Source of the DNA: Patiria pectinifera
Taxonomy: Eukaryota; Echinodermata; Asteroidea; Valvatida; Asterinidae
Assembly: GCA_029964075.1 (NCBI GenBank)
Contig: CM057130.1
Coordinates: forward strand, 3,348,001 to 3,412,000
Reading direction: 5' to 3'
DNA length: 64,000 nucleotides
A program made the translations under genes and the position numbers. The notes under the pieces were generated by a model, which saw only the letters and a list, made by a program, of their open reading frames with translations, was not told where the DNA came from and made no database searches. This document shows, one piece after another, positions 1 through 64,000 of the stretch. The stretch's first letter is position 1, and each line of letters opens with the position of its first letter.

Positions 1-780
1 ACATGACACAAAACTAACATCATAAGGTCATATTATCATCAAGGTCCAAGGTTAGCTCAGCTCATGATTGTACACAATCCTCGTTCACCATACCGTCTGT
101 CCATTGTCTATGGGTAGTACTTTGATCTGCAGGGGCGTCACTGTGAATGTTATATGCAAGAGCGCATACTCATCGCGACTCTTAAAAACCTGAGTGAACG
201 CACCACAAAATGTGACGTTTTGCAACTATTTATTCGGCTGTAGTCTAATGAGGAGAGCGCAAACAGACACTGGAAAGTAAGCTGTACTCGAGTCTCAAAA
301 ACAATCGACATTTGTTGACGGTTTCCAGGTCACTTCCGGGTTTACTGCCACCAGCACACGCATCACCTGTGATTGCCAACCTATTACGGTAGGTTTTCAT
401 GGGGTACAGAGATATTCCAGATAAAAGTATGAAGTCAAGTCTTTACCGAAACAATGACTTGTCAGGCTGGCATTTACCTTCCGTTACCGTATTTCTATCC
501 CTTGCACACAGTGCCAGTCTGTCGAAGGTTTCTCTGTCCGATCGTATCCTCCGTTGGATGTGCATAATGCAACTTCTCATGTTCTGTACTCTGATCCTGG
601 GCAGACAGAGGCACGTTTGGGTAAAGTGTCTTTCCAAAGGACGCAACATAATTATGATCAGCAATCGAATCCAATGCTGACCATCTGATCATTAAGTCAC
701 AGAGCATGTAACACTGGGACACTCTTTCAGTTTACCTCATCTCAAAGTAACTTATAAAGGCTAATAGAATACTGGTATAT
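1..780. repeat. 5' part of the TRIM segmental duplication, copy 1
   Basis: This stretch aligns by eye, with many substitutions and small indels, to 3465-4930. Examples are the run around TTTTGCAACTATTTATTCG (219-237 and 3706-3724) and AGATATTCCAGATA (409-422 and 3881-3894). It contains a degraded tRNA-derived SINE in minus orientation at about 590-715, with the usual reversed motifs (GGGTAAAGTGTCTTTCC, a box-B-like GCAATCGAATCC). No coding sequence is supported here. Confidence 0.6.
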
Positions 781-1265
781 GGTATCAGTGGCGTAGCTGG
801 GAAATCCCAGCCCCCCACCCTCAGGGTCCCCTATAGGTGCCCCCCGCCCCACACACATTTTTTGGAAGCTGTGGAAAGTGTTTTTTTTTTAGATTTCAAA
901 ATGAAGAGGAATCTAGATGTCTATTTTTGACGTCCCCTACTGCCTATGTATAAATTGATAAGAAAAGGGGGCACCCTCTAGCCTCAAAAATGGTCCCTCT
1001 CCCGCTTTTCAAATCTGTAGCACTTGCGGTGGCCTGGGAATATGGGGGAAATGTTGTTGTTGGGTTCGCTCTTGGTGCCCCCTCACTTTTGTGGGGACAA
1101 TTTTTTTTGCCCCCCCCCCAAAAAAAAGTGTGTTCTGGATCCGCCATTGCGGAGGCCGAAGGGCTCTCACTTTCACAGAGATGGAAGGTGCCCCTTTTGG
1201 TGTTGCCCCAAGTTTGAAAAGCGTTCCGCCGCCTCCCCCTCCCAACCCTCAACATTATTTTGGTT
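781..1265. mobile_element. G/C-run-rich MITE-like insertion upstream of TRIM copy 1
   Basis: Sequence starting near CAGTGGCGTAGCTGGG, with long C, A and T homopolymers and the motif CTGGATCCGCC (1136-1146). That motif is also the terminal motif of other elements here (26141-26438, 21768-22141). The flanking sequence is shared with the TRIM duplicate near 4890-4990, but this block is absent there, so it inserted after the duplication or was lost from copy 2. Exact ends and target-site duplication are not resolved. The ORFs inside are homopolymer artefacts. Confidence 0.55.
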
Positions 1266-1433
1266 CCGGATCCCATACCAAAATACTACGACAGCAAATT
1301 TCTGTCTTTCATATAGAAACTACATATGAACGTAGTACATTCACAAGACACCAAACGAGTTACAGTAATCATATCTCTTTGTCGTTCAGATCAGGTAGAT
1401 CAGGCGAGACTTGGTTATAATCCCCAAGTAATT

Positions 1434-2567
1434 ATGGCAGAGGGAGGGATGCGCAGCTCAACATCGCAGACGTTCAGCGACGATCATCCAGTGTGTTCAA
1501 TTTGTTTAAAACTTTATACCAAGCCTAAGACTTTATCCTGCCGGCACAGCTTCTGTGAGGAATGTCTCTTCACTTTAACTGAATCAGCCAAGAAAAACGC
1601 CACGTGTCCCCTATGCGAACAAGTTACTCTTATTCCAAGGGATGATATTGAAAACCTGCCGACGGATTTAAAACTGGAAAGCATGGTAGACACGGTGTTG
1701 CAAAAGCAGACGCAGCCAATACCGACATGTACCACTCACACTGGGAAAAGATACGAAGTCTACTGTGCAACCTGCTCTGAGCTCATATGTGTGACGTGTC
1801 TTACGGAATCCCATAATCGCCATGATCTGAAGGAAATAGCTGACACGGTGGCTACAGCAAAGAGAGAGTTCATCAGAGATTTCTTGCCGATGTACGAAAC
1901 ATCTCTCGCGAAAGTCGAAGAGACTTTGGAGACAGTCTCGGGAATTAAAAAGGATTTGCTGAAAACGGTTGAGATAATCCGACAACAGATCGCGGACACG
2001 TCTGAGCGTGAAATAGACAGAGTGATCGCAGCAAATTGTCGCATCACTGACGAACTCATTCAGATCCAGACGACGAAAGAAAATGACTACGCCGAGCTCA
2101 CAAAAGACTTACTCTCCCTGAAGAAAGACCTAGAGGATGCGATCGGATACTCCACGGGCAAAATGCCAAAGAGCGATTACGATTACTTCAGAAGATTTCC
2201 AGAAATGAGCCGCTGTTTCCGGTTGTTCGCAGGCCGTAGTCAAGTGCCCCGCATCGTGCCTAGCCTGCCGCTGGTAAAGTTCGAACCATCTGCAGAGCCA
2301 GGCGAAGACATCAGTCTCGGTCGCTTGTCGACGAGTCTTCAGAGAGTGAAGTATGTCTCAATTGTTGATTACGATAAAGACGACGATGAGGAAGACGATG
2401 GTGGTGATGGTGAGGGTGAGGAAGGTTGCCAAGACGAGGATGGGGATGCAGTGAATGAAACTGACAGTATTAACGGCGATGAAAGCAACAGTAGAGGGCG
2501 CCAACAGACGCCTGTCGGACGTCTTAGCGAGTATCTATCTGCCATCCTTTTCCCATCTGTTATTTGA
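1434..2567 (+). CDS. Single-exon TRIM-type RING/B-box protein
   Basis: Intronless ORF of 377 codons from the ATG at 1434. The frame stays open upstream to 1326, but the ATG at 1434 directly precedes the conserved N-terminus and is also present in the neighbouring duplicate, so I prefer it. What is seen: a C3HC4 RING (C21, C24, C36, H38, C41, C44, C58, C61), then a B-box type 2 (C99, H102, C111, C114, C119, C122, H127, H130), then a charged helical stretch at about 135-250 that looks like a coiled coil, and a very acidic tail (runs of D/E at about 310-345). No B30.2, NHL or filamin domain is visible, so it is shorter than many TRIM proteins. By family knowledge it is probably a RING E3 ubiquitin ligase, and single-exon TRIM genes are often multicopy in marine invertebrates. 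The target is unknown. The upstream region (781-1265) holds an insertion that the duplicate lacks. Confidence 0.9.
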   Translation: MAEGGMRSSTSQTFSDDHPVCSICLKLYTKPKTLSCRHSFCEECLFTLTESAKKNATCPLCEQVTLIPRDDIENLPTDLKLESMVDTVLQKQTQPIPTCTTHTGKRYEVYCATCSELICVTCLTESHNRHDLKEIADTVATAKREFIRDFLPMYETSLAKVEETLETVSGIKKDLLKTVEIIRQQIADTSEREIDRVIAANCRITDELIQIQTTKENDYAELTKDLLSLKKDLEDAIGYSTGKMPKSDYDYFRRFPEMSRCFRLFAGRSQVPRIVPSLPLVKFEPSAEPGEDISLGRLSTSLQRVKYVSIVDYDKDDDEEDDGGDGEGEEGCQDEDGDAVNETDSINGDESNSRGRQQTPVGRLSEYLSAILFPSVI

Positions 2568-3464
2568 CATTTTGCATCATCCTCCGATGAGATCTAAGTC
2601 AGATTTAGTTTGAAAAAGGTCATTTTATTTTTGAGTAATTAAGGACGCTAAAAGTAAGTGAAGCCATATCGAGGTATGTACAAATGGGCAAGGTTATTGA
2701 CGTTAGTTCACGTTGCTATTGGTTAGACAAAATTATATACACGTATTTACAATATTTTTCGATTAACGTAAATGTACTTAATTGCTTTAATTAATGATGT
2801 TTAATATAGCATTCTTAATAAGAAGAAATGATTCGTTATACCGTGCAAGGCATCTTATAGACTGTTTATTTGATAAAAATATCAATAGGTCTTATCACAA
2901 ACTGCGCTAATCACCATACGAATCATACCTATCAACACACAGTTATACTACAGCTACACCTTCACTGGCAACATCTTTGACATAATAACTATATCTATCA
3001 AAATATTAAAAGAAAAAACCGTACCATTTCGTTTATGAAATTTGACTTTAACACGCTTGCAAAGTTAAATGCGAACTTTGCTCGAATGCATTTTCAAATT
3101 ACATTTTTAAAAGGAATGGGATATGCATAAAACATACTTCGTTGATATATATTTCTCTTGGTAATGAGATAAAGAGATGCTCACTGATGGGATATTGTTC
3201 TTTAACAAAATTAATTAGAATCTTGTAAAGTAAGCTGGATATATATATGAAATTGAAATGATCATAATTATACATCTTTTGAAAAGGTAGTACCGATATG
3301 TTTAATAAAAACTGAAAAGCTTGCCAAATATTGAAATACCATAAATGAAAATAAATAGTCATAAATAATCAATAACAATAAATACAAACACGTGTTAAAC
3401 AAAAAATAATATTGAGGTACTACATGAATAGTTCTTTTATGATTTGTTGAAGTGCACTGTGCAC
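2568..3464. other. AT-rich spacer between TRIM copies
   Basis: Very AT-rich DNA after the TRIM stop codon. It contains no ORF with recognisable similarity and no clear repeat. It probably holds the 3' UTR and poly(A) site of the intact TRIM gene, but I cannot fix the site. Confidence 0.5.
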
Positions 3465-4930
3465 AGGACAGAAACTGACATTAAAAGTCACATATCAAGA
3501 TCCAATGTTAATTAAGGTTAATTGATTACGATAGGCGATTGTACATGATAACATATCCTTGTTCGCATTCCCTGTCCAATTTATGTACATAGGTAGGACT
3601 TTGATCTGAAATGGTATCACTGTACATGTTGGTATTCCAATTTGCATTACTCATCAACTCTTGCTTTAAAAACAAAACCAGGAATGAACGCAATACAAAT
3701 TTGAACGTTTTGCAACTATTTATTCGACTAATACGTCTGACGAGGAAAGAGCAACAAGAACTTGGGATTTACCCAGCTGTATTCGCATCTGGAAAACAAT
3801 CGATGATTACATCCAGCACACATAATATGTAACTGTGCCGTCCGTCCGTTACGGTAAGGTTTTGACAGGTGTGTGTAAAAAGATATTCCAGATAGGCCTA
3901 TTAGTCCAGTCTTTCCCAAACCAATGGCTCATGAGGCGGGCGTTAAGCTTCGGTTCCCATGTAATGAAATGTATTTCCTTCCCAGGCACAAGATGCCAGT
4001 CCACCGCAGGTTAATTCCTGCCTATTAAACTGTATATTACGGAAGTGTATATGACCATCCGCGTTACTGCGTTACTAAGATAACATATCTTGGGTTCCCT
4101 GAAAGGCTATCGTGGAAACGTGGAATACTTTGAAATCCTTTCACAGAAACTTTGAATTTCCTTGATAGGCTATCGTGGAAACGTGGAATACTGTGATAGC
4201 CTATCGCAGCAATGTGGAATTGCGTGATAGGCTATCGTGGAAATGTGGAATACTGTGCTAGCTTATCACGGAAACGTGGAATATCGTTAAAGCCTATCAC
4301 AGCAACATAGAATTCGGTGACAGGCTATCGCGAAAGCATGTAATTCCGTGATGAACTATCGTGGAAACGTGGAATTTTCTGATAGGCTAACGATATTATG
4401 GCATTTCGCTTTGCCACGATCATAACATCACGAAATTTCATGTTGTTGAGATACTCTATCGCGGTATTCCACTTTTCGTGATAGGCTATCACAGTATTCC
4501 GCGTTTCCACGATAGCATATCACGGAATTCCACTTATTCATGATAGCATATCACGGGATGCCACGTTTCCACGATAACCTACCACGGACTTTCCAGTTTC
4601 CATGATAGGCTTTCATGGAATTCAGCATATTCATGATGGGCTATCGCTGCATTCCGAGTTGTAAAGATATTTTATGATGGAACTCTATGGTTCCAAGTTA
4701 TTTTATATCAGTCTCGCAATAACTCCGATGGTCATCTACGCTTCCGTAGTATATGCATGTACTCGGTGGATATGGTCTTGGGGTAAAGCGTCTTTCCCAA
4801 GGCCACAAAATATGGCGGGATTTGAATCCTGACCATCTGTTCACAAGTCACCAACCGTTATCACTTTATTGGTCACTCTCCACAAAAACGTATCTCAATA
4901 CTGGTATGATGGACATTGTGTTAAAGTGAG
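3465..4930. repeat. 5' part of the TRIM segmental duplication, copy 2
   Basis: Counterpart of 1-780, about 3.5 kb downstream in the same orientation. Collinearity is interrupted by an inverted minisatellite at about 4030-4720 that copy 1 lacks. The right part (about 4770-4870) is the same minus-strand SINE remnant seen in copy 1 (GGGTAAAGCGTCTTTCCC, then GGATTTGAATCCTGACC). Confidence 0.6.
4085..4690. repeat. Inverted degenerate minisatellite (foldback array)
   Basis: About 20 degenerate units of roughly 30 bp built on the phrase ATAGGCTATCGTGGAAACG followed by TGGAATNC. Left of about 4395 the units read in this orientation; right of it they read as the reverse complement (ATTCCACNTTTCCACGATAG). 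The whole block can therefore fold on itself. It interrupts the TRIM duplication in copy 2 only. Confidence 0.8.
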
Positions 4931-5101
4931 CACAGCGCATTATGCATTGGACCACATTTTCCGAAAATTTATATTATTTCTGGATGTATGTTATTTCGTA
5001 TAGAAATTACCTGAAACACATTTCTGTTATGACATCAATTAATAATAATTCTCTATGTCGCATAGATCAGGCGAGAGTTGATTCAGTTATCTTCCCCAAA
5101 C

Positions 5102-5500
5102 ATGGCAGAGGGAGGGATGTGCAGCTCAGCACTCAAGAAGTTCGGCACGACGATCATCTGCTCTGTTCAATTTGTTACGAAATGTACACAAAGCCCAAGA
5201 CTTTATCGTGTCTGCATAGCTTCTGTGAGAAATGTCTTCTCACTTACACTGAATCAGCCAAGAAAAACGCCAAGTGATGTCCCCTATGCAAACAACTTAC
5301 TCGTATTCCGAGGGGTGGTGTTAAAAACCTGCCGACGGATTTCAAACTGGAAAGCATGGTAGAAACGGTGTTGCAAAAGCAGACGCAGCCAATACCGACA
5401 TGTACCACTCACACTGGCAAAAAGATACGTAGTCTACTGTGCAACCTGCTCGAGCTCATATGTGTGACGTGTCTTACAGAATCCCATAATCGCCATGATC
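5102..5500 (+). pseudogene. Broken TRIM duplicate, truncated at an assembly gap
   Basis: A second copy of the gene at 1434, clearly homologous at DNA level from the ATG (5102) through the RING and into the B-box. Compared with copy 1 it has about 2 extra bases between the ATG and the first RING cysteine, which puts the ATG out of frame with CSICYEMYTKPK. A 3-base insertion at about 5275 creates an in-frame TGA just before the last RING cysteine pair. A +1 indel in the run of A at about 5420 and a compensating -1 at about 5450 scramble the residues between B-box cysteines. The frame resumes at ELICVTCLTESHNRHD and is cut by the N gap at 5501. With a frameshift, a stop and a local double shift it is most likely a pseudogene. 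Sequencing error is a weaker alternative, since several independent errors would be needed. Confidence 0.85.
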
Positions 5501-6000
5501 NNNNNNNNNNNNNNNNNNNNNNNNNNNNNNNNNNNNNNNNNNNNNNNNNNNNNNNNNNNNNNNNNNNNNNNNNNNNNNNNNNNNNNNNNNNNNNNNNNNN
5601 NNNNNNNNNNNNNNNNNNNNNNNNNNNNNNNNNNNNNNNNNNNNNNNNNNNNNNNNNNNNNNNNNNNNNNNNNNNNNNNNNNNNNNNNNNNNNNNNNNNN
5701 NNNNNNNNNNNNNNNNNNNNNNNNNNNNNNNNNNNNNNNNNNNNNNNNNNNNNNNNNNNNNNNNNNNNNNNNNNNNNNNNNNNNNNNNNNNNNNNNNNNN
5801 NNNNNNNNNNNNNNNNNNNNNNNNNNNNNNNNNNNNNNNNNNNNNNNNNNNNNNNNNNNNNNNNNNNNNNNNNNNNNNNNNNNNNNNNNNNNNNNNNNNN
5901 NNNNNNNNNNNNNNNNNNNNNNNNNNNNNNNNNNNNNNNNNNNNNNNNNNNNNNNNNNNNNNNNNNNNNNNNNNNNNNNNNNNNNNNNNNNNNNNNNNNN
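5501..6000. other. Assembly gap of exactly 500 N
   Basis: An unbroken run of exactly 500 N, which suggests a placeholder length rather than a measured size. It separates the TRIM pseudogene from the satellite, so the adjacency of these two is not proven by sequence. Confidence 0.99.
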
Positions 6001-9000
6001 TTCTTTACAAAATCCGGTCTTTTGTATTGTAATTATCAATCGTTGGATTAATTTCATTGGGCTGACTCTGTTTCAATACCGATTTATTCGGGGCGCGAAT
6101 AGAATACACTTTGAGAGTCCCTTAACCCGTGTATGCAATTGGAACGGGACATTTCGGACATTTAGGATGGTACAAAATCATTTCAAAATGGGATATCCGT
6201 ATTTTCGTTGGAAAACGGCTGTTTTGTACGTAAATTATCAATCGTTGGATTAATTTCATTGGGCTGACTCTGTTTCAATACCGATTTATTCGGGGCGCGA
6301 ATAGAATACACTTTGAGAGTCCCTTAACCCGTGTATGCAAGTGGAACGGGACATTTCGGCCATTTAGAATGGTACAAAATCATTTCAAATTGGGATATCC
6401 GTATTTCGTTGGAAACCGGCTGTTTTGTATTGTAATTATCAATCGTTGGATTAAATTCATTGGGCTGACTCTGTTTCAATACCGATTTATTCGGGGCGCG
6501 AATAGAATACACTTTGAGAGTCCCTTAACCCGTGTATGCAATTGGAACGGGACATTTCGGACATGTAGGATGGTACAAAATCATTTCAAAATGGGATATC
6601 CGTATTTTCTTTGCAAAAACCGGTCTTTTGTATTGTAATTATCAATCGTTGGATTAATTTCATTGGGCTGACTCTGTTTCAATACCGATTTATTCGGGGC
6701 GCGAATAGAATACACTTTGGATGTCCCTCAACCCGTGTTTGCAATTGGAACGGGACATTTCGGACATTTAGGATGGTACAAAATCATTTCAAAATGGGAT
6801 ATCCGTATTTTCTTTGCAAAAACCGGTCTTTTGTATTGTAATTATCAATCGTTGGATTAATTTCATTGGGCTGACTCTGTTTCAATACCGATTTATTCGG
6901 GGCGCGAATAGAATACACTTTGAGAGTCCCTTAACCCGTGTATGCAATTGGAACGGGACATTTCGGACATGTAGGATGGTACAAAATCATTTCAAATGGG
7001 ATATCCGTATTTTCTTTGCAAAAACCAGTCTTTTGTATTGTAATTATCAATCGTTGGATTAATTTCATTGGGCTGACTCTGTTTCAATACCGATTTATTC
7101 GGGGCGCGAATAGAATACACTTTGAGAGTCCTTTAACCCGTGTATGCAATTGGAACGGGACATTTCGGACATTTAGGATGGTACAAAATCATTTCAAAAT
7201 GGGATATCCGTATTTTCGTTGGAAAACGGTTGTTTTGTACGTAAATTATCAATCGTTGGATTAATTTAATTGGGCTGACTCTGTTTCAATACCGATTTAT
7301 TCGGGGCGCGAATAGAATACACTTTGAGAGTCCCTTAACCCTTGTATGCAATTGGAACGGGACATTTCGGACATGTAGGATGGTACAAAATCATTTCAAA
7401 ATGGGATATCCGTATTTTCTTTGCAAAAACCGGTCTTTTGTATTGTAATTATCAATCGTTGGATTAATTTCATTGGGCTGACTCTGTTTCAATACCGATT
7501 TATTCGGGGCGCGAATAGAATACACTTTGAGAGTCCCTTAACCCTTGTATGCAATTGGAACGGGACATTTCGGACATGTAGGATGGTACAAAATCATTTC
7601 AAAATGGGATATCCGTATTTTCGTTGGAAAACGGTTGTTTTGTACGTAAATTATCAATCGTTGGATTAATTTAATTGGGCTGACTCTGTTTCAATACCGA
7701 TTTATTCGGGGCGCGAATAGAATACACTTTGAGAGTCCCTTAACCCGTGTATGCAAGTAGAACGGGACATTTCGGACATTTAGAATGGTACAAAATCATT
7801 TCAAATTGGGATATCCGTATTTCGTTGGAAACCGGCTGTTTTGTATTGTAATTATCAATCGTTGGATTAAATTCATTGGGCTTACTCTGTTTCAATACCG
7901 ATTTATTCGGGGCGCGAATAGAATACACTTTGAGAGTCCCTTAACCCGTGTATGCAATTGGAACGGGACATTTCGGACATGTAGGATGGTACAAAATCAT
8001 TTCAAAATGGGATATCCGTATTTTCTTTGGAAAACCGGTCTTTTGTATTGTAATTATCAATCGTTGGATTAATTTCATTGGGCTGACTCTGTTTCAATAC
8101 CGATTTATTCGGGGCGCGAATAGAATACACTTTGGATGTCCCTCAACCCGTGTTTGCAATTGGAACGGGACATTTCGGACATTTAGGATGGTACAAAATC
8201 ATTTCAAAATGGGATATCCGTATTTTCGTTGGAAAACCGGTCTTTTGTATTGTAATTATCAATCGTTGGATTAATTTCATTGGGCTGACTCTGTTTCAAT
8301 ACCGATTTATTCGGGGCGCGAATAGAATACACTTTGGATGTCCCTCAACCCGTGTATGCAATTGGAACGGGACATTTCGGACATGTAGGATGGTACAAAA
8401 TCATTTCAAAATGGGATATCCGTATTTTCTTTGCAAAAACCGGTCTTTTGTATTGTAATTATCAATCGTTGGATTAATTTCATTGGGCTGACTCTGTTTC
8501 AATACCGATTTATTCGGGGCGCGAATAGAATACACTTTGGATGTCCCTCAACCCGTGTATGCAATTGGAACGGGACATTTCGGACATTTAGGATGGTACA
8601 AAATCATTTCAAAATGGGATATCCGTATTTTCGTTGGAAAACGGCTGTTTTGTACGTTAATTATCAATCGTTGGATTAATTTCATTGGGCTGACTCTGTT
8701 TCAATACCGATTTATTCGGGGCGCGAATAGAATACACTTTGGATGTCCCTCAACCCGTGTATGCAATTGGAACGGGACATTTCGGACATTTAGGATGGTA
8801 CAAAATCATTTCAAAATGGGATATCCGTATTTTCGTTGGAAAACCGGTCTTTTGTATTGTAATTATCAATCGTTGGATTAATTTCATTGGGCTGACTCTG
8901 TTTCAATACCGATTTATTCGGGGCGCGAATAGAATACACTTTGGATGTCCCTCAACCCGTGTATGCAATTGGAACGGGACATTTCGGACATTTAGGATGG

Positions 9001-12000
9001 TACAAAATCATTTCAAAATGAGACATCCGTACTTTCTTTGGAAAACGGCTGTTTTGTTCGTTAATTATCAATCGTTGGATTTAAATTAATTGGGCTGACT
9101 CTGTTTCAATACCGATTTATTCGGGGCGCGAATAGAATACACTTTGAGAGTCCCTTAACCCGTGTATGCAATTGGAACGGGACATTTCGGACATTTAGGA
9201 TGGTACAAAATCATTTCAAATGGGATGTCCGTACTTTCTTTGGAAAACGGCTGTTTTGTACGTTAATTATCAATCGTTAGATTAATTTAATTGGGCTGAC
9301 TCTGTTTCAATACCGATTTATTCGGGGCGCGAATAGAATACACTTTAAGAGTCCCTCAACCCGTGTATGCAAGTGGAACGGGACATTTCGGACATGTAGG
9401 ATGGTACAAAATCATTTCAAAATGGTATATCCGTATTTTCTTTGCAAAAACCAGTCTTTTGTATTGTAATTATCAATCGTTGGATTAATTTCATTGGGCT
9501 GACTCTGTTTCAATACCGATTTATCCGGGGCGCGAATAGAATACACTTTGAAAGTCCCTCAACCCGTGTATGCAATTGGAACGGGACATTTCGGACATTT
9601 AGGATGGTACAAAATCATTTCAAATGGGATGTCCGTACTTTCTTTGGAAAACGGCTGTTTTGTACGTTAATTATCAATCGTTGGATTAATTTAATTGGGC
9701 TGACTCTGTTTCAATACCGATTTATTCGGGGCGCGAATAGAATACACTTTGAGAGTCCCTTAACCCTTGTATGCAATTGGAACGGGACATTTCGGACATG
9801 TAGGATGGTACAAAATCATTTCAAAATGGGATATCCGTATTTTCTTTGCAAAAACCGGTCTTTTGTATTGTAATTATCAATCGTTGGATTAATTTCATTG
9901 GGCTGACTCTGTTTCAATACCGATTTATTCGGGGCGCGAATAGAATACACTTTGAGAGTCCCTTAACCCTTGTATGCAATTGGAACGGGACATTTCGGAC
10001 ATGTAGGATGGTACAAAATCATTTCAAAATGGGATATCCGTATTTTCGTTGGAAAACGGTTGTTTTGTACGTAAATTATCAATCGTTGGATTAATTTAAT
10101 TGGGCTGACTCTGTTTCAATACCGATTTATTCGGGGCGCGAATAGAATACACTTTGAGAGTCCCTTAACCCGTGTATGCAAGTAGAACGGGACATTTCGG
10201 ACATTTAGAATGGTACAAAATCATTTCAAATTGGGATATCCGTATTTCGTTGGAAACCGGCTGTTTTGTATTGTAATTATCAATCGTTGGATTAAATTCA
10301 TTGGGCTTACTCTGTTTCAATACCGATTTATTCGGGGCGCGAATAGAATACACTTTGAGAGTCCCTTAACCCGTGTATGCAATTGGAACGGGACATTTCG
10401 GACATGTAGGATGGTACAAAATCATTTCAAAATGGGATATCCGTATTTTCTTTGCAAAAACCGGTCTTTTGTATTGTAATTATCAATCGTTGGATTAATT
10501 TCATTGGGCTGACTCTGTTTCAATACCGATTTATTCGGGGCGCGAATAGAATACACTTTGGATGTCCCTCAACCCGTGTATGCAATTGGAACGGGACATT
10601 TCGGACATGTAGGATGGTACAAAATCATTTCAAAATGGGATATCCGTATTTTCTTTGCAAAAACCGGTCTTTTGTATTGTAATTATCAATCGTTGGATTA
10701 ATTTCATTGGGCTGACTCTGTTTCAATACCGATTTATTCGGGGCGCGAATAGAATACACTTTGGATGTCCCTCAACCCGTGTATGCAATTGGAACGGGAC
10801 ATTTCGGACATTTAGGATGGTACAAAATCATTTCAAAATGGGATATCCGTATTTTCGTTGGAAAACGGCTGTTTTGTACGTTAATTATCAATCGTTGGAT
10901 TAATTTCATTGGGCTGACTCTGTTTCAATACCGATTTATTCGGGGCGCGAATAGAATACACTTTGGATGTCCCTCAACCCGTGTATGCAATTGGAACGGG
11001 ACATTTCGGACATTTAGGATGGTACAAAATCATTTCAAAATGGGATATCCGTATTTTCGTTGGAAAACCGGTCTTTTGTATTGTAATTATCAATCGTTGG
11101 ATTAATTTCATTGGGCTGACTCTGTTTCAATACCGATTTATTCGGGGCGCGAATAGAATACACTTTGGATGTCCCTCAACCCGTGTATGCAATTGGAACG
11201 GGACATTTCGGACATTTAGGATGGTACAAAATCATTTCAAAATGAGACATCCGTACTTTCTTTGGAAAACGGCTGTTTTGTTCGTTAATTATCAATCGTT
11301 GGATTTAAATTAATTGGGCTGACTCTGTTTCAATACCGATTTATTCGGGGCGCGAATAGAATACACTTTGAGAGTCCCTTAACCCGTGTATGCAATTGGA
11401 ACGGGACATTTCGGACATTTAGGATGGTACAAAATCATTTCAAATGGGATGTCCGTACTTTCTTTGGAAAACGGCTGTTTTGTACGTTAATTATCAATCG
11501 TTAGATTAATTTAATTGGGCTGACTCTGTTTCAATACCGATTTATTCGGGGCGCGAATAGAATACACTTTAAGAGTCCCTCAACCCGTGTATGCAAGTGG
11601 AACGGGACATTTCGGACATGTAGGATGGTACAAAATCATTTCAAAATGGTATATCCGTATTTTCTTTGCAAAAACCAGTCTTTTGTATTGTAATTATCAA
11701 TCGTTGGATTAATTTCATTGGGCTGACTCTTTTTCAATACCGATTTATCCGGGGCGCGAATAGAATACACTTTGAAAGTCCCTCAACCCGTGTATGCAAT
11801 TGGAACGGGACATTTCGGACATTTAGGATGGTACAAAATCATTTCAAATGGGATGTCCGTACTTTCTTTGGAAAACGGCTGTTTTGTACGTTAATTATCA
11901 ATCGTTAGATTAATTTAATTGGGCTGACTCTGTTTCAATACCGATTTATTCGGGGCGCGAATAGAATACACTTTGAGAGTCCCTTAACACTTGTATGCAA

Positions 12001-14701
12001 TTGGAACGGGACATTTCGGACATGTAGGATGGTACAAAATCATTTCAAAATGGGATATCCGTATTTTCTTTGCAAAAACCGGTCTTTTGTATTGTAATTA
12101 TCAATCGTTGGATTAATTTCATTGGGCTGACTCTGTTTCAATACCGATTTATTCGGGGCGCGAATAGAATACACTTTGAGAGTCCCTTAACCCTTGTATG
12201 CAATTGGAACGGGACATTTCGGACATGTAGGATGGTACAAAATCATTTCAAAATGGGATATCCGTATTTTCGTTGGAAAACGGTTGTTTTGTACGTAAAT
12301 TATCAATCGTTGGATTAATTTAATTGGGCTGACTCTGTTTCAATACCGATTTATTCGGGGCGCGAATAGAATACACTTTGAGAGTCCCTTAACCCGTGTA
12401 TGCAAGTAGAACGGGACATTTCGGACATTTAGAATGGTACAAAATCATTTCAAATTGGGATATCCGTATTTCGTTGGAAACCGGCTGTTTTGTATTGTAA
12501 TTATCAATCGTTGGATTAAATTCATTGGGCTTACTCTGTTTCAATACCGATTTATTCGGGGCGCGAATAGAATACACTTTGAGAGTCCCTTAACCCGTGT
12601 ATGCAATTGGAACGGGACATTTCGGACATGTAGGATGGTACAAAATCATTTCAAAATGGGATATCCGTATTTTCTTTGCAAAAACCGGTCTTTTGTATTG
12701 TAATTATCAATCGTTGGATTAATTTCATTGGGCTGACTCTGTTTCAATACCGATTTATTCGGGGCGCGAATAGAATACACTTTGGATGTCCCTCAACCCG
12801 TGTTTGCAATTGGAACGGGACATTTCGGACATTTAGGATGGTACAAAATCATTTCAAAGTGGGATATCCGTATTTTCTTTGCAAAAACCGGTCTTTTGTA
12901 TTGTAATTATCAATCGTTGGATTAATTTCATTGGGCTGACTCTGTTTCAATACCGATTTATTCGGGGCGCGAATAGAATACACTTTGGATGTCCCTCAAC
13001 CCGTGTATGCAATTGGAACGGGACATTTCGGACATGTAGGATGGTACAAAATCATTTCAAAATGGGATATCCGTATTTTCTTTGCAAAAACCGGTCTTTT
13101 GTATTGTAATTATCAATCGTTGGATTAATTTCATTGGGCTGACTCTGTTTCAATACCGATTTATTCGGGGCGCGAATAGAATACACTTTGGATGTCCCTC
13201 AACCCGTGTATGCAATTGGAACGGGACATTTCGGACATTTAGGATAGTACAAAATCATTTCAAAATGGGATATCCGTATTTTCGTTGGAAAACGGCTGTT
13301 TTGTACGTTAATTATCAATCGTTGGATTAATTTCATTGGGCTGACTCTGTTTCAATACCGATTTATTCGGGGCGCGAATAGAATACACTTTGGATGTCCC
13401 TCAACCCGTGTATGCAATTGGAACGGGACATTTCGGACATTTAGGATGGTACAAAATCATTTCAAAATGGGATATCCGTATTTTCGTTGGAAAACCGGTC
13501 TTTTGTATTGTAATTATCAATCGTTGGATTAATTTCATTGGGCTGACTCTGTTTCAATACCGATTTATTCGGGGCGCGAATAGAATACACTTTGGATGTC
13601 CCTCAACCCGTGTATGCAATTGGAACGGGACATTTCGGACATTTAGGATGGTACAAAATCATTTCAAATGGGACATCCGTACTTTCTTTGGAAAACGGCT
13701 GTTTTGTTCGTTAATTATCAATCGTTGGATTTAAATTAATTGGGCTGACTCTGTTTCAATACCGATTTATTCGGGGCGCGAATAGAATACACTTTGAGAG
13801 TCCCTTAACCCGTGTATGCAATTGGAACGGGACATTTCGGACATTTAGGATGGTACAAAATCATTTCAAATGGGATGTCCGTACTTTCTTTGGAAAACGG
13901 CTGTTTTGTACGTTAATTATCAATCGTTAGATTAATTTAATTGGGCTGACTCTGTTTCAATACCGATTTATTCGGGGCGCGAATAGAATACACTTTAAGA
14001 GTCCCTCAACCCGTGTATGCAAGTGGAACGGGACATTTCGGACATGTAGGATGGTACAAAATCATTTCAAAATGGTATATCCGTATTTTCTTTGCAAAAA
14101 CCAGTCTTTTGTATTGTAATTATCAATCGTTGGATTAATTTCATTGGGCTGACTCTTTTTCAATACCGATTTATCCGGGGCGCGAATAGAATACACTTTG
14201 AGAGTCCCTTAACCCGTGTATGCAATTGGAACGGGACATTTCGGACATTTAGGATGGTACAAAATCATTTCAAATGGGATGTCCGTACTTTCTTTGGAAA
14301 ACGGCTGTTTTGTACGTTAATTATCAATCGTTAGATTAATTTAATTGGGCTGACTCTGTTTCAATACCGATTTATTCGGGGCGCGAATAGAATACACTTT
14401 AAGAGTCCCTCAACCCGTGTATGCAATTGGAACGGGACATTTCGGACATTTAGGATGGTACAAAATCATTTCAAAATGGGATATCCGTATTTTCTTTGCA
14501 AAAACCTGTCTTTTGTATTGTAATTATCAATCGTTGGATTAATTTCATTGGGCTGACTCTGTCTCAATACCGATTTATTCGGGGCGCGAATAGAATACAC
14601 TTTGGATGTCCCTCAACCCGTGTTTGCAATTGGAACGGGACATTTCGGACATTTAGGATGGTACAAAATCATTTCAAAATGGGATATCCGTATTTTCTTT
14701 A
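6001..14701 (+). repeat. 202-203 bp satellite array with higher-order repeats
   Basis: About 43 head-to-tail monomers. Each carries TTCAATACCGATTTATTCGG, GGGCGCGAATAGAATACAC, AACGGGACATTTCGGACAT, TGGTACAAAATCATTTCAAA and TATCAATCGTTGGATT. Monomer length alternates between 202 and 203, depending on GGAAAACC versus GCAAAAACC. Variants (GAGAGTCCCTTAACCC versus GGATGTCCCTCAACCC; TTTAGG versus TGTAGG; a lost A in CAAATGGGATGTCC) recur in the same order at 7421-9845, 9846-12069 and 12070-14495. This defines a higher-order repeat of 12, 11 and 12 monomers. The array begins inside the N gap and ends abruptly at about 14701. Every monomer happens to leave one frame open; this is not evidence of coding. 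Confidence 0.97.
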
Positions 14702-15320
14702 CCTGCGTACGTACGTGTCATAAAAGTATCGTAGAGGGCGCTAAACAACCCTGTAGTTTGGGAAAAGAAAATTGCGTTCTGGCCGTTTGAGCATTAATTT
14801 TTATGAAAAAAAGGAAAGAAAAATGTGAAATGAGGCACCCCCGGGACATTTTGGCAAAAATAAATAGGAATTCCTGTTTAAACAGGATTCTCATGCCTAG
14901 GACCCGGTCCTTCCCGCAACGCACCACTACTTGAGTGGCAGTCTGGCGGATATAGCGCCCTCTCACCGGCTTTAAGGCAGAACCTTTATTCAGCAACGTT
15001 AACATTTATAACATTAACATTCCCAATTCTTAAAATAAATTGCTACAGTTTTCATTACGATTTACTTTAGAGTCGAATAAACAACAGTTTCAGTTATTTA
15101 AGGTAATTCACCGTGATAAGAAGTTGAACTTCCTTTATAAATCCTTTTCCCCTAAGGTTTATTTGCAATGACTGTTTAGGGCCACCGTAGTGGTAATCTT
15201 CACGGCGGCGCGCCGCCGTAAAAATAGTGCCTAACCGAAAATCCGGCCAGCCGAAAATCCGGCCTGATTTTCGTGCCAAGATCAGCCTGGTGGAGCGCAT
15301 TGGGTTTTTTTTAGAATAAA
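14702..15320. other. Unique DNA between satellite and MRPL23 with a GC-rich palindrome
   Basis: Transition from satellite to gene. It contains a perfect 18-bp palindrome, ACGGCGGCGCGCCGCCGT, at 15202-15219, about 100 bp before the MRPL23 start codon, and a short direct repeat CCGAAAATCCGGCC at about 15236-15263. These may mark the MRPL23 promoter, but no start site can be fixed. Confidence 0.45.
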
Positions 15321-18300
15321 ATGTCACGGTTTTTAAGGTAAATAACTTCATAAATGTTTATAGCATATGTTGTTTTGGTTGTAGGTTACAGAGGACAATA
15401 ATGTATCTAAATCGGAAGTTAAATTCAAATAATTTATAGGGAATAGGCCTATGTAGGCCTACTGCAGGAGTCGTCGCCGGGGGCCTAGTTTTCGTTCGCA
15501 GTAAATAGCGCCCTCAACTTCCTCAAGCCTTTAAACATGATTTTTTTATTGGCAGTGGATATTTTGCCGGAGACGGCAAACCTTCAGTAAACGTTAGTTT
15601 GCCGGATATGCACTGAACATGCGCAGTTACTGTTTTTTTGTACTTAAAACATTTTCCGGTGACAAATTTTAGTCTGGCTCCATGCCAATATTATCGTTGT
15701 ATTTTTGTATTAACAAGATGGGAATCAGACCATTTTATAATTTTGGACTTTATTTCCCTTTAAAAAAAAATCCTCCAGAGCCACAAATCTGAAAAAGAAA
15801 AAGTAATACTCTGCAATAAAATTAAAATGTTTGAGACATATTAAAATAATAAAAGAAGAATATTCTTATTTATTTGGGGATGGGAAAAAAAACCTTAAAA
15901 TTGTGGCGGAGGTCAGGATTCGAACTCGGGACTTCCCACTCACTAGAGCTATTGCTTAACCACTGCACCAACTGTGCTACACAACTTCGGTGGGAATTTA
16001 ATACATGTTATAATTCAGCCCTATCTTAAAGAGTACAGCGCCCTCTGTTGATATGGATTGCCGCCGGCAAACCTTTAGTAAATGTTAGTTTGCCGGCGTT
16101 ACCTCCGGCAAAATATACACTACCTGTTTGATTACATGAATGAATACTACAAAGAAATGGAGAAAACAATTCGTACAGATCATTAAGCTTTTATAGGCCT
16201 ACATTTTGAAAGTATTTTGGTCAATAACTAATTAACATGATTAACTGATTTATCGCAATTTTAACACATCATGATTCCACGACTTAGTTTCAAGGGATAA
16301 ACAAATGTGAAATCATTACGGGGTACCAACGAAATCAAAGAATAGTTTGTTTTGAAATAAATGCAATTTTTTTATGGCACCAGGGCATGGTTATTGGTTT
16401 GCCATGTTTAAGATGTTTTGTACATGTATGCTCTAACAATTTTGTGCGTACAAAAGTTTCCAAGATGAAAAATTGCAGAATGCGGATTTGGTTACCACAT
16501 CCCCCATAGACTTGTGTGCTTTCATCTGCTTTATTTATATCTCATGAAAAATTGTAAACTCTTGTTGTGCGCACCCGCAGTAGAAATTGTGGAAAGGCTT
16601 ATTCTTTTCGAAACTTTGTCCTTTTTGTCACAACTCTTACTACAGCAACTAGTTGGAGACCACCATCGCCGTCTCCCTAGCTACCATACTCGGGGGATTG
16701 TCATATTTAGGATAACAAAATCCACACTCCAGGGGCACAATCACTCCCACAAAACTCAAAAGACAGAAAGACAAGCATTCATCTGTCTAAGCTTGGACAA
16801 AAACTTTGAGAACCAAAATACTCACTTCAAGGGACAACAAACCATAAATTAAGGCCGAGTAAAAAAAATAATAGTTCTCGTCCGGGTTGTTTTTAAACAT
16901 GATGGAGGCGGGCACTTTTTTTCCTTTTTCTTTCAAGATGGCTGATGGATTCTTTCATTTTTTAAAACTTTTTTGCTGAAACAAAATTGTGTCCAAAGGA
17001 GCCGTAACCCTTTCTACATGGCTACAATTGTGCTGGAAACAGATAAAAATACAGTATATTGACAATATATTTGCAAAATATATTGCAAATGTATGAATTT
17101 AAAAAAATAAAAATAAAAAAAGAGAGGAGGGCGGGGAAAAAAGGAAGCAGCAGGAGACGAGAAACTGGTTTATTTTTTTACTTGGCCTAATCCTGTTATA
17201 TGTCAAACCTATTGGTGTATGATCTGTATTTCCCTCGCAGAATTCATCTGTAAGCATCTATGCAATGTTGGACAACTGCAGACTAATCCTTTACAATTCC
17301 TCCATGCATAGGTACCCGCTGTATGTCAAAGGCAATCCGCAGCGACGAGTGTTCTTCACGGATTTCTTCATAAAGTTGCTGAGGTCGGACAAAGAAAGAC
17401 CGCCCAACGTTGTTACATTTGAATGTCCTGTCACGTAAGTAGCCATGATCACACATTAAAGGGAATATACAACATTTGCAAACATCGGAAAACAAAACTA
17501 CCTTTTTTTTTACGAAAAACCTTACTAGGATGTTGGTAAATGACAGTTTAAAGCATCCTGTAAAATTATGGCACCAGGTGTGAAGTCATTTTCAAGAAAA
17601 TTGGTATTTTGTATAAATTTCCAACGGTGGTCGGTCGACCACCGTAGGAAAAACCTGACTATTTCTCAACTACTGCTCCAATTTATCATTTTTGTTCAGT
17701 CCAAATTTTGTTTGCTATTGGTAACATGTTCATGAACGGGTGCAGGCCAGCTAGAGTGGTTCCATTACCTTACAATTTTCTGGCATCTATAAATTGATCC
17801 ATTTCATCTTTAGTGGAGTCAGGGAACCAGACTCCTCGAACGTTTTTGTTTTTTAAAGTTTTTCCAGCATTTTCGAACACAAAACTTCAAACATGTCAGT
17901 GTAACAATATTTGATCTATTATACTAACCCCTCAAATAGTTAATTTCTGAAAATTACAACAATTGCCAATGATGTACATTCCCTTTAATAATCCTTGAAT
18001 GTGAGGCACCAACTACCCATGTTTTCTATTTTCTTTACTTTGGTAACCCTTTCATACCTTTCTGTCATTCCATGATTTTCAATTGCACTTTGGGTCTGAA
18101 GAAGTAGTAGTACTAGTAGTAGTAAAGTCTGTCACAAGCCAACATGGCTCACTAGGCCGGCGTTTATCTCCGGTTTCAGTGGCATGAAACAACTGAGAAT
18201 ATTTCTATTCCCCCTGGATGGGATGCTAGTCCATTGCACTTACTCCCCAGCTAATGCTGGTACCCATTTATACTCCTGGGTGGAGAGAGGCAAGTGGGGA

Positions 18301-19970
18301 TGAAGTGGCTTGCCCTTGGGTCTGAAGACTCAACCAGAAACAAAATTGACAAATTGCAAAAAGTTCTAGGCCTATAGATTTACACCGCTGTTTATGACTG
18401 CATATTCATATGAGTTTCCTGCTCCATCCAACACAGTCCCCTACAACCCAACTTGCCCAGTTGTTGGGTAGCTGAAAATATAAAATGACTGGCATGCTCA
18501 ATCCAACAGAATCCAGCTGTGCCTTATTTTTCTGTTTGCTGCTGGATCCAACAAAGTCCAACTTGCCGTAACTTACCAGTACCTAAAAGAATCCAACTCT
18601 GAATGTTTTCAGTTGCCCGCTGAATCCAACAGATTCGAACAGGAATATATACAAGGGGTTTACTACTCAATCCAACAGGACCCAGCAGGTAGATAGATAG
18701 TTGGATCCTGTTGGATTGAGCAGGGTTAGGGTTTTAATAAAACGGACCTTGCAAGATGCAATACGTTGTTTTTATCCTGCACAAAGAATTTGTGAGACTA
18801 CTACACTCTGATTGTTTTCCCCTCAGGATGACAAAATTTGACGTCAAAAACTACCTGGAGAGAATCTACAATGTCCCCGTAGCAAGGGTTAACACACATA
18901 TTGTCTACGTGGCATTCAAACGCGACCATAGAAACAGGAGATACAAACCTAAGGATGACTTCAAATTAGCGCATGTCACACTGGTAAGTAGATACACATC
19001 TGTCCTCACCCTCCAAGATCCTTCAAAAATGTTCTAAGAAGTTTTAGAGGATTTTGCAGTATATAAAGTAAGTTTGCGGTAGCACCATGTAACATATCTC
19101 TTTTGTGAGTTTGTGAGGTTCTGAAAAGAACCGGGGGAAACTCAATGTTTCGGAAAGTATGCCTTGCCCATCTGGAGACCAAGTTGGGGCAGGGGACCAA
19201 GTTGGGGTAGGGGATGCTAGACTATCAGTGGGGCAGATGATGGGCAGAGCATGTCGTCCAAAATGGTGATTTTCTCCCCAGTTTTTTTCAGAAACTCTCC
19301 AACTCACAACAGAAATTTGTGAGATCGTGCAACCACAGATTTGCTTTTAGGATTTATGAAGGTACACCTGAGCCTCTGTTTCTTTACGTGGGGCTTGATT
19401 CACAACGAAGAGGTAATCAAATATTTGATAACCTGATTTTGATTTTCGGAAGTGATTTTGTTTTTAACCCTAACCCTCCAGGGTGTTTTGGCTAGAATCC
19501 CTGCCAAACTTTGCAAAATGCAACACTTGTCTTAAATGACAAGCCTGCCCAGTGCAGCAAGATCCATCAGGTCATAAGTCTCGAGGCCAAACTGCCTCAG
19601 AGTCTGTGGTCGCCAACTACAGCAGGATACAACTGTGGCATTGTTCAATGGGATTAGCCTTCATTGTCTCAGAAGTGGCCGTTTATGCACTGGTGTTGAT
19701 AGCTGAATGCATCAAAGTGACCAGATTTTTCAACTTCTCAATGCACTGTGTTGCGTCTGGCAGGGTTAGAATAAAAATGAGTAATTTTGCCTCATTTCTC
19801 TGTTCTTGCAGGGCGAGGGTCAGACCTTCCAGTTTCCAGAGAATCTCTTCACCAAGACGGACGAGGAAAAAACTGATGAAGAATTGATCGAGGAAGTCAA
19901 AGGCAGACAGAAAGTCAGGGACGATCAGCTGCTGAAGCGAAGCGGTGTACCGTCGTGGTTTGGTGTATGA
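15321..19970 (+). CDS. MRPL23: Mitochondrial large ribosomal subunit protein uL23m
   Basis: Exons: 15321-15337, 17312-17434, 18827-18983, 19812-19970 (456 nt, 151 aa). Exon 1 encodes only MSRFL plus two bases and ends AG/gtaaat. Joined to exon 2 it gives MSRFLR-YPLYVKGNPQRRVFF, which places six residues before YPLY, as in vertebrate MRPL23. All junction phases agree. Exon 2 carries FFTDFFIKLLRS; exon 3 carries MTKFDVKNYLERIYNVPVAR and a basic RDHRNRRYK segment; exon 4 carries GEGQTFQFPENLF, an acidic/basic helix, and the family-typical end GVPSWFGV. Vertebrate proteins are about 153 aa, so it is full length. Known role: component of the mitoribosome large subunit near the exit tunnel, encoded in the nucleus and imported. 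Exons 2-4 are certain; exon 1 is inferred from phase, length and splice site. Intron 1 carries two DNA elements and intron 2 one. Confidence 0.93.
15554..16121. mobile_element. TIR element with internal tRNA-like sequence, copy 1
   Basis: Starts AGTGGATATTTTGCCGGAG and ends with the near-exact inverse CTCCGGCAAAATATACACT. Subterminal GGCAAACCTT-AGTAAACGTTAGTTTGCCGG-type repeats occur at both ends. A second copy lies at 44995-45556 in the same orientation. It lies in MRPL23 intron 1. A reverse-oriented tRNA-like stretch lies at 15903-15982. No protein is encoded, so it is non-autonomous. Confidence 0.85.
15903..15982 (-). other. tRNA-like sequence inside the TIR element, copy 1
   Basis: On the minus strand it reads GTAGCACAGTTGGTGCAGTG and onward, with a box-A-like TGGTGCAGTGGTTAAGC and a box-B-like GAGTTCGAATCCT about 30 nt further on. 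The acceptor stem pairs poorly and a second diverged copy exists, so I read it as a SINE-type tRNA-derived head rather than a working tRNA gene. Confidence 0.65.
16853..17187. mobile_element. PIF/Harbinger-like MITE A
   Basis: Begins GGCCGAGTAAAAAAAATAAT and ends with the inverse TTATTTTTTTACTTGGCC. It is flanked by a TAA target-site duplication (16850-16852 and 17188-17190). Subterminal AGTTCTCGTC and GACGAGAAACT also pair. It lies in MRPL23 intron 1 and has no coding capacity. The three-base TWA duplication is typical of PIF/Harbinger. Confidence 0.8.
17456..17988. mobile_element. TTAA-flanked TIR element with central palindrome, copy 1
   Basis: TTAA at both ends (17456-17459 and 17985-17988) and inverted ends AAAGGGAATATACA / TGTACATTCCCTTT. 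A 34-bp near-palindrome lies at 17618-17651 (first half TTTCCAACGGTGGTCGG). It matches 23141-23655 in inverted orientation over nearly its full length. It lies in MRPL23 intron 2. A TTAA duplication is the piggyBac/Kolobok pattern; the family is not proven. Confidence 0.85.
18135..18345. mobile_element. SINE fragment in MRPL23 intron 2
   Basis: Contains the phrase CCCTGGATGGGATGCTAGTC, then TACTCCTGGGTGGAGAGAGG, then AAGTGGCTTGCCC. The same style of conserved SINE body is seen, more degraded, at 21380-21640. No target duplication was resolved. Confidence 0.5.
18420..18730. repeat. Dispersed repeat with GGATCCAACA-type subrepeats, copy 1
   Basis: Multiple short phrases of the form TCAATCCAACAGAATCCAGC spaced 30-60 bp apart. 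An inverted counterpart lies at 48400-48640, sharing the GTGCCTTATTTT and GGGGTTTACT segments as reverse complements. Family not identified. Confidence 0.6.
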
Positions 19971-20611
19971 ACAGTTGCTGGACACAAAATGGCAGTGAGA
20001 ATCATCTCTGCGCAACGGTGTGTGAAACTGTGGAAAGCAAGAAATGGGATTGTGTCCTTCTCTTGTCTTCAAGAAATTGAGACAAGTGGAGGGATTGAAA
20101 GAGTGCGATTTATGAGGTGTCTGCATAGTGGTTGCAGCCAAGGAGACACTGTGGATTTCACTTCCAAGTTTGAACCCGGACATGGCTTGCAAAGTGATCA
20201 CCATCAATTTAAAATCTGACCGATTTCTGCAAGCATAACCATGCTGTCAAAAAATGCATGGACCATCTGTTGTAGAGTTTTTGTTGTTGAGGTGACTCTG
20301 GATATTTGTGTAGATGATTACTAGTCAATAACTTTGACTTTAATCCCACCACTTCAGCTTCTTTGGACTGTTTTGAAAATCCAGCAAAAAATCTTAAATT
20401 TTTTAACAAATCTGTGAGAAGTGAAAATCTCCAGGGAAACTGTGATTTGTTTTGTAAAATGTTTTCAGGACATGATTCAGTGGAAACTTCTGAATCGAAA
20501 TGCATGTTGAAAGATTAAAACACATAGAATAGAGGAAAAGCTAATCTTTGCCTTTTACTTTTAAATTTTGAAACATGCAGTCGAATGGGTTCAAGTTGAT
20601 GTGTTCTTGTA

Positions 20612-21076
20612 CAGGGTGGTCCAAAAAGAGGTTTACAGTTTTTCAGATCAGATTTCTTGGAATTGGGGAGACACGTTAAAATTGTTTCAAGGTTTGCCTA
20701 AACTACAGCATCTTCATGATATATAGTGAAAACGGCTCTAAAAATGGAGCCCAAATTAAGAAATGGCGATGGTCAAAAACCAACTTATCCGTATGCAAGT
20801 CTATGAGATATGGTCAAAACAATAGCACTGCGCACACAAATAACTGCAATTACTGTAATTCGGTGTACATGACTGCCATATGTGGACAAACTAGTTTTTG
20901 ATCATTTCTCTGTGCCACTATTTTGTACTTTGAGCTTTATTTTTAACGCCATTTTCACCATATACCACCAATATCTTGCAGTTAAGGCATGTCTGAAAAC
21001 AATGTCAACATGTCTGTTCAATTTTGAGAAATCTGCCTCTGGAAAAAGTGTTAAAAAAAATTGGGGGACCACTCTG
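20612..21076. mobile_element. Mariner-type MITE downstream of MRPL23
   Basis: Inverted ends CAGGGTGGTCC (20612-20622) and GGACCACTCTG (21066-21076), each bordered by TA (20610-20611, 21077-21078). A TA target duplication with CAG-type ends fits the Tc1/mariner superfamily. About 465 bp, with no transposase ORF. It lies about 640 bp after the MRPL23 stop and may sit in or near its 3' UTR. Confidence 0.75.
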
Positions 21077-21379
21077 TACATAAACAGAATAAAGGTCTTA
21101 CATGCAGGTTTTTGAATTAACATCCTTATATTTGGTCATAAATATACAAGTACTGTCATTTAAATGATGCAAATGTCCAATGGATCAAAATATAAGTCAT
21201 TGAATAAAACTATATCTTGATGTATGTTCACAGCTGTTGTGTTAAGCTGTCTGTCCCCGGCCAACAATATTTTGCTGGTCCCAGAGGGCCAGCCTCATGT
21301 CCTCTTTATACCTCACTGACTAACTTGTCAGCTTACTGTTAACTGTGAACTGGGCAGTGCTATTGTATAGGATAACCCC

Positions 21380-21640
21380 GCAATGCCAATGAATGGGCTA
21401 AGTCCGTCCCACTGTGTAGACCAGATGCATGAAAAGACTTCCTGTGTGGCATGAAATGACGAAATGTCTAGTCTCCTAACTTGGAATGCTAGTTAATTAA
21501 CTATCAAGTCCATGCAGCTACCTATTTATACACAAGGGTGTAGAGAGGATTGAGTAAGTTAAAGGACACAACTCCAGGCATCAACTGGATTCGAACCCCT
21601 TGTCCTCCCATTGCATATTGTATGGGTGCAGACCAGTAAA
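21380..21640 (-). mobile_element. Degraded tRNA-derived SINE
   Basis: Holds reversed SINE landmarks: TTGGAATGCTAGT, TACCTATTTATACACAAGG, AAAGGACACAAC and a box-B-like GGATTCGAACCCC near 21587. It resembles the elements at about 29440-29620 and 590-715. Orientation is inferred from the box B motif. Confidence 0.5.
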
Positions 21641-21767
21641 TAAAGTCCTGTCATTGACCTATCCTCCCCCATTTTGAGTGGTTATTTCACCAGACCCCTA
21701 AATTTACACCTCTGATATAGGATGCCATTAGCACATAACACTGTACTGAGTCTTTTTGAGATATGGC

Positions 21768-22141
21768 CAGGCGCGGATCGGGGGGGGGGGGATAAAAACA
21801 AACCCAGCTCTGTCGAAAAAAAATTAAAAATCCATAGAAACAAATGCGCCCCCCCCCACCCACCCCTTTCTCTGACACCCAAATTTTTTTACTGGTAATA
21901 ATGTCCGCCTTTGCACAAAATACATGTACCGGTACGTACAGAGCCAGCTTGGTTAGGGGGTATATGGACAATATTCTATGATATAGTGTTAATAATCTTC
22001 GGATTTGAACAGCGCCCCCCTTGAAGGTATGGTACAAGCCCCCTCCCCCGGCCAAGTGTCCGGAGAAAAAACACCTGTCTACGTTTCAGATTTTTTTTTT
22101 GCCGGTGAACCCCCCGCGAAAATTCCTGGATCCGCCCCTGC
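21768..22141. mobile_element. Homopolymer-rich MITE with GGATCCGCC-type ends
   Basis: Left end CAGGCGCGGATCG followed by a long G run; right end GGATCCGCCCCTG. The ends are imperfectly inverted. The interior has long G, C and A runs. It is related in its ends to 26141-26438. Target duplication not resolved. ORFs within are homopolymer artefacts. Confidence 0.5.
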
Positions 22142-22149
22142 TGGCGGAG

Positions 22150-23140
22150 GGCACCGTTTGGTTTTGGCAAATTTGGGTCATACAATGGTTTATTATCCAC
22201 TCAAAAGCCGCCCTCATTTTGTGTCCAACAGTGTCTCAAAAAAAGGGACTAGTAGTGTGCCCAACAAAATAAACACACAAAACGGTGACTGTTTTGCATT
22301 TTCCCCCGATCTCCATACATCTCTTCCCCCGTTTGCATGTTATTCTTATTAGTCTCTAATAATACATGCATGGTGTCCTGGGACCATCGCATTCCCATGG
22401 CCTTGCGGGTACCTTAATCCGGATCTGAAAAGATACATTACCAAAATATTATACATGTACATGTAGTTTGAAATTCTTAATAACCCGCATTATTACAAAA
22501 CTTGCATTTTATTAAAAAAAAGTACATATCCTATATTCGACCATATAAACACAAGTGGAAAGATTATTAAAGCTGTATAACACTTGCTATCTCAAGTTTC
22601 ACCCCGAAAAAAACCCACGATTTGGTTTTGTTTTTGTTTTTCAATTTCTATTTTCCTAGCATTTTAAAAGCATGATTAAAATTGTTTGATTTGCAAAATC
22701 CCACGACAAAGTCATCGAATTGTTTCTTTACAAAATTTAAATGATTGTGCGGCACGACAATAATTCTGCTCTTGCAGGGCGGCCGGTTCACATCCGAGGG
22801 TTGCAGACGCCAAAATCATAATAAAGTGTTGTTTTTTTTTTGTTAAAACAAAACACACAAATTGTGCATGCGTACAAGAAATTATTATTTTTTAAGAGCA
22901 CTAGGTATGCAGGTAAGCAACTTAAACACCAACACAAAAAGGCTGCCCACATATGGTAGGAAATTGTCATTGGCATAAAATAAAGTTGGTAATAAGTACA
23001 AGGTTTTTACACTTATCAATATTCAATAATTAATTGATGAATACATTTTACAAGAAGGCTTGTCCATTCTGCATAATCATTCATGTAATGCGGCTGTCTC
23101 GGAGGAATAGTCTTTGTTTATCATAATCCATTGCATTCTT
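22150..23140. other. Intergenic DNA, nothing recognised
   Basis: AT-rich DNA between MRPL23 and the secreted-protein gene. I see no exon, RNA gene or bounded repeat here. Confidence 0.5.
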
Positions 23141-23655
23141 TTAAAGGGAATGTGTAATTTTCAGAAATTAACTTTATGAGGGGTTTGTATAATAGATCAA
23201 ATATTGTTACACTGACATGTTTGAAGTTTTGTGTTCGAAAATGCTGAAAAACCAAGAAAAACACAAACGGTGGAGTAGTCTGGTTCCCTGACTTCACTAA
23301 AGATAAAATGGATCAATTTATAGATGCCGGAAAATTGTAAGGTAAGGGAACCAGTCTACCTGGCCTGCACCCGTTCATAAACATGTAACCAATAGCAAAC
23401 AAAAATTTGGAATTAAATAAAATGGTGAATTTGGAGGAGAAATTGAAAAATAGTTAGGTTTTTCCAACGGTGGTCGGCCGACCACCGTTGGAAATTTATA
23501 CAAAAATACCATTTTCTTGAAAATGACTTCACACCAGGTGCCATAATTTTACAGGATGCTTTAGACTGTCATTTACCAACATCCTAGTAAGGTATTTTGT
23601 AAAAACTTGGTAGTTCAATATTTTGATGTTTGCAAATGTTGTATATTCCCTTTAA
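23141..23655. mobile_element. TTAA-flanked TIR element with central palindrome, copy 2
   Basis: TTAA at 23141-23144 and 23652-23655, with inverted ends AAAGGGAATGTGTA / TATATTCCCTTT. A perfect 34-bp palindrome lies at 23461-23494 (first half TTTCCAACGGTGGTCGG). It is inverted relative to the copy at 17456-17988. It ends only about 275 bp before the start codon of the secreted-protein gene, so it may overlap that promoter. Confidence 0.85.
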
Positions 23656-23930
23656 TCCTAGAGATACCAAACCATTGCATCCTAAAACACCTCCGCCTAC
23701 AAAAAAATAGCACATGGAAAGTAGAAACAACGTACGGTATAATGCCATACGGTTGCACCTGGAAAATATTAAAAGCGATAAATTTACATTGACTGATGAC
23801 GTCAAACCGAAGCACACTATTCGAAGCCCTGCACTGTTCGGTTCGACTCACTTGGAAAAAAATTGTGTTGTATTTCGATAGTTGTGTTGTAAATTGTGTT
23901 GAATTTCGATAACATTTTCCAACTTTCATC

Positions 23931-26900
23931 ATGGTCACATTATTCGCTCTGTTCTCCCTGGCTTTTCTTGGCTCGGCGAATGGAAACTGGCCCGTTGGTC
24001 ATGATGATTCCTACGAAGGTTTGGTAAGAATTGTGTTTTAATATTTTTAGACCCCCTTTTAGTTGCACTCCCTTTGTCTTTCGGTATTGATTAAAACTAC
24101 AAGAAAACAACCCAGTTAAAAAAAAGTTGGTAAAATTGCTATTTGCCAAACGGTATTGAAACTACCTCAGTAATATTGTTGGTTAATTAATAATTTGGAT
24201 AAAAATTGACAAACTTTTAAGAAGAATTTGCCCAAAACTTGTAGGTATTGGTTTGTTGACCAGCTTTGGGCAACATATGCCTTTGTTTAATCTTTTTTTT
24301 TTGGATTCAACAAGTTCTTTCTCTTTGTCTGCGAAAGTTTTCAACTCCCCAAAAACACACATACTGAAATTTCCTTGGGTAGACATTTCTTTGTTCTCGT
24401 GTAGTAAAGTTTTCGAGTTTGAAAGTGAAGTTTCAAAATGCAAATGCTCTTATTTTAACCAGAATTAATATCCTTGGCTGAAATTCGGACTTAATATCCA
24501 TTTTCTAAAACTCTTCTATTTTTGACCGATCAACCCACCTTGGAAATTCCTAGTTTTTGAGTAAAATCCATATATCTATTTCGTGAAAACCTTGTGGAGA
24601 CGTATTCATCTTTAGAAATTCCCCTGTGGATACGTATACAATTTGTTGTTCCCTATTGTGTGCACGTCTCCAGAGGGCACGGTGTATCAGATCCCACTCA
24701 CACACCCACACACCCCCATGTTTGTTTATGGTATTAATCAAGGATTTTCTATTGTTCCCCTTCCCTTTCTCTTTGTTTATACTCTTTAACTTTTTTGCAA
24801 CAGCTCTCATTGGTTTTGTATACGTTTTCCAACCGAGGAGTCCTCGATTTGGTTCCTGTCCTCAATTCATCGATGATGTTGCTTAGTCCGATTTCTGATA
24901 GAAATGACGTCACAGTTTCTTAAGTCGACTCCGATAGGCTGGCGCACGGGGCTCGCATAAAATTGTGCATGTTAGGATGATCAGACGTTCGACCGTGACT
25001 CTCTGCACACGTGAATATCTAATCCTGAGATTAGGAGGGGGGGGGGGTAACCAGTTTTTGTTAAAAGTTGTCATTTAGATGTTAAATGGATTGTCTCTTA
25101 AATTTCTTTACCTTTCCGTTTATAACAGAAATTTTACGAGATGAATTTGGAATGTAACGACGCGCTATTAGAGTGCGAGCACAGATTCAGCGGCCACTTC
25201 TCCAACAAAGGGCTTCCGTTAACCACCGACCGTAAGAAACTGAGCTTAGTTCTCTGATTTTCTTGAGTAGGTCTAGACAGAGCCGCAACGCGGCACCGAA
25301 AGTTGGATTTCAAAAATTCCATCATACATTTTGTATTTTCTTGTTTTAATTCCTATTTTTGATCCATTTAAGTGTTTACTTTCTTAAAGTTGAGGCACTG
25401 TCCTGAAGACGGTCAGAGAATACTGACCGGAACGTCGAGTTTATACCTCTGGTTTTTTTCCAGAGCCATTCTCTTAGTTGAGAAATTATTCGCACATGGT
25501 GTTTCCGCAAACCTTTCATTATTTATTATCTCCACCATGCAAAGCCTCAAATCTTACTTATTTTTGGTCTGTTAGTTACACTTTTTTTTTGGAGGGGGGT
25601 GTAATTTTTTGTTGATAGGTGGAAAACGTGTGTATTTTTTTTATAATTTAATATTTTTGCTTTTACTGGAAATTCAATACACGTGTTTACAAAAATAATA
25701 AAAGTGCAGTGGAAAGCATTCTTCAGCTGAATCTGAAAATATTTGAATAATATTTTTCCCCTCATAGATATTGCGGGTGTATGGGTGTAGGCACATTTTA
25801 GCTATCCTGCTCCTATTACAAATGTATTTTTGGGGTTTCTTTTTAAACATCTTTTTAACAGATGTGTTGGAATACACTAAGGATCCTTACCAGCTCAAAT
25901 TTGACGCTAAGGTGGCGACTTTAGGCCTGAAGGTTCGCTTCGAACAAGGTAGGCAAATTACTCTTGTTGGGACGCCCAAAAAGCAGGAAAACACTGTTCC
26001 GCGTGTGTTTATGTTTAACAAAAATCCAGCTCAGAATTGTCCAAAACCGATGACACATATTAGAAGAATTAATCCATTATTGATCAATCAACTTAAAAAC
26101 AAACAAACAAACAAACAACCCCCAACAGCCCCAAACAAACCAAGGGCGGATCCAGGGGGGCAAAGGCATGGCCCCCAAAACGAAACCAATTTTTTTTTTT
26201 TATGTGACATCGCAATAAAGGCAGGCAATGAGTACACCACCATCTTTTCCTCAAAAAAAATTGGTTAAAGTGGTCAGAAATTGCCTCAGATCGCACCACA
26301 GAGCATCTAGAATCAAAAATTTGCAAAAATTTTCAGGGCCCCGAACCCCACGTCGTAATTTTTTTGACCCACTTTTTTGGGGCACCAAAATTTTTTTTGG
26401 CCCCCCAAAAAAAAAATTGTGTTCTGGATCCGCCCTTGAAACAAACAAACAACAACTTCGCAACAACAAAGTGTGCTCCCCCCCCCCCCAAAAAAAAGTG
26501 TTCGTCTGACTTTTTTGAAATACACTGTAACTACAGAACCTTGAGGTCAATTTTGAAAATGTTTGATAGTGCAGATACTCCTAGCTTATCCTTGGCCTAA
26601 ACCCATAAGGAGTTTTATTTAATTTCAGTCACGCATCACTGCACAATTGTCAATTGATCACAACAACATTTTTGGACACTGTGACCAAGTTCATTGTCTT
26701 AATGAATTTTAGTGCCGTGTTATTGTAAGTATTGTAAAATCCTACATGTTGTGAAAAAAAGGGATTGGAATCATTTGCCTGGCTATCAGTCATCATGGCA
26801 CGACCTCAGTTGAATGCTCAAGGGCAAATGATTCCAATCCCAAACCACATCAGCCTTTTTTTCACAACACGCGGAATTTCACACAGACGCAACGCAGCAC

Positions 26901-27532
26901 TGAAATGGATTAAGGCAAGGAACTTGGTCACAGTGTCCAAAAATATTGTTGAGATCAATTGACCATTGTACAGGATGTGTAACTGAAATTAAATGAAACT
27001 CCTAGGGGTTCAGGCCAAGCATAAGGAGCACAATCAAACATTGTCAAAACTTCACGGGAAGTTCATGGTTTTGTTTTTATTTCAAAATAGTCACGGACAC
27101 TTTTTGGGGGGGGGGGGACGATACTGTACTGCAAAATACGCTCCTCGTATTTCTTTTGGATAATAGGTCATGGAGCTATTGGGCTACCCGAAAAAAAAGA
27201 GAATACAATTGGCCATGATGGAAAGATTTTAGTAGTTCTGCCTCTGATAAACCTTCTCAAGAGACATCGAACGACCACATTAAAATGTTGTCCGTTTGTC
27301 GGTAGGCGATCCCTCGGAGACATTTCACTTTTGCAGTGAACTTACAGGGGACAAAGCTGTGCCCGTTACCGGCCTGCATCACGGCAGGTGGACCTTGTGT
27401 TTGGAGAACGACTTCTCCGGTCTAACCATTCCGGCCGACTGCACCGCGCCAGTTGCTGTGTCCAAAATCGTGGGCAGGTTCACCGACGACAAGTTGGTAG
27501 GCCAGCAGGTGCTGTACTGCATGCCTTCGTAA
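23931..27532 (+). CDS. Small secreted six-cysteine protein, family unknown
   Basis: Exons 23931-24023, 25129-25231, 25862-25948, 27306-27532 (510 nt, 169 aa). All introns are GT-AG with matching phases (0, 1, 1). Residues 1-17 (MVTLFALFSLAFLGSAN) form a classical signal peptide with likely cleavage after SANG. The mature part has six cysteines: two in LECNDALLEC and four in the last exon (FHFCSEL, WTLCLEN, IPADCTAP, LYCMPS), enough for three disulphides. No further membrane segment is seen. I do not recognise the family. Support for a real gene comes from the splice consistency, the signal peptide and a diverged paralogue at 37762-39792 with the same intron positions and the shared phrase MNLECND. 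Role unknown; an extracellular or haemolymph protein is inference. Intron 3 holds two inverted-repeat elements. Confidence 0.82.
24690..24895. repeat. Dispersed repeat in secreted-gene intron 1
   Basis: Includes GCTCTCATTGGTTTTGTATAC, CGATTTGGTTCCTGTCCTC and CATCGATGATGTTGC. An inverted copy lies at 38895-39080, in intron 2 of the paralogous pseudogene. Because the two copies sit in different introns and opposite orientations, they are separate insertions rather than part of the gene duplication. Confidence 0.65.
25380..25465 (+). ncRNA. Hammerhead-like RNA motif (candidate), secreted-gene intron 2
   Basis: Reads CCTGAAGA, then a 7-bp stem CGGTCAG/CTGACCG around AGAATA, then GAACGTCGAGTTT, then a hairpin CTCTGG-TTTTTTT-CCAGAG. 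CTGANGA-stem-GAA is the hammerhead core layout, but the last core base is C instead of A and helix I/III partners are not clear. A similar layout occurs on the minus strand at 40028-40098. It is probably a remnant of a retroelement or retrozyme; activity is unproven. Confidence 0.35.
26141..26438. mobile_element. hAT-like MITE in secreted-gene intron 3
   Basis: Perfect 15-bp inverted ends CAAGGGCGGATCCAG / CTGGATCCGCCCTTG, bordered on both sides by AAACAAAC (26133-26140 and 26439-26446). Eight-base duplications are typical of hAT elements. The caveat is that the flanks are an (AAAC)n tract, so the match could be chance. The interior is made of long homopolymers with no coding capacity. Confidence 0.7.
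26540..27060. mobile_element. Long foldback element in secreted-gene intron 3
   Basis: Two inverted arms of about 200 bp. Left-arm landmarks TTTTTGGACACTGTGACCAA (26668-26687) and TGTTGTGAAAAAAAGG return inverted as TTGGTCACAGTGTCCAAAAA (26923-26942) and CCTTTTTTTCACAACA. The innermost parts GGATTGGAATCATTTGCC and GGCAAATGATTCCAATCC flank a short loop near 26780-26820. There are many substitutions between arms, so the element is old. The ends are approximate. Confidence 0.8.
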
Positions 27533-27539
27533 TTGCACT

Positions 27540-28900
27540 GATTGTTGCTGTCGAATATGAGCTATACACCATCATTCATTAATGTTATAATTTTGAGGGA
27601 TAGCAAGTGTAATCAAATTTATTAACGATGTACTGTCCGCACAACTTTCGATTTTCGGCCTCAGAAATAGACTTTTTGGGGAATTTTCTGATACAACAGT
27701 TGTTCACTTTTTGAAAGGGACATCGACCGAAAACCAAATCGTTCAGTTCCGGAATAATTACTTTAAATATTGCGAACTACTTGCTGCCCAACTATAGAAG
27801 AATTCAGGCTTAGGTCGTGTCTACATTTTGGCGCAAAAGCAATATAAAATCCTTTCTCCTCAGGTTGCAGACGTCCAAAATAGAACAAGTAGGTTTTTCG
27901 TTTATTGATGAAACATATGAGGTAAAAATTTGAAAGTGAAAAAAGCGATTATTTTCGAAGAGCACAAGCATTCTTTGACGTATTTCAGTTTGGAGACGCT
28001 GACATCTCGCCATGCACATACACACAAAAGATGAACACAGGAGGGCGTTGACCAGAATTAATGATGTCATGAATGAAAGTAGAGATTTGTTTTGGTCGAA
28101 AAGGGTGTTTTAGGGGTCACGTTATTTTTTTACTCTGATTAACAATTTTGGTGTCTCGGAGTGTCTCCGTTTTATCCTAAACATATATTTTATTGACTTT
28201 TTAAATCATATTGTTCATTTATCTAAAAGAATCTTAAGGGTGTAATATTATTATATGAAACACAATGAACTCTTGGATGTGTAATTAAACGATGGAAGAT
28301 GACCATGCCTGATGAAACGTCTTAGAAATAGAGAACAAAAGATTCAATTCCTTGAATAACATCTTTTAATTGTTGTAGAGGTAACTCAGAATTTTTGAGT
28401 ACATTATCTTTTATCACCAAGTTTAAATTTTGTTCAACTTTGGTTTGAACTTACATGCCCTTCCATACTTTTTGGAATAAAATCCAAGAATATATGTAGA
28501 GAAATGCAAAACATTTGCATTTTTGGAATAGTTACAAAATTGTAAGATAATTTTTGGGAAGTAAAGGGATTGATGACCAATTAAAAATATCCACATCAAA
28601 ATGGACGATGAAGCACTAAACTTCACAGAATGTGTGAAAAAAAATTATCACGATCTTTATGAGGAAGCCTTGGCGATTTGTTTTCAAACAGTGGGCAATA
28701 GCAAAATCTATTGATTACCAAACCACAGCTCAATGACAATAAAAAGGGTTCACAAAAGTGTTTAGCAAGCAACCCCTAAACTGCCCAATTAAATGAAACT
28801 GTATTCCAATGCTTTGTTCTCAGCGGTTTTATTTCAAAAATTTAACAATAAACATTTTCTTACAACTCTATGCTCTCAATGGATGTCATACAAAGTTTTT
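27540..28900. other. Intergenic DNA after the secreted-protein gene
   Basis: Probably begins with the 3' UTR; the phrase ATAATTTTGAGGGATAGCAAGTGTAA (in pieces at 27588-27613) matters because it recurs at the broken end of the paralogue. A degenerate CCTGATGAAACGTC at about 28309 resembles the hammerhead-like repeats. No gene seen. Confidence 0.5.
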
Positions 28901-28950
28901 TCTACATGTACAGTATATATATATATACCAAATGTGTAGTCTGCCCCAGG

Positions 28951-29105
28951 CCAATTAACAATTGTTGACTGTTGTGATGAGGGATATGACGTTGTTAATA
29001 CCAGAGGGGTGCTTAGCACCCGAGGCGAAGCTATGTGCCCAGAGGGGGTTAAAAAACGGCTTATCCAACATCACAGCAGTCGACAATTGTTTGATAATAT
29101 CGTGC
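28951..29105. repeat. Inverted repeat, arms about 35 bp
   Basis: CAATTGTTGACTGTTGTGATG (around 28960-28980) returns inverted as CATCACAGCAGTCGACAATTG (around 29070-29090) around a GC-richer centre containing GGGTGCTTAGCACCC. It is probably a MITE fragment. Confidence 0.55.
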
Positions 29106-29439
29106 CAATGACTCAAAAAGATAAACGGTTGTTACTTACTGTGAAGGAAATAAATTAAATAACTGCGATGTAATTTTGATAACTGAAGGATTTGATGTTC
29201 TGCCGGACATGAGACTGAGCGTTTGACGTTGCAGTTCTCATTGCGCAAAGCTATAACACGTCGGCATAAGCTATAACGCATCGCCCTCAGTGTGTTTTGT
29301 CCAGACACGTGGCCGTCCTAAACCAATGAAATTACAGTATCCAAGCACACGATATGACAATAATGATTTTCTGGCCCGTGTTTATCCAATTGCAATAACA
29401 ATTTTTCTTTTCTTCTGACTTTAAATTCAAACTCAATCA

Positions 29440-29625
29440 ATGGTTACTACCGAACTAATGCCAGGATATGTACCAAGTTACACCTCACAAGTTGGAGATG
29501 GGAAAGTTTGGGTAAAGTATATTGCCCAAGGACAACACAAGGTCACCAACTGGATTCGAACCCCTAACCCTCACTTGCAGATTCACCAAATGTTAGTCAC
29601 TAGGCTGGCAATGACTCTCAAAGTG
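29440..29625 (-). mobile_element. tRNA-derived SINE downstream of NUP37
   Basis: Contains GGGTAAAGTATATTGCCCAA, then GGACAACACAAGG and a box-B-like GGATTCGAACCCC, followed by TAGTCACTAGGCTGG, which in reverse resembles a box A. It sits just beyond the NUP37 stop codon, so it may lie in that gene's 3' UTR. Confidence 0.55.
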
Positions 29626-29697
29626 TACTGCAGACAAAGGCTAAGCCAACATTATGCATAAAATCCAATCCTCTGCACTGTAACATTGACGTAAGTT

Positions 29698-32600
29698 TTA
29701 TGCTTCCGTGATCCAGACGTGGATTTTTCTGTCCCCTCCTACCGCACAGACGGGCAGGAATGCATGCCAAGTCAGACCACCAAGAACTGGTACTTCGCTG
29801 CTTACAGGGACCTGGGAATAACAACGCAGAAAGTGAAATACAGTCCATTCATGTGTTTTTCTTGACTGCCTAGAGTAGGTTTGAAGGAGGACTATGGTTG
29901 ACCACAATTCAACTTATTTCATTCAAAGGCAGGATAGTTGGTTTACTCTAGTCCAGTACATGTATTTGGAACTGGAGCCCAGGCCATGGTTCTATTGCTG
30001 CTTACTTACAGTGGTGCGCACCGTAATGCACAACAGAAAGCCATGATGATAAACAAGTTTGGTGATGATGTATTGACCAGTGTTTGCCAAGAGGCATTCG
30101 CAGGTTGCTATAAGTCAGGCATGCAACTGGGAAATCACCAAAAAAAGAGGAAATTCACATTTTTCCCAGACTTTGTACAGTGTTTTTCTATTTTCAATGG
30201 CACACATGGGAAGTAAAAAAAGAGGAAATCAGCTGATCCGAGGAAAAGTTGCATGCCTTATTAATGTGCAGGTGTAAGTTACAGTGTGAATTTACCACTA
30301 CTTGCTCCTAGTTGACAACAAAAAATCCTGGGAATATGAAATGTGATCATCATAAAATGAGTCGTTTGTTGACCCTGGTCAATTTCTTTTTTTTACAGAT
30401 TTGAAAAGAGCACAATCTCAGCATTACTGCTGTGAAAACCGCATGCTTACACCTTCTTTAGTTCAAAAATTATGGAAGTCGGAACACCAAGAGATGTGAT
30501 AAAGTGATATGATGAAGTGGCCCTATTTGACCTGAATTTCCAAATGAAAATTCCTGACAAATGACTCATTTAGCCTGATCGCATCACATGTGTGTATCCA
30601 TTAAAATGTACTCAGGAAAAATTACTCAGATAATCGTACCAGTACTCACACTGATTGAAATAAATTGCTTGTATTTGTGCCAGTACGTATGCCACAGTAC
30701 TGACACTCATTCCCAGGGAAAAGTAAGTGTATTTGACAAAACCACTGAAACTCAGAAAACAAGATTCAATTTTTGACTAAAAATGACCTACCTGATGGTG
30801 ACCCATGTGGAAAACCTTCACTTGGTTGCCAGGGCGACCTGTCGTTGCAAATAGATTCTCGCTGATGCGCGACCAGCGAAATTGTTGCGTTCCTTCCGTG
30901 TGGGCTTGCTGACTTTCTTCGGCACGACTGGAGGGTCATGTCAGTGGAAAAAGGGTGGAAAGGAACGCTGAAAACTACACAAGGTTAACACCAAAAATGC
31001 TAGAATATTCCTCTATTTCAATGCTCCAATTTAGCTTAATGTCTCCTACACAGAACTGAAGAGGGCGCTCTGTGGTCTTGCAATGAGGGTGAAGAGGGAG
31101 ACATTTTTCACTGGTTTACGCATACTCTTCATACCATTAAACGTGGGCGTGCATACCAGGGAAGGCAGGATTGAAGTGAGAAAGGTTGGTTCTCTCTCCC
31201 TGGGTTATAGTTTAGACATTAAGTAGATAGGGAGGCAGGAACCAGTCATGAAGTAAAAGTACTTACTTCACTGGTTTCCATGCCTATAATTACCTGTTGA
31301 GTTTAAGAATTACTGCATACCAGGGAAGAGCACGGCATGGACAGCAATGGGCAAGATGGAGCAAGGACTACAGTTAGCCATTATTCAACAAACTTCACTT
31401 GAACACAAGACGGTTGGATTACTCTAGACGACTTTTTGGAACCAAAGCTCGTGGCAGTGTTCCATCGCTGGTTACTAATAGATGCACGCATCATAACGCA
31501 TAACAGGGAGCCAATGAATTTCGTGATGACATTTTGACCACTATTTGACAGGTGTTTGCACATTGATAATATCCGGTCCGTTACTGTGACGTCAGTTCAT
31601 TTTAACCCTAACTACACATCCTAATTTACTAGGAACCATACTCATTCTGGCAAATTCCAACACCCACATAGGAAATTGTACACAAACACTGTTGGACTTA
31701 GTTTCTGGAGGTATGCCAACCCCAGTGTAAAAGACATCAGTTTAGGGGTACTGTACCTATCCCAACAGATTTAAACAAAATCTGCTGTTGAACTTTGATG
31801 GGTTGAGTTCGGTTAGGGTTAAACCACGCCCACAGGCCATTAAGTAGCATTGGAACCATTGGAACTTGAAGTTAACGCAACTTGAGTGTTTATCCAATGG
31901 GCGCTAGTATTCAGTGGTGCGCGCGTGGTATGACGTTTTTACTAAGGAACCAGATAGCACAGGGAATAAGTTACGTCATCAACCACTAGTCCACATTTTC
32001 ACCGCTGAGGGATACTCGTGCACAGAGCCTGTGTCCAAATTTAATAAGCTTCCTATTTGAAAATGACGGTCTTAGTTTTCACCAACCTGGACCTTGTGAT
32101 GTCCCAAACCATCCACTCCCCCTCCACGGCAGCGCCAACCCTGGTTGGATCGCAAGGGCACCAATCAGCAGACTTCAACATCACATGACCAGCATCAAGG
32201 GACATGATTGGCTGCTGATTTAGGAGATCGTAGAAGCGAATGGTCCCTCGCTTTTCAGCGACCATCAGCTGTGTTTGGAAACGAAGACAAAAGCAAGACA
32301 TCTTTGGTAAATTAATTGAATCAGATTTTAACATACCATCACAGATAATCAATCATCAAGCAAATTGTTTCGGTTTTATTAATACATATCAACATTTGAC
32401 GATTACCTTCATGGGATCTTGGCTGTTCCAACAAGCGGACATGCCAGCTGCCTTCAGTGAGAAGCAAGCCTTCTGCACACCGTCTAGTCCCCAGACTCGG
32501 CATGTGTGATCGTCACTGACGCTGGCAATGAGCTGGCCCTCGGTGGGCTCAAAGGCGAGGGCGTTGATGTAGTCTAGATGGCCGTCCATTAACTGCACAA

Positions 32601-35600
32601 ATTTAAGACAGGGATGAAAATAAGACACGAAGAAGCCTGCAAATGTGTATTGTTTTGCTTTCTAATACATTTTGTAAGTTTGAAGACTTTGTTGTAGAAT
32701 CGTTGTTTGAAGGATAGATTAATACCAGCTATAATAAAATATGGGAACCTTCCCCCCGAAATTGAAAAGTTTTTAAAAAGTTGTTTTTAAGTTTTCAACC
32801 ATTAATGTATTTCCTTAAAAAATGTTTAACTTTCGAACTTAATTACTGACCAAAGAAACTGACTTTGGCTTCAGTCAACTTCTTTGTTCAATTTTATAAT
32901 TATTATATGTTATGCATCACGTCAGTTTTCTCTTCGTGGTTCATTTCATATTTTTTTGGAATTTGTTGACTACAACACAGCTTTATAAAATATTTTTGTG
33001 CACCCTGTTACCATACCTCCATAACATCCTGTTCCTTCATATCCGAGGTAAAAAGCCGGATCTTGTGATCTGCTCCAGCTGTGCAAAACCTGCGTGGACA
33101 AGAAACAAAAACTAAGTATATAACTACTTGAATCAGCTAAAATCCTAGCCTTTCGCCAAGGCCATCCTGGCTTAGAGCTGCGATAACTGCGAGCGACTGG
33201 AGCAAAGACTAATTCAGTACGCACGAGTGGCGAAGCCACAAGGTTTTTTTTCTAACTTGATTTGGTTGAATTATTCATATTTTTATGCAAATACACAGAG
33301 TGCTGTAAGGTTAACCAATCACAATGCAGATTTTGCCTAGTTGCGTCCATTTGTGAAAGAAGAATGAGTAATGGAAAACATAAGGGCAATAACTATAAGT
33401 TCAGATAAAAAAAAGTTCATACAATCAAAAATCAACTCTTTTAGCGTAGCAAAAATCGAGATTTTAAGGAAAAACATAAGAAATTCTTGACAAGTTGGAA
33501 AAGGCCTCGTGGTTTCGCCACTCATGGTGGTCTCCTGCTCCAGTCGCTCCGTGGCTTCGCCGCTTTGTCTAATGCCGGCAAGTTAAGCCACGACGGCCTT
33601 GGCGAAAGGCTACTAAAATCCGGACTCAAAGTTGTGCATCATTGAAATGAGTAAAAATATTGATGAAAATTTATCATATGGCAGGCAAGTTATTACTTGC
33701 AAGATATTTAATGTGTCCGTAGAATTTAAATGTGCAGTGGTCTCAGTGGCATAACCAAGTTCGGAGCAGGAAGAAAGGAGGGGGGGGGGCATGTGCTCAC
33801 CCCACCCCCCTTTAGTCAGCCATTGTGTTGTCTAACTAATATATGGTACCACAATGTCATCTGCAAATTACATTAAAGAAGGGAATCTTTCATGCATGAC
33901 ATTCTACCTTTGCAGTTTACAGATCTATGTGCAATAAGAAGTGGCTACATATTTGTAAGAAAAACAATTTCTTGAAAAAAGGAAACTCTAGAACACGAAT
34001 ATTGCTTTCCACAGTCCTGCATACCTGACACATCTTGGAAGTATTTCCAGGGATGTTTCTGGACTCCAACTGATGGCAACAACTTGAGTGTCATGATGGA
34101 AATCTCTGAGGTGCTGGTAGTCAGATCCCGCAACAGTTTTATCTTCTTCCTGGAGTTTATAGGAATATTAGCCAAGTCTTCTTATTTAAATTCTCACTTG
34201 GTCTGACTGAAGTGGGAAAGACTTGGTATCTTATTTGATGATATACCACCAAAGAAAAATATCTTTATCACCACTCACACCAGACTTTTGATTGTTCAAC
34301 ATTCAATGTACCCCTAGAACTATGGGTTCTGTTGTTAAATTAGGCCAAATAAAAAAACAAAAACATGTCTAGCGTCCCCACCCACTTTTTTTTTTTTTTT
34401 TTTTAACCGAAAAAATAAGAAATTTTAAACAGTGAAATCATTTTGGCCATTGCATCTAGCCCATATAAAGCTGGTATGTCATTTCCTGAGTACAATTGAC
34501 GGCCATTTAAAAAATAAGCTGGCGGCCATCTTGAAAAATAGCCGGGTTGGGCGGCCATTCTGGAACACAAAAAAAGGGCCTCCTGCTTTCTTTTTTTTCT
34601 CAAAAAGGCAGGACGCTAAACATGTTTTTTTTTTTACTTGGCCTTAGACACCCACACTGATTTTAAATATAAGCAAATGAAATAAATGTATGATGAATGA
34701 CACTCTCCAATTTTGACTGAGAGCATAAAAAAATGAATTAATGAATGTACAGGTAAACAGTGAGTAAAATGGCTAAATATGCTAACACATTAACACAAGT
34801 TTGAATCTTCCTTTTGAATGATATTGTTTTTCATAGTTGTATAAATTTGTGTCTAGTACTAGTAGTAACAAATTAAATTTTACTCACATAAACAGAAAGA
34901 AAGTAGTATCCTAACACTAACACACTACTTTTTTTGGGGGGGGGGGGGTGTTCAAAGTCCTTGGAAAATGAACCATTTCAGAGTACAAGCTTTCTTTAAA
35001 AGGCAAGATTACCATATGCGAAGTTCACTAATTTTCCTCTGCATTGACTAACAAGCCCCCAGATAGCAATTTCATGTCATCAAAGTCAATTTGAGCAGTG
35101 AGAAAATACAAGCATTTTCTTAGAAAACACTTAGAATTTTTCAGTCCACTCTCATAGGGTTTGTACACAGAGTGTTGAGTGAACTTCGTATATGGAAATC
35201 TTTCCCAATGAATAATTGAAGTTAGTGATGAAAAATGAAAAAAGTTTTGATTGCAGTCCTATACATTCTTACATTAAAATAACATTAGGGAAAGATTCCC
35301 ATATCTGGCCATCACTTTTCACCCTGTGCACCATACACAGTATCCCAAATTTTCGGACTACCTGTGCACAAACCCTATGGGACTAGTCTGAAAATTTCTA
35401 AGTGTTTTCTCAGTAAAACCTCAAAATTTGTCCGTGCTATTTAGTGCTAGTGCTAATTTTGATTTTTTAGGACATAGACCTAGGCCTAGGGCCTAAACAA
35501 CTTTTTAACGGCTGACAATGGCTGACATGGCTGATACAGTGATAGGTTAAGGGAAAAATTACTGATGGCCAGATTTGGGAATCTTTTCAAAATGCCCCTA

Positions 35601-35754
35601 GTCCTACCTGGAATCTACAGGATCCGATGCTGACCCGTAACTGACCACCAAACGCAATTAGCTGGGATGCCGCCTCGAATGGACAGAACTCGACGCATGT
35701 CACAACGTCTTTGCACGGAAAATCGAATGAGTTTCCTTTCGCATTTTCAACCAT
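29698..35754 (-). CDS. NUP37: Nucleoporin Nup37 (WD40 propeller)
   Basis: Seven exons on the minus strand: 35608-35754, 34025-34149, 33017-33089, 32407-32592, 32087-32268, 30792-30927, 29698-29811. They total 963 nt (320 aa plus stop) with every phase consistent and all junctions GT-AG. The product begins MVENAKGNSFDF and shows WD-repeat blocks: ISWSPETSLEILPR; RFCTAGADHKIRLFTSDM; GHLDYINALAFEP with IASVSDDHTCRVWGLDG; GTIRFYDLLNQQP; EGEWMVWDITRSS; and FRWSRISENLFATTG. It ends in GGDRKIHVWITEA. These match vertebrate NUP37 (about 326 aa) block for block. Known role: peripheral subunit of the Nup107-160 Y complex, needed for nuclear pore assembly and kinetochore localisation. The exon 5 donor could be 5 nt earlier in the same phase; I chose the longer form because it keeps DITRSS. 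Intron 1 has a large inverted-repeat block and a Harbinger-like element, and intron 2 a foldback element. Confidence 0.95.
29925..30115. repeat. Dispersed repeat in NUP37 intron 6, copy 1
   Basis: Shares with 31385-31565, in the same orientation, the order TTGGNTTACTCTAG, TTTGGAAC, GTTCNATTGCTG, a GCGCACCGTAATGCACAACAG-like segment and a TGATGA-TTGACC segment. Divergence is high. Family unknown. Confidence 0.55.
30340..30590. mobile_element. TIR MITE in NUP37 intron 6 (copy 1 of pair)
   Basis: Reverse-oriented relative of 55515-55764. It shares AATGAGTCGTTTGTTGACC, TTGAAAAGAGCACAATCTCA, GAAAACCGCATGC, CACCAAGAGATGTGAT and the right end GATCGCATCACAT. Ends are less intact than in the other copy. 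Confidence 0.75.
31385..31565. repeat. Dispersed repeat in NUP37 intron 5, copy 2
   Basis: Counterpart of 29925-30115: TTGGATTACTCTAG, TTTTGGAACC, GTTCCATCGCTGGTTACT, GCACGCATCATAACGCATAAC and GATGACATTTTGACC appear in the same order. The rest of the intron (about 31000-32080) shows no other clear feature. Confidence 0.55.
33146..33612. mobile_element. TIR element with 9-bp target duplication, NUP37 intron 2
   Basis: Inverted ends TAGCCTTTCGCCAAGGCC (33146-33163) and GGCCTTGGCGAAAGGCTA (33595-33612), bordered by the direct repeat CTAAAATCC (33137-33145 and 33613-33621). A second inverted pair, GCGAGCGACTGGAGCA / TGCTCCAGTCGCTCCG, lies inside. A nine-base duplication fits Mutator-like elements, but the family is inference. 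No transposase is encoded. Confidence 0.85.
34343..34643. mobile_element. PIF/Harbinger-like MITE B
   Basis: Begins GGCCAAATAAAAAAACAAAA and ends with the inverse of GGCCAAGTAAAAAAAAAA. It is flanked by TTA (34340-34342 and 34644-34646). Subterminal ACATGTCTAGCGTCC pairs with GGACGCTAAACATGT. It lies in NUP37 intron 1. The interior has several GGCCATCTTG-like repeats but no coding capacity. Confidence 0.82.
34975..35600. repeat. Compound inverted-repeat block in NUP37 intron 1
   Basis: Several inverted pairs are nested: TTAGAAAACACTTAGAATTTT (35119-35139) with AAAATTTCTAAGTGTTTTCT (35391-35410); CTCATAGGGTTTGTACACAG with CTGTGCACAAACCCTATGGG; GAAATCTTTCCCAATG (about 35196-35211) with TTAGGGAAAGATTCCC (about 35286-35301); and CATATGCGAAGTTCACT with AGTGAACTTCGTATATGG. 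It looks like two foldback elements, one within the other. Boundaries are approximate. Confidence 0.6.
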
Positions 35755-36115
35755 CTTTAACCACCAGACGATGCCTCAAAACTGATATAAGATGGGACGA
35801 AATTAATTGAAATTACTTCTCAATTTTTTATCACCACTTACTTGTAAACACAAAGATGATTAAATGTCCAATATTAAAGTAGTTTTTTAGACCAATTTTA
35901 CATAACATTAATCAGCGAGGTGAGAATTTCATGGAGCGCGCCATATTGGATTACACCAATGAATGTCAACAGATGGCGCTATATTACCGGAATCATATTA
36001 CCTCGTGTAGGTCGTCGGGTCGTCGTCAAAAGCCATTTTCCAAGTCTCGAGCTTCATCTTTCGCCTTTTCCAAGTTTATTGTTGGAACCAAAATAAATTT
36101 ATACTCCAAACCTTA

Positions 36116-36352
36116 ATGTCACTGTACACCGAACGATTTGGCATTTCTGTAGCAGAAAATCAAGTCGTCTTCGGCCATAGGGTTTCAACTCAGGGAACCA
36201 AATTCATGAAACGGAATCACGAAGCCCTATTTGGAGTTCAACCGTGGTTTGAAAAAACCCACGGAAAGAATGACAAATATAATGGAGCGCCCGTTGTTTC
36301 AGAATTGAACGTATGGTTTACGAAGGCGAGCTATTCTTCAAAATGGAAGTAA
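36116..36352 (+). other. Unassigned 78-codon ORF in the divergent region
   Basis: Opens 362 bp upstream of the NUP37 start on the opposite strand. The translation (MSLYTERFGISVAENQVVFG and onward, with HGKNDKYNGAPVVSELNVWF) has ordinary amino-acid composition and no homopolymers. I recognise no domain, and no splice partner was found. It could be a short gene sharing a promoter with NUP37, a repeat, or chance. Confidence 0.2.
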
Positions 36353-36359
36353 TATTTTC

Positions 36360-37700
36360 CTAACATAAAGTGGCAGTCGGGATATGTAGAAAGTTGTGTT
36401 TTTTCTCTGTTGTGTTTATTGATAACAACAGATAAACTGTGCCATAGGCTATAACACTCTAAAGCGGTGCTGTTATGAAAACTCATCAGCCATAGTTAAA
36501 AAACGTTTCCACGGAGTTCTTTGTTTTGCGATTTACTAAATCGATTCTCCGTTCTCGTCTAGAAGCCTAAATGCTCTTTGCAAATAACGGTAAATTTGTA
36601 AACACGATGTCTTGCACTGAAAGACATCTATTTTTGTTAAAACTTCAATCGATGCCTGCCCCGGTAAATATGCTGCACTCAGCTCAAGGCCAAATGATAC
36701 ACATGTACATTGCACTCGATCGGATAGGCAACATACAACATAATTGCGTATATGGTGCGTACAGTGACCAAGTTCCTGTGCTGGCATAATTTTTACTGGT
36801 CTGAAACTGCTCTGGAATTTGAGTTTTTGGTGAACAGTGAACGCCTTTTTGTGGATAATTAAATAATTATCAACGTATTATTAATATGGCAAATCATGAT
36901 TTTTTTGTATGATGGCACCTAACGTTAGCCTGCAACGTCGGTTGCCAGGTGAATTTAGACAAAGATAATTATAAGCAGCTTAAAGTTTAAAATTTTGATG
37001 ACCCAGATTTTTTGTGTTCAAAATTCGAATTTATTAGAAAAATTCCTGTATATTGTCTGGCCATTGACATTTTTATCTAAAGATTATTCACAAACAACCT
37101 GCCCATGGCAGAATTTATCGGCGCGGGAGTCAAAATTAAAATTGGAATTACAATGAAGTTAAAAAAACTACACAAAACTACTAGTAAAATACAACTAAAA
37201 TATTAAGAGTACAATGTAAGAATGTTAAAAGTTCATTTAAATAAACTTACTTAAACTAGGAATTACACAGATGGTAAACAGACATTAACAATACAATACA
37301 AAACATCACTGCAAGATGACATCTCCCACCCCGGTTTTTTTTTTCTTTTTTCCCCCACTTATTTTCTTTTTTTTAACTGAGCTGTTTGAGATGATTGACG
37401 AAGTGATTAAGACTTGTTGGATGCGGAGATTTTTAATGTTGCGGTAAGTTGTTCCAAGCCTGGGCACCCCTGAAGTTACAAGTTCTTCTTCCATTTTGTG
37501 TTCTAGGGAGTGGAAGAGCCACATTGCCAACAGTGCTATTCCTAGTTCGATGTTAGTCAACTTCGAAAATACAACTCTATTTACAAAGTTATATTATTAT
37601 ACGGCTCTAACTGCCGGCCGGTTTGTCGTAACTTACCACTTGACTGGTCATGATGGCAAGCCGAAACCTCACAGTGATCCGAGGCGTCACTATTCGGTTG
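36360..37700. other. Intergenic DNA, nothing certain
   Basis: AT-rich DNA between NUP37 and the secreted-protein pseudogene. I see no bounded repeat. Short T and A homopolymers occur at about 37335-37375. Confidence 0.4.
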
Positions 37701-38825
37701 GAATCAAGTGGAATAAGTCGTGCTGCATTTCGATTACATAGAGATTTGTCCATTCTTCATCAAGTTGAAATTGGCTCTGTACTCTCTGGTTCTTCTGAGT
37801 GGTTCGGCAAACGGAAACTGGGAAGACGGTCGTAATGATTCTTCCCACGAAGGCTTGGTAAGGCCTCTATTTAATTTTTTTTTTAACCACTTCCCCCCCC
37901 CGTTTTTTAATCTCATCATTTTACTTATTGTTTTAAAAGCAAGAACATTTGCATTTACTGTAAACGTGCCTAGCAGAATTAACGAGAGAAAATCCTTGCT
38001 CAGTGTGAAGATATGACTGGTACCAAATACCCTGTGAAATTATTCCCCCTGAAATGGTATCATTCGGAAGAAAACAATCATTGAAGGCGGTTCAAAATGC
38101 CCCCGCTGGCATATATTACGTGATCTAAGTTAGCAAAGGAATCCAGCCATACGAACCCCCAAATTGTGTCTCTTTCTTTTCAAAAATGTTTAGTATCCAC
38201 TGAAACTTCAACAAGTTAAGTAGGTGTCATGCCCCCTTCTTAAGATTTTGAGCAATTCTGTTGCTTAAAAGATGCACAAAAAACAAATGTTTTTATATAC
38301 CTTTATGTTAATCATTACTTGCACAATGCCGTAAAAATGGCCCTCCAATTATTCTACACAAAACCCCAAGCGTCTGAGGTTTTGTGCACAAACCTTATCA
38401 GTCAGCCTATTGGGATTATGGAGCTATAAAATCGACCGGACCAACGTTTACGAGAGTGTGTTCCTAATGTTAAGATCGCAACATAGTTATTTTCGGGACG
38501 TTTTAAATCTTTGTTGTTGTTGTTTAAATAGTTCTTTTGGGGGTTCATGGCTAAATCTAATTGTTTTTAACTGGGTTGACGCGGGGATGTGTTTTTCTTT
38601 TTTTTATGTTTTGTTCATAACAGGGATTCTATGCGATGAATTTGGAATGTAACGACAAGCAATCAGCATGCTCAAAATGCTTCAAGGGACGTGTCAGCGA
38701 AGGTCCAATCAAAGTCATTGAACGTAAGACAACTTTAAAATTTGGAATATTATTGTGTTTCCCCCTTAACAGCCAAAGCGTATAGTGTATAGAGGGTTAC
38801 ACTTCTGTGTTCCGACTGCACACTC

Positions 38826-38850
38826 CTATTCCTAACCCTAACCCTAACCG
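38826..38850. repeat. Short interstitial telomere-like CCTAAC repeat
   Basis: Three tandem units of the type CCTAACCCTAACCCTAACC in intron 2 of the pseudogene. Too short to be more than an interstitial trace. Confidence 0.6.
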
Positions 38851-38894
38851 GGTCCGGGAGTATTACAATATCTTAATGCGTTTGTTCAACTGGT

Positions 38895-39080
38895 GTAAAT
38901 CGAGGACACACGCGTGCAACATCATCGGTGAATCGAGGACAGGAACCAAATCGAGGACGACCTCGATTAGAAAACGTGTACAAAACCAATGAGAGCTGTT
39001 GCGAAAAAGTTTGAGTACAAACAAAGGAAAAGGGTAGAGGAACAAAAGAAAATCCTCGATTAACACCATAAACTAACGTA
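38895..39080. repeat. Dispersed repeat, inverted copy of 24690-24895
   Basis: CAACATCATCGGTGAATCGAG, GAGGACAGGAACCAAATCG, CAAAACCAATGAGAGC and AAAATCCTCGATTAACACC are the reverse complements of phrases in the other copy. Both copies interrupt members of the same gene pair but in different introns. Confidence 0.65.
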
Positions 39081-40027
39081 TGTATGCGGGTTGTCGGAAC
39101 ATAGGGATGTCGGAACATAGCAGTCCCCGTGTTGAGTGCATTTCTGTTTATGAATATAATCAGCAAGAGGTTGCTGCCACTTCTTTTTCACATAAGTCGT
39201 TCAGAAAAAAATACGTCTTAGGCCTATGTCACTTAGGACAAAAATGCCTATATGTGCTTTTCAAAAAAAAAAATCTTCTAACGAATTTTCAATTTGTATG
39301 TTTTGTTTTAACGAAAAAATCTACTTTAGTCCGATTTCGGGCATCTGCAACCCTCTGAAAAAGGACTTTTATTTTGCGCACAAAATAGTGAACCGGTCCT
39401 GCGAGAGCCGCATTATTATCTGGCAGCCAATAATCGAATTTTGTGAAGAAATACTAAACGTCAGTGGTTTTTATCGTTCGATATCTCATTCAAAAGTGAA
39501 CAATCCTTTTGGAGGTAAGAAATGGAATTGTAAAAATAGAATCTATTTTTCGAGGTGAAACTCGAAAATAGCATGGGGAACCATTTTAAAGATATTCAAC
39601 AAAAGATTGGCGGGTCACTTTGTATTCCTGTTTGGGGGGTTTTGTTTTGTTTCGTGTGCATGCATGGTGCGGGTTTTCCCCACAGACTATTTTTGGACAC
39701 TTTGTACTATTATCCTTTAAAATTTATATTTCTCTCTCTTTTGTACAGATGTGTTTGAATACACTAACAATTTTGAGGGGCAACAAGTGTAACTAGGAGT
39801 TTACCGATCCAGGGATGAAGTCGAGTATATTCACAAGTCACAAGAAACAATAACAAATTTAGGAATGAATAACAACAAATGAGTGTCTATGGTCAAAGCG
39901 CATTGAATATCTTGTGATTTGAATTTAGACTGCATGACTTGACTTGCAGGGACCTACTTGCAGGGACTTTGTGATGGAGATAGGATAAAGTTTACGTTAG
40001 CACCACTTTTGTGAGTTTCACGGAGTG

Positions 40028-40098
40028 AGGTTCTTAAAAGAACAGAGGGGAAACTCATATTTCGGACAGTGATACTACGTCCTTCGTCAGGAACTTGA
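40028..40098 (-). ncRNA. Hammerhead-like RNA motif (candidate), intergenic
   Basis: On the minus strand: CCTGACGA, a short stem AGGAC/GTCC, then GAAATATGAGTTTCC, then a hairpin GTTCTTTTAAGAAC. CTGANGA-stem-GAAA is the hammerhead core. A decayed relative on the minus strand at about 19100-19165 keeps GAAACATTGAGTTTCC and GGTTCTTTTCAGAACC but has lost CTGANGA. Helix I and III partners are not evident, so self-cleavage is not claimed. Confidence 0.35.
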
Positions 40099-40099
40099 C

Positions 40100-41315
40100 T
40101 ATCCCCCTGAAACTTGTATTTTTTTTCTCAACCACAAATTGTGTATGGGTTTAAATTTTCCACCTCTGTTTTCCTTATGCACGATAATTTCAGTGCCTTT
40201 TCGATTATTTATTCTAAAGCACTTAGAATATTAAGTATCCGGATCCCGAAGCTTAATTTTTACGTGATTTAATGATGGTTGTGACTATGCCTGTTTAAAT
40301 GATTAAAACAAGACCATTCCCCTATACGTTCTCTGTGTTCATAAAAGAGTAATTTGAGGTCATGAATCTTCGCGTCCATTTTTACCATAGGAAATTTCGA
40401 CCTAATCGGACGTGTAATTTTTTCACGGTATATATTTTTTTCGCTTTTCAGTAACTATTGTTGCTAGGTGAAGTATAGTTGCGTCATAATTTTACGTCCA
40501 ATCTTTTTCAACATTTAATCATCCCTTTTTTATTGAATGCTTGATTATATTTTGAAGGCTCAACATAGCTTGCAGGTTTGAAAATAAACTTAAAGCCCAA
40601 TAATCATGCGTTGTTTGATATCACAGCTCACATAGACGAATTGATCTTTTACCCTGGCACCGCACACGAAAACAGACACTAATGTAAAGCATTGCCAGGC
40701 ACCAGATTTTTCCGAATCTAACTTCTAATGTGCAAGATTTCTGTGCGAATGTCCAATAGTCCCAGGGTAGCAGTAGAGCTACGCCATGTGAACAAGGTTT
40801 TTAATGGAGATCAGTGTACTTGGCATAGAAGGAACCTTGTATAATAGGAAAAAACAACATAAGAAATGATACAAATACGAGCGACGTCACGTGTTGTGCG
40901 ATCAGAAAAAAAAGTGTCGATTACATCACCATAAATATCAGACACGAATTCAGAATAAGCCTTCCAACCAGAAAATATATAGTCTTCGGCTCATTGCTGC
41001 TAGAGTGAAAATCGTCCATTGCTAATTTTTCTCGCATCAAAATGGTGCTGAAAATAAGCAGAAAAAGACGGATGTGATATCTTAGCAACATTTTATATGC
41101 GCAGAGTTGTTTTCTCCCTTATCGGTCCGAATTACCATCGGTCCTAATTATGTCCCGTTTATTTAATTGTAGTTTGGTACTTTTGCTTTCCATATATTTC
41201 TTTAGCTCATATCAGTCGTTGGTACCTTTCGTTTTGTGCGATTCTTAACCTACTCGTGGTTCGGTTACCAATGAAATTGTCTCCCGGCATGCCTTGCTCA
41301 CATATTTTGTTTTTC
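40100..41315. other. Intergenic DNA upstream of RABL2
   Basis: No exon or bounded repeat seen. The last few hundred bases should contain the RABL2 promoter; no TATA box stands out. Confidence 0.45.
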
Positions 41316-41327
41316 CAAGATGGCGGC
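41316..41327 (+). promoter_or_regulatory. YY1-like motif overlapping the RABL2 start codon
   Basis: CAAGATGGCGGC matches the YY1 core AANATGGCGGC, and the ATG in it is the start codon. Such sites often lie at the start of TATA-less housekeeping genes. Function here is inference. Confidence 0.45.
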
Positions 41328-44300
41328 GAGCACAAGTGACGCTGTCTTGCCCGAAACGGACGGAAAAACAAATGAAAACACCGTGAAGATTATCTGTCTC
41401 GGGGATTCAGCTGTCGGGAAATCAAAGTAAGTGCATTTTGAATGATTTGGCATATGTCGATTTCAAATAAATCTGTGTTAAAGAGGACAAACCATTATTC
41501 TGCGGCAGTTTTATACGCGACCGTCAAGCATGTCAAGTGAAGTGTCATTTGAAATGCACACTGTCTGTGACCAGGTCCAGGTGACTCTCTGTCGATGTTG
41601 TGTGCTTGCAATTTGCGCTATCTTAAGAATGAGCGCGCATTCTTAAGAATGAGCACGCAATCTGTAAGATAAGCACTCATTCTTAAGAATAAGATTGCGT
41701 GGGAATATTGCTTGCGCAATTTATGAATTTTGCGCAAACTTAGCAAACACTGCATGGCATAATTATGTTAAATCAGGTAAACGTATTAGAGGTTAAAGGG
41801 GAAATAATCATATGTCACGAGAAAAGAAAATGATTCTATGCTTCTGTCATGTCTGTAGGCCTACCCATTGAAATACGATAATTTGAATTCAATTAAACCA
41901 TTAAACTAGCTGGGCAATTCCACACCAAAGTGGACATGACACCAAAAAATTCAAATACATGTGATTTAAACAAATTTGGCATCAAATGAAAGCTAAAAGC
42001 CTATGTTTTCAAGATTTGAAGTCGGAATTTAATTTTTTATACATTTCGGTACCAAAAACTAGGATTATGTAACAATCCTGTTTTAATCCTAAAAATGTGA
42101 TTAATAGTGATATGAAAGTATTCTACCAATAGACACACAAAAATATGTACTAATGCCATCAGTTTCTGTCATGAGAAAGTATTGGTCTTGAAAAACCGAC
42201 TAAAACTTGTTTTGAACATTTTGCTTAATTTGTTTCGCTTCAGTGACTTCTAATATTTCAGCCTTCAAAAATGTCCTTCCGTTACCGAAAAAAATACATA
42301 TTTTTAATTTAATTTTTAAAACTTGCAGTATGAATGCATTGAAAGTTATTGTGCAAAGCAAGTTTAGGTAGGCCTTCAATATGACATTATAACTGACACT
42401 GCTGTACTTCTCGTTTTTTAATTACAATTAATTAAATCACGTCCTTCCGTTACCAAATTGGTAACGGAAGGACGGTAACGGAAGGACAAATCGTATTTTT
42501 ATCAAATGTTACGACATTTGCGCTCATGTTTGAAAAATGAAAATCACTGCAAATACATGCATGTATAATGAGCATTGAAAGGACATTCATGTGACCCACC
42601 TTCACAAAAGCGGGATAAGCAGGGCAAGGTGTTTATTACAATTTGAAGGCACAGGCATGTACAACATGTACAATGTACATGTACATATATGCCGATGTAC
42701 CAGTACTTGTACATGTATGGAGTTGTTGCAGAAAATCAAATCATAAAGTTGCTGCCATCAGCATTCATGGACAATAGAGAAAGATATGAATTCTGTGAAG
42801 CCATTTCAGAAGCAAATTAAGTCAAAAATGAGATGGCAGAAAGTACCGGTACTTTGAGGCACTTTCATTCAATTTACATGTGCAAGACATGTGAGGTGCA
42901 GTCTTTGACAAATTATGCCCAACTTAACAACTTCAGTTTGGATGTTTATAAATTAATTGTTACTACTCTAAATCATTGTAATTTGATTTCAAACATTGAT
43001 TTTAGAGTTCAATTAAAAGCAACACCTAACTGAAGCCATCAGTTCTACCGGTAGATGTTTTGACCTTAAATGTACACGTACATGTAGGCTGGTTGCCCCA
43101 ACCCTTTAGGTAAACCTTTGAACCTACCGGTATTATTATTAAAAGTTGTTGGTGAACATGTAACCAATATACTCAAGAGTTCAAATACTGTGTATTTAAA
43201 CTTTTAAGGATTGAGGTGATGGGTTTGAAGTCTATTTCTGTAGTAGTCTTGTGTTCGTGAATTATGTGTTTTGGGTTGTTTTCGTTTTTCTTTTGTTATC
43301 ATTAATTACTAGGCTTCTATCTTTATCTCAATAGTTTCTTGGGTATAATTATTTATGCCAGGTCTGCATATTGTTGATTTCACATTCAGTTACACATTTA
43401 AGCAATTTGTTGCACTTGTATAATTAGTATAAATTCACATTTTGTTCATGCTATAATTGAGTAAACCTTTTGTCCTTCCGTTACCGTCCTTCCGTTACCA
43501 AATTATAATCTGCTTAAAACGTTGTAATTATATAACCGAAACACTTAAAGTCAAATGAAAGGCGGTATAGTATAGATAAAGCTTCAGGGATTCCATTTCC
43601 TACCTTTAAAATATAATTGCCCCATAAAATTCACAGAGTTTTTGCAAAACGCGAGTAAGTTGGAAAACCCTTGTCCGTTTTACCGTCCTTCCGTTACCGA
43701 CCTCATTAATATTCATAATTCATAAACGGGAGGCATTCATGCCCCCCAAAAGTGTGGAAAATGAAAGAAGCATTATAGCAATACAATTGTGACATTTGTT
43801 TGCTGTAACTTTGAACAGTGTCTGTGATACACACATTTGAAATTTTGTTTAATGAGTGAAAACGTCCTTCCGTTACCGTGGAATTGCCCAGCTGTTATTA
43901 TTGCTTATTTCTGTCTAGCCCCATAAATGTGGCCAATTTACTGGACTACCTCCGTAAATAAAGGCCACACTTCCACCATGTACAAAAACATGTCAAACTT
44001 TGTCAAATTTTGATTTTCACATTTAGGCTTAGTTTGTAATTTATTTTGGCAGTAGCTGGAGTTACCCAGCCCTGAGTTTTATCATTGGGTTGTCATCTAG
44101 GGCTGGAGCTCATTTTTCTCGAAAACGATAGTATAGGCAAAAAAAATTTGGAAAATGTTGAATTTTGTCCCCGTTACACACTAATTGCAACTGCAACTCA
44201 CCCCAAACTTGCCTGGAATAACCATTACACAGGTCCTTGAAGTAAAAAACGATCCACGATGAAGATTCAGCCTACAATTGCAGTGAAAACAGGAGGAATA

Positions 44301-47300
44301 ACCGCTAACCTGACAACCTTTCGGGCATGGCCAGGATCGCAATTGGTTTGTGCACACAAAAAAATTGTGTACAATGAATGGCGGTCGGTTACCGGTACCA
44401 GGCTGTCAACTAGTTGTTTTTGCCGGCTGGCGATTGGCTGTTGGCGCATGACGTCGCGCGGAAGCGTAACACCCGATGACTGTTTCATGCACTATCGGTT
44501 GCGGTTCCAGTACCGCAGCTGTGATGCGAATGGTAAACTTAATATGAGTGCATGAAACAGTCATCGGGTGTTACGCTTCCGCGCGACGTCATGCGCCAAC
44601 AGCCAATCGCCAGCCAGCAAAAACGACTAGTTGACAGCCTGGTACCGGTAACCGACCGCCATTCATTGTACACAATTTTTTTTTGTGCACAAACCAATTG
44701 CGATCCTGGCCATGCCCGAAAGGTTGTCAGGTTAGCGGTTATTCCTCCTGTTTTCACTGCAATTGTAGGCTGAATCTTCATCGTGGATCGTTTTTTACTT
44801 CAAGGACCTGTGTAATGGTTATTCCAGACAAGTTTGGGGTGAGTTGCAGTTGCAATTAGTCTGTAACGGGGACAAAATTCAACATTTTCCAAATTTTTTT
44901 TGCCTATACTATCGTTTTCGAGAAAAATGAGCTCCAGCCCTAGATGACAACCCAATGATAAAACTCAGAGCTGGGTAACTCCAGCTATTTTGGCAGTGGA
45001 TATTTTGCCGGAGACGGCAAACCTTCAGTAAACGTTAGTTTGCCGGATATGCACTGAACATGCGCAGTTACAGTTTTTTTTTACCTTAACACATTTTCTG
45101 GTGACAAATTTTAGTCTGGCTCCATACCAATATTATCGTTGTAACCTCGTATTCACAAGATGGGAATCAGACCATTTTATAATTTCGGACTTTATTTCCC
45201 TTTTAAAAAAAATCCTCCAGAGCCACAAATCTGAAAAAGAAAATGTAATACTCTGCAATAAAATGTGTGAGACATGTTAAAATAATAAAAGAAGAATATT
45301 CTTATTTATTTGGGGATGGGAAAAAAACCTTTAAAATGTGGCGGGGATCGGGATCGAACCCAGGTCATCCCGCTCACTAAAGCTATTGCTTAACCACTAC
45401 ACCAAACGAGCTTCACAACTTTTGGTGGCAATTTAATACACCTTATAATTCAGCCCTATCTTAAAGAGTACAGCGCCCTCTGTTGATATGGATTGCCGCC
45501 GGCAAACCTTTAGTAAACGTTAGTTTGCCGTCATTACCTCCGGCAAAATATCCACTATCATTTATTTTTGCTTTAGAAGCATACTCACCCTCTTTATGCT
45601 ATAGGCTAATCAGAAAGTGCTGCCTTTTTCAGATGTCTTATTTGTGTGAAATTTCATGTTGGAATTTTGATATGCAAATGTGTGCAAACAAATCTGGAAA
45701 TTTCACGAAATATAGACATCTGAAAATGGCAGCACTTTCTGATTAGCCTATGAAGAGGGTGAATTTTTTTTTAAATGTGTGACGTCATCATGATGTCATC
45801 AAAAATGCAATTTTTGAAAACACATACAAGGGAAAGTCCGAATGTCATGAAACTTGGTGGAAAGCTAAATAATGGTATTAGTTTACAAAATCTGAATGTC
45901 AACATGACGTCATCTGTTGATTTTTTATTATTGTTTAATATTTGAAAGTTCATTCCGCATCCAAACTTTAACACTTCCTTTCATTGGATTGACTTCAAGC
46001 TTAGTTCATACCAATAACACAATGCAAAAATGTGCATTGACAAGTGTTATCAAGATGAGTCATCGTAGGGCATGTGACATCATCATATGCCAAATGCGAA
46101 GTGATGTCAACATGATGCCATCAACTTTTTGAAAATATTTCATAGGCCTATCTGTTGGCTATACTAGCTCAATATAACTTCTAATATGAGCTTTGAACAA
46201 AAACAAAAATCTAATTTACATGACTGCACATTGGCAAAAAGTGTAAAGTTGTACAAAAATAATAAGCAGGAGAGGCCCTATGTTCTGTTTTCAAACAGAC
46301 ACAGACCTAATTTTTTTAATCATGATTTTTTAACAACCCTGGTAAGGCATAATCAATACATTCACAGATAAATTTGTGTAATTTGTATATTTTTCTGAAG
46401 TTTCTTCACTTCATGGTGCATTCTATCCTGTCTAAACTAAATTGATTTTCCTTTTTTTCAAATTGTTAAAATAAAATAAAAAAATTGGGTTCGTCGGGCT
46501 ACCAGAAATGCATTATTACTTTTGCCTCAATTGAAACTAACTAAAAACAAACATGTTGTTGTTCAGACACTCTAAAATGCAGGCAGTTTCAAATTTGGAT
46601 GATTACGTTTGCTCAAAATTAAGGAAATAGCGATGCATTTGTTGTGCATATGTTCTCTGTATGGGGTTGTCCAAGTGAAACAAAAATTTCCAAGCCAGCC
46701 CAAAGTAAAATACACATTGTTTATAGTTACATAGCAAACATAACATTAAACTATCATGCAATTGATACCATATGGTCAAAATTCTAGAACAAAGTTATAA
46801 CAATAAATGCAGTAACTTGAAAAAGGCCTTGTCATTGCAAACATGTTGATTGTAATAATTTATGCACTGAAAATGCAGTATCTGTACATGTACGTATGTA
46901 CCAGTTTTTATGTTATTACTTTTATTATCCCTCAGTATGGGAGACATAACTGCAACTGTGCATTTTCGAATGGAGTATTAGTGTCAAGTACATTTTTCAC
47001 TTTGTACGTTGAAATAAACTTTGTAATTGATGATGAACATAATCCTTGAATTGTACTCACAAACACAAATAATTTTCATTTTTTTTATGTCACATAATGT
47101 GTGATTTATTTACACACAATCAGTGTGTGCTATCCACTATGACTTATCCACTATGACTTATGGATCAGAAACTTGGTCATTAACTAAAGAACTCGAACAG
47201 AAACTCACAACAGCACAGAGAGCTATGGAAAGACAGATGCTTCACTTATCCCTACGAGAGTAAAACATGAAGTAATTCGGCAGAAAACTGGGGTGAAAGA

Positions 47301-50300
47301 TGTCATAGAGAAAGTCAGCGAAGCGAAATGGAGATGGGCAGAGCATGTAGCAAGAATTCAGGATAATAGATGGACATGCAGATTAACAGATTGGCAACCA
47401 CGAATGGGAAAGCGAAGGAGAGGAAGACCAAAGAAAAGATGGAGAGATGATATAACTACATATATGGGAACAGCGACTTGGACTAGGACAGCCAGAAACA
47501 GAAGTGATTGGAAACGTCATGAGGAGGGCTTCATTCGACAGTGGATGGACGTAGCCTGATAGATAGATAGATAGAATGTGTGATTAAATTAAATTCCGAT
47601 TTAATTTTGTGGGAATGAAAGGAGAATTTGGCGAGAATTTGAGGAGGTTTAATTTTTGTTTTTGATAATTTGACCATGAAATCTACAAATACATGTTCAA
47701 AAACACTTTTTTGCGATGTGTACAAAATGGTTCTTTTTAAGTGATGGCATTTTTCATAGATGCTTTGTAAAGTCACTTGTTTGGCATGATGAATGATTCT
47801 TAACTATTGACGCCCTAATTTAAATCAAGGTATTGTCTCTACACAATTTTACTTTGTCATTGTTTTAAATCAACACATCATGTATGTATCTAGAATTACA
47901 AGGAATTAAAAGGATATTTTATGAAAATCCTGAACGTGACAAGAACACTGACAAATTTCATACAGAGGTCACCCGAATGTCAAGATGAGAAAAAGAGTAT
48001 AATTGACATGTTGGTTGAATGCGGTATAATTGAGTTCTCCTAGAATACAGACAGCCTTGAAACGGCCTGACAATTTGACAACCATCTTCCGTCTGTTGCC
48101 TAGCAACCAATGCAGACATTTGAAGTGGGTTGAATTAAATTACGTCAGCCGGTCCTGAATGGAAGAACAATGCAATTGCGGTGATGTATTATGTGATTGT
48201 GAGACCTCTATGTGTACAACAATCCTATCGCTAGTTAGTGCTGCAGCTGAACCGCCGAACCGAGCTAAAATTCGCCGAACATTGCACTTCTGAACTGAAT
48301 TGTTTAGTTCAGACAGGGTTTTTTGGCACCGCAAATTTTTATTTGCACAATCCAAATAATTTTACTTAGGTCTACATGTAATTTAGACTTTAACCCTAAC
48401 CTTGCTGAATCCAACAGGATCTAATACCTGATGGAGCCTGTTGGATCGTGCAGTAAACCCCTTGTGTACATTCCTGATGCAAAATGTTGGATTCAGCAGC
48501 CAACTGAACTGCATTATAACGCCATGTTGGACTCCGTTGCATTCAGCAGACAACTGAAAATAAGGCACAGTGGATTGAGCAGGAAACTCCGGTTGGACTC
48601 TGTTGGATTTAGCAGGGTAGTCCTGAGGAGTTACTGGGGGATAATTATGTTACATGTAGACCTAATATTTTAGGTTGACAGCACAGACTTAAAATGAAAG
48701 AGTAATCATGTAGGGCACACACAAAGTACAACAGCAACAAAATCAGTGACTGAGCGACCACGGGTGACGTATACAGTCAATTGTTAGTACAAGCTCTGTT
48801 AATACAAAATTCTGGTTATAACAAACATAAAGCCTTGGTCCGTCCTGTGAATTTATGTGCATAATGAATGGGACTGATGTTCCTCTTAATACAAAATTCT
48901 GATATAACAAACAATTTGGCTAGGTCCGGTCGAGTTTATAAATAGCGAGACTCTACTGTACATAGCTTTGACAAAAGTCTTTGTCCAGTTTCTTGACACT
49001 ACTTGGTAAAGTTGGGAACATATTTTTTAACACAGTTTTATGGCTACAATTTCATGAAGTGAGGGGGAAAAAGACAACAGACAATTTGTGATGGCACTAG
49101 AGCTACATACAAGTACTGTGTCGCACCACTGTTCTGCACATGATCATTCAACAAACATTTATGTGGATAGATGTACCATTAACTTGGCTGAAAAAGAAAT
49201 AATTAATCCCTAACCTCCACAACTACATCAAAATCCATCCCCACATTTTGGTGGAGTTTGGGGGACTTTGTCCTGCAGGCCTGGTTCAAATGACTAACCA
49301 TTGATGGAGTATGATGGACTTGGGCCTGGAGGCCTAAAGCAAAGCATGCATTGGAAGCAGTGTGATTGATGGATTTCGGCAGACTTGGTCCAGTACTCAC
49401 TAAAAGACAGTAGGGAGTTAGGGTTAAGATTTATAAGAAAGTTACAGTTGAAATTAAAGTTATTGTTTTTCAATGTCTGATAAAATCATAATCAATCTGT
49501 AATTCTGTTTTTTAAATATTTTTTTAAACTCTTGTCATGTGTGTTGTTTCGAATTGAAATTTGTAATATCCCTTGTGTATACATATAATAATCTTTTGGT
49601 TTCAGATATTGTGCTGTACATTTTGACTGTTTAACACAGTACATTTGCACAGTGGAGAATATTCACTACCGTAGATTTTAACGAAAGTATTTTTTTTTTT
49701 TCTCAACTCATTCTCAAATTTATTTTGTTTTCTTTTTTCTTTACAGGCTGGTGGAAAGGTTCCTCATGGACGGATAGTATCCTTGAAATTGTTAAGACCA
49801 AATTTGTTTTATTAATTTGAAGGGTGGATTACCAGTGTAAATAAAACATTCAGTTGTAGTTAAGGCCCCCCAAAAAAGTATCCGGTTTCTGGTATGGAGC
49901 TTGCCCAAAAAGTGGTGCGGTGACGCAGCTTTTTTTTTTTTTTTAACCTGTTTTTTTTTTATTCAAATGTCGGCTGATGACTGCAAATGGTGCCCGACTA
50001 AACTTAGTGCAAATATTATGGGAGACCAGAGAGGCCACATAAAGCTTATTCTCGATCATAACCCCATCTAAAAACACGTTAAAATTGTGCAGTAGCAGGA
50101 TTCCAGTCAAACCAGTGAGTTTGGGGGTTTTGAGACATCATCTTTCATTGAAAACTTTTTCATTTCGCCGCATGGCTACGGCGACGCGCGCGCATACCAG
50201 AAACCGAAGACTTTTTTTTTTTGGCCTAAAGTACACGCAGGGTAAATTGCACAATGAGTGACTGGCTTATTGGCTTTTAGAGTTGACTGATCTCTTTGTT

Positions 50301-53300
50301 CCGGGCATTACTCCCTGTAATGCCTGAGCACTCTATGGTTTTATGATTCATCGGGGAATAAATGCTTAACATTTAATACAAAAAAGTATGGTTGCTGATG
50401 GGCAAGAGTTAAGCTGAAATATTCTTTTCCTTCTTAGGTATTTCATCTCTCTTCTTTCTTTGTTTAATTCTTTGTGGCAGATTACTTCACGTTATAAATG
50501 TAACCATGTCTAGACATATTTAAACCTTTTAGCCGTTGGGAAGATCTTTCCTTGACTTTCTTCTTACAGCAAACCACAGCAGTTATCTACATATGCCCTT
50601 ACTCTCTTCAGATACAACACAAAGGTCGGAGGTCAGGAGGTCACAGTAGGTAGGTTTTTTAATTTGTTGAGTCGTTGGGTTGTCAAAAAGCCATTGTCAA
50701 AAAAGCTGATTTCAAAAACAAGATTTATATAAATTGAAAAAGACTATTTTTTGCCCTTGTTTATTTTTACAAACTCTAAACTTCAAATTAGTTTTTGTGT
50801 TCATTTCTTTCAGTATTTGAATTTTCTTTATGCAAGGTTTAGATAGGGGTAGGATTTTTGGATTTTTTTTGTCAGCATTTTTCCTGATTTCAGGATTTTT
50901 AAAGTATTTTTCTGATTTCAGGATTTTACAAAATCCCTTTTGAAATCTGGAATTCCTGAAGTTTTACTGTAAAGGTGTTTTACCCTAAATGTGTTTTACC
51001 AAGAAAGGTTTAAAAAGCAACAGATGAAAGTATCAGATGATGACTTCATACTTAAATCTATAGTCCATCATTTGCAACTATCCAAAAAGTAACTGATGTA
51101 ATTATTGTTGACAAACATACTTGGTTGAAAGATAGTAAGAGGACTATACTCCCTGTGAAATTATTCTCTCTGGCAAGCTGTCATTTTGAAGAAATAAACG
51201 AAAGAAGGCCTTTCCAACGGTGCGTCTTAAGACGCACCGTTGGAAATTTCTGTTAGTAATTCCTTTTTTTATTCGGCGAAGCACGCACAAGTGTTGGCAC
51301 GACGCACACGCGCGCGCGGCTGCTATAATTCGTCAGATCAGTGCGCGACATCGCCTAGCTGAATCGGCTCAGTGAGAACGTGTCTCGGACGCTGAATTCA
51401 GGCCCAATTCAAAACATGATTCAGCAACTTTTGATTTGAAATCAAGATCCTAGAATGCTGTTTATCTCAAAATATACAGCTGAAGCTGAGCTGCAACTTC
51501 ATCAGGTTTGTTGTTCAGCACCCTTCTTTAGATTTTTAACACTTTTGTTGCTTCAAACAAACAAAATGCACAAATTACAAATGATGGACTATACCTTTAA
51601 ACCTCGTTTTTGGTACAGGAGGTAACAAGGATCTGTGTTTTGTAAGGGTTTTAAGGATTCTGTGAAGAGAATCAACTTTTGAGTATCTTTTCTTGATATG
51701 CACACCTGTGGCTCTTCAAATCCCATTAGCAATACACAATAGATAGTTGAAATGTACCTTAACTTACAGAGTCCCATCTGTACGTTTTGAATGTATTGTG
51801 TTTTCTGCTTCTGCTTGAATACTGTACAGGACGCCCTGTTGGACTGTCTGGGTACAGTGGGCAAATAATGGCATGTGAGCTTAGATTTTGAAGTGGGCAC
51901 AGCTAACTAAATTTCTAATCTTGATGCCATCCAATGCTGACTTGAAGACATCCAAGTCTAGGCTTAAAGAGTCGGTTTTGTTAATGATGGAGCTGTGGCT
52001 CTCCCACTGAGAAATGAGCCCTTTTTTGTGACTTTTTTTCTTATCTTCATTTGCGGCTTAAAAAAATAAGCGATATTTCACTATACATTGTATTTGTAGT
52101 AAATGCTGGCATGCTGCACAGAAGTAATGTCTTATTTTGTTTTGATGCACTTTTGGTCTGTTTTTTTTTAATTTTGAGTGTGTATTTCCCATGACAAAAT
52201 GGGATAATATTAGTGCCCTCAATAAAAACAATTCCCTTTCAGTGACTGACAAAAAAATGTATTATGTACTTAAATAAAACAAGACAAATGGGTTGTTTTT
52301 AAATAACATTTTTTTTTGGTCTTGCAGGCTAGATTATATTAAGATCACTTTTTCAGCAGATGCCATATTTTATTATGGAAGTATGCTGGATTTAATTAAT
52401 CCTTTTTTCTCACTGTCTTTTCATAATTACCAGACTTCTGGGATACCGCAGGACAGGAGAGATTCAGCAGTATGCATCCCTCTTACTACCATCAGGCTCA
52501 TGCATGCATAATGGTAAGTCTCTATTTGAATATTCATGATGATAAATATTCATGGCAGTTTTAAGACCCGCCTCCTTTACCTTTAAGTTTTTTACCCTTT
52601 ACATTCCATGGGACTCAAGGCTCCTGGAAAATAAAAGTACAAAGAACGAATCATGAGTATTCAGGAAGAAATCACAGCAAAGTGACTAAGGAAAGTCCTG
52701 TGAGCAATTCAATTGTGAGTCACGTTACATGCAGAGGGAGTCTTCTGTCAAATCTGTGCTGTTATTCTCTACATTCAAGGCATTGAGGGTAGATTTCCTC
52801 ACAGAAGATCCCATGAAAAAAAAAGCCAACGAACAATCTTCTGTTTGTTTGGCAATAAGTTTTTATCAGTAAATTGCATTACAAATAAAGGACCTATTGT
52901 AGCAAAAATTTCAACATTTTGCATTTGAAAGTTTTCTCACACTGTGCAATGTGCATTGATGGAAAAAAAAACTGTTTAGTGCCCTTACATCATTAGGGTG
53001 TAAAAGTCATAGCTACCATTTCAATTATTCAAAAATAAGCAGTCATAAAATCTCTAGAGACATATATTTCGATAAATCATGTTATGGTAACTTTAATACG
53101 TTTAACTACAGCTTGTCTGCCCATCCTGGTTACAAGTTTAACATAATAGAAACTATAAATTCAATTAAAAACTCGTTTTGCATAAAATATGAACCTTTCT
53201 CTCTGCCTTAAAAACAAAAACTCACAACAACAAGGTGCCAAAATGACTTCCTAAAATACACTATACCATATTCTAGCTCACTGCCACATTACTCAAATGA

Positions 53301-56259
53301 AAGGTCTTGTTTTTCCCCTTAATTTGATACCATATTTTAGGTGGTTGTGCTTGCTGTTTTTAAGATTTTCAAAATTTTCAAATTTTTTAGCCATGTCCAC
53401 TTATTTTTTAATACATCCGCAGTGATGTGGGCAGCCATATCAGTTTACACAAGTTTTTCAGAACTATTTTGGGCTCTTGCTCTGGTAGTTAATTCCACAG
53501 TCCAGGGCAGTTAACATAAGTGGTGATTATGCTAAGCTGTTAAAGTAGCTGAGCCTATTGAGGTGGAGTCTCAATTTTATAAAAGTCAAAGGTTCACCTT
53601 GGAATAAAAAAGACTGTGTTTGGCGAATCATTAACTTTTTCCCTACCTTAATTGTTCATTACTAGATGAGGTTTATTACCTGAGTCGTCACTTATGCATC
53701 ATGTGTTTTTTTTTATGTGCGTTGTCTTACAACACTGACCTTGCCGAAATCAGCTGGCTGGTTTAAATCAAAAATAGCTTGTGAATAAGCCTCTGTAATA
53801 ATGACGTCACGCTTTGTTTAGTGTGTGCTTTCCTATGGTGCTCAGTGGACCGTGGGCCCCCACTGGCTCCATAGGAAAGTGCACATGTAAACAAAGTGTA
53901 ACTCTATTAGTACAGAGGCTTATTCTTCCCACAATTTTATCGGATTGCACCAAGTATTTGACGGTTAGAAAAATTTGAAGTACAAAATAAAAGATTCAAA
54001 TGTCTGTGTTCCTAGGCTAGGTACTGTGTAGTTTTATAAGCACATCATCAATTTATTCTCATGAAACGGTCACAGACTTTATGAACTATGTACCTCAGTA
54101 TGATTTGTATTTTGATACTCAGTCAAAACTGTTTGAATTTGTTTGTGTTTTGGAAGGTGTTTGATGTTACGAGGAAGGTGACGTACAAGAATTTACCTCA
54201 GTGGTACAAAGAGCTTAGAAGTTACAGACCGGAGATCCCTTGTTTATTAGCAGCTAACAAGATAGATGGTGAGTACGGAGAGAGAAAAATACACAACTTA
54301 TTAGGCATGTACAGGATGAGTAAAAAAAAACGAAACCCAAATGTCAGGACCATTGTTTTAGTGAAGTTCTGCATGTAGCACTTTCAAAATCTAGGATATG
54401 AAAGCCCAGTTCATAAGCTTTCTTTTAGTACAAGAATCATTCAAATCACTCATGTAATTTTCAAGTTATGGAACTTTAAACACAACCTTCATTTTAAATT
54501 TCTGTCCAAGGATCACAAAAAGGTAAGTGTTCTTTCAGCAAAATGAAAACAAATCACGTAGGGATGTGTGTGAACTGGCTTTTTGGCCAAACACAGAGGT
54601 GCTTACTACGTTGGAGCTGCAAACAAATATACGGAGCACAGAAATGTTTCCTGCTGAGTAGGCTGTTGATTCAGCCTGTTAAAGGCATGCTGCTGATGAC
54701 TGGCACTTAAATAACATGGAGCTACAAAGCAGTATTTCTGGTAATGAGTTGCATGAAATCAGGCCCTAACATTTCTTGCCCTTTTCGTCTTATCTTGCAG
54801 TTGACTACAACATCACCCATAAGAACTTCAACTTTGCCAAGAAGTACAATTTACCCTTTTACTTTGTCTCAGCAGCTGATGGCGCAAATGTAGTCAAGGT
54901 AACGAATGCATGCATCTCTCAAAATAAAGATCAAATTAAAACAGCATAAGATTACACTAGTGAAATTGGGAATATTGTTCACAATGCAATTTATACTTAA
55001 AAAAAAATTGAATTTATTTACTGAAGTATTTGTAAGAAGTAAATTATTGCTCAATTTATTCAATTTATATTCTGTTTTTGTAAAAAAAATCATCAGATTT
55101 TTGTGGTACTGTATACATTACTTTGTTTCAGTAGCCTTTTTTTGTTCAATCTTTTCCTAAGTGTCAAGTTTTGTCATATTGTCAGTTTCTGTTTTCCATA
55201 ACTTTTTAATATTTGAACTCAACATCTTACCCCCAGCTTTTTCGAGAAGCAATCAAATCTGCAGCAGCTTATAAGGCCAACCCCACTGACTTCATGGATG
55301 AAGTTATGCAAGAGTTAGAGGTACTTCTTATAATCTACTATTCACTCATTTTGAAATTTTACCTACGGAAATTGCATGTGCTAGTCAGGAACTACATGCG
55401 TGTGTGCCAGCTAAAACTTGCATGTGGCGGTCAGGTGTGAAATTGGTTGGGAAATGGAATTTGTGCGCACCTGTCAAAGATTGACAGAGCTAATCAAATA
55501 ATAAGAACTTCATATGTGATGTGATCAAGCTGAATGAGTCGTTTGTCGGGAATTTTTATTTAGAGATTCAGGCCAAAATAGGGCCACTTCACATCACTTC
55601 ATCACATCTCTTGGTGTTCCAACTCCATAATTTTGGAACTAAAGAAGGTACCAGCATGCGGTTTTCACAGCAGTAAGGCTGAGATTGTGCTCTTTTCAAA
55701 TCTATAATAAAAAAAAAATTTGACCAGGGTCGACAAACGACTCATGTAGCTTGATCGCATCACATATTGTAATCATTTTACATGTTTTAGAGGTACCAGT
55801 GGATGGCTAGCTCGCCTAGCTGATATTCACAAATTTTTAAAGATGCAAATTTGTATGATTAAAGAATCATCACTGCTCAAATCAATTCAGCCAACAAAAT
55901 TCTTTCTTAATATTGAGGGGATGATCAAATAGTCGGTGTATTTGGCACAGCCCTACATAAAATTTACAAACACTAAATGTTTGCTTGGGTATAGTGAGTG
56001 GGCATCGTTCAAGGAAATTGTAAAAATTCACCACGTAAAAAGAATTTAATGTTTTTTCCCTTTTTAGTACTGTACTTCAAAGTTTAGAAATACAAATTGT
56101 GACTGTTTTTCCCTTTTTGTATACACACAATAGAATTTTGACGATCTTAAGTTGTCACCAGACGGCAGCCTTGACTTGGTCAACAACTCAGAGGATAAAG
56201 AAAGCGAGAAAGAGACTAGCCCGGCCTCAACACCAGAGGGCGCCCCCGCATCGTCATGA
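41320..56259 (+). CDS. RABL2: Rab-like small GTPase RABL2
   Basis: Eight exons: 41320-41426, 49747-49776, 50570-50649, 52434-52513, 54157-54268, 54801-54898, 55237-55320, 56134-56259 (717 nt, 238 aa). All phases agree and all introns are GT-AG. GTPase motifs: P-loop GDSAVGKS (28-35), G3 WDTAGQE (75-81), G4 NKID (133-136), G5 SAAD (160-163). Family-specific phrases include VKIICLGDSAVGKSKL, QQLSTYALTL, SMHPSYYHQAHACIMVFDV, KVTYKNL and FNFAKKYNLPFYFVSAADG. The C-terminus is acidic and ends EGAPASS without a prenylation cysteine, as known for RABL2 (human form about 229 aa). Known role: GTP-loaded RABL2 is recruited to the basal body through CEP19 and drives IFT-B entry into the cilium. Exon 2 is only 30 nt. 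Intron 1 (8.3 kb) is crowded with mobile elements. The 3' UTR may extend well beyond 56259. Confidence 0.97.
41606..41735. repeat. Palindrome-rich cluster, RABL2 intron 1
   Basis: Three copies of the palindrome ATTCTTAAGAAT or TCTTAAGA within about 100 bp, interleaved with GCGCGC and GCGCAAT motifs. The outer parts (GCAATTTGCGC / GCGCAATTT) are related. It could be a small foldback element. Confidence 0.5.
41908..43893. mobile_element. 2-kb TIR element carrying a repeated 14-bp motif
   Basis: Exact 16-bp inverted ends AGCTGGGCAATTCCAC (41908-41923) and GTGGAATTGCCCAGCT (43878-43893). Inside, the motif GTCCTTCCGTTACC occurs six times forward (42273, 42441, 43472, 43486, 43685, 43864) and twice reversed (42460, 42474). 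Forward 42441 and reverse 42460 form a hairpin with a 5-nt loop, and the last copy abuts the right TIR. No transposase ORF is visible, so it is non-autonomous or decayed. Target duplication not resolved. The superfamily is unknown to me. Confidence 0.8.
44054..44986. mobile_element. 933-bp foldback element with 440-bp arms and 11-bp TSD
   Basis: Arms 44054-44493 and 44547-44986 are near-perfect reverse complements around a 53-bp loop. It starts AGCTGGAGTTACCCAGC and ends GCTGGGTAACTCCAGCT. ATTTTGGCAGT directly repeats at 44043-44053 and 44987-44997. The right repeat forms the first bases of the TIR element at 44995-45556, so this foldback jumped into that element's edge. The two matching ORFs on opposite strands are consequences of the arms. 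Long arms and an 11-base duplication resemble Mutator-like foldbacks; family is inference. Confidence 0.92.
44995..45556. mobile_element. TIR element with internal tRNA-like sequence, copy 2
   Basis: Exact 19-bp inverted ends AGTGGATATTTTGCCGGAG... / ...CTCCGGCAAAATATCCACT (the left arm has one interruption-free copy). It matches 15554-16121 over its whole length with scattered substitutions. Its left border is split by the foldback at 44054-44986. It lies in RABL2 intron 1. Confidence 0.88.
45338..45416 (-). other. tRNA-like sequence inside the TIR element, copy 2
   Basis: On the minus strand it shows box A TGGTGTAGTGGTTAAGC and a canonical box B GGTTCGATCCC. It aligns to the one at 15903-15982, but here box B is closer to tRNA consensus. 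It is still inside a repeated element, so it is read as a SINE-like module and not a tRNA gene. Confidence 0.65.
45585..45762. mobile_element. Small foldback MITE, RABL2 intron 1
   Basis: Left arm TAGGCTAATCAGAAAGTGCT (about 45602-45621) returns as AGCACTTTCTGATTAGCCTA (45731-45750). Arms extend to CACCCTCTT / AAGAGGGTG outside and to TTTCAGATGTC / GACATCTGAAA inside. About 75 bp per arm with a short loop. Confidence 0.8.
45770..47095. other. Intron 1 DNA, nothing certain
   Basis: AT-rich intron sequence. Repeated GACGTCATCATGATGTCATC-like phrases occur at 45780-46110, suggesting a degenerate repeat, but no unit or boundary could be fixed. Confidence 0.4.
47107..47574 (+). mobile_element. 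5'-truncated non-LTR retrotransposon with 11-bp TSD
   Basis: Encodes the end of a LINE reverse-transcriptase protein: YGSETWSLTKELEQKL near 47160, a frameshift at about 47260, then a frame with KWRWAEHVARIQDNRW, RRGRPKKRWRDDITTYMG and DWKRHEEGFIRQW (47293-47559). It ends in a (GATA)n tail (47558-47574). The direct repeat AATGTGTGATT flanks it at 47096-47106 and 47575-47585. It is a dead-on-arrival copy in RABL2 intron 1. The short tandem tail suits RTE-like LINEs, but the clade is not proven. Confidence 0.92.
48400..48640. repeat. Dispersed GGATTCAGCA-type repeat, copy 2
   Basis: Inverted relative of 18420-18730: GTTGGATTCAGCAG, GTTGGACTCCGTTG, AAATAAGGCACAG and GTTGGATTTAGCAGGG recur at short intervals. 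Ends not resolved. Confidence 0.6.
48774..48958. mobile_element. Pogo/Tigger-like MITE
   Basis: TA-flanked ends: CAGTCAATTGTTAGTAC at the left, inverse of CAGTAGAGTCTCGC at the right. Internal TTAATACAAAATTCTG occurs twice (48799-48814 and 48889-48904), and ATAACAAAC follows each. TA duplication and CAGT ends fit the pogo branch of Tc1/mariner. Confidence 0.55.
49864..50226. mobile_element. PIF/Harbinger-like MITE C
   Basis: Begins GGCCCCCCAAAAAAGTATCC and ends in the inverse of GGCCAAAAAAAAAAAGTC. It is flanked by TAA (49861-49863 and 50227-50229). Subterminal CGGTTTCTGGTATG pairs with CATACCAGAAACCG, next to CGCGCGCG. RABL2 intron 2. Confidence 0.85.
51059..51593. mobile_element. TIR element with perfect 36-bp central palindrome
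   Basis: Exact 16-bp inverted ends TATAGTCCATCATTTG (51059-51074) and CAAATGATGGACTATA (51578-51593). A perfect 36-bp palindrome lies at 51211-51246 (first half TTTCCAACGGTGCGTCTT). The outer 12 bases of that palindrome, TTTCCAACGGTG, are the same as in the TTAA elements at 17456 and 23141, though the TIRs differ. RABL2 intron 3. Confidence 0.82.
53783..53925. mobile_element. Hairpin MITE, RABL2 intron 4
   Basis: GAATAAGCCTCTGTA (53783-53797) pairs with TACAGAGGCTTATTC (53911-53925). Pairing continues inward through TTTGTTTA / TAAACAAA and CTTTCCTATGG / CCATAGGAAAG to a loop of about 30 nt rich in G and C. A transcript would form a stem of about 55 bp. Confidence 0.75.
55515..55764. mobile_element. 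TA-flanked TIR MITE, RABL2 intron 7
   Basis: Ends TGTGATGTGATCAAGCT and the inverse of TGTGATGCGATCAAGCT, each bordered by TA (55513-55514, 55765-55766). Inside the ends, ATGAGTCGTTTGTC is also inverted. A more worn copy, inverted, is at 30340-30590 in NUP37 intron 6. Confidence 0.82.
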
Positions 56260-58585
56260 CAACAGCCAAACTGTTTAGGCAAGGGGTAATTATTGTACAG
56301 TGGGTATTTAAGTGGCACGCGGCCAGACAGTTGGATTGATGTAGCAACTGTAAAATCAGCGGGATGGATAGCCGTAATTAATTCGATTCCCAAGGTGACA
56401 CAGTGTTGCCATGGCAACGGGTCAGAGGTCACAGTTGAGGACTGTGGCACAAGAGTGCATCTCAAGGCTCGACCTTGGATGTTGGATGTAGGGAGACCTG
56501 GTAGTTGTATATGCAAGCTGAGGCAATATTGTCAGAAAAGTTAAATTCTCCAGAAATTACATTTATTAAAGTGTTCAAAATTTGAATCAGCCACGTGTTA
56601 GGCCATAGGACCAGATATCCATGCACTTTTGCTGTACGTGTACAATTTTTGATTTGCCCATTCTCTGCACTTGCGTCAAGTGTAGACACTGTAGTCAATG
56701 TACACGTTTACACATACATGTAATGTCTTGTGCATTGCACTGTATTTAAACATTTGATGCGCCGTCTTTCGGCCCATTCTGTGTACAAATAATCATTCTA
56801 GACATTTGTTCAGCAGCTGTCTACATGTATTTCTTATTGTGTGCAGTGTACAGAGTTTTGTAAACACTGTCTTGCCCAGACTATTAACTATTGCCAATTC
56901 TGCGCACCGCATTTTGCCATGCACTCTGTTCCCATTCTATTCGCTGTCAGTCCATTCTGTACGGTATTTCCAGTGATATGCACTGTAGTTGAGCACTCTC
57001 TATTTAAAACTTCAAATTTAACTTCACGTCTGACTCAATCAAAGGTACTTTACCTGTTATGCGTGGATCCACACATTCAGATTGTGGTATCAACACAAAA
57101 TTTCCGATAAATTCCTTAATTACTGAACTTTTTTTGTTCAGACCCATAGTGTATAACATTACTCTTCTTTGTAGACACAGACATTGCCTGTTGACACACA
57201 GCTTTGGAGACGAAGTGTTGTATTTAAATAATACCAATACGTGATCGTTGACCTAATTGGTGTGATTGTTTTGTCGAACACCCTTTCTTGTGTTCCTAGT
57301 TTGGTGTACGCTTTGATTTCTGCAATTGTTGTTGGGGATTTTTGTATTTGCCGTGTGTGAAATAAGTAGAATCTGTTTAATAGAAATCAATCTTGCTCTT
57401 TAATGATAAATTCACAGTCCATCATTCTCATAGAAACTTGGGCCAAATTTTTTTTTTGAGCTGCTAAATAGAAAAGATTATTAAGCACATTCACCAGTTG
57501 AGCTAAAAATCAGCGGAGAACCACTGACAAGCAGTGTGAGTAGCATGACATTTTCACTGGTAACCCATGTGTGCTTAGCAAAACTCCTTGCTCAGCACAT
57601 TCGAGTGCTTAGCAGCGTCAGGAAATAAACCCACGATTGCCCACACCTGTCCATGAAATGTGTGATTGTTGGCTGCCTTAAAAAACAGGTCCACAAATAT
57701 TGGATGAAGAATGCAAAATATTGCAAGATTTGTTTGATTTTTTCTCAAGGCGTCATTTGCCCTTTCACTTAAAAATAACATGGTCTAGAACTGTCCCATA
57801 CAGAATATAAATATTTCTTTTTTTGGCTGCATATTTGTTGATCTTTTTGGCTCTTGTCTCCGATAGACGGGCAGTAATTTTAACGAGTGAAAAGGGGCCT
57901 AAATTTTTCCAAATCAAAAGCGTGTTGGCGTATTGCCAAGTGGTTTAATGACCGGCCAAATGTATTATTCTAATTATGGTCAGATATATAGGTTTACTGT
58001 TTCCAGTGTGATATCTGAACGTCTGAACATTGGAATGGGAGTTTGTAAAGGAATTATTAGTAAATATCTTTAACAAAACAATCTTAACATTGTCATGATC
58101 ATTTGACGATGCCAAAAGAATCTGTTGCTCAAATATTCTATGCTCAAATTTTGATAAACTATAATTGCTTTATGAGTGCGATTTTGTCCAGAAATCGGTG
58201 CCTAAGATTTTATATCTGTAAATAAGAAATTGTAAGAGAGAAGAACATTTGTTTGCGTGCCCAGAAGTTTGTAAGTAGTCGAGTATTTAAGTTATATATA
58301 GACTGTATATTTAAATGAGGAAAGGAACAGACGTGCACATATGTAAAACATGTTGATAGTGGAGCAGTGTGTTGACGTGGGTGTGTTTTAAGCAAGGGAA
58401 TACGTTTTCCCAAGTTGCCATCAGTTTTATGCATAATCAGTTTATTACTTTTTTTTCGAGTCCCGCCCGAGTGATTTTTTCTTACAATCACTTGGGACGA
58501 CACTGAGTATATAGTGTTTATGAAATATGTCAGTGAAGGGCAAAACCCGATGTTGAATTTACATTACCCTGACGTAAAAATTCCA
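56260..58585. other. RABL2 3' UTR and downstream DNA
   Basis: Begins with the RABL2 3' UTR. Repeated statements of TTCTGTGTAC, ACTGTATTT and GCACTCTGTTCCCATTC-like phrases at 56770-57000 hint at a low-order repeat. No second gene is seen. The poly(A) site was not fixed. Confidence 0.45.
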
Positions 58586-58590
58586 TCTTA

Positions 58591-58943
58591 GGCAAACGAA
58601 AAAAAATATTCGGTCTCTGGTCAGACCAAAGTTCCGGAATTGACGCGGCCACGCGGCATTTTTTTTTTTTTTCTTCAAGCTTGGATTGTACAGACAAGGT
58701 GGGGTACTATTTTGATTTTTTGGTGTCCTCATGTACATTGGTGTCCTCCATAATTTGCCTTGGTGCTTTCGATCATTTGCCTTGGTGCAATTTCCCATTC
58801 CTTGGTGCTCTTTGAGGAGGTGCGGAAATAGAGGACGCTGTTGGAGCTACCGCGGAACATTTTGGAGAAAAAAAAAGATCGACGCGCATGATTAAAATCA
58901 ACGCGCGCGCTGACCAGAGACCGACTTATTATTTTTTTTGGCC
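58591..58943. mobile_element. PIF/Harbinger-like MITE D
   Basis: Begins GGCAAACGAAAAAAAATATT and ends in the inverse of GGCCAAAAAAAATAATAAG. It is flanked by TTA (58588-58590 and 58944-58946). Subterminal CGGTCTCTGGTCAG pairs with CTGACCAGAGACCG, again next to CGCGCG, which links it to element C. The phrase CTTGGTGC repeats in the middle. Confidence 0.85.
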
Positions 58944-58949
58944 TTATGT

Positions 58950-59640
58950 ATACTTTTTTTTTTTTATTCAAAGGACAAAAGTAAATTGATTAGTGAAAAG
59001 ATGTAAGTCTTGAGATTATTAGATTTTTTCCCCTTTAGGAACCCAGGGAAAGTGGTTACTTCTGACATTCATATCCATTAATGTCACCACTTTAGTAGTG
59101 TTTACATGGGTTTTTTTTCTAATGAACGTGAATACGTGATGCGTGTAGTTCTTTTAGTGCATTGCAAAAAGAGATGTGGTTTGGTCAACTCACCTGAGAA
59201 TGTGAAAAGTAAATGTGCGTGTTAAGTTCCATCTGAACCGGATATTCACCTTGAAACAAATGCCTTATTAGGGTCAATTATCAGTTTGAAAGCGAATGGA
59301 AAAAAAATTGAAAACGTTGAAAACAGTAAAATTAAAACCATTTCTGTACAAGTTGGTTTAAGTTTTACAGAGGGGTTAACATAGGTGTACAAATTGGTAG
59401 GTCATCTAATGCCACTGTGTGGAATAATGTTTTATGCTCTACATGTATTAATTTGTCTGATGAAAAAGTCTGTACCAAAGTTGTCATCAAGTCAGTCAAA
59501 AGTCCTGTAAGAAAATCACAAGTTACCAGTATCTAGTCAAGGGCTGTCTCATTTTTGAGTATTCAAACCAGCAAAAAGCTATTCGAATATTCGGTTGGTG
59601 ATAGAATTTTTGAAGATCTGGTATATTTGAGACAGCCCTA
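58950..59640. other. Intergenic DNA, nothing recognised
   Basis: AT-rich, with no ORF, RNA gene or bounded repeat that I can support. Confidence 0.45.
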
Positions 59641-59641
59641 A

Positions 59642-60652
59642 GGCCAAAAAAAAAATAGTTCTGCTTCCGATTACATGCCTTTCAAAAATAGGGTCGGTCG
59701 GTCGGAATTTTTTTTTTTGGCCAATTTTTTTTATGCAGATTGAATGGGGTATTCAATTATATGCGAAGTTTTAGCCTGAACTATTTCCATTGCACTACGA
59801 AAGCTATACACAAAATGGCCACAAAAAGTGAATAAAACCTACCTTAATTATCGTCAATATATTTACGTTCGATAATTCGTAAAACAAACTGTGGAAAATT
59901 CAGGTCGTTCGCACCAAATGCACAACACTAGTCAAGAAGGGGAGCTGGCCAAAACTCCGAAGTGTGTGATGCACTGTACATGTACATGTGCCCGCGGCCA
60001 ACGGGTCGAACATTTCGGGAAACACGCTGCATTGTATCACTCCAAATACGAGTAGTGCGATCTCAAAATGAACTCTTGAGCACGGAAAATACATACACAG
60101 ACAAGCTATATCAAATCTGTGAATTAACTTGCAAAAATGTTCTTTCTCCACCGGTGTTTTTTTGGCATTTTTACGATGTCTTTCTTGGCATTTTTACGAT
60201 GTCGAATCCGACCAGTTGACAGAGCACGTGCCTGCGCCTGCATAGCCATGCTATATCGCATAGCCGTGCACAGACTAGTTACCGCATTTTCATCATTGGC
60301 CCCTGCGCGGCGCGGCGGGAACCAGTCGTCGCCGCATTGCGCTAGTACGCACGTGATTATAGACATCGAATTAAGTAGTTGAATCGCGAAGCGAATTTGT
60401 AAAAATAACGGAGGTTTCTTTTGAAAAAATAGCGAATGTAAGTAAGAAAACAATAAATACAAGCATTTTTTGATGCAAAAGGGTTGTTGAGAGGTATTTT
60501 GTGAAGACAGACAAGACATAAGGTTTTTATTTTTATTTATTCAATCATTTTTTAAATTTTTTTTTTGGAATTGCCGATAAAATTTTTAGGGTCGCAGCCT
60601 AAAAATAGGGTCGGTCGGGTAACCGGAAGCAGAACTATTCTTTTTTTTGGCC
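59642..60652. mobile_element. PIF/Harbinger-like element E, about 1 kb
   Basis: Begins GGCCAAAAAAAAAATAGTTC and ends in the inverse of GGCCAAAAAAAAGAATAGTTC. It is flanked by TAA (59639-59641 and 60653-60655). TGCTTCCG and AAAATAGGGTCGGTCGG recur inverted or direct near both ends. The centre is less AT-rich and holds a direct duplication, TTGGCATTTTTACGATGTC, at about 60161-60203, and a 131-codon minus-strand ORF (60124-60519) without recognisable transposase motifs. The largest member of this family here. Confidence 0.85.
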
Positions 60653-60655
60653 TAA

Positions 60656-63600
60656 CCTAGTCCAAAGTCAAGGCCCATGAAGGCATTCCTTTATGTTTAT
60701 CCCCCGTTACATGTGACAAGACTTGAATAGACTTGTGATTTACTTGTGATGGACTACAACACTGTTTGCTGATACTTCAGGCTTGTGTGGAATTAAATAC
60801 ATGAATCAGTATGCATGTAGAAGGTACAGATCACTAATTTAAGGTTCTTGATTGAACTCACTGTACTTATAAAGGAGAAAACAGCATTTATTATAACAAT
60901 GGTAAAAACAACGCCACCATCTCTCTCGTTTGAAAAAACTGTGTGTGAATAAGAGCAACGATTTTGAAAGGTTGTAAAAAAAGACAATGTCGATTGTGTG
61001 CTTACTTATATTCTAAATGGTAAACATTGCCATTTCTGAACAAAATAATTCCATCGTCATTGACCAGTCTCAAAAAATTTCACAAAAGATTTTTATTTAA
61101 GAGGAAACAATTGTAAAATTTGTAGTCATTTTATTGTACCAAGTACTTAATTACCTTATGAAATGTCTGACAGCTGGAAGAGTAACTCTGAATTTGTTTC
61201 CATAAATTTCTTCAGAAACCCCTCAAAGCTAAAGCATTCAAATGTTAGGCGGGCATGCAACTTTTCCTTGGTCAGCTGATTTCCCTTTTATTTAAATTCT
61301 CTTGTATTCCTTTAGAAACTGATTCTTGTAAAGCTAGGGGTTTCCTTACTGTTTGTGTGAATTCCCAGTTGCGTGCCTGACTGTGGAGGATTTTGAAATT
61401 CTTTGGGTGCAACTTGTGTCATTGTAGTATTGAATTGTCAGTGAAACTCCAGTGTTATATTTGTGGAGGTTAAATTCATTCATTTGTTTATCCAGTTATT
61501 CTTGGAGTATTCCTCACAGTAGTCTGTCTAAGTGCTTCATTGGATGTTTTAGTCATCACTTTCTTGTGGCCACTTTGAAAAGTATGATTGTCCTCATAGA
61601 AACATTGTGATTCTGCACTCGATTGATATTAGTACTAAATTTAAATAAGATTTATTAACAGTAAATACTCTTATCCAGTCCCAGTTGTTTTCCTGCCAAT
61701 TCTTGCTGCATTTCTTTCTTTTTTTCAAGAAAACCTTTATGCATCCTGTATTGAAGTTAGGGCAGAAAGCAATTTGGAGGTTATACAAAGAGTAGTGTGC
61801 CACCTGTGATTAATAGTATCCAAAAAATGTTTTGTTATAGTGGTTTGGTTTAAATCTATGGTACATGTATGTATTGTACACAGCACCCAATGTGCCCTTT
61901 GCAAAGTTTGGTTTAAATGAAGCTATACGTTTTTGTTAAGCTTTTTGAATGGATTCTCTTGTAAAGTCCTTTTCCCATTTATCGTCTTGCCTACCCATGT
62001 TGAAATCAAAACAGGTCCACCTCAAGCTAGGCTGGGCCCCAGCCCCATGGAACATGTGTAGTCCAGGAAATGGAATAATGTTCATACTTACAGCGTTTTG
62101 TAGATGGGTCGGCTATAGATTTTGGATTTTCTACACGGGTAAACCGTAAAGCCTCTGAACCCTGGTCCCGACGAGGGTTGGATTTTAACTGTGTTGAGGG
62201 TTGGATCCATGTAGAAGCCGTGTTAGGTTATTGCTAGTTTAAGGAGTTCCTGAAATCTCTGTGTTCAACCCAGGTTCAACACAAGAGATTTTTGATGATA
62301 TGAAAGGCTTAGCAAACAAGCAAGGAAAGATGTCTGGATATGTTTGGGGCACAATTTCTATTAAATTATTAAGGTTACCCACTAATGTAAGAGAGAGTGC
62401 AATTGTACATCTATGTATAAAATATTGTGTACTGCATTTGCTTTCAGCCTACTCGTCCGCAATACAACATTAATGTATTTTTGTCCCAAAGGAACATGTT
62501 TTTAATCCAACAATTTATCAATGTTATACTAAGCTAACCTTGAAATCAAATATGATTATCATAATATTATAATTTTGTTCACATTTTATTTTCCGTCCAG
62601 AGATTAAGTTCAGTTTAGTCTGCTTCAGCATTTGCTCATTTTTTTTTTTATTGAATTGTTTGTTTGCTATTGTGGCTTTTTAAGAACAATATGTGTTGGT
62701 TCCAAACAATTTGAATGCTAAATTCATCAGCGTGTGCTTGTAAAAACCAAACATAGATGATGTCACATGGTTTAGATCAGGAGTGTACTCTTTTGACTTT
62801 AGACAGAAAGTGGCAGGCAAATATGTAATGCTACAACAAATCACTCGCTGCTATGCTTTTTTTGCATCACCTGATATGCTCAACCAGTAAGGAATGGATT
62901 TCTCATTTTATGTTGTTTGTTTATTTTTTGCCTGCCACGGAATGATTGACATCCTAAAGGGGCCTTTTAATTCTAAACAAATATTTGTAACACATTTTGT
63001 TTTATTAGTGATGATTCTCTGTTCTGTATTCGATGTGTGTCACTATCAGAGGTCGTTTTTAAGATAGTCTGGCTCTTGGTCTGATTTGAAAATAAGACCA
63101 GTATCTGTATATGATTGAGGTAGGGAGCCAGGCTACAAGACAAATCCAAAACCACTTTTTAACATTCTTAAAACCTTGATTTAATAAGTGAAATAAAGTA
63201 AAGAAATGTAGACAGTAAAATGCTGTTTCCTTGTATAGCCATGATTTTGTCTGTTGAACTTAGATTCTGCCTTTATTTCTACCTCTAGGTGGGGTAGGGC
63301 CTATATGAAATTTGTGACCTAAATTTAATTTACTTGGACTAAACTTTGGATTGATATTTATGCCCAAGACGGAATCGGGCAGCATTCTACCTTTATTAAG
63401 GAATGAACAACTAATCATGCTTGTGGGTTTTCTCCTTTTTTACACACAAACAGCATTGCTTTTTCTAATGACAGCTAAATAATGTACATTTAAATGCAGA
63501 AGACGAAAATGAGCTGAATTTCAGAAAGGAAAAAGTGGACATTCAGATGCTTGAAGTCTTAAACAAGTCTTTCTTAGACAAATGTTTTGCAAAAAAGGGG

Positions 63601-64000
63601 TTAAAATAACATCAAATAAAAAAGAGGAAAAAGTTCGATTCAAATTGTATTTAGAAAGATCTTTTCCGTGCAATTTTTTGTCCCACCCTATCTTATTTCA
63701 AAGCTTGTTTTGTTGATGCGGCGATCTGTCGAAGTTGTGCGGGTTTTTTTTGTGTTTTTTTTGACAAGTTTCGTCTGCTACAGAAAAAAAAAATTCTGCG
63801 CGTCTTAAATAATAATTAAAGTCACTGAATGAGCTGAAAGTAAGTTTCATGAGGGTAAAATACTTACCATGTGGCACCAGAAAGTATTCAATTTGTAGAA
63901 GCTAAAAAGCAGAAAATTTGCTCTCTGATGACAAAATTATGAAAAGCGCGCCCGGATTTATTGGCCACGAACTTTGTTCACCGTTTACCGGCCGTTGAGG
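60656..64000. other. Intergenic DNA to window end
   Basis: No coding gene, tRNA or bounded mobile element found. Short ORFs look random. The final 100 bp become GC-richer (GCGCGCCCGG near 63947), which may herald a promoter or gene beyond the window. Confidence 0.4.

Follow-up and report, generated by a model that had tools for sequence, protein, structure and literature searches.

A non-autonomous DNA transposon family in Patiria pectinifera with an exactly kept subterminal 14-mer, a putative transposase-binding repeat

A full-length, non-coding copy of a DNA transposon, 1978 bp long, was found at positions 41912-43889 of the window, i.e., the whole 64,000-nucleotide stretch of Patiria pectinifera DNA that was analyzed (assembly GCA_029964075.1, contig CM057130.1, positions 3,348,001 to 3,412,000, forward strand). 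Eight exact copies of the 14-mer GTCCTTCCGTTACC lie within it. With terminal inverted repeats (TIRs) and a target-site duplication of fixed length, the element is a non-autonomous cut-and-paste DNA transposon. It is probably mobilized in trans, with its family-specific subterminal 14-mers as putative transposase-binding repeats; we infer both the binding step and the transposase of this family. The features of the copy are as follows.

41908-41911, no strand: left target-site duplication AGCT (exact 4-bp duplication in 24/30 copies)
41912-43889, plus strand: non-autonomous DNA transposon copy (matches of 96-100% identity; longest frame 73 codons)
41912-41923, plus strand: left TIR GGGCAATTCCAC, 12 bp (ends aligned across copies)
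41912-41945, plus strand: P-end, the TIR plus the CAAAGTGGACATGAC block, common with sister families and with no motif at the TIR (30-copy alignment, comparison of ends)
42273-42286, plus strand: motif copy 1, GTCCTTCCGTTACC (exact match; 361 bp from the left end)
42441-42454, plus strand: motif copy 2, hairpin arm (exact match; predicted fold)
42460-42473, minus strand: motif copy 3, hairpin arm, abutting copy 4 and gapped in the alignments of the relatives L039-L041 (exact match)
42474-42487, minus strand: motif copy 4 (exact match)
43472-43485, plus strand: motif copy 5, abutting copy 6 (exact match)
43486-43499, plus strand: motif copy 6 (exact match)
43685-43698, plus strand: motif copy 7 (exact match)
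43864-43877, plus strand: motif copy 8, abutting the right TIR, the "M-end" (exact match; another 14-mer here in sister families)
43878-43889, minus strand: right TIR GGGCAATTCCAC, 12 bp (ends aligned across copies)
43890-43893, no strand: right target-site duplication AGCT (same 30-copy comparison as for the left AGCT)

A DNA search, in which the best 40 of 345 candidates were scored, gave 40 full-length matches of 96-100% identity, the window copy among them, spread over 19 contigs. The 30 full copies most similar to the window copy, taken without random sampling, were aligned. All 30 are bordered on both sides by GGGCAATTCCAC with at most 2 mismatches, and the family termini read GGGCAATTCC. 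The 4-bp target-site duplication is exact in 24 of these copies and has at most one mismatch in 27, and an exact duplication of 5, 6, 7, 8 or 9 bp was found in 0/30. Most other family copies are flanked by tetramers other than AGCT. These borders confirm the mobile TIR element proposed in an earlier sequence-only reading of this DNA. Its non-coding nature was also correctly read, as no stop-to-stop frame within the element exceeds 73 codons. The inverted ends described there as 16 bp and exact do exist, but each consists of the 12-bp TIR plus the 4-bp AGCT duplication. AGCT is its own reverse complement, so a direct repeat was mistaken for part of the inverted repeat. The supposed 16-bp TIR, AGCTGGGCAATTCCAC, has only 20 matches in the genome. 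An Rfam search of 41800-44000 revealed no family at the gathering threshold.

Several other repeats and frames were observed in the window. Repeats with the clustered word ATTCTTAAGAAT lie directly left of the element at 41620-41700, as seen by eye. A 416-aa open frame at 1317-2567 contains RING and B-box zinc fingers of the TRIM type (Pfam), and a second, partial and diverged copy of this frame was seen by eye at 5278-5500, where it is cut by an N run (about 5500-6000). Beside this run starts a satellite array at 6001-14700, in which a 202-bp unit is repeated 43 times with 93% matches and with GC and AT skew. Tandem repeats of 62 bp occupy 4095-4608, a region with the recurring word CGTTTCCACGATAG.

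Exact matching recovered all eight 14-mers, six forward and two reverse, where the sequence-only reading had placed them, together with the two directly abutting pairs (42460/42474 and 43472/43486) and the copy touching the right TIR (43864-43877). That reading had further proposed a hairpin with a 5-nt loop. The pair at 42441/42460 is indeed separated by 5 nt (AAATT), but the DNA fold predicted there is an extended stem with a 3-nt loop (-19.6 kcal/mol, z -7.5). The window contains 10 matches to the motif when 2 mismatches are allowed, compared with a mean of 0.19 and a maximum of 2 in 100 dinucleotide shuffles, none of which reached 10. Copies 1-4 lie 361-576 bp inward of the left end, and copies 5-8 lie about 420 bp or less from the right end. 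The left end has no motif at its TIR, the nearest being 361 bp inside, which counts against the transposase-binding reading. At all eight sites the preceding base is a pyrimidine and the following base a purine.

In the 613.5-Mb genome the exact motif occurs 1765 times, compared with 2 occurrences of the reversed word and 1.9 expected from the base composition of the window. At up to one mismatch there are 1999 matches and 152 for the control; subtracting the 1765 exact copies and a control of 150 leaves about 84 one-mismatch copies beyond chance. With one mismatch allowed, a 14-mer from the middle of the element has 265 matches and the reversed word, as control, has 58, which gives about 207 family copies. 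The motif search, the full-length matches and the border comparison agree on a genome-wide family with common ends and motif clusters. The search proposed in the sequence-only reading thus returned many copies with these ends, and the motif is not a common genome-wide word unconnected with the TIRs.

Only 14 of the 1765 exact copies are followed by a pyrimidine and only 7 preceded by a purine, none of these 7 being clustered, so that 21 copies have a neighboring base foreign to the family of the window element. The motif is nearly confined to the contexts of this family. Because the neighboring bases are nearly constant genome-wide, the recognition site may extend to 16 bp, YGTCCTTCCGTTACCR; abutting copies, however, do not count independently here.

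The 30 aligned copies show a mean divergence of 1.0% from their consensus, suggesting a recent burst. The copies might accordingly be merely young and alike throughout, with no selection on the motif, but we give this explanation hardly any credence. At equal age, the motif cells carry 7 substitutions in 3360 (0.21%), compared with 583 (1.06%) in the background and with 53.7 motif substitutions expected from trinucleotide context. The corresponding Poisson P of about 1e-15 is too small because aligned cells share ancestry, but the direction is clear. Moreover, 232 of 240 motifs are intact in the 30 copies, where eight random 14-mers give a mean of 207 (P 0.0009), and within one element all eight sites agree exactly in unrelated surroundings. 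The TIR columns are as quiet as the motif, with 1 substitution in 24 columns. Alignment of full copies, a check suggested in the sequence-only reading, therefore supports its view that the motif is kept beyond expectation, as for a binding site.

Without any binding function, the motifs could also be identical through homogenization, be it by gene conversion, by template switching or by duplication of units between abutting copies. The two tandem pairs are compatible with such a process, and motif copy 3 is missing in three older relatives, L039, L040 and L041, which suggests gain or loss of entire 14-bp units. However, the isolated motifs at 42273, 43685 and 43864 are kept in 30, 29 and 28 of the 30 copies, respectively, and scattered conversion tracts, each of exactly 14 bp, are hard to explain. 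We consider homogenization quite improbable.

The older relatives were found at three examined places among the 14 where the motif is followed by a pyrimidine. These places are duplicates of one genomic region, which contains a left-truncated relative with 7.8-9.8% substitutions. Intact motifs number 6/8 in L039, 5/8 in L040 and 3/8 in L041, and background 14-mers are intact there at 0.33, 0.31 and 0.24. Motif retention is weakly above background (P = 0.019, 0.068 and 0.31, respectively), with L039 alone above expectation. The repeat GGCCACACTTCCACCATGTACAAAAACATG was seen by eye in the right flank of the window element (43915-44000) and also in the left flank of L039-L041.

The motif is also poor in private substitutions, those present in a single copy: there are 5 in 112 motif columns, compared with 0.121 per column in the background. 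This depletion is not predicted by selection on source copies alone unless most changes pre-date insertion, and it counts against the transposase-binding reading. It leaves room for homogenization, or for retention of the site after insertion through a host protein. In the latter case the motif would be the site of a host DNA-binding protein such as a zinc-finger repressor or a transcription factor, either with regulatory copies or with the protein being exploited by the element. The motif is long and GC-richer than the surrounding sequence, like a multi-finger site, which would suit such a protein. However, it is nearly absent outside the contexts of the family, and a site for a host repressor would be expected to be lost rather than kept. 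Furthermore, one motif touches the TIR, and sister families have a different 14-mer at this same place, which ties the site to the mobilization machinery. We regard the host-protein explanation as unlikely and favor a transposase as the binder of the putative site.

The sister families were found through the TIR followed by a base foreign to the family of the window element, GGGCAATTCCACY, which has 142 genome matches against 6 for the control. In 30 such loci cut out of the genome, further copies of the 14-mer behind the TIR, with 2 mismatches allowed, lie on the element side of 19 loci (63 in total) and on the outer side of 2 loci (2 in total). Two of the 19, L052 and L073 with one copy each, are probably not sister elements; some of the 30 loci, L056, L059, L060, L073 and L074 among them, gave no sign of related elements. 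The 27-base pattern of TIR plus 14-mer occurs at 51 genome places, compared with 0 for the control. The families differ in their 14-mer: GTGACTGACATTAC in F2, GTTACTCACGTTAC in F3 (elements of 235-424 bp, in some of which one pair forms a hairpin), GTCACTCACGTTAC in F3b (746-905 bp) and GTTACSGACGTTAC in F5 (an element of about 4.7 kb from contig C1018). Nine sister elements have both ends. The 4-bp duplication is exact in four of them (L048, L051, L055 and L067), has one mismatch in L049 and L058, and does not match in L054, L062 and L065.

The parallel with the window element has limits. The F5 repeats are inexact, with up to 2 mismatches among copies, and the F5 word GTTACNGACGTTAC has 66 genome matches against 46 for the control and clusters at few places. 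Exact keeping of a 14-mer on a large scale was shown for the family of the window element only. By eye, the window motif read inward from the TIR, GGTAACGGAAGGAC, has GT-ACGGA-G in common with the F5 word GTTACGGACGTTAC. F2 (L045, L053, L057, L063, L070, L071 and L072) is atypical: its repeat unit extends about 590 bp beyond GGGCAATTCCAC on the outer side, which places the TIR inside a larger repeat, perhaps a composite. In the F2 locus L045, coding-like sequence at 912-1540, left of the internal TIR, was seen by eye to enter this TIR and to stop in the motif, FWERIFNRRRDYLHKLQDLMSSLSGQFHRD; from its sequence, this is perhaps a captured exon. A minisatellite with CAACTCGGACCC adjoins or is near GGGCAATTCCAC in L052 and, upstream, in L045.

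The left end of the window element has an asymmetric structure of its own. Its block reads GGGCAATTCCAC-ACCAAAGTGGACATGAC, with the P-end form GGGCAATTCCACRCMAAAGTGGACA, and element positions 1-34 are without substitution in the 30 copies. The same block, slightly changed, closes the other end of several elements, namely L049, L051, L062 and L065 of F3b, L058, L078 and the F5 element L076. An asymmetric end of about 30 bp is thereby common to 8 sequences of three families. A search with the sister form of the block gave 17 genome places, compared with 0 for the control. Judged by sequence comparison, the ends and the left-right organization are common to the family of the window element, F3b and F5, and the repeated 14-mer differs. 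The asymmetry is not universal, as F3 elements (L048, L054, L055 and L067) carry the motif at the right end too. The first 130 bp of L058 resemble the F5-type L069 (72%) and its other half resembles the F3b element L065 (74%); L058 thus looks mixed, as would be compatible with motif ends having been exchanged by different families. By eye, L076 (C1018:17400-22300), an F5 element without a long frame, apparently carries a nested insert, and directly outside its right end is a tandem repeat (roughly 100 bp).

The sequence-only reading had suggested looking for longer relatives that encode a transposase. None was found among the elements examined, which comprised motif places with foreign flanks, L077, elements with sister ends, and L068; the foreign-flank search misses any element in which several hundred bases of both ends are like the family of the window element. 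L077 has the right end with a different interior. This interior had no other match among the best 40 of 2126 candidates, except for an unrelated short repeat at query 735-1053, and L077 is either a truncated copy or a single-copy element. The longest stop-to-stop frames are 83 aa in L075, 122 aa in L076 (inside the element) and 119 aa in L078; neither these nor a 90-aa frame of L077 had a Pfam match at E 0.001. A 487-aa frame in L068 (2-1462) was rejected as the partner, having no Pfam match and lying outside the element beside a sister-type TIR.

The sequence-only reading knew of no described family with this layout. However, CACTA and hAT elements likewise combine conserved TIRs with repeated subterminal binding motifs. 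In CACTA elements, TNPA-type proteins bind subterminal repeats, which differ between families as the TIRs stay conserved; the soybean Tgmt* and Tgm1, two subfamilies of one species, have conserved TIRs and differing motifs (PMC2613891). The likeness of CACTA/En-Spm to the window element lies in a short conserved TIR, a reiterated motif of 12-20 bp near both ends that is partly palindromic, and non-autonomous copies moved in trans; a reiterated subterminal motif towards both ends is present in the window element. However, CACTA/En-Spm elements end in CACTA or CA..TG and make a 3-bp duplication (3 bp in Tgmt*), whereas the window element has GGGC..GCCC ends and a 4-bp duplication. The Tgmt* motif partly varies within the element, but that of the window element is kept exactly, and no CACTA transposase was found with its family. 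The window element thus does not fit CACTA/En-Spm in its ends and duplication. The CMC group, of which Chapaev is a member, has duplications of 2-4 bp (PMC4482050), given elsewhere as 2-5 bp, and mostly CA..TG ends (PMC12730594), unlike the ends of the window element.

The hAT elements Tgf2 and Ac resemble the window element in having a TIR and scattered subterminal repeats, which are bound by an N-terminal zinc-finger domain (PMC4890040), but hAT duplications are 8 bp, or 5-7 bp in some lineages (PMC12730594), compared with 4 bp here. The family does not fit hAT in this respect, as 0/30 copies have an exact 5-8 bp duplication. The subterminal repeats of hAT elements are shorter than the 14-bp motif.

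Among other groups, duplications are 3 or 4 bp for AcademX, 4 bp for Ginger1, 4 or 5 bp for Ginger2, and 4 to 10 bp for MuDR with the prokaryotic IS256 (PMC10045372). The 4-bp duplication of the window element falls in the AcademX range. For PHIS (Harbinger, ISL2EU, Spy, Pangu and Nuwa), duplications such as ANT, CWG or TNA, or none, are described (PMC4482050), and PHIS with its prokaryotic relatives spans 0-4 bp, so length alone is indecisive (PMC10045372). The named PHIS groups do not fit by their targets, since the family of the window element has 4-bp duplications of mixed sequence. The Sola duplication is 4 bp, and Ginger ends are TG..CA, unlike those of the window element. piggyBac and Kolobok target TTAA; they do not fit either, TTAA being found in only 3 of the 24 exact duplications. 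AcademX, MuDR/IS256 and Sola are compatible with the 4-bp duplication and are possible superfamilies of the element. In the best reading, the window element resembles CACTA/En-Spm and hAT in function, by analogy, and fits neither superfamily. In the literature collection searched for the motif and the TIR, no paper was found to print either string in a transposon context, the matches being apparently on unrelated subjects.

In the transposase-binding reading, the element would be moved in trans by a transposase from another source. The 14-mer, perhaps extended to 16 bp, would be bound with high affinity by a DNA-binding domain, either that of the transposase or that of a partner protein encoded by the same element. 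The protein would load onto the several motif copies towards both ends, and the ends would pair. The TIR would be the cleavage site, with the catalytic protein acting at the common tip, and the common TIR and P-end together with the private repeated word would make up a bipartite end. If only copies with intact motifs are mobilized well, source copies would keep all eight identical. The different 14-mers of the sister families would reflect binding-domain changes in related transposases.

A further, more speculative possibility, which we put forward tentatively as less likely than the reading above, is a transposon group within one eukaryotic genome in which every family adds its own exchangeable 14-bp address, repeated inside the element and at the TIR of one or both ends, to a common end-cutting signal (the TIR plus the asymmetric 30-bp end). 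A change or exchange of the DNA-binding part of the transposase might make source elements switch all copies of this address together. If this is true, the ends would stay common and mobilization would become private to each family. 

One genome with families of the same TIR, partly proven 4-bp duplications and different 14-mers at the homologous place offers a natural series for studying how transposase and site change together. Once found, the transposases would reveal whether a varying binding domain goes with a constant catalytic part. The motif, exact across 1765 copies, is a clean probe for its putative binding protein. The group may add ends and an architecture to a known superfamily, such as Academ or Sola, or it may fall outside the named ones.
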